From contig JASKLO010000007.1 in assembly GCA_030153605.1 (NCBI GenBank), positions 1-54,782 on the forward strand: a DNA stretch of 54,782 bases, in the 5' to 3' direction. Positions 1-54,782 of this stretch are shown here, piece after piece. Position 1 is the stretch's first letter. Each line of letters begins with the position of its first letter. This DNA is from Thermosipho sp. (in: thermotogales) (lineage in GTDB: Bacteria; Thermotogota; Thermotogae; Thermotogales; Fervidobacteriaceae). A program made the translations under genes and the position numbers. The notes under the pieces are model-generated. The model saw nothing but the letters and a program-made list of their open reading frames with translations, was not told the origin of the DNA and searched no databases.

Positions 1-313
1 AACAGACGCATCATTACACTTCTGGAATTATTCACCAGAAGTTGCAGATTTTGTAGATCCTAACGACTACTACTTACCAGATTGGGAAGTAGAAATTGAT
101 AAAATATTCAGGGAAAATGTAAGAATTCTTGATGATAAAGTTGTATTTGACTACTTCTCAAGATTCCAACAACTTGTTTCTGAACACTTACCATTAATTT
201 ACACAGTAAATTCTTTGAGACTTTATGCATATAAAGCAACACTTAAAAATGTTAAGATAGGACCACTTGGAGGAACTGCATGGAACATTTATGAAGAGTG
301 GAAAGAAAAATAA
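1..313 (+). CDS. C-terminal end of a peptide ABC transporter substrate-binding protein (partial)
   Basis: The open frame entering the window (first full codon at base 2) runs 103 codons to TAA at 311-313. The visible tail contains a stretch reading LPLIYTVNSL followed by a Trp/Glu-rich end, which resembles the C-terminus of family-5 extracellular solute-binding proteins (DppA/OppA type). Such proteins capture oligopeptides (in Thermotogae also oligosaccharides) outside the membrane and pass them to a permease pair. Two permease genes follow on the same strand after a hairpin, so all three probably form one uptake system. The start and signal peptide lie outside the window. Ligand unknown. Confidence 0.8.
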   Translation, partial: TDASLHFWNYSPEVADFVDPNDYYLPDWEVEIDKIFRENVRILDDKVVFDYFSRFQQLVSEHLPLIYTVNSLRLYAYKATLKNVKIGPLGGTAWNIYEEWKEK

Positions 314-329
314 TAATTTTATCATTTTG

Positions 330-354
330 AGCGGGCGTTTCCCGCCCGCTTTTT
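330..354 (+). terminator. Hairpin between binding-protein and permease genes
   Basis: AGCGGGCG (330-337) pairs perfectly with CGCCCGCT (343-350) around a 5-nt loop and is followed by a short T-run. It lies only 30 nt upstream of the permease gene, so it may act as a partial terminator or an mRNA-stabilising structure that keeps binding-protein transcript in excess over permease transcript, a common arrangement in ABC operons. Confidence 0.75.
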
Positions 355-381
355 CAAATTTATGAAGTGAGGTGAATGAAT

Positions 382-1347
382 TTGCTAAGATATATAGCCC
401 GGAGATTGGTAATATTGATTCCTGAACTCTTCATAATAACATTATTAGTGTTCTTGATAATGCAAGCAGCACCAGGTGATTTTTTAGATCAGTATAGGCT
501 TGATCCTTCGGTATCTAAAGATTTTTTGGAATCTTTGCAAAAACAATATGGTTTAGATCAACCTATTATGGTCCAATATTTTAAATGGTTAAAAGGACTT
601 CTAACTGGTAATTTGGGATATTCTTTCTATTATAGAAGGCCAGTTAGTGATTTGATAGGTGAAAGGGTTTTAAATACTCTTATATTATCCCTTTATTCCT
701 TTGTAATTTCTTGGATTGTTGGAATAATTTTAGGGGTAGTTTCAGCTTTAAAGAAATATTCTTTTTGGGATAAATTTTTAACTATTGTTGCATTTACTGG
801 TATAGCTATACCTGGATTTTTCCTAGCTTTATTGTTACTGTATGTTGCGGCTAAAACGGGTACTTTTCCAGTTGCTGGAATGTTTAGTGTGAATCATGGA
901 AAAATGAATGTTTGGGAAGGTTTTAAAGATATTTTTTGTCATTTACAATTACCAGCATTTACTTTAACTTTTGGTGGTTTTGCCGGATTGATGAGATATA
1001 TGAGAGGAAGCTTACTTGACGTGCTTAATGAAGATTATGTTGAATTTGCCAGAGCAAAAGGTATGCCTGAAAGAGTTGTAATATTTAAACATGCGATGAG
1101 AAATGCAATAAATCCTTTAATTACTATGTTTGGTTTTAGTTTGTCTTCTTTATTAGGTGGTGCAGTTATTACTGAAACCATCTTTTCATGGCCTGGACTA
1201 GGAAGACTTGTATATCAGGCACTTGTACAACAGGATATTTACGTAGTTATGGCCAGTACAGTTATTAGTGTTATTATGCTTATTGTTGGAAATTTAGTAG
1301 GCGATATTCTCTTAGCTGCAGTTGATCCAAGGATTAGGTTGGAATAG
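382..1347 (+). CDS. Peptide ABC transporter permease, DppB/OppB type
   Basis: An inner-membrane permease of the binding-protein-dependent transport family, about 321 residues, the usual DppB length. It has an N-terminal hydrophobic helix, a periplasmic segment, then about five membrane helices. The cytoplasmic EAA loop that docks the ATPase is visible as EFARAKGMPERVV near residue 225. The track start ATG at 376 abuts the Shine-Dalgarno GAGGTGA (369-375) with no spacing, whereas the in-frame TTG at 382 lies 6 nt from it, so TTG is preferred. It is followed 13 nt later by its partner permease. No ATPase gene is in view, so ATPases are downstream elsewhere or shared. Confidence 0.9.
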   Translation: MLRYIARRLVILIPELFIITLLVFLIMQAAPGDFLDQYRLDPSVSKDFLESLQKQYGLDQPIMVQYFKWLKGLLTGNLGYSFYYRRPVSDLIGERVLNTLILSLYSFVISWIVGIILGVVSALKKYSFWDKFLTIVAFTGIAIPGFFLALLLLYVAAKTGTFPVAGMFSVNHGKMNVWEGFKDIFCHLQLPAFTLTFGGFAGLMRYMRGSLLDVLNEDYVEFARAKGMPERVVIFKHAMRNAINPLITMFGFSLSSLLGGAVITETIFSWPGLGRLVYQALVQQDIYVVMASTVISVIMLIVGNLVGDILLAAVDPRIRLE

Positions 1348-1360
1348 GAGGTAGTAGTGG

Positions 1361-2995
1361 ATGGCTAAAAAAGGAAAAGCTTTAAAGCGTAAAAATAATG
1401 TCAATAATGAAAATATAGATTTTGAAGAAGTTTATTTGACAAGAGGTCAATTGATGTGGCGAGCTTTCAAGAAAAACAAGCTCGCAATGTTAGGTATGTG
1501 GGTTTTGATTGTTATGTACATAGTAATGTTTGCTGCTGATTTTTTGGCACCCTATAATCCTTTTGAACAGAGTTTAAAACATTCTTATGCTCCACCTACT
1601 GATGTAAGTTCTGTTTATAAAGTTGGTAATTTTGAAAAAAAGGTTGGTTTGCATGTTTTGCCATATACAAGTTATGTGGATAAACTTGATTATACAAGAA
1701 AAACAAGGCAATTATTATTCCCAAGTCGTTTGACATTAGAGTATAAAGGTGATGTTTTGACCTTAATATTAAATGATGCAAAATATCTTCCTAGACAGGA
1801 TTTTGCTGGGACTATAATAAAAACTGATAAACTTGAATTTAGCTTAAAAAAAGAAGAATATGCAATGATTAATGGTGAATGGATTAAGGTCTCATCTTCG
1901 AGTGAAAAGACTAATTATTTAGTTTTCGGCATTAATGATTCTATATTGACTCAAGGTGAAGCATTTATTGAAAATGATACACGAACGGCAAAAAATGTAA
2001 TATTTGGAAAATATTCATTTAAATTAGGTATAAATTCAGAAGAACAAATTGAAAAAGTTGGTTTGAAGTATTATATAAATTATATAAAATACGTTGGAGA
2101 AGATGGAAAAACCAAAATTTTAATGGGTAAAGATTTAAAGGTTGTTGATTATGATTATAAATATTATCCAGTAAAGTGGTTTGTAAAATCTTGGGGTCCT
2201 AAACAAAAGGATTATGGTAGAGTTGGTTATGTTTTATGGGTAATTCCTCTTCATTATCATTTATATGGTGTTGATAATTATGATAACAATAATTTTGTAA
2301 GATTGTACATTTTTGGATCCGATGAATTTGGAAGGGATGTATGGAGTAGAATTATTTTTGCTTCAAGAATTTCTTTATCAATCGGATTTATTGGCTTAGC
2401 AATTACTTTAACTTTATCTTTATTCTTTGGTGGTATTGCTGGATACTATGGTGGAATGGCTGATGAACTTTTAATGAGATTTACAGAAATTATTATGTCT
2501 ATCCCAGGTTTTTATTTATTGATTTTGTTAAGATCATTATTACCCCTTGATATACCTTCTTCACAAGTTTATATTCTGTTAGTATTCATTTTATCATTCA
2601 TTGGATGGGCAGGAAGAGCCAGGATTATAAGAGGAATGGTGCTTTCAATTAAGAGAAATGAATTTGTTGAAGCTGCTGTTGCCCTAGGATATCCTGATAG
2701 AAGGATTCTTTGGAGACACGTTATTCCAAATACAATGACATATATGATTGTTACATCAACTTTATCTATTCCTGGATACATTTTAGGAGAAGCTGGTTTG
2801 TCATTTTTAGGATTAGGGATAAGAGAACCTTCTGCTTCTTGGGGTTTGATGATGGCACGTGCACAAGACATTTATGTGCTTCAGAGTGCGCCGTGGTTAC
2901 TAATTCCTGGAATCTTTATCTTTGTAACAGTTTTAGCATTTAATTTTGTCGGTGATGGTTTGAGAGATGCATTTGATCCAAGAGCTTTGGGATGA
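1361..2995 (+). CDS. Peptide ABC transporter permease, DppC/OppC type, with large extracytoplasmic insertion
   Basis: Second permease subunit, 544 residues against roughly 280-320 for typical DppC. Helix 1 lies near residues 40-65. The conserved permease core starts near residue 319 (GSDEFGRDVWSR) and includes the EAA loop EAAVALGYPDRRILWRH near 436. Between them sit about 250 mostly hydrophilic residues that should be outside the membrane. The start ATG has GGAGG 9 nt upstream and an in-frame stop just before it. It is partner to the upstream permease. The inserted domain is not recognised; it might contact the binding protein or the outer sheath. Confidence 0.9.
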   Translation: MAKKGKALKRKNNVNNENIDFEEVYLTRGQLMWRAFKKNKLAMLGMWVLIVMYIVMFAADFLAPYNPFEQSLKHSYAPPTDVSSVYKVGNFEKKVGLHVLPYTSYVDKLDYTRKTRQLLFPSRLTLEYKGDVLTLILNDAKYLPRQDFAGTIIKTDKLEFSLKKEEYAMINGEWIKVSSSSEKTNYLVFGINDSILTQGEAFIENDTRTAKNVIFGKYSFKLGINSEEQIEKVGLKYYINYIKYVGEDGKTKILMGKDLKVVDYDYKYYPVKWFVKSWGPKQKDYGRVGYVLWVIPLHYHLYGVDNYDNNNFVRLYIFGSDEFGRDVWSRIIFASRISLSIGFIGLAITLTLSLFFGGIAGYYGGMADELLMRFTEIIMSIPGFYLLILLRSLLPLDIPSSQVYILLVFILSFIGWAGRARIIRGMVLSIKRNEFVEAAVALGYPDRRILWRHVIPNTMTYMIVTSTLSIPGYILGEAGLSFLGLGIREPSASWGLMMARAQDIYVLQSAPWLLIPGIFIFVTVLAFNFVGDGLRDAFDPRALG

Positions 2996-3023
2996 TTTGA
3001 TTTAAATGTTTGGTTAAGATTAT

Positions 3024-3075
3024 AAAGTTCCAGGGGTTTATAAAGACTTTATTGAAACCTCTGGAACTTTTTTAT
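3024..3075 (+). terminator. Rho-independent terminator of the permease operon
   Basis: A 16-bp stem (3024-3039 with 3055-3070, containing one G-T pair) is followed by a T-run at 3068-3074. It ends the plus-strand permease operon exactly at the stop of the convergent minus-strand lipoprotein gene, and may serve both. Confidence 0.85.
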
Positions 3076-4349
3076 TTAATTTTTAAAATCCAGCAATCAT
3101 AATTTCCTTGATTTTCAGTAATGTCCCCATCATTGGATTCAGTGTAACCTGCCATAACAATTCCCCCGTCGTTGCATAATTTAATATCATATAATTTATC
3201 ATAATCAGAGCCTCCAAAAGTTTTTTGCCATTCAATATTTCCATTTTCGCTTAATTTTATTATCCAATAGTCTGCACTACCATGATTTTCAGAAACATCT
3301 CCATCGTCTGATTTAGTGTAACCAGCGATAATGAACCCCCCATCATTTGTTTGTAAAGCTGCACGTCCAAAATCACTTTTGGAACCACCTAAAGATTTTT
3401 GCCATTGTACATTACCATTTTCATCTAGTTTAACAACCCAACAATCTTCTTCACCGTGATTTCCAGAAACATCGCCATCGTTTGAAAATGAAAAACCAGT
3501 AATTAAAAATCCTCCATCATTTGTTTGGATAACAGAATAAGCTTCTTCATAATCAGAACCACCAAGTGCTTTTTGCCATTCTAAGGAGCCATCTTCAGCT
3601 AATTTCAAAACCCAATAATCACTTAATTCATGTTTTCCGGTAACATCACCATCATTAGAAAAAGTGTATCCAACAACAATATAGCCGTTATCATCAGTCT
3701 GTTGAATAGAAAAAGCATCTTCATCTGAACTTCCACCAAATAATTTTTGCCACACTATATCTCCATTTTCATTTAGTTTTACAACCCAGATATCAGAATA
3801 TCCATGATTTAGAGAAGTGGCATCACCATCTTCAGAAAATGATGAACCTGCAAAAATAAAACCATTATCTCTTGTAGAGATTATTGATTCAGTAAATTCA
3901 GCTTCAGAACCTCCAAAGGCTCTTTTCCACTGAACATTTCCAATAATATCAAGCTTTATTATCCAAATATCGCTTGTTCCCCCATGTGTGCCAGTCACAC
4001 TCCCATCTTTAGAAGTAGCGTATCCAGCAACAATATAACCACCATCACTTGAAAAATCAATTGAATAGGCATAATCTCCATATGAGCCACCAAGAATCTT
4101 TTGCCATTCAATGTTCAGATTTTCATTAAGTTTAACTATCCAGTAATCATTTGAAGTTTCACCAGCAAAAATTATACCGCCATTATTCGTTAGTAATATC
4201 GAATGAGCTTCATCATAGTCTTGGCTACCAAAAGTTTTTTGCCATTCAATCTGCGGAATTGTGTAAGAATTTTCTGGGATAAAAGTGCAGGAAATTAAGA
4301 AAATAACAAAAGGTATTGCGAGAAAAAATTTTGTCAATTTTTTTCTCAT
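3072..4349 (-). CDS. Lipoprotein with seven tandem ~58-residue repeats (likely beta-propeller)
   Basis: A 425-residue predicted lipoprotein: a basic N-terminus, a hydrophobic stretch and a lipobox ending LISC with Cys21. The rest is seven repeats, each starting WQKxxGGS and containing a DGGxIxAGYTxSxDGDV-like core and a xDxWIxKLxENGNIE-like end; the first repeat is shorter and the seventh is cut at WILKIK. The count and strand-like pattern suggest a seven-bladed propeller. The DGD loops could bind calcium (inference). The start ATG at 4349 is chosen because AGGAGGTGATACA precedes it; the longer frame upstream has no such site. Promoter at 4426-4454. Function unknown; probably a surface or periplasmic binding protein. 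Confidence 0.85.
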   Translation of the reverse strand: MRKKLTKFFLAIPFVIFLISCTFIPENSYTIPQIEWQKTFGSQDYDEAHSILLTNNGGIIFAGETSNDYWIVKLNENLNIEWQKILGGSYGDYAYSIDFSSDGGYIVAGYATSKDGSVTGTHGGTSDIWIIKLDIIGNVQWKRAFGGSEAEFTESIISTRDNGFIFAGSSFSEDGDATSLNHGYSDIWVVKLNENGDIVWQKLFGGSSDEDAFSIQQTDDNGYIVVGYTFSNDGDVTGKHELSDYWVLKLAEDGSLEWQKALGGSDYEEAYSVIQTNDGGFLITGFSFSNDGDVSGNHGEEDCWVVKLDENGNVQWQKSLGGSKSDFGRAALQTNDGGFIIAGYTKSDDGDVSENHGSADYWIIKLSENGNIEWQKTFGGSDYDKLYDIKLCNDGGIVMAGYTESNDGDITENQGNYDCWILKIK

Positions 4350-4425
4350 TGTATCACCTCCTAAAAAAATTAACAAGTGATAACTAAGAAATTGAAAAAC
4401 AATAATTTAAATTAAAGACATTAAA

Positions 4426-4454
4426 ATTATATTAAAAAAACTAAATAAATTCAA
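4426..4454 (-). promoter_or_regulatory. Promoter for the seven-repeat lipoprotein gene
   Basis: Read on the minus strand: -35 TTGAAT (4454-4449), a 17-nt spacer and -10 TATAAT (4431-4426). It lies about 75 nt upstream of the ATG at 4349, giving a leader of roughly 70 nt. The rest of 4455-4587 shows no gene. Confidence 0.6.
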
Positions 4455-4587
4455 ACTCGGAAAAATAAAAAATTATTAGAATTTGCAAGAATTTTTTTAA
4501 TAATGGTAGGAAAATAGGAAAATTAGAAGAAAAACTAATGAAGATTAAAAGAGAGGGAAAGTTTTAAGAATGTGTGAGGATTTAATT

Positions 4588-4615
4588 AAAAAAAAAAGAG
4601 GGCATAAAGCCCTTT
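4588..4615 (-). terminator. Terminator downstream of tRNA-Ser(UGA)
   Basis: On the minus strand AGGGC (4613-4609), a 5-nt loop and GCCCT (4603-4599) are followed by a run of nine or more T. It starts directly after the tRNA 3' end. Confidence 0.75.
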
Positions 4616-4706
4616 TGGCGGAGGCGGTGGGACTCGAACCCACACGGGGGTGTAACCCCCACCGGTTTTCAAGACCGGCCCCTTAGCCAATTCGGAACAC
4701 GCCTCC
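4616..4706 (-). tRNA. tRNA-Ser (anticodon UGA)
   Basis: A 91-nt minus-strand gene with acceptor stem GGAGGCG/CGCCTCC, discriminator G and encoded CCA (4618-4616). The anticodon loop CTTGAAA gives UGA for UCA codons. A long variable arm (GGGGGT...ACCCCC) and a T-loop GGTTCGAGTCC confirm a type-II serine tRNA. It has its own promoter at 4714-4741 and a terminator at 4588-4615. Confidence 0.97.
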
Positions 4707-4713
4707 ACGAATG

Positions 4714-4741
4714 ATTATATCATAACTTTTAATATTTTCAA
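4714..4741 (-). promoter_or_regulatory. tRNA-Ser(UGA) promoter embedded in the 3' end of the yqeG-like gene
   Basis: On the minus strand: -35 TTGAAA (4741-4736), a 16-nt spacer, and extended -10 TGA-TATAAT (-10 at 4719-4714). The -10 box contains the stop codon of the upstream phosphatase gene, and the tRNA starts 8 nt further on. Confidence 0.75.
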
Positions 4742-5179
4742 GAGTATTTTTTCAAGGAATCTGAGAAATTTAGTAATTAAGAATTCTTTAGAAGTATCAA
4801 TGGGTTCAACTTTTATGAGGTAAGCTTTTAAAAATTTACCTAATAACATGTCAGTAAATATTTGGTCTCCAATAACAACAAGTTTTTCTCTATCTAAATT
4901 TTTTGATTTTAAAAATTTTTTAATTTTAAAAGTTAAAGGTTTTCTAGCAAGCCAGAGTGCTTCAATATTATAATTTAAATTTCTTGGCTTTCCGTTAGAA
5001 ATAATAAATACTTTTGCATTTTTCTTTTTTAGTTCTTCAAAAAGTTTTATAGTTTTTAAATCTAGTGTTGAATGTTTCCATTTATTTAGAGTATTATCAA
5101 AATCAAATAAAAATACTTTATATCCTAGATTAATTAATTTATCGTAATTGATTTCAAAAATACTTTTTTTTGTCTCCAT
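4715..5179 (-). CDS. HAD-superfamily phosphatase, YqeG type
   Basis: A 154-residue HAD IIIA-type hydrolase. Motif I is DFDNT with nucleophile Asp26 and acid Asp28; motif II is the Ser in IISNGK; the distal acidic motif is GDQIFTD. Members of this family (YqeG, related to Gep4) are phosphatases, some linked to phosphatidylglycerol synthesis. The substrate here is not shown by sequence. Cytoplasmic, although the last residues are hydrophobic. A clear GAGG lies before the ATG. It is the last gene of the long minus-strand run, and its stop lies in the -10 box of the tRNA-Ser promoter. Confidence 0.85.
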   Translation of the reverse strand: METKKSIFEINYDKLINLGYKVFLFDFDNTLNKWKHSTLDLKTIKLFEELKKKNAKVFIISNGKPRNLNYNIEALWLARKPLTFKIKKFLKSKNLDREKLVVIGDQIFTDMLLGKFLKAYLIKVEPIDTSKEFLITKFLRFLEKILLKILKVMI

Positions 5180-5192
5180 TTTTTACCTCACT

Positions 5193-5795
5193 TTATTTTA
5201 TATCTAAAACTTTAAATTCTTTAAATTTTATAACTACAGTTTCAGTACTATCGTCAGTTGAAAAAATTATTTCATCGAAACCAACATCATTAAGATGTAC
5301 ATTTATTTTAGTTGGCTCAAGACCTAATCTTTTTAAAAAAAGGTAGCCAGTCGGCAAAAAACTAACGCCATTTTCAGTTTCATTTACAGTAAAAGCAGTA
5401 GATGTTAAAAAGCCTGCAGCAGTTTTAAAAATCTCGTTAATTTTATCCAATGTAAAATTACTTACTTCTGAATTGGTATATCCATCATATTTATAAACTG
5501 AAATATTGTTGACAAGGTTATAATTAATTTCTATGTTTGATAAAAAATCAGGCTTTAAAAATCTAATGTCAAAATTTTCGAGATTAACTATTGTAGCTTC
5601 TAAAGAAATATTAGTTTTAAAATTATTTTTTTGGTTATCAACTACATCAAAATTTATATCTACTTGAATATAGAAGTCTCTTTTTCCTGAAATATTTTTG
5701 ACAAAGCTATATATTAATGGTTCAGAAAAAATAGGAGAAACAAGTAGAAAAATAAATAAAATTGAAAAAATAAAAAATTTTTTTATAGGTACCAC
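5193..5795 (-). CDS. Secreted protein of unknown function
   Basis: About 200 residues with an N-terminal signal peptide (IKKFFIFSILFIFLLV then PIFSE). The mature part is a run of alternating hydrophilic/hydrophobic strands, reminiscent in style of LolA-like or lipoprotein-carrier folds, but I do not recognise a family. The listed GTG start (5795) overlaps the only Shine-Dalgarno-like sequence (AAAGGGGTGG). The best-spaced codon is the AUA at residue 4, so the true start is uncertain. It sits 10 nt after the ArsB-like gene in the long operon. Confidence 0.7.
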   Translation of the reverse strand: MVPIKKFFIFSILFIFLLVSPIFSEPLIYSFVKNISGKRDFYIQVDINFDVVDNQKNNFKTNISLEATIVNLENFDIRFLKPDFLSNIEINYNLVNNISVYKYDGYTNSEVSNFTLDKINEIFKTAAGFLTSTAFTVNETENGVSFLPTGYLFLKRLGLEPTKINVHLNDVGFDEIIFSTDDSTETVVIKFKEFKVLDIK

Positions 5796-5805
5796 CCCTT
5801 TGATC

Positions 5806-7071
5806 TTATAGAGATTCCTTTAATAACAAATATATTATAGCAATAACAAAAGAAAATGAAAGAGGTACAGCAGTTGTTTTAATATAGTGTAAAAAGTTAA
5901 TGTGTTTTTGTTGGTGCTTTTCTAAAAGTGAAAGTCCCACTATATTAGAAGCAGCTCCAACTGGTGTCAAATTACCTCCAAATCCAGCACCTAAAGCAAT
6001 AGACCACCAGAGGTTATGAGATAGTCCATTAATTACTAACTTTTGGATTACAGGAATTAAGATCATTGTTGAAGGTACTGCACCAACAAATCCCGACAAG
6101 AAGAATGAGATTATAAATAGTAATATTACAATAGAGACTTCTGATAAATTTGAATGTAAAAATTGATTTGCGATGAAATTATTTAAGCCTATTACTTCTA
6201 AAGAATAGGTTATAGAAAAAAGCCCAATAAAAAAGAAAATAGTGTCCCATTCTATATCTTTACTAATGGTTTCGAAATTTTTATTTGAAAGTAAAAGTAA
6301 AAAAGCAGCACCAGTTAAAGCAATGAGAGATAATTCATAGTCAACATATTCATGCAGTATAAAACCAATAATAACAAGTATGAAAGTAATAATACTCCTT
6401 TTTAAAAGCTTTCTGTCGGTAATTAAGGTGTTAGCTTCAATTTGAATAAAATCTTTTAATTTAGAGTTTATTTGAGTGGAAAATTTGAGTGTTTTAATAA
6501 TGTACAATGTAATTATAAAAAAAGCTATAACTGAAGGCAAAAACATATTTGCTAAAAATTCAATAAAACTTATTTTGGCAGTACTTCCTATCAAAATATT
6601 CGGTGGATCGCCAATAACTGTTGAAAGACCTCCAATATTAGAAGAAATTATAGCTAAAAACATAATAGGTTTTGGATCGATTTCGGCAGAATCTGAAATG
6701 AGTAAAATAATAGGAGTAAAAAGAATTATTGTCGTAACGTTGTCAAGAAAAGCAGAGAAAATAAAGATAATTGTATATAATAAAAACAACAGTTTGTAAA
6801 TGTTGGATTTACTAAATTTTACGATTTTTACTGCTACAAACTGAAAAAAGCCAGTAGATTTCAATACAGAAACTATTATCATCATTCCAATAAGGAGTGA
6901 GATGGTGTTAAAGTCAATAAACTCAGACGCATTTTCGATTTTAACATTACCAATTTTTAACAATCCTATCATTAATCCTATTAAAAAAGTTGTTACAGAT
7001 GCCTTTTCCTTTTTGAATATTATAAAATAATATGCAACTAAGAATAGAATAATTGCCAACCATTTAGTCAT
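5806..7071 (-). CDS. ArsB/NhaD-superfamily membrane transporter (SLC13-like permease)
   Basis: A 421-residue polytopic inner-membrane protein with about 11-12 hydrophobic segments. The signature of the ion-transporter superfamily is clear: FLDNVTT near residue 110, then SNIGG and VIGDPPNILIG near 145-165, repeated as GGNLTPVGAASNIVG in the second half. Relatives export arsenite or exchange Na+/H+ or dicarboxylates; no residue shown here decides among them. No arsR/arsA neighbour is present, so arsenite is not favoured. It is 30 nt downstream of rho in the same run. Confidence 0.85.
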   Translation of the reverse strand: MTKWLAIILFLVAYYFIIFKKEKASVTTFLIGLMIGLLKIGNVKIENASEFIDFNTISLLIGMMIIVSVLKSTGFFQFVAVKIVKFSKSNIYKLLFLLYTIIFIFSAFLDNVTTIILFTPIILLISDSAEIDPKPIMFLAIISSNIGGLSTVIGDPPNILIGSTAKISFIEFLANMFLPSVIAFFIITLYIIKTLKFSTQINSKLKDFIQIEANTLITDRKLLKRSIITFILVIIGFILHEYVDYELSLIALTGAAFLLLLSNKNFETISKDIEWDTIFFFIGLFSITYSLEVIGLNNFIANQFLHSNLSEVSIVILLFIISFFLSGFVGAVPSTMILIPVIQKLVINGLSHNLWWSIALGAGFGGNLTPVGAASNIVGLSLLEKHQQKHINFLHYIKTTAVPLSFSFVIAIIYLLLKESL

Positions 7072-7101
7072 CTTGGAGACCTCACGTATAAGATAGAATT
7101 A

Positions 7102-8373
7102 TTAAGTTCCTTTTTGAAGGTCAATTAAGGCAAGAAAATCTTCGTTGGTTTTAGTTTGTTGAAGCTTAGATAATATTAGTTTTAAACCTTCTTCTTCAGA
7201 CATAGATGATAGCATTTTTCTTAAAATCCAAACCTTTTTTAAAGTATCTTCATCAAGTAATAATTCTTCTCTTCTTGTACCAGAAAGAATTAAATTAATT
7301 GCCGGGAAAATTCTTTTATTAGCCAATTGTCTAGATAAAACAAGTTCCATATTTCCAGTACCTTTAAATTCTTCAAAAATTACTTCATCCATTTTGGAGC
7401 CAGTTTCAATCAATGCTGTAGCTATTATTGTTAAACTTCCTCCTTCTTTTGTGTTTCTAGCCGCGCCGAAAAAATGCTTTGGTTTATATAAAGCAGCTGG
7501 ATCAACACCACCAGTTAATAATTTTCCACTGGGTGGCACATTTATGTTATAAACTCTTGCAAGCCTTGTTAGACTGTCAAGAAGAATAACGACATCATAA
7601 CCATATTCTACAAGTCTTTTTGCCATTTCCAATGTAAGTTCGGCTTTTTTGATTTGCTTTTCAGGAGGCATATCAAAAGGAGCAGCAATTACTTGGGCAT
7701 CTACAGATTCTTGTATGTCAGTAACTTCTTCAGGACGTTCATCAACTAAAAGTATTAATCGAATCGAATCAGGATGATTTTTTGCTATACCATTTGCTAT
7801 TTCTTTTAAGATAGTTGTTTTTCCAGCTTTAGGAGGAGCAACTATCATTCCTCTTTGTCCTTTTCCGATTGGTGAGAAAAGATCTATTAACCTAGTAGAC
7901 ATTATATCTTTTTCAGTTTCAAGAACAAATTTAGTATTTGGATATGTTGGAGTGAGATTTTCAAAATTAACTCTTTCATTAGCTAGTTCAGGAGATTTGT
8001 AATTTATCGCTTCAATTTTAATCATTGCAAAAAACCTTTCCCCCTCTTTTGGAGGGCGAATTACACCAGAAATAATATCTCCAGTATTTAAGTTAAATTT
8101 TCTTATCTGAGAATTTGAAAGATAAATATCTTTAGAACTTGGTAACATACTTTCAAGGCTTCTTAAAAAGCCAAATCCATCAGGATGTACTTCTAGCACT
8201 CCTTCGCCGAAAAAGTAACCTTCAGATTGCGCTTTTGCCTCTAAAATAGCAAAAATTAAATCTTGCTTTCTTAAAGAAGTATATCTGGGAATATCATATT
8301 GTTTAGCTAGTTTGTAAAGTTCTTTAATTGTCATTTTTTCTAAATCCTTAATACTAAAAGTATCTGATTTCAA
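7102..8373 (-). CDS. rho: Transcription termination factor Rho
   Basis: A 423-residue hexameric RNA-dependent ATPase that pulls RNA from the elongation complex. In order: N-terminal helical Rho_N domain (residues 1-45), cold-shock-like primary RNA-binding domain (about 50-125, with GFGFL), and a RecA-like ATPase domain with Walker A APPKAGKTT (179-187), VDERPEEVTD, the Walker B region VVILLDSLTRLARVYN and the Q-loop region GGVDPAALYKPKHFFGAARN. Length is normal. A good SD precedes the ATG; 12 nt separate it from upp. Confidence 0.97.
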   Translation of the reverse strand: MKSDTFSIKDLEKMTIKELYKLAKQYDIPRYTSLRKQDLIFAILEAKAQSEGYFFGEGVLEVHPDGFGFLRSLESMLPSSKDIYLSNSQIRKFNLNTGDIISGVIRPPKEGERFFAMIKIEAINYKSPELANERVNFENLTPTYPNTKFVLETEKDIMSTRLIDLFSPIGKGQRGMIVAPPKAGKTTILKEIANGIAKNHPDSIRLILLVDERPEEVTDIQESVDAQVIAAPFDMPPEKQIKKAELTLEMAKRLVEYGYDVVILLDSLTRLARVYNINVPPSGKLLTGGVDPAALYKPKHFFGAARNTKEGGSLTIIATALIETGSKMDEVIFEEFKGTGNMELVLSRQLANKRIFPAINLILSGTRREELLLDEDTLKKVWILRKMLSSMSEEEGLKLILSKLQQTKTNEDFLALIDLQKGT

Positions 8374-8385
8374 AATAACTCCTCC

Positions 8386-10065
<1,680 letters not shown>

Positions 10066-10078
<13 letters not shown>

Positions 10079-11121
10079 CCTAGTCTTTTTTGCACCTCCT
10101 GAGAATCTCTTATGTTTTCAATTAAAGTTTCTTTTGTTATTAATCCCTTCAAAAATGCTTCAATTAAAGCCTCATCATATAAAACATTTCCTTGATTTTT
10201 ACTAGCTTGCATTACACCTTCTATTTGGTGAAGTTTTCCTTCTCTAATTAGATTTTTAATTGCAGGTGTAGCTACCATTATTTCAGTAATTGGAATTACT
10301 CCGAAATCTTTTTTTGGAACCAATCTTTGGAAAATAACTGCAACCAATGTGTTAGCTAATTGTAATGAAATTTGTTTTTGTTGATGTGCCGGAAAAACAT
10401 CTACGATTCTTTCTGGTGCAGATGCAGCCGAGTTTGAGTGTACAGTTGCGAAAACTAAATGACCTGTTTCGGCGGAAGTCAATGCAAGTGACATTGTTTC
10501 TAAATCTCTCATTTCTCCAACTAAAATAACATCTGGATCTTGTCTTAAAGCATATTTCAATCCATCTGCGAAACTTTCAGTATCAGTTCCAACTTCACGT
10601 TGATGAATAAGAGATCTTCCGGTTTCAAAAACATATTCAATAGGGTCTTCAATAGTAATAATATGTTTTGCAAATCTGTTATTAATATGATCTATTAGAG
10701 CAGCTAAAGTAGTTGATTTTCCACTACCTGTAGGCCCGGCTACTAAAATAAGGCCATGATTTTTTTCAGCAAAAGTTTTAAGAATAGGAGGAAGTCCGAG
10801 TTCATCGACTGTTCTAATTTTTTTAGTAATCAATCTCAATGCTAGAGCAGGATTTCTTCGTTCATAATAAAAATTAGCCCTTATTCTTAAATCCCCCAAA
10901 GGAAAAGAAAAATCGATTTCCTTTCTATCTCTTACAAAGTTATATTCCGCAAGAATATCATCAACTGCCTGTTTTAGATCATGAGCTTCAACAGGAGGGA
11001 TCCCGGGAATTTTAACCAATCTTCCATCGACTCTTGCAATGGGGGTTAAACCTACTGAGATGTGAATATCTGAAGCTCTCATTTGCTTCCCTTTTAAAAT
11101 AATATTATGTAAATCAAGCAT
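10066..11121 (-). CDS. pilT: Type IV pilus retraction ATPase PilT
   Basis: A 351-residue secretion-superfamily ATPase that powers pilus retraction at the inner membrane. Walker A is [10 protein letters not shown] (129-138), the Asp box [10 protein letters not shown] and His box ATVHSNSAA follow, and the retraction-specific [10 protein letters not shown] motif is near residue 290, which separates PilT from the PilB extension ATPase. No pilus structural genes lie nearby. The ComEC-like gene at 21665 could use the same pili for DNA uptake (inference). Confidence 0.95.
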
Positions 11122-11126
11122 CTATC

Positions 11127-12596
11127 TCACTCCTCTATGGTAAAATTGTTTCCAAATAAAGTTTTGAGTTTAGTTAAAACTTCATCCTCATTATCATTAT
11201 TCTTTTCTATTTTTACTGAAAATTCTTTTCTAATACCTGCTTTTTTTAAGTATAATTTTTCTAAAGTGTCCAACTTTGATCTTACAATCTCAAATTGAAT
11301 TTTTTTGTCTGGTGGAAAAGTAATTATTATTTCTCTGTTTGTTTCTTCTATTTTAGCAAACAAAAGTCCAACATAAAGCGACAAATCACCATTTATTTTT
11401 AATTCTTTAATTAATTCTTCGATTATTTTATTATTATTATTAACTTCCGCATTACTGGGATTTGATAAAGTGTTTTCTGAAATTTCAGAATTGTTTTTTA
11501 ACGATGATTCACTTTTGCGTTCTGATTCTTGAGAAGTATTTTTTTGAATTTCAATATTTTTAGAATTATTATCAGATAAATTTTGTAAAGAAAATTTTCT
11601 AGTTATTTCTATGAATCCAAGTTTTACAAGTAATAATTTTTCTTCGGAATATTTAATATCTTTCAATATTGAAGAAATAGGTTTCAAATACTCAATATAC
11701 TCAAAATTATTCATTTCAACATTAGAAATAATATAATCTAAAATTTGATCTAAGAACAACTCAAGATCTTTTCCAGAAAAGTATATTTCTTCTAAAATTT
11801 GAAGGACTCTCTGTAAATTTCCGTTTTTAATTGAAATTAAAAGGTTTTCTATTATGTCTTTTGAAACAAGTCCAAGTGCATTTTTAATTGTATCAATAGT
11901 AATTGTTCCATCTGAGTATCTTACAACTTGTTCTAAAATGGTTAATGCGTCTCTTAAACCTCCATTTGCTCTTTTAGCAATTAAAAGAAGTGCATCATCT
12001 GTTATCTTAAATCCTTCTTTTTCTGAAACATATTTTAATCTTTCAATTATTTTATCAATTTCAATATTTTTAAAATCTATTACTTGACACCTAGAAATGA
12101 TAGTAGGGGGAATTTTTTCAGGATTGGTAGTTGCTAAAATAAACACAACATTTTCTGGTGGTTCTTCTAATGTTTTCAATAAAGCATTGAAGGCTTCTTT
12201 AGTCAACATATGAACTTCATCTATTATATATACCTTATATTTCCCTTGAGCTGCATGATACCCCACTGCTTCACGAATTTTTCTTATTTCATCAATCCCT
12301 CTATTAGATGCTGCGTCAATTTCATATACATCCATAAAATTTCCATTATCAATAGAAAGACAAGCTGAACATTTGTTACAAGGTTCTACGCCTTGTCTAT
12401 TTTCACAATTTAATGATTTAGCTAGAATTCTTGCAACTGTGGTTTTACCAGTACCACGTGGCCCGGCAAAAATATAGGCATGAGAAATCGTATTATTTTC
12501 TAAAGAATTAATAAATATTTTTTTAACATGATCTTGATTAACAATTTCGGAAAAAGTTTTTGGTCTATATTTTCTATATAGAGTGTCCATATTCAT
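11127..12596 (-). CDS. dnaX: DNA polymerase III subunit gamma/tau
   Basis: A 489-residue clamp-loader ATPase. Walker A GPRGTGKTT (about 45-53), four zinc-binding cysteines (C64, C73, C76, C79), Walker B DEVH (126-129) and sensor SRC are all present; the C-terminal third is a Ser/Asn-rich linker followed by a tau-like region. The ATG overlaps the miaA stop (ATGA); a second in-frame ATG at 12590 is an alternative start. No obvious slippery A-run for programmed frameshifting was seen, but this was checked only by eye. Confidence 0.96.
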   Translation of the reverse strand: MNMDTLYRKYRPKTFSEIVNQDHVKKIFINSLENNTISHAYIFAGPRGTGKTTVARILAKSLNCENRQGVEPCNKCSACLSIDNGNFMDVYEIDAASNRGIDEIRKIREAVGYHAAQGKYKVYIIDEVHMLTKEAFNALLKTLEEPPENVVFILATTNPEKIPPTIISRCQVIDFKNIEIDKIIERLKYVSEKEGFKITDDALLLIAKRANGGLRDALTILEQVVRYSDGTITIDTIKNALGLVSKDIIENLLISIKNGNLQRVLQILEEIYFSGKDLELFLDQILDYIISNVEMNNFEYIEYLKPISSILKDIKYSEEKLLLVKLGFIEITRKFSLQNLSDNNSKNIEIQKNTSQESERKSESSLKNNSEISENTLSNPSNAEVNNNNKIIEELIKELKINGDLSLYVGLLFAKIEETNREIIITFPPDKKIQFEIVRSKLDTLEKLYLKKAGIRKEFSVKIEKNNDNEDEVLTKLKTLFGNNFTIEE

Positions 12597-13510
12597 TCAC
12601 CTTCTCTAGACATAATTATTATTTTCTCAAGGATTTTAATAGCTTCTCTTCTTGAAATTTCTGAAAGATTTAACCATTTAGCATCTTTATATCTTCTTAA
12701 CCATATGATTTGCCTTCTTGCAAATCTTCTTGTGTTTCGTTTAATAAGATGTATTGCTGTTTTTAAATCATATTTTCCTTTAAAATGTAAAATAAGTTCT
12801 TTATAACCAATTGTTTGAAAAGCATTTAAATCTTCTGGATATTTATCTAACAAATATTTTACTTCTTCAATGAGGCCTTTATTAATCATTTCATCAACTC
12901 TTTTGTTAATTCTTTCATGCAATTCATCTCTGTTTCTGTTTAAGACAACTATTTTGTAATCATTGGAAAGGGAATTTTGCTTTTGTAACTGAGAGATTCT
13001 TTTGCCAGTCTTTAGATATACCTCAAGAGCTCGAATAGTTCTTTTAATATCAGAAGGATGAATCCTTAAAGCAGATTCAGGGTCATATTTTTCCAGCATT
13101 GTTCTCAAAATCCCAGGTTCTTTTTTTTCAAGTTCACTTAATTCTTTCCTTAAATTTTCATCTCTTGCAACACCTTCAAACATTCCCTTAACAATTGCAT
13201 CAATATATAAACCCGTTCCTCCAACAAAAATTGGGTAAATATTTTCATAAATTAATTTATTTTTTATTTTTAAAGCATCTAACCTATATTGAAAAGCATT
13301 GTAATATTGGTCGGGTTCTATAATATCAACCATGTGATGTTTTACTATAGCTTGTTCTTCTATTGTTGGCTTGGCTGTTCCTATGTTCATGTATTTATAA
13401 ATTTGTCTTGAATCAACGGAAATAACCTGAAAATTTAGCTTCTGACCTAGTTCCAGAATTAAGTCAGTCTTTCCGACAGCTGTAGGTCCTGAAATTATAA
13501 CATACTTCAT
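12593..13510 (-). CDS. miaA: tRNA dimethylallyltransferase
   Basis: A 305-residue enzyme adding a dimethylallyl group to N6 of A37 in tRNAs that read UNN codons. P-loop GPTAVGKT (8-15), substrate motif SVDSRQIYKYMNIGTAKP, VGGTGLYIDA, and the C-terminal TIGYKE and RRQIIWLRR motifs are diagnostic. Normal length. It has a 2-nt gap after the LptA-like gene and ATGA overlap with dnaX. Confidence 0.96.
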   Translation of the reverse strand: MKYVIISGPTAVGKTDLILELGQKLNFQVISVDSRQIYKYMNIGTAKPTIEEQAIVKHHMVDIIEPDQYYNAFQYRLDALKIKNKLIYENIYPIFVGGTGLYIDAIVKGMFEGVARDENLRKELSELEKKEPGILRTMLEKYDPESALRIHPSDIKRTIRALEVYLKTGKRISQLQKQNSLSNDYKIVVLNRNRDELHERINKRVDEMINKGLIEEVKYLLDKYPEDLNAFQTIGYKELILHFKGKYDLKTAIHLIKRNTRRFARRQIIWLRRYKDAKWLNLSEISRREAIKILEKIIIMSREGE

Positions 13511-13512
13511 AA

Positions 13513-14139
13513 TTATTCCACCACGATTTCAACTTGAACTTTTTCGCCCTTCATGTTGTTATTTTCTGTATCAAGAATTATTTTTTCTGCATTTAACTTT
13601 ATGTTTTTATTATTATCAATTAATTCTACTTCTTGGTTTAAAACAATTATTCCTTCATCTTTATTGTAAATGAATTCATAAGAATTTGCTGAAATATTTC
13701 CTTTAATAATTTTTATTTTTTGAGAAATAGATTTTCCTTCAAAATAATTGTTTTTTAAATCAAAGTTTAGAATGTCACAAACTACAAATATTGTTTCAGA
13801 ACTTTTTGAATCTAAAATTGTCAATGAAGCTTCTTCTATATTTCCATTTTGAGTTTCAATATTATAATTTAAGTTTTTTCCCATTAATTCACCGTCATTG
13901 AAAAAGATAAGAACAGTACTTTCTGTAGTTAAGTTAATCCATTTGTTATTTTCTTTTTTTATTTGCATATTGTTTGTTTCAAGTTTTAAATTATCAGAAT
14001 CAATAAAAACTAAAACTGAACCTTCATATGTTATTAAGTTATCAGTAGGTTCCACAAAATCAGCAGAAATATGAACAGTTTTTGCATATGAAAGAAAAGT
14101 AAATATAATCATAATAACAAAAATTGAAAATTTTTTCAT
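13513..14139 (-). CDS. LptA/OstA-like periplasmic protein
   Basis: 208 residues with a signal peptide (1-19, ending FLSYA) followed by repeating beta strands of the OstA/LptA jellyroll type (ISADFVEP, ITYEGSVLVF, LKLETNNMQIK, and later LNAEKIILDTENNNMKGEKVQVE). In proteobacteria LptA bridges the periplasm for lipopolysaccharide. Thermotogae have an outer sheath, generally without classical LPS, so the cargo here is unknown. It overlaps the degenerate patatin-like gene by 4 bp, which suggests an envelope-lipid setting. Confidence 0.7.
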   Translation of the reverse strand: MKKFSIFVIMIIFTFLSYAKTVHISADFVEPTDNLITYEGSVLVFIDSDNLKLETNNMQIKKENNKWINLTTESTVLIFFNDGELMGKNLNYNIETQNGNIEEASLTILDSKSSETIFVVCDILNFDLKNNYFEGKSISQKIKIIKGNISANSYEFIYNKDEGIIVLNQEVELIDNNKNIKLNAEKIILDTENNNMKGEKVQVEIVVE

Positions 14140-14870
14140 AATTTCCCTCCGATATATTTTTCAGAAATTTCATAAAGTTTTGTCGAAAGGTTAAAAGGAT
14201 TTGAGGTGTTAGTTTGAAGCTTTAATTTATATCTAGCATCTCTGAATCTTTTTTCCATTATTTTAAATGTTCTTGCATATGTTGAATATACCATAAAATC
14301 TATAGCATTTTTTAGATTAAAATTGAATTGTTTATTTAAAAGTAATATAAAATCACCTTCTGGAACCCCATATACCCAAGAGCCGGAAACATAATCTTTG
14401 TATGGTTCAAATTCAAGAGGGAAGGAAAGAGTTTTAATTATAGCATCTTGAAGGTTATCATTTTCTAATATCTCATCGTTAAAAGTTTTAATATTAAAGG
14501 CATGAATTTTTAATTTTTCTGGTATCTTCTTATCTTCAAAATGTTGATTAACATACTTTATTAAAATTCTTTGGCTTTTGAAACCTTTCAACGTTCGTGT
14601 AGCTTTATGTAGAGCACGAATTTGTTCAATTATACTTGTGAAATTAAAACCATAAGCATAATGAAAAGTTTTAAGGGTTTCATTATAAATTGAACGTAAA
14701 AACATATAACTTTGGTTTGAAGAATTGGTTTTTAAGTAAAAATAAGCAGGTATGCATGAAAAACCAACGCAATGTATTTCATCAAATTCAACTTTATATT
14801 TTTCACATGCTTTAAAAAAAGCTGGTAATGAGAAATAAAGGACTGAATTACCTCCAGTAGCGAGGATCAA
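14136..14870 (-). CDS. Degenerate patatin-like protein (probable pseudoenzyme)
   Basis: About 244 residues from the preferred TTG start at 14870, which has AAAGGAG 7 nt upstream; the ATG at 14888 lacks an SD. Its layout mirrors the upstream patatin gene: a glycine-rich start (LATGGNS), a nucleophile-elbow position GFSCI and a segment YVSGSWVYG where patatins carry the Asp-Gly-Gly of the dyad. The elbow's last Gly is Ile and the dyad Asp is gone, so lipase activity is unlikely. The residue mapping is by eye. It overlaps the upstream gene and may be its partner or regulator. Confidence 0.65.
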   Translation of the reverse strand: MILATGGNSVLYFSLPAFFKACEKYKVEFDEIHCVGFSCIPAYFYLKTNSSNQSYMFLRSIYNETLKTFHYAYGFNFTSIIEQIRALHKATRTLKGFKSQRILIKYVNQHFEDKKIPEKLKIHAFNIKTFNDEILENDNLQDAIIKTLSFPLEFEPYKDYVSGSWVYGVPEGDFILLLNKQFNFNLKNAIDFMVYSTYARTFKIMEKRFRDARYKLKLQTNTSNPFNLSTKLYEISEKYIGGKL

Positions 14871-15648
14871 ATTCTTCTCTCCTTTCATTTATATAGGAAA
14901 GAGCGGATTGATAAATTTCTCTGTATTTTTGAAATTCATGCCATTCGTAAGGGATCCTATAATATATTACCATATTTGCTTTATCTAAATCAATATATTC
15001 AATTTCTACATCTTTCCAGGCATCGAGATAAAACATAAGTTCCATCTGATCTTTTGGAAAATCCATTGGTTGTCGATAAAAAGTACTGGCAATTACAAAA
15101 TTAGCGCCGAGGTTAATAGCCTCACTTACAGGAACAGGAGATAGTACTCCACCATCAGTATTCATAGTTCCTGCAATCCATAATGGTTCAAAAAATCCTG
15201 GAACTGATGCACTTGCCATTATAGCATCTACTAAGAATCCTTCAGTAATTAATAAAGAATTTCCTGATAAATTATCAAAAGTTACTATACCTATTTGGTA
15301 TTTACAGTCACTAAATTTTTTCTTTCTAAAAAGGAATCTGAAAAATGGATAATAATCTTCTATTGGAACTAAAGAACGTTGCAAAATTCCCCAAGCGCCA
15401 GTTGTTGATTTATTTAATTTTTTGGAATATTTCATAAAAGAAGGCAAAAATTTTTCTACAGCATTTGAAAATTTCTCATATACTTTATTACTATCACCAT
15501 ATAAGCCATATAAGCCCGCAACAATAGCACCAGCCGATGATCCAGTAATTATATCTGGCTTTACCTCATAATCTTCTAATAACTTGAGAGTTGCGATATG
15601 AGCAAAACCTTTTACTCCTCCAGCTGCAAGAGCAAGTCCAATTTTCAT
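14848..15648 (-). CDS. Patatin-like phospholipase (RssA/NTE type)
   Basis: A 266-residue acyl hydrolase with an intact Ser-Asp dyad: oxyanion hole GGVKG (10-14), elbow GSSAG (36-40, Ser38), dyad Asp165 in NTDGG. Bacterial relatives are cytoplasmic or membrane-associated lysophospholipases/phospholipases; the substrate is not determined. It abuts nfo with no gap and overlaps a degenerate paralog downstream. Confidence 0.88.
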   Translation of the reverse strand: MKIGLALAAGGVKGFAHIATLKLLEDYEVKPDIITGSSAGAIVAGLYGLYGDSNKVYEKFSNAVEKFLPSFMKYSKKLNKSTTGAWGILQRSLVPIEDYYPFFRFLFRKKKFSDCKYQIGIVTFDNLSGNSLLITEGFLVDAIMASASVPGFFEPLWIAGTMNTDGGVLSPVPVSEAINLGANFVIASTFYRQPMDFPKDQMELMFYLDAWKDVEIEYIDLDKANMVIYYRIPYEWHEFQKYREIYQSALSYINERREEFDPRYWR

Positions 15649-16491
15649 TTAAATCACTCCTAATATTTCTTTAACTTTAGCAATATCCTGTTTATGAACT
15701 TCATTATCTCCAGGAGTTTCAAGAATCCAAGGTTTAGATAGGATAATTTCATTAGTTAGAATTTTCTTTAAACCATCTGTACCAATTATACCCATTCCAA
15801 TATTTTCATGTCTGTCTTTATTTGAGCCAAGTTCGTTTTTAGAATCATTTAAGTGAATGAATTTTAATTTTTCTAGGCCTATTAACTTATCAATTTTTTC
15901 TAAAAATTCATCAAGCTTATTTACAATATCATATCCTGCATCCCAAGCGTGGCAAGTATCAATTGTTATCCCTAACCTTTCAGGTTGTTTGACATTATCT
16001 ATAATTAGTTTAAGCTGTTCTATCTTATAACCAATATTACCGCCTTTTTTAGTTACATTTTCAAGAAGAATAAAAGTGTTTTTTTCAGAATCAAGTGCAA
16101 TGTTTAAAGCTTTCACAATTTTCTTAATTCCTTCATCTTCGCCTGAGCCAAGGTGACTTCCTGGATGAATATTCAGGTATTTTATTCCTAAAGCACTACA
16201 AATTTCCATTTCTTTAATCAACAAATCTAAAGACTTTTTCCATCCTTCTTCTTTAGGGCTAGCTATATTAATTAGATAACCACTGTGACATAACATTGAA
16301 TCTATTTCAATTTTGTATTTTTTAATTCCATTTTTGAATTCTAAAGCATCTTCGCTTAATGGAAGATTTGCTTTCCATTGTCTAGGGTTGTGTGGAAATA
16401 TTTGAAACGCGTTTCCACCTATTTCTATTGTTTCTTTAGGAACTCTTTTAAAACCACCACCTATTGGCATATGTGCTCCGATTTTAATCAT
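15649..16491 (-). CDS. nfo: Endonuclease IV (AP endonuclease)
   Basis: A 280-residue TIM-barrel, zinc-dependent enzyme cutting 5' to abasic sites in base-excision repair. Metal-ligand motifs in order: HPGSHLGSGEDEG, LLENV, DTCHAWDAGYD, HLNDSKNELGSNKDRHENIG and ILETPG. Length is standard. It lies 28 nt downstream of nadE in the same operon. Confidence 0.96.
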   Translation of the reverse strand: MIKIGAHMPIGGGFKRVPKETIEIGGNAFQIFPHNPRQWKANLPLSEDALEFKNGIKKYKIEIDSMLCHSGYLINIASPKEEGWKKSLDLLIKEMEICSALGIKYLNIHPGSHLGSGEDEGIKKIVKALNIALDSEKNTFILLENVTKKGGNIGYKIEQLKLIIDNVKQPERLGITIDTCHAWDAGYDIVNKLDEFLEKIDKLIGLEKLKFIHLNDSKNELGSNKDRHENIGMGIIGTDGLKKILTNEIILSKPWILETPGDNEVHKQDIAKVKEILGVI

Positions 16492-16519
16492 GATTTCACC
16501 ACCATTTCAAATTTAAAAA

Positions 16520-18247
16520 TCACCATTCTTTATATTTGTTAGTTATTGGCATTCTTCTATCTTTTCCAAATGAACGCTCAGTAATTTTAATCCCTGGAGC
16601 TCCTTGCTTTCTTTTATATTCGTTTTTATCAACAAGTTTCGCAACAAATTTAACAACTTCAAGATCATATCCTTCTTCAGAAATCTCGTGTACAGATTTT
16701 TCTTTTTCGATATATAATTTTAAAATTCCATCTAGTATTTCATATTTTGGCAGGAAATCTTCATCTTTTTGGTTTGGTCTAAGTTCAGCGCTTGGTGATT
16801 TAAAAAATACATTTTTAGGTATTATTTCTTTTCCTTTGTTTTTATTATACCATTGAGCAACTTTATATACTTCAGTTTTGTAAACATCTTTAATTGGAGA
16901 AAAACCACCTGCCATATCTCCATATAATGTTGCATAACCTGTCGCTACTTCACTTTTATTACCAGTAGCTAAAACTAAATATCCAAATTTGTTAGAAAGA
17001 GCCATTAAAATATTACCTCTAATTCTGGCTTGTAAATTCTCTTCAGTTGTATCTTCTTTTAGACCTTTAAATATTTCTGAAAAAGTTATTTTGTAGGATT
17101 GGAAAATATCATTAATTGGAATTATATAATACTTTATATTTAAATTTTCTGCTAATTTTACAGCATCTTCTATACTTTCTTTAGAGGTATACATAGAAGG
17201 CATTAAAACACCAATTACGTTTTCTGGCCCCAGAGCTTCAACGGCAATAACAGTAACAAGGGAAGAGTCCATTCCACCACTTAGTCCTATAGCTACTTTT
17301 TTAAAATTATTTTTATTTACATAATCTTTTAAACCAAGAGTTAAAGCTTTAAAAATTTCTTCTTCTTTTTCAAGAGCATATTCTTTAAAACTTCTTTCTA
17401 TTTTTTCTCTTTTAACAATTTCTGATTTTATATTTATTTCATGAATTTTTTGTGATTCTAAAGTTTCGATATATCTTCTTCTTGGATCATGTAGATTTGT
17501 TCTTAGATTTTCTTCTATAGGTATATCAATGACTGATATCTCTTCTTCAAAAGGTTTACCTTCAAATATAATTTTTCCTTCCGAGTCAGTAACTATACTG
17601 CCACCGTCGAAAACTACTTCATCCTGCCCTCCTACTAGATTGCAATAAACAATGGGACAGTGATAATCATATGATTTTTTAGAGAGGTAATTTTTTCTTA
17701 ATTCTCTTTTACCAGTAAAAAAAGGTGAAGCAGAAAGGTTAAGTATTAATTGCGCCCCATTTGATACTTGATAATGCATTGGGCCCAAAGGACTCCAAAT
17801 ATCTTCACAAATATTTATCCCAACCTTTATATTATTATAATTAATTAAAGTTATTGAATTACCAGGTTTAAAATAACGTCTTTCGTCAAAAACACTATAA
17901 TTGGGCAACAGTTGTTTGTGGTATTTTCCTAAAATTTTCCCATTTTGAAGTATAGCTGCTGCATTAAATGCGTCATCTTCAACATCTATAAAGCCTAATA
18001 TAATCACAACATTTTTATTTTGTGAATAATCTTTAACATAGTTTAGATATTCAACATTTTTTTTCAAAAAAGAAGTTCTAAGGATTAAATCTTCTGGTGG
18101 ATAGCCCGTTAAAAACAATTCAGGGAATATAACAAAATCAGAATTGTTTTGTTCTGCGATATCAATTGTTTTTGCAATTTTTTCAAAATTTGCTTTAAAG
18201 TCTCCAAGAGTAGAATTTAATTGTCCCAAGGTAACGCGAATAAACAT
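16520..18247 (-). CDS. nadE: Glutamine-dependent NAD+ synthetase
   Basis: 575 residues that amidate deamido-NAD using ammonia from glutamine. The N-terminal nitrilase-type glutaminase (1-260) has a triad placed at Glu43, Lys111 and Cys147 (GINICEDIWSP). The C-terminal ATP-pyrophosphatase domain carries the P-loop LSGGMDSS near residue 325 and the FSPIKDVYKTEVY region. Cytoplasmic. First gene of the long minus-strand operon: AGGAGG lies before the ATG, and its promoter is inside the divergent palindrome at 18266-18297. Confidence 0.96.
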   Translation of the reverse strand: MFIRVTLGQLNSTLGDFKANFEKIAKTIDIAEQNNSDFVIFPELFLTGYPPEDLILRTSFLKKNVEYLNYVKDYSQNKNVVIILGFIDVEDDAFNAAAILQNGKILGKYHKQLLPNYSVFDERRYFKPGNSITLINYNNIKVGINICEDIWSPLGPMHYQVSNGAQLILNLSASPFFTGKRELRKNYLSKKSYDYHCPIVYCNLVGGQDEVVFDGGSIVTDSEGKIIFEGKPFEEEISVIDIPIEENLRTNLHDPRRRYIETLESQKIHEINIKSEIVKREKIERSFKEYALEKEEEIFKALTLGLKDYVNKNNFKKVAIGLSGGMDSSLVTVIAVEALGPENVIGVLMPSMYTSKESIEDAVKLAENLNIKYYIIPINDIFQSYKITFSEIFKGLKEDTTEENLQARIRGNILMALSNKFGYLVLATGNKSEVATGYATLYGDMAGGFSPIKDVYKTEVYKVAQWYNKNKGKEIIPKNVFFKSPSAELRPNQKDEDFLPKYEILDGILKLYIEKEKSVHEISEEGYDLEVVKFVAKLVDKNEYKRKQGAPGIKITERSFGKDRRMPITNKYKEW

Positions 18248-18265
18248 ATTTTCGCCTCCTTTATT

Positions 18266-18297
18266 AAGATTATAACACGAATTTGTGTTATAATCTT
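18266..18297. promoter_or_regulatory. Divergent promoter/operator: perfect 13-bp inverted repeat
   Basis: AAGATTATAACAC (18266-18278) and GTGTTATAATCTT (18285-18297) are exact reverse complements around GAATTT. Each arm contains an extended -10 box TGTTATAAT: plus-strand -10 at 18289-18294, minus-strand -10 at 18274-18269. The two genes served start 48 bp (nadE) and 39 bp (regulator) from the centre. A dimeric repressor bound here would block both promoters; the divergent winged-helix regulator is the obvious candidate (inference). Confidence 0.75.
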
Positions 18298-18316
18298 TAT
18301 CGAAAGGAGTGAAACG

Positions 18317-18943
18317 GTGATAAAAATTGACAATTTAAAATTTTTTGAACCATCCCCATATTTTAGAAAAATGTTAATTTTAGATTTAATAAATGAGAAT
18401 GAAAATATTACACAAAAACAATTATCTTTAAGTGTTGGAATTGTTCCTTCTTTGATTAATAAATATTTAGCTGAATTGAAAAATGATGGTTTAATTTCTA
18501 TCTCAAAAGTTGGGAAAAAAGCGAGATACAATTTGACATCTGAAGGTATTTCGGAATTGAATTTAATGAAATTGGAATTTTTTAATGATATTGTTTCTTT
18601 ATCTAATAAAATTGATTCTCACTTGGAAAATATACTTTTAAAATTAAAGGGGAAGAAGCATATAGCTATTTATGGAGCAGGATTAGTAGGAAAAACATTA
18701 TGTCAATTATTAATTAACAAGGGATTTAATGTATCAGCCTTTCTTGATGATGATCCTTTGAAGAATAACACTAGAATAGAAGGAATCCCAGTAGTATCTC
18801 CTGATACCCCAGTCAAATATGATGCATTAGTGATAGCATCTTTTAAAAATGCCATTTCAATGGCCGAAAAAGCTTTAAAACTTGGTTTTAGGGATGTGTA
18901 TATCTTTAAAATGGAGGATTTTAGATTAGTATGGTATGGATGA
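18317..18943 (+). CDS. Winged-helix regulator fused to a Rossmann nucleotide-binding domain
   Basis: 208 residues from GTG 18317, chosen for AAAGGAG at 18303-18309; the longer frame crosses the promoter. Residues 20-75 form a winged helix of MarR-like style (ITQKQLSLSVG, then LINKYLAELKNDGLI). Residues 115-205 are a Rossmann fold with GAGLVG (120-125) and FLDDDP, like the N-terminal domains of nucleotide-sugar epimerases and CoA-binding proteins. The layout recalls the redox sensor Rex, but the HTH does not look like Rex. Being divergent from nadE, it may sense NAD(H) (inference). Confidence 0.75.
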   Translation: MIKIDNLKFFEPSPYFRKMLILDLINENENITQKQLSLSVGIVPSLINKYLAELKNDGLISISKVGKKARYNLTSEGISELNLMKLEFFNDIVSLSNKIDSHLENILLKLKGKKHIAIYGAGLVGKTLCQLLINKGFNVSAFLDDDPLKNNTRIEGIPVVSPDTPVKYDALVIASFKNAISMAEKALKLGFRDVYIFKMEDFRLVWYG

Positions 18944-19560
18944 AAATGATTAAATATTTTTCTCTTTTTCTTCTATTCTTTGTATTAATTTTTGTTGTAT
19001 TTCAAGAGTCTAATTATACAATTAATTTTTCAAAGTTAGGAACTGTTGATAATTTTGTTACTGAGATATACTTAAAGAACAGAGTCTACGATACAATATT
19101 TGAAGTTCTTATTTTTTCATTAGCTGCTTTAGGAGTTTTAATTTTTAATTTTTCATTTGAATTAAAAAATATTATTCTTCATGAGAACCATATTAGAATT
19201 TTGTTGAGATTTTTGAGTTACTTTGTAATGTTGAGTTCTTTTTACCTTGCTTTTTTTGGTCATATTTCACCTGGTGGAGGATTTTCTGCTGGTGTTGCCG
19301 GTGGGACTGCTCTTCTTTTATACGCTTTAAGTACAACAGTAAATGAATTTGAGTATCTTTTTAGGCGTTTAAAAATTAAATTATTTGAAAAGTTGCTTTT
19401 ATTATTCATTTACATTTTCTCTATTACTGTTTTATTAGGTTATTTTAAAATAGGTTATATAAATAACATTGTTTCATTAAATATTTTGATATATTTTAAG
19501 GTAATGTTTGGCACGTGGATAATTTTATATAGCTTTATAAAGCATAGAGGAATTATCTAA
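18931..19560 (+). CDS. Orphan MnhB/MrpB-like membrane protein
   Basis: About 209 residues with six hydrophobic segments. The C-terminal half has the MnhB signature GHISPGGGFSAGVAGG; the N-terminal part (NRVYDTIFEVLIFSLAALGV) resembles the segment preceding MnhB in multi-subunit Na+/H+ antiporters and membrane-bound hydrogenases (MbhE-like). The start is unsure: ATG 18931 lies 13 nt after GGAGG, while ATG 18940 forms an ATGA overlap with the regulator's stop. No other antiporter subunit is in the window, which is unusual for this family. Confidence 0.75.
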   Translation: MVWMKMIKYFSLFLLFFVLIFVVFQESNYTINFSKLGTVDNFVTEIYLKNRVYDTIFEVLIFSLAALGVLIFNFSFELKNIILHENHIRILLRFLSYFVMLSSFYLAFFGHISPGGGFSAGVAGGTALLLYALSTTVNEFEYLFRRLKIKLFEKLLLLFIYIFSITVLLGYFKIGYINNIVSLNILIYFKVMFGTWIILYSFIKHRGII

Positions 19561-19577
19561 AAAAGAGAGGGATTTGG

Positions 19578-20453
19578 ATGAAAAAAGGACTTCTTTGGTT
19601 ATTATTAATAATTGTTTTTGTGGTTTTTTTAGCAATGTTTTTGTCAAAGGTATTTAGCGGTCAGATTTTAGTAAAAAGGTATATTTTTAAAGTTGGACCT
19701 TTTGAGTTAAGATGGTATAGCACATTAATTGTAACTGGCATTATTTTAGGGTATATTCTTGTTAGAAGGCGTTTGGAAATATATAAAATTAATCCAGAGC
19801 ATCTTGATGAAGCATTATTTTGGGCAATAATTTTTGGAATATTAGGTGCTAGGATATATTATGTAATTTTTATGTGGAAAGATTTTTATTCAAAATATCC
19901 TTCTGAAATTTTTAAAATCTGGCATGGAGGACTTGCAATTCATGGAGCAGTTATAGGAGGAATTTTTTCTGTTTATTTATATACAAAGCTAAAAAAAGAC
20001 TGTTCTTTTAGTTTTTTGCAAGGATTAGATTTATTTGCAAGTGTTCTTCCTTTGGGGCAAGCTTTAGGAAGATGGGGAAATTTCTTTAATTATGAAGCAT
20101 ATGGAAGCCCTACAAATTTGCCTTGGGGAATGTATGTTCCACCATCTCATAGAATGCCAGGTTATGAAAATTTCACAAAATTTCATCCCACTTTCTTGTA
20201 TGAAAGCATAATTGATTTTCTAATATTTTTAATTCTTTACAATTATGATTTGAAAAAGAAAAATCATGGTGAAACAACTGCTCTGTATTTTATCTTTTAT
20301 TCAATAAATAGATTCTGGATTGAATCTTTAAGAACTGATAGTTTGTATTTTAGGAGTTTTAGAGTTGCTCAGTTAATAAGCATAGTTTTATTTATGATTG
20401 GTATAATAATGTTTATTTATTTAAGATTTCAAAAAAACAAAAAGGAGGTATAA
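19578..20453 (+). CDS. lgt: Prolipoprotein diacylglyceryl transferase
   Basis: A 291-residue polytopic inner-membrane enzyme that moves a diacylglyceryl group from phosphatidylglycerol to the lipobox cysteine. Conserved parts: IWHGGLAIHGAVIGG near residue 115 and the Lgt signature LGRWGNFFNYEAYG near 165. An extra N-terminal membrane helix precedes the usual core. The several lipobox proteins in this window would be its substrates. GAGAGGG precedes the ATG. Confidence 0.95.
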   Translation: MKKGLLWLLLIIVFVVFLAMFLSKVFSGQILVKRYIFKVGPFELRWYSTLIVTGIILGYILVRRRLEIYKINPEHLDEALFWAIIFGILGARIYYVIFMWKDFYSKYPSEIFKIWHGGLAIHGAVIGGIFSVYLYTKLKKDCSFSFLQGLDLFASVLPLGQALGRWGNFFNYEAYGSPTNLPWGMYVPPSHRMPGYENFTKFHPTFLYESIIDFLIFLILYNYDLKKKNHGETTALYFIFYSINRFWIESLRTDSLYFRSFRVAQLISIVLFMIGIIMFIYLRFQKNKKEV

Positions 20454-20455
20454 AA

Positions 20456-21664
20456 ATGCTAGACAGACAAGATTTTTTAAAAGAGCTTATATCACCAAAT
20501 AATTCTAAAATTGTAATGTTGGTAATGGATGGTATAGGTGATATTCCAAACGAACAGGGATTAACACCATTACAAAAAGCCAATACTCCAAATTTAGATT
20601 CTTTAGCAAAAGAGAGTGATCTAGGTCAAACAATTCCAGTTTTACCTGGAGTTACGCCGGGTAGCGGACCAGGTCATTTAGGTATATTTGGATACGATCC
20701 AATAAAGTATCAGATTGGAAGAGGAATTTTGGAAGCTTTGGGAAGTGATGTAGAAGTTGGTGAAAAAGATGTTGTTGCAAGAGGAAATTTTGCTACTATT
20801 AATGGAGATATTATAGTTGACAGGCGTGCAGGAAGGCCTTCATCTGAAGAAAGTGCAAAAGTTGTTTCGCTGTTGAACGAAAAAATAAAACAAATAGAAG
20901 ATGTAAAGATAACATTTTATCCAGGAAAAGAACATCGTTTTGTAGTAAAACTTACTGGTGATAATCTGGGAGACAAGCTTGAAGACGCTGATCCTCAAAA
21001 AGAAGGAAAGCCTATTAAATATACTAAAGCACTAGATGAAAAATCTGAAAAAACTGCTAGGATAGTAAATAAATTGTTGGATGAAATTAAAGAAGTTTTG
21101 AAGAATGAAGCCAAAATGAATTTCGCTCTTTTAAGAGGATTTTCCAAGTATCCTGACATACCAAGTTTTGAAAAAGTATATAAACTAAGAGCTGCTGCTA
21201 TAGCAGTTTATCCTATGTATAGAGGTTTAGCAAAATTAGTAGGAATGAATGTTGTCAAAACTGGTCAAACAGTAGAAGATGAATTTAAAACATTAAAAGA
21301 AATTTGGAATGATTTTGATTTCTTTTATATACACGTGAAAAAGACAGATTCGTATGGCGAAGATGGTAATTTTGAAAATAAAGTAAAGGTAATCGAAGAA
21401 GTTGATAAAGCTCTTCCACTACTTTTAGAATTAAATCCTGATGTTTTAATTGTAACTGGTGATCATTCTACTCCTTGTCCAATGAAAGGGCACTCTTTCC
21501 ATCCGGTTCCTTTAATGATAAAAGCTAAATTTACTAGAAGGGGTTTATCAAAAGAATATAATGAATTTGAATGTGCAAGAGGAACCCTTGGAACTATACA
21601 AGCTGTTGATGTTATGTCATTAGCATTAGCTTATTCAGGAAGATTAGAAAAGTACGGAGCATAA
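20456..21664 (+). CDS. apgM: 2,3-bisphosphoglycerate-independent phosphoglycerate mutase, archaeal type
   Basis: A 402-residue alkaline-phosphatase-superfamily enzyme interconverting 3- and 2-phosphoglycerate. Metal-site motif VMDGIGD (near residue 23), the TPGSGPGHLGIFGYDP segment with the likely nucleophile Ser, HVKKTD and VTGDHSTPCPMKGHS near the C-terminus are all present. ApgM is typical of archaea and common in Thermotogae. A strong GGAGG lies 2-3 nt after the lgt stop. Confidence 0.95.
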   Translation: MLDRQDFLKELISPNNSKIVMLVMDGIGDIPNEQGLTPLQKANTPNLDSLAKESDLGQTIPVLPGVTPGSGPGHLGIFGYDPIKYQIGRGILEALGSDVEVGEKDVVARGNFATINGDIIVDRRAGRPSSEESAKVVSLLNEKIKQIEDVKITFYPGKEHRFVVKLTGDNLGDKLEDADPQKEGKPIKYTKALDEKSEKTARIVNKLLDEIKEVLKNEAKMNFALLRGFSKYPDIPSFEKVYKLRAAAIAVYPMYRGLAKLVGMNVVKTGQTVEDEFKTLKEIWNDFDFFYIHVKKTDSYGEDGNFENKVKVIEEVDKALPLLLELNPDVLIVTGDHSTPCPMKGHSFHPVPLMIKAKFTRRGLSKEYNEFECARGTLGTIQAVDVMSLALAYSGRLEKYGA

Positions 21665-22909
21665 ATGGTATTTTTGTGGTTTTTCTTAATAATTATAGGG
21701 GCATTAATTGCCCCTATTTTTTCTATACCGAGATTTTTACTTTTATTGCCATTAATATTTTATAAAAAGCCATTCTTTTCATTAGGATTATTTGTTTTAT
21801 TAATTGTTAATTACATTGGTGGAATAAATATTTCAGGAGAATTTGAGTTCGTTGGTCGAGTAATACAAACAAATGACAATTTCTCACTTGTAAGAGGTAA
21901 AGTATTTTACAAAAATGAATGGAAACAATTAAATACTTCAATAGGTATTTATGATGAAATACCAATAGGAGACATTGTGTATTATTTTGGTGAAATTTCT
22001 TCAGAGAAATTTGAATATCCTAAGGTTATTTTAAACAAAAATAGGGTGATAATCTCACCCTCAGTTCCAAATTTTTTTAGAAAAATATATGTAATTGCTG
22101 AAGATTTTAGAAATTCTTATTTGAAGGAAAATAATGTATTGTACGGTTTATTTGGAGGGAAAGTAAAAAATGATTATTTTTTTAATAGTGGTTTGTACCA
22201 TTTTTTTAGTATTTCAGGTGCACATATTTCTTTATTGTTTAGCTTTTCTTTTCTATTCTTCTCGATTTTGGGAATTTCTAAAAAAATAAGTAATGTGTTT
22301 TCATTATTAACTCCTCTAATTTTTATAATCGGTACGGGTTTGAATTTACCTGCCTTACGTGCATTTATGTATCTTCTTGTTTTGGTAATTTTAGAGTTAA
22401 TTGGTTTTAAATTTTCAAAATTAGATATTTTATGTGTAATTGGAATTTCTTTTTTAATTTTTGATCCTTCATTAGCATTTTCACTGTCTTTTTATATGAC
22501 TTTTTTTAGTACACTTGGTATAATCAGTGTAAGTAATAAATATCTAAAACCAATTGCAGCCTTTTTAGGAAGTGCACCGTATTTATCTTTATTTGCTTCA
22601 GTAAATGTTTTTTCAATTATTGGAAGCTTTGTTGCAATTATACCAATACAAATTTTATTGATTTTGTTGTCATTATCATTTTTATTCTATTTGCTTAATC
22701 TAGAATTTATAACAAAATTTTTATTGTTTGTTTCTACTCCTTTTGTTTCTATAGTTGAAAAGCTTACCTACTTTTTTTCATTATTTCCACATTTACCAAA
22801 GGGAATATTCACTTATTTTTTACTTACGATACTCTTTTTCATTTTTCTACTACATTTTGGGCAAATACCATATATTTTAAAATCAAAATCCTCAAAAATA
22901 AATCCTTGA
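21665..22909 (+). CDS. ComEC/Rec2-family membrane protein lacking the metallo-hydrolase domain
   Basis: 414 residues. The N-terminal region has two membrane segments and a soluble OB-like part (about 55-150). The competence-domain core follows, with FFSISGAHISLLF near 178 and LPALRAFMYLLVLV near 225, then several more helices. Classical ComEC proteins (about 700-800 residues) end in a metallo-beta-lactamase domain that is missing here. Relatives form the channel that brings single-stranded DNA into the cell. Its 3' end overlaps the convergent fur gene by 97 bp. Confidence 0.82.
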   Translation: MVFLWFFLIIIGALIAPIFSIPRFLLLLPLIFYKKPFFSLGLFVLLIVNYIGGINISGEFEFVGRVIQTNDNFSLVRGKVFYKNEWKQLNTSIGIYDEIPIGDIVYYFGEISSEKFEYPKVILNKNRVIISPSVPNFFRKIYVIAEDFRNSYLKENNVLYGLFGGKVKNDYFFNSGLYHFFSISGAHISLLFSFSFLFFSILGISKKISNVFSLLTPLIFIIGTGLNLPALRAFMYLLVLVILELIGFKFSKLDILCVIGISFLIFDPSLAFSLSFYMTFFSTLGIISVSNKYLKPIAAFLGSAPYLSLFASVNVFSIIGSFVAIIPIQILLILLSLSFLFYLLNLEFITKFLLFVSTPFVSIVEKLTYFFSLFPHLPKGIFTYFLLTILFFIFLLHFGQIPYILKSKSSKINP

Positions 22910-23265
22910 TTTTCCAAATTTTCCTTTAGAAAATCAAGATGTTTTTCTTCAATTTCGTAAATCTTACCACAGATTTTGCAAATAAAATGATGATGCATAT
23001 GATTTTTTTTAGCTAATTCGTATCTGTAAATTCCTTCCCCAAAATCTAATTTTCTTAAAAATCCAAACTCTACTAATAGTTCGATAGTTCTATAAACAGT
23101 TGCTTTGCTTACAGAATGTTTATTATTAAATAATATTCTATAGACATCTTCAGCACCAAGATGTTCATTTTCATTGTCGATAAAAACCTTCAAAACAAGT
23201 TCTCTCTGAGGAGTCATCCTATAATTTTTGTCTTTTAGCTCTTTTTTAAGTGAATCAAAGTACAT
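22813..23265 (-). CDS. Fur/PerR-family metal-dependent repressor
   Basis: 150 residues. N-terminal winged helix (residues 1-80, with YRMTPQR and SKATVYRTIELL), then a dimerisation domain with the His-rich metal site HMHHHFICKICGKIYEIEE. The structural zinc site has two Cys pairs, CKIC and CPKC. Fur, PerR and Zur cannot be separated by eye. SD is good and it starts 11 nt after nusA. Its last 97 bp run antisense to the ComEC-like gene. Confidence 0.9.
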   Translation of the reverse strand: MYFDSLKKELKDKNYRMTPQRELVLKVFIDNENEHLGAEDVYRILFNNKHSVSKATVYRTIELLVEFGFLRKLDFGEGIYRYELAKKNHMHHHFICKICGKIYEIEEKHLDFLKENLENQGFIFEDFDFKIYGICPKCSRKMKKSIVSKK

Positions 23266-23276
23266 TTTTTTCCTCC

Positions 23277-24311
23277 TTAAATATTCATTATTGGTTTTAT
23301 ATCAATTTTCCAGCCAGTCAATTTTGCTGCCAATCTTGCGTTTTGTCCACCTTTACCTATAGCTAAAGACAACTGGTTGGGTGGAACTATGACTCGTGAT
23401 GCTTTATTTTCATAATCTAGAATTTCAACTTCAATTACATTTGCTGGTTGTAAAGCTGCAGCAATGAATTCTTTAGGATCTTCAGACCATTTAATTATAT
23501 CTAATTTTTCTCCTTTAAGTTCTTTTAAAATTGCTGCAATCCTAACACCTTCTTCTCCAATACATGCGCCTACTGGGTCAACTTTAGGATTGTTAGATTT
23601 TACAGCTACCTTTGTTCTAATCCCAGGTTCTCTTACGATTTTGACAATTTCAACAATTTTATTTTCAATTTCCGGAACTTCAAGTTCTAATAAACCTTTT
23701 ACAAATTCTTCCGATGTTCTAGAAACTAATATTTTAGGACCTTTTTTATCTTTTTGAACATCTTTGATATAAACTTTAATAAGAGAATATGGTTCAATTT
23801 CCTCACCTGGAATCCATTCTTTTTTTGGAAGTCTCGTTTCAAGTTTTCCAATTCTTATATCTGCCCATTCAGGAGTTACTCTAATTACCTCAGCTGTTGT
23901 AATCTTACCAATTAATTCAGAATATTTTTCAAATTGTTTTTCTTTTTCAATTTCTCTAATTTTTTGAATTAAAACCTGCTTTGCAGTCTGAGCTGCAATT
24001 CTTCCGAATTTTTTGATATTCAATCTTTTTTTGACAATATCCCCAATAAATGTATTGGATTTAATTTTTAAAGCTTCCTCAAGAGAGATTTGTTTTTTAT
24101 CATCTTCAACCTTATCAACTACTTCTAAAAGTTGATAAATTTCAATTTCTCCTGTTTGTCTATTAATTACAATTTCGACATTCTTCTCGCCACCATGATC
24201 TTTTCTATAAGCACTAACTAGAGCTTTTTCAATTGCAGGTAAAATTTCATCGATTTTAATTCCTTTTTCTTCTTCTAATTGTTCTAAAGCTCTCAAAAAA
24301 TCTAAATTCAT
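23277..24311 (-). CDS. nusA: Transcription termination/antitermination factor NusA
   Basis: 344 residues: N-terminal RNA-polymerase-binding domain (1-125), S1 domain (about 130-200), then two KH domains (VDPVGACIGEEGVRI and LSLAIGKGGQNARLAAKLTGWKIDI). There are no C-terminal acidic repeats, as expected for the short form found in Thermotoga. Downstream of rimP, the usual order, but fur follows instead of infB. Confidence 0.96.
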   Translation of the reverse strand: MNLDFLRALEQLEEEKGIKIDEILPAIEKALVSAYRKDHGGEKNVEIVINRQTGEIEIYQLLEVVDKVEDDKKQISLEEALKIKSNTFIGDIVKKRLNIKKFGRIAAQTAKQVLIQKIREIEKEKQFEKYSELIGKITTAEVIRVTPEWADIRIGKLETRLPKKEWIPGEEIEPYSLIKVYIKDVQKDKKGPKILVSRTSEEFVKGLLELEVPEIENKIVEIVKIVREPGIRTKVAVKSNNPKVDPVGACIGEEGVRIAAILKELKGEKLDIIKWSEDPKEFIAAALQPANVIEVEILDYENKASRVIVPPNQLSLAIGKGGQNARLAAKLTGWKIDIKPIMNI

Positions 24312-24322
24312 GTAGATCCCTC

Positions 24323-24778
24323 CTAAAATTCAATTTCTAAATTTGCTTTTTTAATATTTTTAAATTCAACATTTTGATTATTTCCAGTTTCAAGAGTTAT
24401 AATAATTTTCTCTTCTAAAACATCAGAAATATATCCAATAATTGTTTTATTTTCAAAAGTAACAATTTTTACTTTATGATTCTTAAATCTTTTGAAATCA
24501 TCAATATTTCTTAATGGTCTGTCCAATCCTGGAGAAGAAACAGTTAGGTAATATCTTTTAGGTATTATATCTAAAGCATCGAGTTCGAATTCAATTTCTC
24601 TGGACACCTTTTCACAATCTATAGTGCTAACATAATCATTTGGGTTATCAATAACAATTTCCAATATCCATTTTCCTGACTGATTGTAATATTTTACATC
24701 AAACAAATCTAAATCAAATTTTTTGACAACATTTTTAGCAATATCATATACTTTTTTTACAATTTCCTTGTTGTTCAT
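24323..24778 (-). CDS. rimP: Ribosome maturation factor RimP
   Basis: About 151 residues from ATG 24778, preceded by GAGGTGG at good spacing; the longer TTG reading has the SD inside it. Typical RimP features: DLFDVKYY, STIDCEKVSREIEFELD and YYLTVSSPGLDRPLRN. It assists 30S maturation. First gene of rimP-nusA-fur, just downstream of tRNA-Ser(GGA). Confidence 0.94.
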   Translation of the reverse strand: MNNKEIVKKVYDIAKNVVKKFDLDLFDVKYYNQSGKWILEIVIDNPNDYVSTIDCEKVSREIEFELDALDIIPKRYYLTVSSPGLDRPLRNIDDFKRFKNHKVKIVTFENKTIIGYISDVLEEKIIITLETGNNQNVEFKNIKKANLEIEF

Positions 24779-24797
24779 ATTCCCACCTCTCAAATAA

Positions 24798-24824
24798 ACA
24801 TTAAACCGGGACTAATGTCCCGGT
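24798..24824 (-). terminator. Hairpin between tRNA-Ser(GGA) and rimP
   Basis: ACCGGGAC (24805-24812) pairs perfectly with GTCCCGGT (24817-24824) around a 4-nt loop. On the minus strand it is followed by a T-rich tract, so it should end or attenuate tRNA transcription before rimP. Confidence 0.7.
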
Positions 24825-24831
24825 AATTTTC

Positions 24832-24922
24832 TGGCGGAGAGGGTGGGATTTGAACCCACGGACGCCTTGCGGGCGTCACACGCTCTCCAGGCGTGCGCCT
24901 TAGACCGCTCGGCCACCTCTCC
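24832..24922 (-). tRNA. tRNA-Ser (anticodon GGA)
   Basis: 91 nt on the minus strand: acceptor GGAGAGG/CCTCTCC, discriminator G, encoded CCA (24834-24832), anticodon stem CACGC/GCGTG with loop CTGGAGA (GGA, reading UCC/UCU), a long GC-rich variable arm and T-loop GGTTCAAATCC. Its own promoter lies at 24936-24963. Confidence 0.97.
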
Positions 24923-24935
24923 AAAATCCGTAATC

Positions 24936-24963
24936 ATTTTACCATAAAAATTGATTTTTGCAA
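24936..24963 (-). promoter_or_regulatory. Promoter of tRNA-Ser(GGA)
   Basis: Minus strand: -35 TTGCAA (24963-24958), a 16-nt spacer and -10 TAAAAT (24941-24936), 13 nt before the tRNA 5' end. It may also read through into rimP-nusA-fur. Confidence 0.6.
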
Positions 24964-25018
24964 CTTTAAATTTGCTTGAAAATAATTTTAAGTTATACTA
25001 TTAGAGGAGGTGATTTGT

Positions 25019-25783
25019 TTGTTTAAGTACTTTTTTGGTGGGATTTTAATGGGAATAGCAAATCTAATTCCTGGAATCAGTGGAGGAACTATGGCAGTAA
25101 TAACAGGAATTTATAATGATCTGATAATTTCGATTACTCAAGTTTTTAAATTTAAAAAAGAAGGGTTTAAAATTTTATTTTTTGTCGGTTTAGGAATTTT
25201 AGTTTCTATTTTTTCTGGTGCAAAAGTTTTTGAATTTGGCCTTGAAAATTATCCTTTTTATATGTATTCTTTATTTTTTGGTTTAATTTTAGCTTCAATT
25301 TTTTATTTAAAAAGTAAAATTAATTTCAGATTTTTACCCACTATTTTTGGAATAATCCTGGTATTATTACCAAATTTTCTACCTCATAGTAATACAATTT
25401 CAAATTTAAAGATATTCTTAGGAGGATTCTTAGGAGGAGCGGCAATGATAATTCCAGGTTTAAGTGGTTCATTAATGTTATTAATTTTGGGAATTTATGA
25501 TAAAGCGATTTTAGCTCTTAGTAATTTAGACATAAAATTCTTATCTTTTCTTGGTTTTGGAGTAATTTTAGGAATATATTCAGTGGCCCGATTGATTAAG
25601 TGGGCGTTAAATAAAAACAAAGATTTTGTTGATAATTTTGTACTTGGCTTGATAATAGGTTCATTATATCCAATATTTCCTTCATTTCATGGTAAAGGAA
25701 ATATATTTTTAGGTATGCTTATAGCAATTTTAGGTTATCTTATGACTTTATTAATAGAAAAAATTGATAGTAATATGCTATAA
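25019..25783 (+). CDS. DUF368 membrane protein (PopT-type polyprenyl-phosphate transporter family)
   Basis: About 254 residues, 7-9 membrane segments. The two DUF368 repeats are seen as GIANLIPGISGGTMAVITGIY near the N-terminus and GAAMIIPGLSGSLMLLILGIYD near residue 145. The family includes PopT, implicated in returning undecaprenyl phosphate across the membrane for wall and surface polymer synthesis; that role here is inferred. TTG 25019 is preferred because AGGAGG (25005-25010) lies 8 nt upstream; the GTG at 25010 overlaps the SD. Confidence 0.9.
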   Translation: MFKYFFGGILMGIANLIPGISGGTMAVITGIYNDLIISITQVFKFKKEGFKILFFVGLGILVSIFSGAKVFEFGLENYPFYMYSLFFGLILASIFYLKSKINFRFLPTIFGIILVLLPNFLPHSNTISNLKIFLGGFLGGAAMIIPGLSGSLMLLILGIYDKAILALSNLDIKFLSFLGFGVILGIYSVARLIKWALNKNKDFVDNFVLGLIIGSLYPIFPSFHGKGNIFLGMLIAILGYLMTLLIEKIDSNML

Positions 25784-25802
25784 TTAATTGGGAGGTGTTT
25801 TT

Positions 25803-26075
25803 ATGAAAATCAAAATTTCCCAACCTAATGATAAAGAATTGGAAAATTTAGGAGTAAAGAATTGGCCGATTTGGACAAAGGAAGTTTCAGAATTTGATTG
25901 GTTTTATGATGATCAGGAGATTTGTTATTTTATTGAAGGCGAAGTTGAAGTTGAAACTGATAATGGAGAAGTATATAAAATCAAAAAAGGCGATTTAGTA
26001 GTATTTCCAAGAGGTTTAAAATGTAAGTGGAAAGTAATAAAACCAGTAAAAAAACATTATAAGTTTGGAGAGTGA
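25803..26075 (+). CDS. Small cupin-domain protein (DUF861/EutQ-like)
   Basis: 90 residues from ATG 25803, with GGGAGGT 8 nt upstream; the longer TTG reading contains the SD. A single cupin barrel: WPIWTKEVSEFDW, CYFIEGEVEVETDNG, KIKKGDLVVFPRGLKCKW. The family has unknown or varied sugar-related roles. Only some of the usual His metal ligands are visible, so metal binding is doubtful. Confidence 0.85.
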   Translation: MKIKISQPNDKELENLGVKNWPIWTKEVSEFDWFYDDQEICYFIEGEVEVETDNGEVYKIKKGDLVVFPRGLKCKWKVIKPVKKHYKFGE

Positions 26076-26087
26076 GGGGGGAATAGA

Positions 26088-28582
<2,495 letters not shown>

Positions 28583-28882
28583 ACATAATTTATTTTATCT
28601 GTCTTAATTGAACTTGGAAAAATCTATTTTAATTAAAAAAGTAGATTGATAGAAGCGAATAATTTAGATATAAATATAGATAAAATGAATGAAATAACAT
28701 GTTGTGGTTAACCAAACTTAAAGATGATATTTCTTTTGACTGTTCAGAAAGCCTGAACTACTTTATTTTTAAGATTTTTTTTGGAAACAACATAAAGCCA
28801 ATTTGAAGAATGCTTAAATTTTAGATTAAAGATATTTATGGAGAAGGGCAGTTTTTTACAAAAATTTAGGGAGGAATAATTA
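28583..28882. other. Intergenic region upstream of glmM
   Basis: 300 bp, A+T-rich, with no convincing coding frame. A minus-strand frame entering from glmM ends here but is a shadow. It holds a promoter-like element at 28736-28764 (separate entry) and a strong SD (GGGAGGA) just before glmM. No terminator for the preceding operon was recognised. Confidence 0.6.
28736..28764 (+). promoter_or_regulatory. Candidate glmM promoter with operator-like inverted repeat in the spacer
   Basis: -35 TTGACT (28736-28741) and a weak -10 TACTTT (28759-28764) are separated by exactly 17 bp, and those 17 bp are a perfect inverted repeat, GTTCAG-aaagc-CTGAAC (28742-28758). The leader to glmM would be about 110 nt. 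The -10 is poor, so this needs an activator or is a false match. Confidence 0.4.
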
Positions 28883-30172
28883 ATGAAACTTTTTGGGACA
28901 GATGGAATAAGGGGAATAGTTAATGAATTTTTAACTCCTGAGCTAGCTTTTCGTTTGGGAAATGCTCTAGGGAGGTTTGTTGATAATAAGGTTTTTATAG
29001 CAAAAGATACTAGAAATTCATGTGATATGTTTGAAGCTGCTTTAATAGCCGGTTTAACTTCATCTGGTTTGGATGTATATAGATGTGGTGTAATGCCTAC
29101 ACCTGCTTTAGCTTTAGTAACAAAGCTTGAGAATTCTGCAGGCATAATGATATCTGCATCTCACAATCCTCCTGAATATAATGGTCTAAAGGTGATTTTG
29201 AAAGGTTATAAACTTCCAGATGAAATTGAAGAAAAAATTGAAAATGAAATGAAAGAGATAAAGTATTTAGGTTATAAGAAGATTGGTAAAGTTTTTGATT
29301 ATGAATTAGCTTCTGAAGAATATGTTAATTACATCAGTAAATTATATTCTGATTTAAATTTAAATGGTTTAAAATTAGTCGTTGATGTTGCAAACGGTGC
29401 TACTTTAAAAATAAATCCAATGGTTTTAGAAAATTTAGGTGCTAAAATTGAAGTGATTAATGATAAACCTAATGGCTTTAATATTAATCATAATTGTGGT
29501 TCAACGCATCCTGAAAATGCAAAAAAATATAAAAAAGATGGAGAAATAGCAGTTTTGTACGATGGAGATGGGGATAGATGTATATTATTAGATGAAAAAG
29601 GTGAAGAAGTACACGGAGATAAAATTTTGGGAATTACAGCCGTGGAGATGAAAAACGAAAAAAGATTGTTAAAGAATACTGTAGTTTTAACTATTCTATC
29701 AAATATGGGACTTGAAAAATATTTGAAAGAAAGAGAAATTGATGTGGTTAGAACCAATGTTGGAGATAGGTATATTTTGCATGAAATGCTTAAAAATGGT
29801 TATGTTTTAGGCGGAGAAAGAAGTGGTCATGTTATATACCTAGATCGTTCTACAACTGGAGATGGTTTAATTACAACTTTAGAGGTTTTAAATGTTTTAG
29901 TGAAAACTGGTAAATCATTATTCGAGCTTTCAAATAATATTCCTGATTATCCACAGGTTATGTTAAATGTTAAAGTGAAAAATAAAGAAGTTTATAAAGA
30001 TGAAAAAATTGTTGAAAAAATCAAGCAAATAAATGACTATAGAGTGATAATAAGACCATCAGGAACAGAACCAGTTATTAGAATTTTAGTTGAAGGCCCC
30101 GATTTTGAAAAATCAAGCATAATTGCAAATGATTTATATAGAGAAATTGAAATGTTGTCTCGAGAGGAGTGA
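28883..30172 (+). CDS. glmM: Phosphoglucosamine mutase
   Basis: 429 residues. It converts glucosamine-6-P to glucosamine-1-P for peptidoglycan precursors. N-terminus [10 protein letters not shown], catalytic phosphoserine in [11 protein letters not shown] (Ser93), metal loop DGDGDR, sugar loop GERSGH and C-terminal phosphate-binding [11 protein letters not shown] are all intact. First gene of an eight-gene plus-strand run. Confidence 0.95.
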
Positions 30173-30176
30173 GTTG

Positions 30177-30482
30177 ATGGGAAAAGTATCAAAAGAAATG
30201 GTTTGGAATAAGCTCAAAGAAGTTATTGATTTTGAAATAGGTTTAGATGTGGTTACTTTGGGGTTAGTTTACGATGTCCAAGTAGATGAGAATGATAATG
30301 TTTATGTTTTAATGACAATGACAACCCCCATGTGTCCATTGGCTGGAATGATCTTACAGGATGCTGAGACAAAGATAAGAGAAATTGAAGGAGTTAATGA
30401 TGTTAAAGTTGAATTGACCTTTGATCCTCCGTGGACTCCAGATAGAATTGATCCTGACGTAAGAGCTCAACTTGGAATATGA
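30177..30482 (+). CDS. MIP18/DUF59 family Fe-S assembly-type protein (SufT-like)
   Basis: 101 residues from ATG 30177, with GAGGAG upstream; the longer frame starts inside glmM. Conserved features: LGLVYDV, the MTTPMCPLAG motif with the family cysteine, and VKVELTFDPPWTPDRI. DUF59 proteins support Fe-S cluster assembly or act in phenylacetate-type complexes; a T. maritima relative has a solved structure. No suf genes are adjacent. Confidence 0.88.
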   Translation: MGKVSKEMVWNKLKEVIDFEIGLDVVTLGLVYDVQVDENDNVYVLMTMTTPMCPLAGMILQDAETKIREIEGVNDVKVELTFDPPWTPDRIDPDVRAQLGI

Positions 30483-31264
30483 AGATTAAAGATGCATTAG
30501 AATTAGCTAGAAAAAATGGGCTTCCTGATTTGGAAGCCCATATTATTATTCGATTTATTTCTGGTAAAAGTAAAGAATTTATAATTTCTCATCCAAATTT
30601 TGAAATAGATGATGAAAAATTTTTAAAATTAATTGAAAAACGCAAAAATGGCTATCCCATTCAATATATTGTTAAAGGAAAGGAATTTTATAAAAATTGG
30701 TTTTATGTAGATGAAGGAGTTTTGATTCCACGTCAAGAAACAGAATTGCTGGTTGAAAAGGCTATAGAATTTATCGAGAAATATAATGTAAAAAAAATTG
30801 CTGAAATTGGCGTTGGAAGTGGAGCAATAATAATAAGTATATTGATAGAAACGAAAACAATAGGTTTTGGAACAGATATTTCTGATAAAGCTATTGAGAT
30901 TACAAAAATAAATGCAAAAAGGTTTAAAGTAGAAGATAGATTATTTATTAAAAAGGGGCCTTTTTTGGAACCATTTGTTGAGAATTATAATGATATAGAA
31001 TTGATAATTTCAAACCCTCCTTATGTTAGAGAAGATGCAATTTTACCGAGGGAGGTACTTTGGGAACCAAAAGAAGCTTTATATGCGGGAAAAGATGGTT
31101 TAGAATTTTACAGAAAATTCTTAAATATGTATGATTTATCTGGTAAAATTGTGTTAATGGAAATAGGTCACGATCAAGGAGATTTTTTCAGAAAATTAGG
31201 TTGGAATGTGATCAAAGATTATTCTAATAATGATAGAATTGCAATTTTTATTGACCGGAGGTGA
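30479..31264 (+). CDS. prmC: Release factor glutamine methyltransferase
   Basis: 261 residues. It methylates the Gln of the GGQ motif in release factors (prfA at 9002 here). N-terminal helical domain, SAM-binding [12 protein letters not shown], and the catalytic ISNPPYV (NPPY) motif near residue 177. ATG overlaps the preceding TGA, indicating coupling. Cytoplasmic. Confidence 0.94.
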
Positions 31265-31268
31265 AAGT

Positions 31269-31718
31269 ATGAAAGTTGTTTTACTTAAAGATGTACCAAA
31301 AATAGGTAAAAAAGGTGAGATTAAAAATGTTTCTGATGGTTATGCAAGAAATTATTTAATTCCCAAAAAATTGGCTTTAGTTGCTACTCCAGAAGTATTG
31401 AAAAAAATCGAAAAAGAAAAACAATTAAAAGCTGAAAAAGAAAAACAATTAAAAGAAGAAAATTTAAATTTGTTAAAACAACTTCAAAAACAATTATATA
31501 AAGTTGCTGTAAAAGCTGGAAGTAGTGGGAAATTGTTTGGAGCTTTAACTTCGGCTGATATTGCAAAAATTATTTCAGAAAAATCAGGGTATGAAATTGA
31601 CAAAAAATGGGTGATTTTAGAAAAACCTATAAAGGAATTAGGACTTTACGATATAACTTTAAAATTACCTGGAGGAGTTTCAGGAATCGTTAAACTAGAG
31701 GTAGTTCAGGAGGGTTAA
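31269..31718 (+). CDS. rplI: 50S ribosomal protein L9
   Basis: 149 residues from ATG 31269 (GGAGGTG upstream; the longer frame runs back into prmC). N-terminal domain has [20 protein letters not shown] and [13 protein letters not shown], followed by the long connecting helix rich in Lys/Glu (about 45-80) and the C-terminal RNA-binding domain. Normal length. Confidence 0.96.
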
Positions 31719-31720
31719 TA

Positions 31721-32563
31721 TTGAATATTGTCGGTTATTCAAAAGCTTTATATACAACTTGGATTTATTATTCACCAGAAAGAATATTATTTGATGCTGG
31801 TGAGTGTGTTTCTACATTGATGAATAATAAGGTTTATGCAATAAAACACATATTTTTATCACATGGTCATGTTGATCATATATCTGGATTATGGTCTTTA
31901 ATTAACACAAGAAATAATGCAATGGGAGATCGCGGTAAGGATTTGAATATTTATTATCCAAAAGGAAATAAAGGTATAGAAGAATATTTGAATTTTATTC
32001 GAAAAGTTAATTCAGATTTAAGGTTTAACTTAAAAGTATTTCCAATTGAAGATGGAGAGGAAATCATTTTGAGAAACTCTAATCAAAATAAAAAGTTTGT
32101 GAAAGCGTTTAAGGTTAAACACACTCAAAGTGAGAAAAGTTTTGGATATCATATTTTTGAAGAAAGGAAAAGATTAAAAGAAGAATTTAGAAATCTTTCA
32201 CAGGAAGATATAACCAAATTGGCAAGGACATATGGAAGTGATTATATTACAGAAAAATATAATAGCAAAATTTTGACTTTTTCTGGTGATACGTATCTTT
32301 TAAATAAAACTGAAGTAGAAGATACCGAGATACTTATTCATGAATGTACGTTTTTGAATAAAGAAGATAGAAAATATGAAAATCATGCAACTATTGAGGA
32401 TATTGTTGAACTAGTTAAAGGAACAAAAGTTAAAAAATTAATTCTTTATCATATTTCTGGAAGATATTCAAGAAAGATTGATAAAATAATCTCAGAATAT
32501 AAAAATGAAATTGGTGAAATTGAATTGTATTATGTCAAACCAGATAAAATATTCAAATTATAG
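31721..32563 (+). CDS. rnz: Ribonuclease Z (tRNA 3' endonuclease)
   Basis: 280 residues, metallo-beta-lactamase fold: HxHxDH as SHGHVDH (His48, His50, Asp52, His53), distal His in IHECTF and the ILYHISGRYS motif. It removes 3' trailers of pre-tRNA. The T. maritima enzyme is known to cleave after an encoded CCA, and all five tRNAs here encode CCA. TTG start with AGGAGG upstream. Same operon as the CCA-enzyme fusion. Confidence 0.88.
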   Translation: MNIVGYSKALYTTWIYYSPERILFDAGECVSTLMNNKVYAIKHIFLSHGHVDHISGLWSLINTRNNAMGDRGKDLNIYYPKGNKGIEEYLNFIRKVNSDLRFNLKVFPIEDGEEIILRNSNQNKKFVKAFKVKHTQSEKSFGYHIFEERKRLKEEFRNLSQEDITKLARTYGSDYITEKYNSKILTFSGDTYLLNKTEVEDTEILIHECTFLNKEDRKYENHATIEDIVELVKGTKVKKLILYHISGRYSRKIDKIISEYKNEIGEIELYYVKPDKIFKL

Positions 32564-32571
32564 GGGGATAT

Positions 32572-33753
32572 ATGAAAAGATATTTATTTTTGAGCGACTT
32601 ACATATTGGGGATGGAAGTGCAAAAGATGATTTTAAATATGATGATGCTTTTGAAAAAGCTTTTAATGATTTTTCATTATTTAATGACATAGAGTTATTT
32701 ATAGTTGGCGACGGTTTTGAATTATTAGAAACTGAAAGAGTTTCTCAGTTTGGTTTAATTGATTTTGATGAAATCGTAAAGAAATTAGATTCTGACATAA
32801 TCTTAGAAATCGAAAAGCAACATCTTAAGGTATTTAGAGCTCTTAGAAAATTCGGGAAACATAACAAGATACATTATATAGTTGGAAATCATGATTATTA
32901 TCTTTTAAAAAATTTAAAGATTCAAGAAAAATTGAAAGAATTGATACCAAATCTTGAGATAGAACCGTATTATTACGATGAAGATTTAAAAATACTGATT
33001 ATTCATGGAAATCAATTTGATCCTGTTAATAAATTTTCGGTTAATAAAAAAAGTGGAGAAATAGTTCCTCCATTAGGTGATTATATTGTTAGATACATGA
33101 TGGTAAATTTTGATAAAAAACTTGAACAATTTCTTCCTGATAATGTTATAAGTGATTATGATAATGTAAGGCCAACAATTGATTTATTCGATTGGTTTGA
33201 TTTAATAATGAAAACTCATGATTTAAGTATTGATTTACTTGAAATGTGGTTAATAGAATTTTTGAAAATGATGAGAAGTTTTGAAGCAAAGGAATGGATG
33301 AAGAGTAATTATCCATTTTTAAGTATTTTTTCTAAATTATTTTTGAATAATTTTGGTGGAATTAAACTTGGTGAATTTTTAGTTAGATTAATCATGAATA
33401 TTAGAAGTTTAAAAAATACTGATTATTTAATGAAAAAAGCTAATAAAATACTTTCTGGGAACTTAGATATCAAAGATTACATTACAGGTTATGAATCTGA
33501 AAGGGAAATAGGAGATACAGATGGGGTAATTATGGGACATATTCATAGAAACAACTTTAAAATTTTTAACTTTGGAAATAAACCCAAGTATTATATAAAC
33601 TGTGGTTCATGGAAACCAGTTGTTGAAAAATTGAAAAAAGGTGTTTTTCAAAGAAAAAATGAATTATTTTATGCGCTTCTTACATTTGATGGAGATATTG
33701 AAATTACAACCGCCACAATTAATAGTTTAAGAAGGCGGGAAGTGATAATTTGA
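32572..33753 (+). CDS. Calcineurin-like metallophosphoesterase
   Basis: 393 residues with the dimetal motifs SDLHIGD (8-14), VGDGFELLE, VGNHDYY, IIHGNQFDP and GHIHRNNF, in the family order. A long helical insertion separates the IIHG and GHIH motifs. The GDxND motif is GDGFE here, a variation also seen in some subfamilies. Substrate unknown; LpxH-like lipid pyrophosphatases and nucleotide phosphodiesterases are options. Its TGA overlaps the TTG start of the next gene. Confidence 0.82.
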   Translation: MKRYLFLSDLHIGDGSAKDDFKYDDAFEKAFNDFSLFNDIELFIVGDGFELLETERVSQFGLIDFDEIVKKLDSDIILEIEKQHLKVFRALRKFGKHNKIHYIVGNHDYYLLKNLKIQEKLKELIPNLEIEPYYYDEDLKILIIHGNQFDPVNKFSVNKKSGEIVPPLGDYIVRYMMVNFDKKLEQFLPDNVISDYDNVRPTIDLFDWFDLIMKTHDLSIDLLEMWLIEFLKMMRSFEAKEWMKSNYPFLSIFSKLFLNNFGGIKLGEFLVRLIMNIRSLKNTDYLMKKANKILSGNLDIKDYITGYESEREIGDTDGVIMGHIHRNNFKIFNFGNKPKYYINCGSWKPVVEKLKKGVFQRKNELFYALLTFDGDIEITTATINSLRRREVII

Positions 33754-36344
33754 AAGTTGTTACCACTCATAAAAATCCGGATTTTGACGGTTTCGCTGCT
33801 GCTTATGCATTTAAAAAATTGAATCAAGATTTTGAAATTGTTGTTAGTGGTAAACTTCAAAAAAATCTCGAGGAGTATTTAAGACTTTTTGAATTTGAAT
33901 ATTTAAAAGAAAATGAATTTAATGATAATATAGAAAAATTGGTTATTGTTGATAATTCTTCTATTGAAAGAGTAGGGGAAAATATTTTAAAGCATTCAAA
34001 AAAAGCAGATATTGTAGTTTATGATCATCATCCAGACATTAAAGTTTCAAGTGAAAAATTGAAAATAAATAATTATAAGATAGGTGCAATTACTTCTTTA
34101 TTTGTTAATGAGATTTCTAAAAGGAATATTTCTTTAACTCCAGAAGAAGCTACTTTACTTGCAATTGCGATCTATGAAGATACTGGAAACTTCTTGTATA
34201 ATACTACAACTCCTGATGACCTTTTAGCGGCTAAATTTTTACTAGAAAAAGGAGCAAATTTAGATGTAATTCATGAGTTTACAACTCTTGAATTGAATGC
34301 AGAACAAAATAGTTTGTTAAGAGAATTACAAGAAAATTTAGAAAGTTTATATATTAATGATTATGAAATACTGGTTTGCAAAGCTGAAATTGAAAAATTC
34401 ATAGGTGGATTGAACGTTATTACAAGTAAACTTTGGGATTTTTTAAATGCAGATACTTTAATTGTTGTTACACGAATGGGCAGAAAAACTTATATAGTTG
34501 GAAGAACAAGAAATCCGGATGTAAATTTAAGAAAATTAGTGGAGTTTTTTAATGGTTCGGGGCATGACAGAGCAGTATCGGCTTCAATTGAAAATGTTTC
34601 AGTTGATGAAGTTGTATATAAATTAAAAGGAAAACTTCCTGAATGTATTACTCCTTCTCTAAGAGCAAAAGATATAATGTCTTATCCAGTTCGAACGATT
34701 TTAGCTGATGAGACAATTAAAAAGGCATATGAAATTATGCAAATTACTGGACATGGTGGATTGCCAGTTGTTGAAAAAAATAGACTAGTAGGAATTGTAA
34801 CAAGAAAAGCTGTAGATAAAGCAGTAAAACACAATTTGGAAAATAGGCCTGTTAAGTCTATAATGAATACAAAATTAATAACAGTTAATGAAGATGATTC
34901 AATACAAAAAATAAGAGAAATTATGCTTGAAAATGATATAGGAAGAATTCCTGTGTTAGATAAAAATAATATTCTTGTTGGAATTATTACACGATCTGAT
35001 CTTCTAAGGGCTTCAAACTCTGGAGGAAGAGTTAGATTTGTTCCTAAGAAAGAAGATACAGAAGATATTAGGCAAATCATGTTAGAACGTTTGCCTAGAA
35101 AACTAATAAATCTATTGAGATTACTTGGTGAATATGGCGAAGAATTAAACATGCCAGTTTATGTTGTTGGAGGTTTTGTTAGAGATCTTTTATTAGGAAT
35201 AGAAAATTTTGATGTTGATATTGTTGTTGAAGGTGATGGACTTGAGTATGCAAAATATGTGAAAGATCAGTTAAATGCAAAAATGGTTTCCTATGAGAAA
35301 TTTCTTACTGCTTCGATCTTTTTTAAAGATGGTTATAGAATTGATATAGCTACTGCTAGAACAGAGTATTATGAACGCCCTGCGGAATTACCTGTAGTTG
35401 ATATAAGTACAATAAAAAAAGATCTTTATAGACGAGATTTTACAATTAATGCAATGGCTATAAAACTAAATTTTGGGAATTTTGGAACATTATATGACTT
35501 TTTTGGTTCAAGAAACGATTTAAAAAATGGTGTTATACGTGTTCTTCACAAATTGAGTTTTGTAGAAGATCCTACAAGAATAATAAGAGCAGTACGTTTT
35601 GAACAAAGATTTGGATTTAGAATTGAAGACGAAACATTAGAGTTACTTCAAAAGACTCTTGAAGAGGGTTATCTAGAGAAAGTTACAGGTCAAAGAATAA
35701 GGCAAGAATTGGAAAAAATTTTAGAAGAGAAGAATCCTTTAAAAGCAATTAAAAGACTTGCACAGTTGAATATTTTGAATCATATTTTTCCAAAAACTTA
35801 CTATACAAAAATTATGGAAGATAAATTGGAAAGGTTGTTTGATTTTTTGCCGTTTTTGGAAGAAATATATGGAAAAATAAATAAATTTTATTGCGTTTTA
35901 AGAATTTTACTTGAGTTTTATGATGAACCTACATTGAAAAAAGTTGCAGCTAAATATGGAATATCGAAAAAATTTATTGATGATTTAAAAACTACTGAAA
36001 AAAGAATTTCTTTGATAAAAAAATTGATTGAAGAGGAAGCTAATTTTTCTGAATTATATAAAATTTTAGGTAAACCCGTTTCAGAAACAGCTGCTCATAT
36101 TGGCGCTTATTTAAATTCAAATGAACGAAAATATTTCTCTGAATATTTACAGAGAGTATTTAGTATTAAATTAGAAAAAGTATCAGGTAAAATGGTTATG
36201 GAGAAATACAATCTAAAATCAAGTCCATTAATTGGCAAAATTATGAATGAATTGTTTTGCATTAAACTTGATAATCCAGAGATAGATGAAGTTAAGGAAC
36301 TTGAAAAGTTAATAGAGAAATATAATGGAGGTGCAGATAAATGA
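33750..36344 (+). CDS. DHH-CBS-nucleotidyltransferase fusion (CCA-adding or A-adding tRNA nucleotidyltransferase)
   Basis: 864 residues. Residues 1-300: DHH/DHHA1 phosphoesterase-like domain (THKNPDFDGFAAAYAF, DHHPDIK, SGHDRA). About 310-430: two CBS domains. About 470-860: class II poly(A)-polymerase head (VVGGFVRDLLLG, FDVDIVVEGDG, RRDFTINAMAI, EDPTRIIRAVRFEQRFGF). The last part repairs or builds tRNA CCA ends. The role of the DHH and CBS parts is unproven; adenine-nucleotide sensing is plausible. In an operon with rnz. TTG start overlapping the previous stop. Confidence 0.88.
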   Translation: MKVVTTHKNPDFDGFAAAYAFKKLNQDFEIVVSGKLQKNLEEYLRLFEFEYLKENEFNDNIEKLVIVDNSSIERVGENILKHSKKADIVVYDHHPDIKVSSEKLKINNYKIGAITSLFVNEISKRNISLTPEEATLLAIAIYEDTGNFLYNTTTPDDLLAAKFLLEKGANLDVIHEFTTLELNAEQNSLLRELQENLESLYINDYEILVCKAEIEKFIGGLNVITSKLWDFLNADTLIVVTRMGRKTYIVGRTRNPDVNLRKLVEFFNGSGHDRAVSASIENVSVDEVVYKLKGKLPECITPSLRAKDIMSYPVRTILADETIKKAYEIMQITGHGGLPVVEKNRLVGIVTRKAVDKAVKHNLENRPVKSIMNTKLITVNEDDSIQKIREIMLENDIGRIPVLDKNNILVGIITRSDLLRASNSGGRVRFVPKKEDTEDIRQIMLERLPRKLINLLRLLGEYGEELNMPVYVVGGFVRDLLLGIENFDVDIVVEGDGLEYAKYVKDQLNAKMVSYEKFLTASIFFKDGYRIDIATARTEYYERPAELPVVDISTIKKDLYRRDFTINAMAIKLNFGNFGTLYDFFGSRNDLKNGVIRVLHKLSFVEDPTRIIRAVRFEQRFGFRIEDETLELLQKTLEEGYLEKVTGQRIRQELEKILEEKNPLKAIKRLAQLNILNHIFPKTYYTKIMEDKLERLFDFLPFLEEIYGKINKFYCVLRILLEFYDEPTLKKVAAKYGISKKFIDDLKTTEKRISLIKKLIEEEANFSELYKILGKPVSETAAHIGAYLNSNERKYFSEYLQRVFSIKLEKVSGKMVMEKYNLKSSPLIGKIMNELFCIKLDNPEIDEVKELEKLIEKYNGGADK

Positions 36345-37534
36345 AAAAGTTTTTATTTTTTCTTTTGATTTTAATATTTTCTAGTTTATTTTCAAACAAT
36401 TTGGATGAATTTTATAGTGTGGGTGTAATTACTTCTCTTGGAACAGGAACAGAGATTGTTTTTGAAGATGCAAAAAAATTATTAGATGAAACTTTAGAAT
36501 ACGGAAATGTTTTGTTTCTAAAAACTGCCACTGAAGCGACATGTAATGAGTATGTAAATCTTTATTTAACGTATAATTCTACTGATAATGTTTATAAAGC
36601 AACGTATGAAGATGGGGATTATTTAGTTAGTTCTATCTATTCACCTGAAGGATATAAGCTTTATAAAACTTTTCTAATGGAAATTATATATTATCCTTTG
36701 GAAAAAATAGCCTTTCATAGATTAAAAACCCTTGATTTTTCTGAATATTTAAGATTGACTTATTATCCAGGTGTAGATGAATATGGAGATTATTTTAATG
36801 GTAAATTTTTATTTATCTCTGAAAGACTAGCTGGAAACAGAAATATTGTGTTTATAGATATCCCTAATGAGCAGTTAAATATTTTACCTGTTTTTGGAAG
36901 TAGTGAATATTATCCTAAATTTTCACCAAATGGTGAAACAATAGCATTTCAAGGTTCTCTACACGGATACTGGAATATCTATATTATGCCGTTTAATGAT
37001 CCAGAATATTCGAGAAAAATTAAAAGAATTTCTGATAGTAATTTACCAGCCTATACTCCTGATTGGTATGATAATGAGAATATTGTTTATATTCAAGATA
37101 CGGATAAAAGTAATGTAATGATTAAAAAGAATATTTTATCTGGCGAAAAACAAATTATAAATACAGTTGGTACTATGGTTTTTACGCCAAAAGTTTTTAA
37201 TGGGGAAATTTACTATACATCACTCCAAGGAGCAAATTTTGGGATTTATAAAAATAAAGATGGGGAAAATTATGTTATTGAAGATACTTTTTACAATGAA
37301 CATGATCCACTTATTTTAGATGCAACACACTTAGTTTTTACTTCAAATAGGGATGGAATATATAGAATTTGGTTAAAAAATCTTAATAGTGGTTCAGTAA
37401 CTTGTTTGACGCCAGATTTAGATTATGATGTATTTTATCCAGCTTACGGAGATGGCATTTTATTCTTTTCAGTTTATAAAGATGAAGAAGAACCAGACAT
37501 TTATGCGATGAAGCTAGATTTAGATAATTTTTGA
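36341..37534 (+). CDS. Exported TolB-like beta-propeller protein
   Basis: 397 residues with a signal peptide (KKFLFFLLILIFSSLFS). Residues about 30-150 form a separate N-terminal domain; from about 155 come propeller repeats of TolB/PD40 type (SEYYPKFSPNGETIAFQG, THLVFTSNRDGIYRIW). TolB helps maintain the outer envelope, but no tolA/pal genes are seen. ATGA overlap with the preceding gene. Its stop directly abuts the stop of the convergent gene. Confidence 0.75.
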   Translation: MKKFLFFLLILIFSSLFSNNLDEFYSVGVITSLGTGTEIVFEDAKKLLDETLEYGNVLFLKTATEATCNEYVNLYLTYNSTDNVYKATYEDGDYLVSSIYSPEGYKLYKTFLMEIIYYPLEKIAFHRLKTLDFSEYLRLTYYPGVDEYGDYFNGKFLFISERLAGNRNIVFIDIPNEQLNILPVFGSSEYYPKFSPNGETIAFQGSLHGYWNIYIMPFNDPEYSRKIKRISDSNLPAYTPDWYDNENIVYIQDTDKSNVMIKKNILSGEKQIINTVGTMVFTPKVFNGEIYYTSLQGANFGIYKNKDGENYVIEDTFYNEHDPLILDATHLVFTSNRDGIYRIWLKNLNSGSVTCLTPDLDYDVFYPAYGDGILFFSVYKDEEEPDIYAMKLDLDNF

Positions 37535-38458
37535 TTATATGTCAATATCTAATATATATTTTTTGATATCAATACCCCATTCTCTAAATTTATCTTTTGA
37601 TATGATTTTGGCCTTTTTAGAAATAGCTAGATCGATAATAAATTTGTCAGCAGGTGAATAAAAATAGACATTAGGAAATTCAAATATTTGGCTATTGAAC
37701 ATGTACTTAGCATTTTTATCAAATACAATGTAAAAAGGAAAGTACAATTTATTCAAATTTGAAAGTTTATTTAACACTTTTTCAATATTTTTTACTGATG
37801 GTGGAATTGACCAATGTAAAATATTACTACCGTCAAGAATAACTTCTGAAACTGGTTTTGAAAATAAAGCTTTTTCAATATATTTATTTACATATATATT
37901 TTCCTTAATTTTTACCTTTGAAATTGGATCCAATTCATAAATTAATTCGTTAAGCCAAGTGATTTTTTCAAAGTCATATATTTTCAAGGTGTTTATTTCT
38001 TTAATAATGTCAGATAAAAATTTGTTTTCAAATTTTTTGTAAGTATCTAAAGCATATAATTGTAAGAAGTCTTCAAAGCCATGTTTTTTTAAGCGATAAA
38101 CTTCAGATTGAATAAATTTTTTGTTATAATCTTTTTGAAAATCAGGAAATGGAAATTTTTTTGGATTTGCCCAGAAAAGAATTTCCCCAATTTCATTTGG
38201 ATTTATACCTATTTCTTTAAAAGCTATTAATCTATTTTTAAGTGCACCTTCGCCGTTTAAAAGATTTGATGTATACATAGCAAACAGAGTAATATCGATT
38301 TTTTTAAGTTTATCTTTTAAATTGCCTTCTAAATTATTAATCAAGATTTTATAATTATTTTTGTTCAAAGAATTAATTTTTTTTAGAATAGCGTATATAA
38401 CACTTCTTTTTCTTTTTAATTCATGATATCTATCTAGAAATTCAGGATCATAAATCAT
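37535..38458 (-). CDS. Putative NYN/PIN-like ribonuclease domain protein
   Basis: 307 residues. The N-terminal 190 residues are Lys-rich helical and unrecognised. The C-terminal 110 resemble NYN/Zc3h12a-type RNase domains: an opening acidic motif VILDGSN, then FYIVFDKNA, and a closing acidic pair in SPADKFIIDLA and IISKDKF. If real, these Asp residues would bind the catalytic Mg2+. Soluble, no signal. SD GGAGG and an extended -10 TGTTATAAT (38513-38508, minus strand) lie upstream. Confidence 0.6.
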   Translation of the reverse strand: MIYDPEFLDRYHELKRKRSVIYAILKKINSLNKNNYKILINNLEGNLKDKLKKIDITLFAMYTSNLLNGEGALKNRLIAFKEIGINPNEIGEILFWANPKKFPFPDFQKDYNKKFIQSEVYRLKKHGFEDFLQLYALDTYKKFENKFLSDIIKEINTLKIYDFEKITWLNELIYELDPISKVKIKENIYVNKYIEKALFSKPVSEVILDGSNILHWSIPPSVKNIEKVLNKLSNLNKLYFPFYIVFDKNAKYMFNSQIFEFPNVYFYSPADKFIIDLAISKKAKIISKDKFREWGIDIKKYILDIDI

Positions 38459-38583
38459 TTAAAGACCTCCATAATTAAGTATGTTAAAGAATAATAAGCT
38501 GTGAATAATTATAACATAGAGAGCTTTTTAATTTTTAACTTCTTATTTTTTTAGTTGTCAGTGAAAAGTAACAAATTAAATGC

Positions 38584-38611
38584 TTGACAAACGTAAGAAT
38601 TCTGATATTAT
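38584..38611 (+). promoter_or_regulatory. Promoter of the tRNA-Glu/Val/Phe cluster
   Basis: Consensus -35 TTGACA (38584-38589), 16-nt spacer, extended -10 TGA-TATTAT (38606-38611), about 25 nt before tRNA-Glu. Divergent from the NYN-domain gene promoter at 38508-38513. Confidence 0.8.
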
Positions 38612-38636
38612 AGTAAATGGTTTCTCAATTATTTAG

Positions 38637-38712
38637 GCCCCCATCGTCTAGCGGTCTAGGACACTGGCCTTTCAAGCCAGAGGCACGGGTTCGAATCCCG
38701 TTGGGGGCGCCA
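38637..38712 (+). tRNA. tRNA-Glu (anticodon UUC)
   Basis: 76 nt; acceptor GCCCCCA/TGGGGGC, discriminator G, encoded CCA. Anticodon stem CTGGC/GCCAG with loop CTTTCAA gives UUC. T-loop GGTTCGAATCC is normal. Confidence 0.97.
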
Positions 38713-38721
38713 AATAAGGAA

Positions 38722-38796
38722 GGGCGCGTAGCTCAGAGGGAGAGCGCATGCCTTACAAGCATGAGGTCGTAGGTTCAAGTCCTACCGCGCCCACCA
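38722..38796 (+). tRNA. tRNA-Val (anticodon UAC)
   Basis: 75 nt; acceptor GGGCGCG/CGCGCCC, discriminator A, encoded CCA. Anticodon stem CATGC/GCATG with loop CTTACAA gives UAC. 9 nt after tRNA-Glu. Confidence 0.97.
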
Positions 38797-38810
38797 AGAG
38801 ATTTAACGGT

Positions 38811-38886
38811 GGCGAGGTAGCTCAGTTGGTAGAGCAGTGGACTGAAAATCCACGTGTCGACGGTTCGATTCCGTCCCTCGCCACCA
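38811..38886 (+). tRNA. tRNA-Phe (anticodon GAA)
   Basis: 76 nt; acceptor GGCGAGG/CCTCGCC, discriminator A, encoded CCA. Anticodon stem GTGGA/TCCAC with loop CTGAAAA gives GAA. A T-run follows immediately. Confidence 0.97.
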
Positions 38887-38934
38887 GTTTTTTTTAGGAA
38901 GAAAAGGTATATCAAAAAACTTAAGAATAAAAAT

Positions 38935-38970
38935 AATAAATGCTCCCCTTTAAGGAAGCATTTATTTTAA
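38935..38970 (+). terminator. Terminator after the tRNA cluster
   Basis: AATAAATGCT (38935-38944) pairs with AGCATTTATT (38957-38966), 12-nt loop, followed by T-rich sequence. Its A/T-rich outer stem also makes it symmetric, so it could serve transcripts from the minus strand. Confidence 0.6.
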
Positions 38971-39062
38971 TTTTGTCTGGATTCTTCTTTTTTAATTCTA
39001 GAAATATTTAAATTTGGTTTAATTTTAAAAAATGATATGAAAAGAAAAATTTTTAAATATGA

Positions 39063-40544
39063 TCATTCCTCTTCTTTGTAATTTCCAGTGTTTCGATTAT
39101 TCTTTTGAAATTTTGGCCAGGGTGAATTTGCAAGTCCTTGGCTATCAGTTTCGATAGCGTATAAACTTTCATAATCTGAAACATATAAAGTACCGTCATT
39201 TGATAAAGATAAAAGAAATACAGAAGGCCACGAAGAAGCACCTTTGAAATCACTAAATTTCCACAACAATGTACCATCTTCATTCAATGCATATAAGTAT
39301 CTGTATGCGATTACATAAATTATTCCATTAGAACCAATAACTGGGGTGTGAAAGATCCCCGTTCCTGTATTAAATTTCCATTTTAGCGTGCCGTCGGGGT
39401 TTATTGCATATAAATAATCATCCCAACTTCCTACATAAATTGTTCCATCTTCATCAATTACTGGACTGGTTTTAATATCGTCCCCGGTTTCGAAATACCA
39501 TTTTAGTGTACCATCAGGATTTATTGCATAAAGATTATCATCATCAGAACCGACATAGATAGTTCCATCTTCTCCTATTGCAGGTGAAGAATTTATAATA
39601 TAATTTGCTTCAAATTTCCATTTTAGCGTGCCGTCGGGGTTTATTGCATATAAATAATTTGTATTATTTGAACCTACGTAAATTGTACCATCTGGCCCTA
39701 TAGCTGGACTTGAAGTTCTGAAACCCACATCGTTATTATTAATTTTATCATTAAATACCCATTTAGTATTTCCGTCATCAGGATTTATTGCCTTAAAGTT
39801 TTGTGAGCAACCTCCATAGATTGTTCCATCATCTCCCAGCGCAGGACTTACTGATTCGCAAATATAAAAATAATAATCTTTTTCCCATTTTAAGGTACCA
39901 TCAGGGTTTATTGCATACAAACCTTTCCAAGTGACTACGTAAATTGTACCGTCAGAAGAAATCGATGGAGAAGACCTTATATATGTTCCCAAATTGTATT
40001 TCCACTTTAAGCTACCATCAGGATTGATTGCATAAAGATTGCTATCTTCGGATCCAATATAAATTGTTCCGTCAGGTGCTATTGCTGGTCCAGAAACTAA
40101 ACGATTATAAGTTTCAAATTTCCATTTTAATCTTGCAGGCTTACTAGTAGTAAAATTCCAAATAGGACTTGGAGTTACTCCGCCTTTGCTATCTTTTGCA
40201 ACAACCATCCAATAATATGTTGTTTCATTTTGTAATTCTTTATATCCTGTTATAGTTTCAAGTATTAGACTTGTAGAAGGATGGTCATCTTTTATTACAG
40301 GAAGTTTATTAGGATCGGTACCAAAATAAATATCATAAGATAAAGGATCCCCATCTGGGTCTGAACATTCCCAAGAAAGTGTAGGAGTAATATTTACATT
40401 TGTAGCTCCATTTAAAGGAGACGGATTAGAAGGAGCTAAAGGTGGATTATTTAATGATGCGGGAGGTTGAGAACATCCGTTCAACGCTATCATAATCACA
40501 ACAGATACTAAAATATAAAAAAAGTTTGAAAATTTTCCCCTCAT
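39063..40544 (-). CDS. Lipoprotein with FN3-like domain and PQQ-type beta-propeller
   Basis: 493 residues from ATG 40544, with AAGGAG 8 nt upstream; the GTG three codons earlier overlaps the SD. Signal peptide with lipobox ALNGC. Residues about 35-130 are a fibronectin-III/Ig-like domain. Then about eight repeats with GTIYVGSxxxxLYAINPDGTLKWKF, the outer-strand pattern of PQQ-like propellers, closing with SPWPKFQKNNRNTG. Catalytic quinoprotein residues are not evident, so it is likely a binding protein on the cell surface. Promoter at 40606-40635. Confidence 0.88.
   Translation of the reverse strand: MRGKFSNFFYILVSVVIMIALNGCSQPPASLNNPPLAPSNPSPLNGATNVNITPTLSWECSDPDGDPLSYDIYFGTDPNKLPVIKDDHPSTSLILETITGYKELQNETTYYWMVVAKDSKGGVTPSPIWNFTTSKPARLKWKFETYNRLVSGPAIAPDGTIYIGSEDSNLYAINPDGSLKWKYNLGTYIRSSPSISSDGTIYVVTWKGLYAINPDGTLKWEKDYYFYICESVSPALGDDGTIYGGCSQNFKAINPDDGNTKWVFNDKINNNDVGFRTSSPAIGPDGTIYVGSNNTNYLYAINPDGTLKWKFEANYIINSSPAIGEDGTIYVGSDDDNLYAINPDGTLKWYFETGDDIKTSPVIDEDGTIYVGSWDDYLYAINPDGTLKWKFNTGTGIFHTPVIGSNGIIYVIAYRYLYALNEDGTLLWKFSDFKGASSWPSVFLLSLSNDGTLYVSDYESLYAIETDSQGLANSPWPKFQKNNRNTGNYKEEE
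39372..39658. repeat. Two identical 47-bp direct repeats inside the PQQ lipoprotein gene
   Basis: 39372-39418 and 39612-39658 are identical over 47 bp and lie 240 bp apart, which equals two propeller blades. Other blades share the amino-acid motif but differ at the DNA level, pointing to recent duplication or gene conversion. Confidence 0.85.
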
Positions 40545-40605
40545 TTTCTTCACTCCTTATTTAATTAGGATTTAATTTATAATTCTTACTTTTTTCTTGC
40601 AATTA

Positions 40606-40635
40606 ATTATATAAAATTTTAAATTTAAAAGTCAA
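40606..40635 (-). promoter_or_regulatory. Promoter of the PQQ lipoprotein gene
   Basis: Minus strand: -35 TTGACT (40635-40630), 18-nt spacer, -10 TATAAT (40611-40606), about 62 nt before the ATG. Confidence 0.65.
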
Positions 40636-42102
40636 ATTCGTTTTCTTCCGATTTTCTTTATTATTAGTAAATTTTAGTAGTTAAGTGTCGATAATTTTTT
40701 TTAAAAAGTTTCTACCAAAAATTTTCAAGCAAGAAGGGAAGTTAATCTTCCTGTTTTATTATCATTTCTTAATTCTTTGAACAACTTATTATTTTTTAAT
40801 CTCTTTCTAGTTATTTCTTCCTTTAATAAAAAGCTGTTTGACTCATACTTAAAAATGTATTTATGTAGGGAAGTTGAGTAAAAAAGATATAAAGATATAA
40901 TTATGTCATCCAACAAGATTTAAAATTGAAAGAATATTTAAAATTCTAATAAAAGTTAAAAGAAATCGGATGTAAAGTAATTTCAAAAAGAAGACAGAAT
41001 AGTATTCAATTTGGTTAACAAAAAATTCCAGTTAAATTAGCTAATTTAATTTAAAGAAATTATAATTTATTATCAATCTAATGAAGTGCAAAGAATTTTT
41101 CTGTTGCAAGTACTAAATTAAATAAAATCATGATTATTTTTTTAAACAACTTGGGAACTTAATATCTTCAAATGGTTTGACTGAGTTAATTTAAAAATGA
41201 TAAAATAAAATTGTTGTACAAAATTAAAACAAATTTTCGGAGAGATAAATTTCAGAAAAAGCAAATGTTAACAATATGGCAAATATTATTTATATAACTT
41301 CAGTAATTATCATTAGTAATTTAGCAAAAGAGATAACACAATTGATTAATTTGAGTAAGGATGAAAAAAAGCAGAGCTATTTGGTTAGTTTGATTGTATA
41401 ATTATTATTATTTATGTTTTCTTCTTGTTTGTGTGAGAACATTTGCTCCAATACCAACACAAGACATGTTCAAAAATATTTACAAACTGATTAAGCTAGT
41501 ACCATAACAAGTAAGCTGTCCAGGCTAAAAATGGCAAATTAATGTCAGGAATATAATCTATAGTGAACCTTGTGATGAAAAGATAATGGATTAAAATATT
41601 TTAATTTAGTAGAAATTAATTACCTTTTAATTTCTGATTATGAACCTGAATTCCCTGTTTAATTGTACCTAATCAACTACTTGATGTAATATATCACTTA
41701 GTTAAGATTGGAAGTAAAAAAGGTAGTATTGTTAAAATATGAAATTATATCAAAAAAAAATAAAACTGAGATTGAAAAAGAATAATTATTTGAAACAATA
41801 AGAAATAAGAAAAATAAGGAAGTGGTACGATTGTATAAAAATGTCATTGCTAAAACAATTATAAGAAAGATATGTGTGATTAAAAAACAGTTACTGCATC
41901 AACTATTCAAGAAAAAAGGATATATGAAAAATTTAATTTTTCAACTTAAACTTATTAATTGTACTTATATTTGTGTTTAGAAAATGATAAATTAAACGGT
42001 TGGCAAGAAAACAAATAATTAGAGACAAGGAATTTTTATTTTTATCAGAGATGTTGCAGTTTAACAAATAAATAAAACCGATGTTTTAAAGGGGGTGAAA
42101 GA
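40636..42102. other. Long A+T-rich stretch without an intact gene
   Basis: About 1.5 kb with no frame that combines a start, SD and sustained coding character. Short frames (40725-40916 minus, 41276-41401 plus) have no recognisable protein. A GGAAG-TTAAT-CTTCC hairpin with a T-rich tail sits near 40737-40755. The stretch appears to be decayed coding DNA; one possible remnant is listed separately. Confidence 0.6.
41708..41980 (+). pseudogene. Possible decayed coding remnant
   Basis: One frame from TTG 41708 to TAG near 41980 is broken by a single TAA near 41783 and reads as a Lys/Glu-rich helical peptide (EVVRLYKNVIAKTIIRK). There is no SD and no family match. In DNA this A+T-rich, a frame of this length could be chance. 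Confidence 0.2.
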
Positions 42103-42573
42103 ATGCAAAATGTTTTTTTGATACTATCTATTGTATTTGTAGTATTATTCCTGTTTGGGTGTGATAATTTCTGGTTTCAACTTGAATATACTCCTTCTCC
42201 AAGTAATCTACTATTTTCTAGTTATGATCAATTGTTACATGAACAGAATTATAAATACACTGGACCAATAACCCTTGCTGATTATTCAAATGATTTACTC
42301 ATCAATTTTAATCTAAAAACTTGGGATGGAGATTATGGAATAGAATTATTATTAATGACAGAAGCTAACTTCGAGGATTTCAAAGGCGGTGGAACTTATT
42401 CAGCCTATCATAAATCTTTTTATGTTAAAGATTTTTATACTTGGCGTTTGAATAATATTCCACCAGGAGTGTATTATTTTGTAATAGATAACTCCGATAA
42501 GGGTTGGGAAAATACTGATGCAGACCTTGAAGATAACATCGCAATTTTTGACGTTGAAGGTTACAAATACTAA
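42103..42573 (+). CDS. Small lipoprotein, function unknown
   Basis: 156 residues, strong SD (GGGGGTGAAAGA). Signal peptide with lipobox FLFGC (Cys20). The mature part is a single beta-rich domain ending with VYYFVIDNSDKGWENTDAD, a style seen in extracellular domains that carry a charged Asp/Asn loop. No named family recognised. Its N-terminus resembles the short frame at 45636. First of the small-protein island genes. Confidence 0.75.
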   Translation: MQNVFLILSIVFVVLFLFGCDNFWFQLEYTPSPSNLLFSSYDQLLHEQNYKYTGPITLADYSNDLLINFNLKTWDGDYGIELLLMTEANFEDFKGGGTYSAYHKSFYVKDFYTWRLNNIPPGVYYFVIDNSDKGWENTDADLEDNIAIFDVEGYKY

Positions 42574-42585
42574 TGGGGATAAATT

Positions 42586-43126
42586 ATGCGAAAGTCAATA
42601 ATTGTTTTTCTAGCACTTGTTACAATTAGTGTGTTTACTAATACATTTTCAAATGACAACTTTGAATTAACGGTTGAAATTGGGTGGGATAAATTAGCTA
42701 CTGATACAATATTGATTTATTATAATAAACCTATCAATTATGAATCTGATCATGAAATATACTTGGATTTAATTAAGAAATTAGGAGTAACGCGTGATAC
42801 TGATGATCGTACTTTGATATATTAACTTTTAAATCCCAACTTCAAGATAGTTATACACCTATTATAATCAGCATAGTACGTAAAACATTTGAGAATCTTT
42901 ATATTGCTTACATCTACAACCGAGATATACTTTACTATGTACGTGATTTACCATTTTTTGATTTCAAAAATAAAGAAGTACGCATCCTATAGGACCTTAC
43001 TTTTTTATTGAGAGTCCAGCAAATTTTGAATACAAAGTTGCTTTTATGTTGCCAAATGATTTTGTGAAGAGTGATATAAGAATTTTGTTGTGTAATGATA
43101 TAGTTATAAACTTCTTAAATCATTAA
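42586..43126 (+). pseudogene. Frameshifted gene for a secreted protein
   Basis: ATG 42586 opens with a signal peptide (SIIVFLALVTISVFT) and stops at 42823 after 79 codons. Coding sense continues in a second frame from about 42816 (DILTFKSQLQDSYTPIII to a TAG near 42990), then in a third from about 43006 (FIESPANFEYKVAFMLPNDF to TAA 43126). Two indels therefore break what was a protein of about 175 residues. Family unknown. It follows the lipoprotein gene by 12 nt and was probably co-transcribed with it. Confidence 0.65.
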
Positions 43127-43167
43127 TAGAGTTTCTAGATGTTTGATTTTATAAGAGTGTTGAAACG

Positions 43168-43201
43168 AAACAAGCCACAGTATATGCAAGATATTCATCA
43201 T
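43168..43201 (+). repeat. Copy A of a 34-bp repeat: 5' stump of a serine-recombinase gene
   Basis: It matches 44787-44820 at 30 of 34 positions, with the last 20 bp identical. In one frame it reads KQATVYARYSS, the start of large serine recombinases up to and including the catalytic Ser region. Coding similarity stops right after it. Confidence 0.6.
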
Positions 43202-43214
43202 ACGAACCTATTGT

Positions 43215-43448
43215 TATGGCAAATGGTATGATTATATAAAAAACAAACAAATAGTTATTGGAATGCCACAAGAAGTAATTATAGCGATGTTGGGTAAACC
43301 ATATACAATTAATAAAACAGTTACAGAGACAATTGTTTATGAACAAAGGATTTACGAGAAATATAATGCGCAAATTGGCATGAATTGGCCATATTTGTAT
43401 CTATATTTTGAAAATGGTTTTTTAGTTAGTTGGCAAAAAACGGAATAA
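43215..43448 (+). pseudogene. BamE/SmpA-like domain fragment
   Basis: A frame from 43215 to TAA 43446-43448 reads YGKWYDYIKNKQIVIGMPQE and later YLYLYFENGFLVSWQKTE. The pattern (GM plus hydroxylated/acidic residues, LGKPY, YFENG) is that of the BamE/OmlA fold in outer-envelope assembly lipoproteins. No signal peptide or SD is attached: upstream sequence in this frame is nonsense and includes the recombinase stump. The annotatable ATG at 43263 would remove the first strand, so this is probably the 3' part of a broken gene. Confidence 0.5.
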
Positions 43449-43486
43449 TTTGTCTACCAAATTCGACAAAAGCGTCCGAGTTTGTC
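43449..43486. repeat. Three 6-bp sites in alternating orientation, 16-bp period
   Basis: TTTGTC (43449-43454), GACAAA (43465-43470) and TTTGTC (43481-43486), each separated by exactly 10 bp, so neighbouring sites form two overlapping inverted repeats. Lies between the BamE-like fragment and the toxin-antitoxin locus. Confidence 0.55.
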
Positions 43487-43550
43487 TATGGAAGTTTAGG
43501 TAAAGAAAAGGTAAAGAATACGTTAAGATTATGAAACAAATAGTCAAAAA

Positions 43551-43568
43551 TATAACTTATAAGTTATA
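43551..43568. promoter_or_regulatory. Palindromic operator upstream of higB
   Basis: Perfect 18-bp palindrome TATAACTTATAAGTTATA ending 18 nt before the higB ATG, with -10-like TATAAC at 43551-43556. Toxin-antitoxin operons are normally repressed by the antitoxin binding such a palindrome over the promoter; the HigA-like protein is the probable ligand. Confidence 0.6.
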
Positions 43569-43586
43569 ATTGAGGTGAATAGCATT

Positions 43587-43949
43587 ATGCATAAATATCG
43601 ATATAAATATGAAGTAATCTTTCATCCATCGTTTGAAAATGAGCTTGTTGACGTGTATATTAAGTATTCGAATAAAAAGGAAATAATCGAGAAAAAAATT
43701 GCAATATATACTCTTATGCTTTCAGAAAAAGGTCCCAAAGTATTAGTTGAAGGAGCGTTTGATAAAGTAAAAAAATCAAGAAACATTTATGAAATGAGAC
43801 TAATTAAAAAAAACCCAAATTTGCGCATTTTATTTGCTTTTTTAACAAATAATCAAATAGTTTATCTAGTTATTTTTTATGAAAAAAATAAAAGTGATTA
43901 TGATAAAAATATTGAACTAGCTGAGAATCGTTTGAAAGATTATATGTAA
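43587..43949 (+). CDS. HigB-type toxin (RelE/ParE superfamily, Gp49-like)
   Basis: 120 residues from ATG 43587, with GAGGTGA 9 nt upstream; the GTG at 43575 lies inside the SD. Pattern of HigB/Gp49 toxins: an N-terminal helix pair, a central IYEMRLIKKNPNLRILFAF strand block, and IVYLVIFYEKNKSDYDKNIE followed by AENRLKDY. Such toxins cleave mRNA on the ribosome using basic residues; Arg and Lys in the central strands fit. Toxin-first gene order matches higBA loci. Antitoxin starts 16 nt later. Confidence 0.8.
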   Translation: MHKYRYKYEVIFHPSFENELVDVYIKYSNKKEIIEKKIAIYTLMLSEKGPKVLVEGAFDKVKKSRNIYEMRLIKKNPNLRILFAFLTNNQIVYLVIFYEKNKSDYDKNIELAENRLKDYM

Positions 43950-43964
43950 AAAGGAGGGATTGTA

Positions 43965-44354
43965 ATGTCTAACAAAGTATTTGATTTATTAAGGAAACTT
44001 GGATATAATCCTGCGAAAGAACAAGAATTTTATCTTTCTACGTTGGCCCATATTGCTGCTGAATTATTAGAATATAGGAAAATAAACAAATTAAGTCAAG
44101 AGCAGTTAGCAGAGAAATTGGGAATAACACAAGCAATGGTTTCTAAAATTGAAACAGCAAGCGCTAATCTTTCAATTAAAACACTTGCTAAAATTGCCGC
44201 AAAATTAAATGGTTATTTATATGTTACTTTGAATTTAGTTTCGAATGATGAGGAATTCAATAATATAAACAAATTTGAATATAATTATGGTATTAAGGAG
44301 GAAAACGCCTATGAAAACGAACATTCCCAAGAGCTCGATCCTGCAGCTTCTTAG
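43965..44354 (+). CDS. HigA-type antitoxin (XRE family HTH) with C-terminal extension
   Basis: 129 residues, SD AAAGGAGGG. A Cro/C1-type HTH at about 37-88: KLSQEQLAEKLGITQAMVSK then LSIKTLAKIAAKL. After GYLYVTLNLV a low-complexity, acidic and aromatic tail of about 38 residues follows (KFEYNYGIKEENAY), which ordinary HigA proteins lack. In TAC systems such a tail is the chaperone-addiction region recognised by the SecB-like partner. The secB-like gene starts inside this tail, overlapping 44 bp. Confidence 0.82.
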   Translation: MSNKVFDLLRKLGYNPAKEQEFYLSTLAHIAAELLEYRKINKLSQEQLAEKLGITQAMVSKIETASANLSIKTLAKIAAKLNGYLYVTLNLVSNDEEFNNINKFEYNYGIKEENAYENEHSQELDPAAS

Positions 44355-44745
44355 ATATCAAATATTAGAAGCTAGATTTCAAATAAAAGAAACAGAAGTA
44401 TCAAAAATTGCTTATACTGTTGAGGTATTACCTTCAATTGTAAGCTTAGAAGAAATTGAGGAAAAACATTACAGAGCGAATCTTCAACTTCAAATATCGA
44501 TTAAAGGCAAATCTGGCAATAAAATTGTTCACAAAGTAAGTGTATTAATTGTTGGAGAATTTGAAGGTAAAAACCTTGATCAAGAAAATTTTAAAAAATT
44601 ATGTAGATTAAATGGTGTTGCTAGTTTACTTATGTTAGCTCGTTCTTATATAGCATCTGTGACAGCACTTCATAATATTAAACCAATTGTTTTACCATTC
44701 TTTAACTTAGTTGAAGCCAGAAAACAAAAGAAAAAAAATGAATAA
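44311..44745 (+). CDS. SecB-like chaperone (TAC-type)
   Basis: 144 residues from ATG 44311 (AAGGAGG 9 nt upstream, inside higA). SecB layout: a first strand ARFQIKETEVSKIAYTVEV, then YRANLQLQISIKG, HKVSVLIVGEFEG, and a C-terminal helix block ARSYIASVTALHNIKPIVLP that matches the SecB helix and loop pattern (Arg-x-tyr/cys-Ile ... Pro ... Leu). No other SecB is expected in Thermotogae, so a general export role is unlikely. As third gene of higBA it fits the chaperone of a toxin-antitoxin-chaperone system. Confidence 0.75.
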   Translation: MKTNIPKSSILQLLRYQILEARFQIKETEVSKIAYTVEVLPSIVSLEEIEEKHYRANLQLQISIKGKSGNKIVHKVSVLIVGEFEGKNLDQENFKKLCRLNGVASLLMLARSYIASVTALHNIKPIVLPFFNLVEARKQKKKNE

Positions 44746-44783
44746 ATCCTACAATTTATCCTCCCTTTTTATGAGGTGAAATA

Positions 44784-44918
44784 TTGAAGCAAGCTGCAGC
44801 ATATGCAAGATATTCATCATTATGCACCCATTTTGTTAAAGAAAGAGATAAATTTATTATTCACGGCAGTGTCCTTGGAATTATAAATTTTCAACAACCT
44901 AAAAAGGCAGTGAAATAG
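44784..44918 (+). pseudogene. Copy B: truncated serine site-specific recombinase start
   Basis: A TTG start at 44784 with GAGGTGA upstream gives 44 codons. The first 12, KQAAAYARYSS-type, match the N-terminus of large serine recombinases including the catalytic Ser. The rest (LCTHFVKERDKF onwards) has no recombinase features and ends at TAG 44916. Positions 44787-44820 repeat 43168-43201. The SD and start look intact, so this is the 5' end of a former recombinase gene. Confidence 0.5.
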
Positions 44919-45036
44919 TTTTTTTCAGATGTTGATTACAAATGTACTAATTTATCTTTTTTATGTTTCGGATTGTTTCTGTTTTCATAGAGAGTTTTTT
45001 GGTACTTTTATATTAAGCGAGGAGGTAGCTGCTAAA

Positions 45037-45624
45037 ATGAAAAAATGGTTTTTTTTGGTTTTAATTCTTTTAGTTTCTTTCACTTTGTTTGGACAAGCTT
45101 TTAAAGAGTCTGTTGATGCTTTGATTGCCATCGCTGATAAGTGTATTGAAGAAAACATTTATGTTAATGAATTATATGATTTAAGCAGTGGGACAGTATG
45201 GGGAACAGCAGTTTATATTCCTCTCACAAACCAATTAACAAATTTTGTGCCTAATATTGAAGAAGAAGGCATTAATGGTTTTCTAGTAATTAAGTTCGAT
45301 GCGAGTAGCCCGTTAGTAGCAGTTGAAGGAGAAATTAAATTTACTGGTAAAAGATCATATGGTGATTCAGTAGATGAAGTTTATGCTCGTATATATTTAT
45401 TGGATTACAACATGTTTGTTCAAATTGATTCAAGCTTTGGTGAGTTTTATATAGCTACTGATGAACCATTTGTTGTATTATATTTAAAAACAACTTATCT
45501 TAAAGCAAATACTGATTATCTTGTAAACGTTAAAACTAACACAACGGCTGTTAATTGGACAATTAGAATGAATGATGCACGCTTTAAAAAATTACAACAG
45601 ATTATTACTGAACTGGGGTATTAA
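45037..45624 (+). CDS. Secreted protein of unknown function
   Basis: 195 residues from ATG 45037 with GAGGAGG about 11 nt upstream. Signal peptide (KKWFFLVLILLVSFTLFG), then a beta-rich domain of about 170 residues with FLVIKFDASSPLVAVEGEIKF-like strands and a C-terminal helix. It has no Cys lipobox. No family recognised; the overall style (ligand-binding beta sandwich, extracytoplasmic) recalls the neighbouring lipoproteins. Lies after the recombinase stump. Confidence 0.7.
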   Translation: MKKWFFLVLILLVSFTLFGQAFKESVDALIAIADKCIEENIYVNELYDLSSGTVWGTAVYIPLTNQLTNFVPNIEEEGINGFLVIKFDASSPLVAVEGEIKFTGKRSYGDSVDEVYARIYLLDYNMFVQIDSSFGEFYIATDEPFVVLYLKTTYLKANTDYLVNVKTNTTAVNWTIRMNDARFKKLQQIITELGY

Positions 45625-45635
45625 TAAATGAAAGG

Positions 45636-45767
45636 TTGTTTCAAGTAATTTTATATGCTTTGTTAATAATAATACTTTTAGGATTAATTTTTAATGGGTG
45701 CGAATTTCAAATTCAAGTGGAACCTATACCACAACATAAAGGAATTATGGATATTCCTACAAAGTAA
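45636..45767 (+). pseudogene. Short lipoprotein-like remnant
   Basis: 43 codons from TTG 45636: a hydrophobic segment with lipobox IFNGC and then a short EFQIQVEPIP tail. The start, FxxG-Cys and following residues resemble the lipoprotein at 42103 (GCDNFWFQLEYTPSP). SD is poor, so it looks like the surviving 5' end of a duplicated gene rather than a working one. Confidence 0.35.
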
Positions 45768-46114
45768 TATTTTGAGCCTTAACTATTTTATTATTGTAAT
45801 TCAAAGTTGCTAATTTTATCTCATAAAATAGTATTTTTTCTTATGATTCATGTTTGAGGTTTTCTCATATGTTTCTTTATAATTTATCTTGAGTGTTTAA
45901 AGCATTTTATTTGTATTGTATTTCATCAATTGGATAATTCTTTTTGTCAAATAAAAATAAAAAGCATCTCAAATTGTATGATAAAGGTAATAAAAGATGT
46001 TTTCTTCTGATTCTTAAAGAAGAAAATTAAAGAGAATTTTAATTGTCAATTATTTATGACATAGTTTATTAGGATACTAAAGTCTAAAATTGAAAAAAAT
46101 AACTTTTAATTAAA
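45768..46114. other. Intergenic stretch, no gene seen
   Basis: About 350 bp of A+T-rich sequence. Contains an 8-bp inverted repeat near 46000-46025 (TTTTCTTC with GAAGAAAA) and nothing else I can support. Confidence 0.5.
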
Positions 46115-46140
46115 AAGCCGGGAAAATTCCCGGCTTCTTT
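46113..46140 (-). terminator. Bidirectional terminator below the split lipoprotein gene
   Basis: AAGCCGGGA (46115-46123) pairs perfectly with TCCCGGCTT (46128-46136); on the minus strand the stem runs into TTTTTAATT. It ends the transcript of the minus-strand gene 46158-47228. Confidence 0.8.
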
Positions 46141-46157
46141 AAAGAAATTTCTATTTT

Positions 46158-47228
46158 TCACATTATGTTGGGTGAAACATTTAAACCCATTATATATCTT
46201 AATGCTCTGGTCAACATTAGGACAAACAAATCTTTATAACTAATATTGTAAGGATAATTAGGAGGAATATCTGCAGGTCCGTTAGACACATACCATTCTA
46301 AAGGAGCTGTGGTTGCTAAAACTCTACCTAGACCATAACGATATTCAATAAATGTTGGAAGTAAACCAGTTTCTTCTTGAACATAAATAAACAAATTAGT
46401 AATTAGATTGTTATTATCAACTAAAAAACCGCCATGACTGGCATAATTACCAAGCATTTGTGAAGGGAAATTTTTAGTAATTGGGTGATTAAGATTTACA
46501 ATATCATTGTAACTTTCATATGAATCTCTCCATGTTACACTGCCTGGAAGAGTAGAAGTAAAATCGCCGGAAGCCCAACCGTTATCGGCAGCTACCCAGA
46601 AAATTACTCCACCATTATTTACAAAAGAATCAAAAGTATTTTTATTTGCGGTATAAGTATCATAGAAATCTTGAGGTTGATCGCCTTCAATAATTAAAAG
46701 ATCCCCAAAAGTAAATTGTAAATTTGGATTTGCTACTCTTAAACTTCTGTATTCAAATTGATTAATTCCAGGTCCTTCTGACATTCCTAGATTGTTAATT
46801 AAAATATCACCTATGACTGTTGTAGCAACTCCTGAGATAGCCCATCCAGATTCATCTTCTCTAAAAATAACAACGAGGTTAATAACTTTTGTAAGGACAA
46901 GCTCTTGAGCAGAATACGTTCCAGTAGAGGATATGGTTATTGCCAAACTAGCAGGGAAGTAATTTTTGTTTGGATCCTCAGCAAGGATAAGATAATCACC
47001 TAAATCTCAACCTGTAAATGTATAATTTCCATTAACATCAGTATAAGTAGTTTTTGAAGAAGTATTTGTTTGTAAAATAACCTTAATTCCTGAATGCTGT
47101 GTCTTATCAAAAAATTTTGCTGTTCCATTGATTGTAGAGCCGGTGATATTAGGCAAAAGGTTTATACACCCCTGAAAAACTAGTATAATTGAAAATAAAG
47201 CAATAAGAATGAAAAATAATTTATTCAT
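46158..47228 (-). pseudogene. Lipoprotein gene interrupted by one in-frame UGA
   Basis: The ATG at 47228 (GGAGGAGG upstream) starts a lipoprotein (lipobox VFQGC) with a carboxypeptidase-regulatory-like domain (TYTDVNGNYTFTG) that meets TGA at 47009-47007 after 73 codons. The same frame reads on without indel to 46158 (DLGDYLILAEDPNKNYF, then a 190-residue domain with FVNNGGVIFWVAADNGW resembling ThuA/GATase-like folds). The whole would be about 356 codons. The second part alone could only start at TTG 46946 without a clear SD. So this is a recent nonsense mutation, a sequencing error, or readthrough. Confidence 0.75.
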
Positions 47229-47435
47229 GTTTATTCCTCCTCCCTAGGTTATGATTTAATTATTATAACTTTTTAATATTACAAAACACCTGTTTTTTAA
47301 TGAAAAAATAAGAGAAAAATTGGATTTATGAAATGTTATAAATTAATAAGTTCAAAATAGTTTTGGTTCATATAAATTAACTTACTGTTTGTTATTTAAT
47401 AGTAATTTTTGGGAAAAGTCTTTGATTAAAAATCG

Positions 47436-47444
47436 TGATATAAT
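47436..47444 (+). promoter_or_regulatory. Extended -10 promoter of the ricT operon
   Basis: TGA-TATAAT (-10 at 47439-47444) 33 nt before the ricT ATG; no good -35 at 17 bp, consistent with an extended -10 type. The rest of the gap (47229-47435) shows only an A+T-rich leader and a possible -10 (TATAAT, 47267-47262) for the minus-strand gene. Confidence 0.5.
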
Positions 47445-47477
47445 TAAAATGAATAATTTTACGATAGGAGGGTAAAA

Positions 47478-48365
47478 ATGATACTTACTGCAGAAGTCTA
47501 TGGAATAGAGTTAACACCTCTTGGGCCAATAATATATTACACTGATAATGGTGAGAATATAAATGTAAATGATACAGTAATTGTAATGAGTGAATTTGGG
47601 CTGGATTATGGGAAGGTACTAATTGGTAAAAGAGAAATGAGTATCGAAGATATTGGTTATGATTTAAAGCCCGTGATTAGAAAGGCTACAGAAGAAGATT
47701 TAAAAAATATAGAAGAATATGAAAAAGAAGCAAATAGAGCAATTGAAATAACAAAAGAATTGGTAAAAAAACATGGATTAAACATGAAGATTTTGTATGC
47801 AAAAATGTTGATGGAAAGATCTAGACTTGTTATTTATTTTAGTTCTAAAAACAGAGTCGATTTTAGAGAATTAGTAAAAGATATTGCAAAAGAATTTAAG
47901 ACTAGAATTGAATTAAGGCAAGTGGGTGCCAGAGATGAAATGAAATTTATTAAAGGTTTAGGACTTTGTGGTTTAAAATCATGCTGTTCATATTGGTTAA
48001 GAGAGTTTGATAGTATAACCTTAAATCATGCTAAAAGGCAACAAATGATGATTAATACTGGGAAAATTACTGGACCGTGTGGTCGTTTGCTTTGTTGTTT
48101 AAGGTATGAATATGATTTTTATGTAGAGGCATTAAAAAATATTCCTGATGAAGGAAGCACTATAAAATATGAAGGGAAAAAAGCTAAAGTAATTACTGTA
48201 AATGTATTTTTATCTAGGGTAACTATATATACTGAAGATGGTGATACAATTTCTTTACCATTTGAGTATTTCAGGAGTGGTGGTAAAAATGTGGAAGATA
48301 ATGATAATAACAGGGATAATACTCTTAATTCTGGGGATACTGATGTTATTGATGGAAAAAGTTAA
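47478..48365 (+). CDS. ricT: PSP1-domain protein RicT/YaaT
   Basis: 295 residues. The PSP1 C-terminal domain carries the cysteine-rich signature: GLCGLKSCCSYW near residue 160 and GPCGRLLCCLRYEYDFY near 200, which bind a Fe-S cluster in the RicAFT (YaaT-YlbF-YmcA) complex known to influence mRNA processing. In Thermotogae the partners may differ. SD GGAGGG. The last 77 bp overlap the DUF2905 gene. Confidence 0.9.
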   Translation: MILTAEVYGIELTPLGPIIYYTDNGENINVNDTVIVMSEFGLDYGKVLIGKREMSIEDIGYDLKPVIRKATEEDLKNIEEYEKEANRAIEITKELVKKHGLNMKILYAKMLMERSRLVIYFSSKNRVDFRELVKDIAKEFKTRIELRQVGARDEMKFIKGLGLCGLKSCCSYWLREFDSITLNHAKRQQMMINTGKITGPCGRLLCCLRYEYDFYVEALKNIPDEGSTIKYEGKKAKVITVNVFLSRVTIYTEDGDTISLPFEYFRSGGKNVEDNDNNRDNTLNSGDTDVIDGKS

Positions 48366-48492
48366 AATATTTCCATTGCCAGGTGATATTGTAATAAAGA
48401 AGAAAAATTTTATGATTGTCATACCTATAACTTCCATGATTATTTTTAGTTTAATCCTCACTTTTATTTTAAATTTAATTTTTAGAAGGTGA
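48289..48492 (+). CDS. Small membrane protein, DUF2905 family
   Basis: 67 residues from ATG 48289 (AGGAG 12 nt upstream). Two hydrophobic helices flank a LPGDIVIKKKNFMIVIPITS segment, which is the DUF2905 pattern, and end in a short basic tail (FRR). Function unknown. It overlaps ricT by 77 bp in another frame. Confidence 0.8.
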   Translation: MWKIMIITGIILLILGILMLLMEKVKIFPLPGDIVIKKKNFMIVIPITSMIIFSLILTFILNLIFRR

Positions 48493-48496
48493 AAAA

Positions 48497-48991
48497 TTGG
48501 CTGAAATATATATAAATGATGTATCTCTTGAAAAATTGAGATATCTTTCTTCTACGATTGCAAATAATTTAAATAAATGTAGATTTATTTTTTTAAATGG
48601 GGATTTAGGCACAGGAAAAACAACTTTTGTTAAGTTTTTTTGTGAAAATTTTGGTATCAGTGCTGAAGATGTAAGTAGCCCTACATTTACGGTTGTAAAT
48701 GTTTATAGTGGTGTAAAAACAATTTATCATGTTGATCTTTATCGTTTAAACGATATTGAAGAACTATTTTATGTTTTAGAAGGTCAATTAGAAGATGAGG
48801 AAGGAATTTTTCTGATTGAATGGGCTAATATTTTTCCTGATTATTTTATTGAAAAAGGGATAGAAATTGAGTTGAAACATAAAAATAATGATAAAAGAGA
48901 TTTGATTATAAAAATTCCAGAAAATAATCAAAAATTAATCAATGAATTGAGGAGGTGTAAAGATGGAGAAAAATTCGAAACCAAAATTTGA
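48497..48991 (+). CDS. tsaE: tRNA t6A biosynthesis ATPase TsaE
   Basis: 164 residues. P-loop GDLGTGKTTF (about 35-44), SSPTFTVVNVY and HVDLYRL are family marks. TsaE works with TsaB/TsaD to make N6-threonylcarbamoyladenosine at A37 of ANN-decoding tRNAs. TTG start with AAGGTG upstream. Overlaps lon by 29 bp. Confidence 0.94.
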   Translation: MAEIYINDVSLEKLRYLSSTIANNLNKCRFIFLNGDLGTGKTTFVKFFCENFGISAEDVSSPTFTVVNVYSGVKTIYHVDLYRLNDIEELFYVLEGQLEDEEGIFLIEWANIFPDYFIEKGIEIELKHKNNDKRDLIIKIPENNQKLINELRRCKDGEKFETKI

Positions 48992-51338
48992 AAAACTTGA
49001 AAAAAAGGCATCTAAATTAAATCAAGAGGAAATAAATATACCAGATAATCTACCCGCAATTGCAATGAGAAGCAATGTTGTTATTTTTCCAAATACAGTA
49101 ATGCCATTTTATGTTGGTAGGGAAAAATCTTTATATGCCTTAGAAGACTCTATGGAGAATTATGATCAGCTACTTTTTGTTGTTAACCAGAAAGATCCTG
49201 CAGTTGAAGATCCCACTGAAGACGATTTATTTGAAGTTGGAACAGTTGTAAGAGTTATGCAACTTGGAAAATTACCCGATGGTACATTCAAAGTTCTAGT
49301 TGAAGGTCTTGCAAGAGCAAAAAGAATAAAATCTATTGAAAAGAAATATTTCAAATTTAAAATTGAGATACTAAAAAAGAGATATCAAAAAACAAAAAAA
49401 TTAATAGCCCTTATGAGAATTGTAAGGGATGAAATGCAAAAGTATGTACAATATTCTAGAAAACTTCCAACTGAAGCGTTGATGTTTTTAGAAGACATGG
49501 AAGATCCGGATGTTTTTGCAGATCTTGCAGCATCTATTTGTCCAGGTTCTTTAAATGAAAAACAAGAGCTTCTTGAAACCTTACATCCATATGAAAGGCT
49601 TGAAAAGATTTTAGCATTGATTTCTAAAGAAACTGAGTTGTTAGAAATTGAACATCAATTAGATCAAAAAGTTAAACAAAGAATTGAAAAATCTCAGAAA
49701 GAATATTTCCTTAGAGAAAAGTTAAGAGTAATACGTGAAGAATTAGGTGGAGAAGAAGACGCAGAAATAAAAGAGCTTGAAAAAAAGATTGAAGAAGGAG
49801 ATTATCCTGAATTTGTCAAGGAAAAAGCAAGATTTGAGTTAAATAGATTAGAAAAAATGTCTCCATATTCTCCAGAAGCAAATGTAATAAGAAATTATTT
49901 AGATTGGATTTTAAATTTACCATGGAATAAAAAATCTGAAGATAATCTTGATATAAATCATGCAAAAGAACTTTTGGAAAGGGATCATTATGGTCTTGAG
50001 GAACCAAAACAAAGAATTTTGGAATTTTTGGCTACCAGAAATCTATCTAAAACAATGAAAGCTCCGATAATTTGTTTTGTAGGACCTCCTGGGGTTGGAA
50101 AAACTTCTCTTGGAAGATCTATTGCTAAGGCTATGAATAGAGAATTTACTAGAATGTCTTTGGGAGGATTAAGAGATGAAGCTGAAATAAGAGGACACAG
50201 AAGAACATATGTAGGTGCACTCCCGGGTAGAATTATTCAACTAATTAGAAAAGCTGGAGTAAAAAATCCAGTGATTTTGTTAGATGAAATTGATAAAATG
50301 GGTATAAGTTTTCAAGGTGATCCTGCATCAGCTTTATTGGAAGTTTTAGATCCAGAACAAAATAAAGAATTTGTTGATTTGTATATTGAACTTCCATTTG
50401 ATTTATCTGAAGTATTATTTATTACAACTGCTAATACACTTTACAATATACCTGATGCATTAAGAGATAGAATGGAAATAATTGAGATTCCAAGTTATAC
50501 AAATACGGAAAAGTTCTATATAGCCAGAGATTATATTATTCCAAAGGCTTTGGAAGAATTAAAAAATGGAAAAAACAAGATAAAATTTAAGGAGAAGGCT
50601 ATTGAAAAAATAATTTCTGAATATACAATTGAACCTGGAGTCAGGGAACTTGAAAGAAAAGTTAGATCAATTATTAGAAAAGCAGCTCTTGAAATAGTTA
50701 ACGGAAAATCAAGAGTTGTCATTACCGAAAAGAGAATTAAAGAATTTTTGGGCCCACCAAGGATAAAAGAAGAAGGTAAACTTGAAAGTCCAACTGTAGG
50801 AGTCGCAACAGGTCTTGCCTGGACTCCTTACGGTGGAACCACTTTGTTCATAGAAAGTTTGCTTTTTCCAGGAAAAGGTAATTTGATAATTACCGGTCAA
50901 CTTGGTGATGTAATGAAAGAATCAGCAAGAATTGCATTAAGTTTAACAAAAAAATTATGTGGAGATGAATTTTCATCAGTTTTTGAAAAAAATGATATCC
51001 ATATACACGTTCCTGAAGGAGCAGTTCCTAAGGACGGCCCTAGTGCTGGTGTGACAATAGTTACATCTTTAGTGTCTTCAATAAAGAAAATACCTATAAG
51101 AAATGATATAGCAATGACAGGGGAGATAACACTTAGAGGTAGAGTTTTACCTGTTGGAGGTATAAAAGAAAAAGTCTTAGCTGCTTATAGAAAAGGAATT
51201 AAAAGAATAATATTACCAAAACAAAATGAATATGATGTTGAAAAAATTCCAAAAGATGTTGTCGATGAAATGGAATTTATTTTTGTCGAAGAAATAGAAG
51301 AAGTATTAAAGGAGGCATTAGTCAGTGAAAATAAATAG
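48963..51338 (+). CDS. lon: ATP-dependent Lon protease
   Basis: 791 residues: N-terminal substrate domain (about 25-230), coiled-coil, AAA+ module with Walker A GPPGVGKTS near 376 and Walker B VILLDEIDKM, sensor and R-finger region, then the Ser-Lys protease domain with PKDGPSAGVT (nucleophile Ser near 690) and Lys near 731 in VGGIKEKVLAA. Cytoplasmic quality-control protease. GAGGAGGTG SD. Normal length. Confidence 0.97.
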   Translation: MEKNSKPKFEKLEKKASKLNQEEINIPDNLPAIAMRSNVVIFPNTVMPFYVGREKSLYALEDSMENYDQLLFVVNQKDPAVEDPTEDDLFEVGTVVRVMQLGKLPDGTFKVLVEGLARAKRIKSIEKKYFKFKIEILKKRYQKTKKLIALMRIVRDEMQKYVQYSRKLPTEALMFLEDMEDPDVFADLAASICPGSLNEKQELLETLHPYERLEKILALISKETELLEIEHQLDQKVKQRIEKSQKEYFLREKLRVIREELGGEEDAEIKELEKKIEEGDYPEFVKEKARFELNRLEKMSPYSPEANVIRNYLDWILNLPWNKKSEDNLDINHAKELLERDHYGLEEPKQRILEFLATRNLSKTMKAPIICFVGPPGVGKTSLGRSIAKAMNREFTRMSLGGLRDEAEIRGHRRTYVGALPGRIIQLIRKAGVKNPVILLDEIDKMGISFQGDPASALLEVLDPEQNKEFVDLYIELPFDLSEVLFITTANTLYNIPDALRDRMEIIEIPSYTNTEKFYIARDYIIPKALEELKNGKNKIKFKEKAIEKIISEYTIEPGVRELERKVRSIIRKAALEIVNGKSRVVITEKRIKEFLGPPRIKEEGKLESPTVGVATGLAWTPYGGTTLFIESLLFPGKGNLIITGQLGDVMKESARIALSLTKKLCGDEFSSVFEKNDIHIHVPEGAVPKDGPSAGVTIVTSLVSSIKKIPIRNDIAMTGEITLRGRVLPVGGIKEKVLAAYRKGIKRIILPKQNEYDVEKIPKDVVDEMEFIFVEEIEEVLKEALVSENK

Positions 51339-51909
51339 TGTTAAGTTAGTTTCAACAATTTACAGTCCTAAAGATAAATTCCCTGAATCAAAAAATGGTG
51401 AATTTGTGTTTGTTGGAAGGTCAAATGTTGGGAAATCAACTTTATTGAACATTCTTACTAATCAAAATATTGCTAGAGTTAGTAAGAAACCTGGAAAAAC
51501 TAGATCGATAAATTTTTACTTAATAAACAATAGTTTTTATTTTGTTGATTTACCCGGATATGGTTATGCAAAAACATCATATGAAGAAAAAGAGAGATGG
51601 AAAAAGATTATTGAAAATTATTTTGAAGTTAGAAGCTGGAATATTAAACTTGTATTTGTTTTGATCGACGGAAGGCATGAATTACAAAAAAACGATGAAA
51701 TTATACTAGATTGGCTTAGAGATTTGGAACTCCCTTTTTCTGTTATACTTACTAAAGTTGACAAACTTAAAATGTCAGAAAAAGTTAAAATGATTCGATA
51801 CTATGAAAAAATTTTGGGTGAGAAATATATTGTGATTCCTTATTCGGCAGTTACAAAAGAAGGGGTTGCCAAAATATTAGAATTAATTGAACAACTCGGA
51901 GGTGCCTAA
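51325..51909 (+). CDS. engB: Ribosome-biogenesis GTPase EngB/YsxC
   Basis: 194 residues: G1 GRSNVGKST (about 31-39), G3 DLPGYGYAK, G4 TKVDKL, G5 SAVTKEG. Needed for late 50S assembly. The GTG start overlaps lon by 14 bp with GGAGG upstream. Confidence 0.96.
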   Translation: MKINSVKLVSTIYSPKDKFPESKNGEFVFVGRSNVGKSTLLNILTNQNIARVSKKPGKTRSINFYLINNSFYFVDLPGYGYAKTSYEEKERWKKIIENYFEVRSWNIKLVFVLIDGRHELQKNDEIILDWLRDLELPFSVILTKVDKLKMSEKVKMIRYYEKILGEKYIVIPYSAVTKEGVAKILELIEQLGGA

Positions 51910-53541
51910 ATGTTAAGAGAATTAATTTACGAAAGATTAAAAAGTATATTATCTGAACAGGAATTTCAATATGATTTTAATGTTGAGGTTCCAGATGAAA
52001 GATTTGGTGATTTTTCCTCAAATGTAGCTTTGATAGGAGCACGTTATTTTAAAAAACCTCCAATTGAAGTTGCCCGTTATTTCATTAACAAGTTGAGTAA
52101 TGATCCTTTGTTTTCAGAAGTTAGTGTAGCAGGGCCTGGTTTTTTGAATTTTAAAATTTCTAAGGATTATTATATAAACATTTTGAATGATATGCTAACA
52201 AAAGAGAAAAATTACTGGAAGCCTAAAAAAAATGGCTTAAAGCTACAATTTGAATATGGAAGTGCAAACCCTACAGGACCATTTACAGTAGGTCATGGTA
52301 GACAACTTATAATAGGAGATGTCTTATCAAATGTTTTTAAATTTTTAGGATTTGATGTTACTAGAGAAATGTATTTAAATGATGCTGGAAGACAAATAAG
52401 ATTATTGGCTAAATCATTATGGGTCAGATATAATGAATTGTTTGGTAAATCATTTGAATTGCCCGAAGATGGTTATAAAGGTGGGTATTTAATCGATTTT
52501 GCTAAAAAACTTAAGGATGAAATTGGTGATAAGTATTTAGAGAAATGGGATAATGAAATAGAAAAATTTTTCATGGATTATGCCGTTAGAAATATTTTAG
52601 AAATGATGAACAGTACTCTTGAAAAGCTTGATAGTAAATTTGATTCTGTTGTAAGTGAAAAATCTTTAATTGAAAAGGGATTGGTCGATGAGGTATTAGA
52701 AATATTTAAAAATAAAGGCTTAATTTACGAAAAAGATGGTGCAGTTTGGTTTAAAGTTTCAAATTTGATAAATGAGGAAGATAAAGTATTAATTAGAAGT
52801 GATGGTACATATACTTATTTTTTGACGGATATTGCATATCATTATGATAAATTTCTCAGAAAATTTGATAAAGTTTACGATATTTTTGGAAGCGATCATC
52901 ACGGACATATTCCAAGAATGAAGGCTTCATTGAAGGCTCTTGATATCCCGGAAAGTTTCTTAGATTTTATTTTACATCAGTTTGTTACTTTAAAGAGAAA
53001 CGGACAAGTTGTAAAAATGAGTACGAGATCTGGAGAGTTTGTTACTTTAGATGAATTAATTGAAGAAGTAGGTAAAGATGCGACAAGATACTTTTTTGCT
53101 ATGAATGATATCAATACACATTTGAATTTTGATTTAGAACTAGCTAAATCTAAAACAGTTGATAATCCAGTATTTTATGTGCAGTATGCTTATGCCAGAA
53201 TAAACAGTGTGTTTGAAAAAGCAAGGGAAAAAGGAATAAAATTTAGATTTAAGGAAGATATTGAAAGATTGGAAAAAGAAATTGAATTGAATCTAATTAA
53301 ACATCTTGATGAGTTATCTTTTGTTCTTAAAGATACTACAGAAAAACTTTCACCACACATTTTGACAAATTATATCTATGGATTATCTGAAAAATTCCAT
53401 AGTTTTTATGCAAAAGAAAAGATACTAGATGATTCGGATCTTCCATTGTCAAATGCAAGATTAAATTTATTATATGCGATTAAAATTGTTTATGAAATTG
53501 TATTTAATTTGTTAGGCATTACCGCACCTGATCATATGTAA
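51910..53541 (+). CDS. argS: Arginyl-tRNA synthetase
   Basis: 543 residues. Class I synthetase with N-terminal Add-1 domain (1-110), HIGH-type motif GSANPTGPFTVGHGR (HGR near 127), a GSDHHGHI segment, KMSTR in place of KMSKS near 371, and a C-terminal helical anticodon domain with the DALR-like YAYARI. It immediately follows engB. Confidence 0.96.
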   Translation: MLRELIYERLKSILSEQEFQYDFNVEVPDERFGDFSSNVALIGARYFKKPPIEVARYFINKLSNDPLFSEVSVAGPGFLNFKISKDYYINILNDMLTKEKNYWKPKKNGLKLQFEYGSANPTGPFTVGHGRQLIIGDVLSNVFKFLGFDVTREMYLNDAGRQIRLLAKSLWVRYNELFGKSFELPEDGYKGGYLIDFAKKLKDEIGDKYLEKWDNEIEKFFMDYAVRNILEMMNSTLEKLDSKFDSVVSEKSLIEKGLVDEVLEIFKNKGLIYEKDGAVWFKVSNLINEEDKVLIRSDGTYTYFLTDIAYHYDKFLRKFDKVYDIFGSDHHGHIPRMKASLKALDIPESFLDFILHQFVTLKRNGQVVKMSTRSGEFVTLDELIEEVGKDATRYFFAMNDINTHLNFDLELAKSKTVDNPVFYVQYAYARINSVFEKAREKGIKFRFKEDIERLEKEIELNLIKHLDELSFVLKDTTEKLSPHILTNYIYGLSEKFHSFYAKEKILDDSDLPLSNARLNLLYAIKIVYEIVFNLLGITAPDHM

Positions 53542-53564
53542 GAGAAAAGTTTGGAGGGGAAAAT

Positions 53565-53942
53565 ATGAAACCAGAGTACAGAAATAAAAAAATAGAAGCT
53601 CATATTAGAAATTTGATTTCTGAAGCATTACAGAAAATAAAAGAACCAGAATTTGATCCAGTAAGAAATTTTATTACTGTGTCTAGAGTAGAAATTTCAA
53701 AGGATAAAAGATATGCAGATGTTTATATCAGTTATTTAGGAGACAGTGAAACCCGTAAAAAAGTTGTAGAATTGATGCAAAAATATAAAGGTTACTTTAG
53801 AACCTATGTAGCAAAAAATACCAGGTTATATGTTGCACCTGAATTAAGATTTAAGGAAGATAAAGGCATTGAAGCAAGTGTTAAGATAAACAAATTGTTA
53901 GATGAAATATCCAAAAATGAAAATCATGAAGAAAATAATTAA
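53565..53942 (+). CDS. rbfA: Ribosome-binding factor A
   Basis: 125 residues, KH-type fold. N-terminus YRNKKIEAHIRNLISEALQ, then FITVSRVEISKDKRYADVYIS, and the C-terminal core RLYVAPELRFKEDKGIEA. It aids 30S (16S 5' helix) maturation. GGAGGGG SD. Its stop overlaps the convergent exporter gene's stop by 4 bp. Confidence 0.95.
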   Translation: MKPEYRNKKIEAHIRNLISEALQKIKEPEFDPVRNFITVSRVEISKDKRYADVYISYLGDSETRKKVVELMQKYKGYFRTYVAKNTRLYVAPELRFKEDKGIEASVKINKLLDEISKNENHEENN

Positions 53943-54679
53943 GTTATATATTTAATTGCAGAAACAATTATCATAATAAAAACTATAAATCTTACAAATT
54001 TCGCGCCGCTTTTTAGAGCGGCGTTTGTTCCAATTTTAGCCCCCGTCATTGTTCCTAGTGCAAGAATTAATCCTTTTAAGATATCTACTTTACCATTTAA
54101 TAAGAAAATTACAAAAGAAAATGAGGTATAACATAGCACGATAAAGACTTTAAGAGCGTTTGTTTTAATAATATTGTTTCCTTCAATAAAGACCAAGCTT
54201 GCAATTAGAAAAAATCCTACACCTGCTTGGATAAATCCTCCATAGAAACCTATTATAAAGAAAACTATAAAGCTTAAAAGATAATTTTTCTTAGTACTTT
54301 TTCTACCTTCTTCCCACACTTTTGGTTTGTATAGGATAAAAACACTCATGAACAAAAATATAAAACCAATAATTTTTTCAAGTAAAGTTTTATCAATATT
54401 TAAAACAGTAAATGTACCAAAAATAGCCCCTAAAGTAGCAGGAAGTGCTAACATTAATCCTTCTTTAATTGATAAAACATTTCCTTTTCGAAAATTTCTA
54501 GTGGCAATGATATTCTGAAGTAAAATTCCAACGCGATTTGTCCCGTTGGCTACAGATATATCAAGTCCAAGTAATGTTAAAACAGGTAGAGTAAGCATTG
54601 ATCCTCCACCAGCAAGAACATTAACAAAGCCTGCACCAATTCCTGAAAGAAATAAAAGAACATATAAAAGAAAATCCAT
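53939..54679 (-). CDS. TauE/SafE (TSUP)-family sulfite/sulfoacetate-type exporter
   Basis: 246 residues with about eight membrane helices. Family motifs: GAGFVNVLAGGGSMLTLPVLTLLGL at the N-terminus, NGTNRVGILLQ, and GFYGGFIQAGVGFFL in the second half, then GAKIGTNAA. Members export small organosulfur anions such as sulfite or sulfoacetate; the substrate here is not shown. AGGAGGAAA SD. Convergent with rbfA; the sequence after 54680 shows no feature up to the window end. Confidence 0.87.
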   Translation of the reverse strand: MDFLLYVLLFLSGIGAGFVNVLAGGGSMLTLPVLTLLGLDISVANGTNRVGILLQNIIATRNFRKGNVLSIKEGLMLALPATLGAIFGTFTVLNIDKTLLEKIIGFIFLFMSVFILYKPKVWEEGRKSTKKNYLLSFIVFFIIGFYGGFIQAGVGFFLIASLVFIEGNNIIKTNALKVFIVLCYTSFSFVIFLLNGKVDILKGLILALGTMTGAKIGTNAALKSGAKFVRFIVFIMIIVSAIKYIT

Positions 54680-54782
54680 TATATTTCCTCCTCTTCAAAG
54701 AAATATTTTTAATTAGCCTCCTGAAATTTGTTTTTTCTTAATTTTTTGAAAATATTATTCTTTCCCTTTTATCTTTAAAAAG

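Follow-up and report, generated by a model that had tools for sequence, protein, structure and literature searches.

A probable HigBAC-type toxin–antitoxin–chaperone operon in mobile-element remains of a Thermosipho genome

Toxin–antitoxin–chaperone (TAC) systems have been studied in mesophiles (Mycobacterium tuberculosis and Escherichia coli), and their mechanism is known from previous reports (PMC5105189, PMC6377645, PMC11618068, PMC11980606). CmdTAC, or PD-T4-9, is an anti-phage TAC of E. coli (PMC9519451, PMC11618068), and E. coli HigBAC is a TAC with a gp49-family toxin, as the work of Mets et al. (2024) is summarised in PMC11980606. According to the same review, from 2025, toxins of the gp49 family are mRNases that depend on the ribosome, and one of them belongs to a TAC (PMC11980606), and phage capsid or tail proteins are reported to trigger the E. 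coli systems (PMC11618068, PMC11980606). No paper on a TAC from Thermotogota was found in the literature searched. Here we describe a three-gene locus in a 54,782-nt contig (the window) from a Thermosipho genome of 1.69 Mb; all genome-wide statements refer to searches across the contigs of this genome. We consider, with a probability of roughly 0.8, that the locus is a complete type II TAC operon of the HigBAC type lying in the remains of a mobile element. Thermosipho is a genus of thermophiles, not necessarily of hyperthermophiles, and in calling the host hyperthermophilic the original prediction overstated the case.

The locus comprises three open reading frames on one strand, spanning positions 43587–44745 and encoding a toxin, an antitoxin and a SecB-like chaperone. 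The toxin gene (43587–43949, forward strand) starts with ATG and encodes 120 aa, with an alternative in-frame GTG at 43575 that would give 124 aa. It is followed after 15 nt by the antitoxin gene (43965–44354, forward strand, 129 aa), which overlaps the chaperone gene (44311–44745, forward strand, 144 aa) by 44 bp. The ribosome-binding site of the chaperone, AAGGAGG, lies within the antitoxin gene at 44295–44301 on the forward strand, and since the chaperone also starts inside this gene, both proteins are probably translated together. The 44-bp overlap had been given exactly in the original prediction of a HigB-HigA-SecB-like locus, while its toxin–antitoxin gap of 16 nt was one nucleotide too long; the three gene products that it named were all found. 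The toxin matches the Pfam gp49/HigB family (PF05973) above the cut-off with an E-value of 8.9e-11, and this is the sole PF05973 match in the host genome. It belongs to the gp49 family, not to the ADP-ribosyltransferases, and has no match to the PD-T4-9 toxin among the PADLOC profiles; a phmmer search of PDB sequences with the toxin gave noise only. The antitoxin carries an XRE-type helix-turn-helix (HTH) domain (HTH_3, E-value 1.5e-13).

The identity of the third protein rests on two profiles and a predicted fold. The SecB profile PF02556 matched it with an E-value of 2.2e-4 and 21.6 bits, under the 26-bit cut-off, and the PADLOC profile of the CmdTAC chaperone, PD-T4-9_C, spanned the entire protein with an E-value of 1.4e-11 and also matched 11 of the 13 members of the chaperone family. 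The AlphaFold2 model, built from 7 sequences, showed four long strands and two helices with a mean pLDDT of 84 and a pTM of 0.78. When this model was compared with the PDB, the top 19 chains were all SecB, four of them M. tuberculosis Rv1957 (5mtw) with TM-scores of 0.63–0.70, and the next matches were two streptococcal proteins of unknown function. The conserved SecB-family residues of the helical part (G-x-F, R and P) are present. Searches of PDB sequences with phmmer, and with hmmsearch using the family profile, returned no match, so the link to the SecB structures in the PDB comes from the fold comparison. The 144-residue protein had been proposed to be SecB-like, with the absence of a SecB-profile match or a structure unlike SecB named as outcomes that would speak against it; the profile search instead gave a match, albeit below the Pfam cut-off, and the 19 best fold matches were all SecB.

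We found no second SecB in the host genome. Across the phylum, the chaperone profile detected relatives in 29 of the 103 Thermotogota genomes. The collection was scanned with a 4-row alignment, because the diversity of the 13-row family alignment made it unsuitable for this purpose. Counting distinct copies, every intact relative examined came immediately after an antitoxin-like ORF, in most cases with an overlap or a gap of a few bases, and a toxin-like ORF preceded the antitoxin in nearly all neighbourhoods examined. No relative of the chaperone was found among annotated phage or plasmid records. The Pfam SecB profile added a single genome, G095, in which a solitary SecB-like gene (147 aa) has metabolic genes for neighbours; no other SecB-like gene found in the 103 genomes lacked an antitoxin. 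The earlier statement that Thermotogae lack a general SecB therefore holds across this sample with one exception, in line with a published statement that SecB is missing from most thermophiles (PMC7023208). The toxins beside the chaperone are varied: among eight other TAC toxin ORFs scanned, one matched gp49 above the cut-off, three were ParE-like (PF15781) and the rest had no clear family. The chaperone thus appears combined with different toxin–antitoxin pairs, as described for TACs elsewhere (PMC4257090).

The resident translocase was informative as well. SecB docks on the zinc-binding SEC-C tail of SecA. The host SecA (859 aa) ends in a lysine-rich C-terminal tail with no cysteines, and no SEC-C match was found in the host genome at an E-value of 1 or below. 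As the resident SecA is without the SecB-docking tail, the chaperone is likely dedicated to the antitoxin, which strengthens what had been proposed from the locus itself.

The operon is preceded by a perfect 18-bp palindrome, TATAACTTATAAGTTATA, at 43551–43568, 18 bp ahead of the toxin ATG, as had been noticed before. Taken on its own this palindrome is not significant, with 2 perfect 18-bp palindromes found in the AT-rich window where about 1 is expected, although the number expected within 150 bp before a given gene is 0.002. The other one lies in the variable island described below, at 41032–41049, with no obvious adjoining gene. What makes the palindrome meaningful is its conservation at the same place in related operons. 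Its core, ATAACNTATANGTTAT, recurs with 0 or 1 mismatch shortly before the toxin gene in related TACs from three families and in one siphovirus prophage, where the palindrome measures 20 bp. The genomes concerned are G001 and G003 of the same genus, G006 of the same family, and genomes of two further families (G072 and G096; G082, G089 and G091). Within the window, the palindrome is the sole site with at most one mismatch to the core, and the core was not found in those TACs with ParE-like toxins that were checked. Most simply, the palindrome would be the antitoxin's own operator. It overlaps a candidate promoter (TAGTCA-18-TATAAT, 43541–43570, forward strand) found by a consensus scan, in which promoter-like matches were no commoner in the region than expected by chance (9 found, 8.8 expected). 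This predicted operator shared by related TACs is new here, and it can be used to find further members.

We next consider the antitoxin tail. There are 47 residues beyond the HTH domain, of which residues 105–129 (44277–44351, forward strand) are predicted to be disordered, with pLDDT below 50 in a model that carries modest weight, being based on a 5-sequence alignment. This segment, ending in DPAAS, is a candidate chaperone-addiction (ChAD) sequence. It is rich in acidic residues, which are disfavoured in SecB-binding motifs, yet it contains an aromatic cluster, FEYNY. The length of the tail was dropped as a ChAD criterion because chaperone-linked and unlinked antitoxins gave overlapping length distributions past the HTH. 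The very C-terminus gave a different signal: among the 479 distinct ORFs in the examined loci that encode 100 aa or more, 5 end in AA as ssrA tags do, and all five are TAC antitoxins. This corresponds to 5 of 20 distinct related TAC antitoxins versus 0 of 459 other ORFs, an observation that is new here; the Fisher P of 8e-8 is only indicative, given the kinship among the sequences and the mechanical way in which the ORF set was drawn up. The host tmRNA tag is ANEELALAA; in the Thermotoga-like genus the tag is ANEPVAVAA and the TAC antitoxin ends in SVAA. The AA ends of the related antitoxins agree with the LAA ends reported for CmdA and other TAC antitoxins (PMC11618068). The window antitoxin, with its DPAAS end, is a near miss, to which we ascribe no ssrA-type degron. 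One genome that lacks SecB has a tail-less relative of the antitoxin (68% identity over 47 residues), which was considered as a working two-gene system and proved to be a fossil fragment. The next best antitoxin relatives were those of Thermotoga-like TACs.

Some of these relatives are decaying. In the Thermotoga-like genomes, broken toxins were found at three TAC loci (L043, L044 and L064): in G029 and G031 a frameshift breaks the toxin frame while the antitoxin and chaperone are intact, and in G033 both the toxin frame and the chaperone are broken and the antitoxin tail is gone. Though these are few and related cases, early loss of the toxin would fit a gene that is harmful to its host, and the joint loss of tail and chaperone would make sense if the tail turns into a liability once no chaperone is present. 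In a TAC of G081 (L020, about 659–1911), the first ORF has a YHGTS stretch recalling ADP-ribosyltransferases, possibly CmdT-like, and is apparently frame-broken; the antitoxin of this TAC ends in AA.

Comparison with same-genus genomes placed the operon in a variable island of 7.3 kb behind tRNA-Phe (38887 to about 46205). The island is absent from G003, in which a conserved gene, tRNA-Glu, tRNA-Val, tRNA-Phe, about 100 bp and a lipoprotein gene follow one another, so that the genes flanking the island adjoin. In G001, cas-like genes lie beside the same right-hand neighbours as those of the window island. No convincing direct repeat of tRNA-Phe was found at the right edge of the island. In the window the lipoprotein gene lies in two pieces on the minus strand (46158–46946 and 47007–47228), whereas three genomes of the genus have it as one ORF of 358 codons; either the gene is broken or the assembly contains an error.

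Inside the island, the operon is flanked by a 35-bp direct repeat on the forward strand. The left copy (43167–43201) is the start of a serine recombinase gene, present as a fragment, and the right copy (44786–44820) belongs to a second such fragment, whose start codon lies 38 bp past the chaperone stop. The two copies are identical at 31 of 35 positions, have no other match in the genome, and both correspond to the first 12 or so codons of a large serine recombinase, ending at the same base. The right copy is part of a 44-codon scar ORF (44784–44918, forward strand) in which the recombinase start is joined to the apparent end of an S24-type phage repressor; this match is short, and both genes are intact at L027. 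An intact large serine recombinase directly follows four related TACs (L022, L027, L040 and L057). Furthermore, a 44-kb viral contig carries a related operon that has this operator as well (minus strand, near 11819–13160), with a CI-like repressor on one side and a large serine integrase on the other. This contig encodes terminase, portal, major head, tape measure and tail proteins and represents a siphovirus prophage. In our reading, an element with a recombinase, probably a prophage, was lost from this site, leaving the 35-bp repeats and fragments as a scar and the TAC as a survivor. The original prediction saw the operon and the palindrome and missed this mobile-element setting; the conservation of the palindrome was beyond its reach. 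As judged from sequence, the 35-bp repeat bracketing the operon, the recombinases after four related TACs and the apparent insertion at tRNA-Phe are new here. A broader proposal, which we regard as rather unlikely, is that Thermotogota TACs of this type form one mobile cassette family carried by thermophilic siphoviruses with large serine recombinases, that they have a single operator in common and detect competing phages when their chaperone is captured, and that recombination occurs at the recombinase gene's own 5' end, which would leave the 35-bp repeats once the rest is lost.

From the gene families and the described systems we infer toxicity, chaperone dependence, operator binding and a trigger, which would work together as follows. 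The gp49-family toxin would cleave mRNA on the ribosome. The HTH antitoxin would bind the toxin, and its dimer would occupy the palindromic operator. Because of its disordered C-terminal tail, the antitoxin would misfold and be degraded unless a tetramer of the SecB-like protein held the tail. Another client, such as a phage structural protein or proteins misfolded under stress, would draw the chaperone off the antitoxin; once the chaperone is withdrawn, the antitoxin would be destroyed, the promoter would open and the toxin would arrest the cell. Given the mobile-element remnants around the operon and the related TAC on a phage, the system may guard against viruses.

Alternative explanations concern both what the locus is and what it is for. 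An ordinary two-gene toxin–antitoxin module could happen to lie beside a SecB-like protein with its own job in export or as a general holdase, the gene overlap being mere genome compaction. A Pfam score below the cut-off cannot tell a TAC chaperone from an export SecB, the phylum does contain one solitary SecB-like gene, and known TAC chaperones can substitute for E. coli SecB (PMC5105189). We nevertheless find this very improbable, as the intact chaperone genes of the phylum follow antitoxins with that one exception, and SecB is otherwise absent from a host whose SecA has no tail for docking it. A decaying, non-functional remnant is suggested by the neighbouring recombinase fragments, the split lipoprotein gene nearby and the broken toxins or chaperones of Thermotoga-like relatives. 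Against decay in the window itself, the three frames, the chaperone's ribosome-binding site and the operator show no damage, and the chaperone retains the conserved SecB-family residues, which makes a dead locus quite unlikely. The TAC interpretation, which was also the original one, is supported by the gene families and their order, by a predicted SecB fold that includes Rv1957 among its matches and by the linkage to antitoxins in relatives.

As for purpose, the operon may be a phage-borne TAC that excludes competing phages or retains its mobile element through addiction, as opposed to a response to host stress or heat. This role is compatible with the TAC explanation, and we give it a little less than an even chance. 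It draws on the siphovirus prophage, where a related operon with this operator separates the CI-like repressor from the serine integrase, on the four related TACs directly ahead of intact large serine recombinases, on the recombinase-start fragments on either side of the operon in the window island, and on the reaction of E. coli TACs to capsid or tail proteins of phages (PMC11618068, PMC11980606); around most other copies, however, the short flanks examined hold no phage genes that could be recognised. The original prediction instead connected antitoxin folding with heat, a speculative link. In a heat-stress module of this kind, the chaperone would limit unfolding of the antitoxin at high temperature and heat shock would free the toxin. 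The host is thermophilic, and chaperone-dependent antitoxins do aggregate without their chaperone (PMC5105189), but the relatives are spread phylum-wide, no sequence feature speaks for heat, and the phage relative and recombinase neighbours point to mobile-element biology. We therefore consider a heat-stress module unlikely.

Because the host has no general SecB and its SecA lacks the docking tail, the locus allows care of the antitoxin to be separated from protein export, which is hard in E. coli. The locus is also a source of thermostable proteins for structural study of chaperone addiction, and its neighbouring genes tie the TAC system to phages and recombinases.

Among described systems, the operon resembles E. 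coli HigBAC in its gp49-family toxin, HTH antitoxin and SecB-like chaperone and in the order of the genes, a likeness drawn from families and order, and differs in its thermophilic host without a general SecB. With M. tuberculosis Rv1955-Rv1956-Rv1957 (HigB1-HigA1-SecB-TA) it shares toxin, antitoxin and chaperone, a C-terminal antitoxin tail and, as judged against 5mtw (TM-scores of 0.63–0.70), the predicted chaperone fold. The two chaperones, however, are about 12% identical in the structural alignment and come from different host phyla, and the window antitoxin tail lacks the W-H-R motif that Rv1957 binds (PMC5105189, PMC6377645). The likeness to CmdTAC lies in the full-length match of the chaperone to PD-T4-9_C, whereas CmdT is an ADP-ribosyltransferase and the window toxin belongs to the gp49/HigB family. 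The export chaperone SecB has the same fold and conserved G-x-F, R and P residues; the window protein differs in scoring below the PF02556 cut-off, in its linkage to a toxin–antitoxin pair and in a resident SecA without the SEC-C docking tail. The locus is thus a new member of an already known TAC family, found in a thermophile and within the scar of a mobile element.
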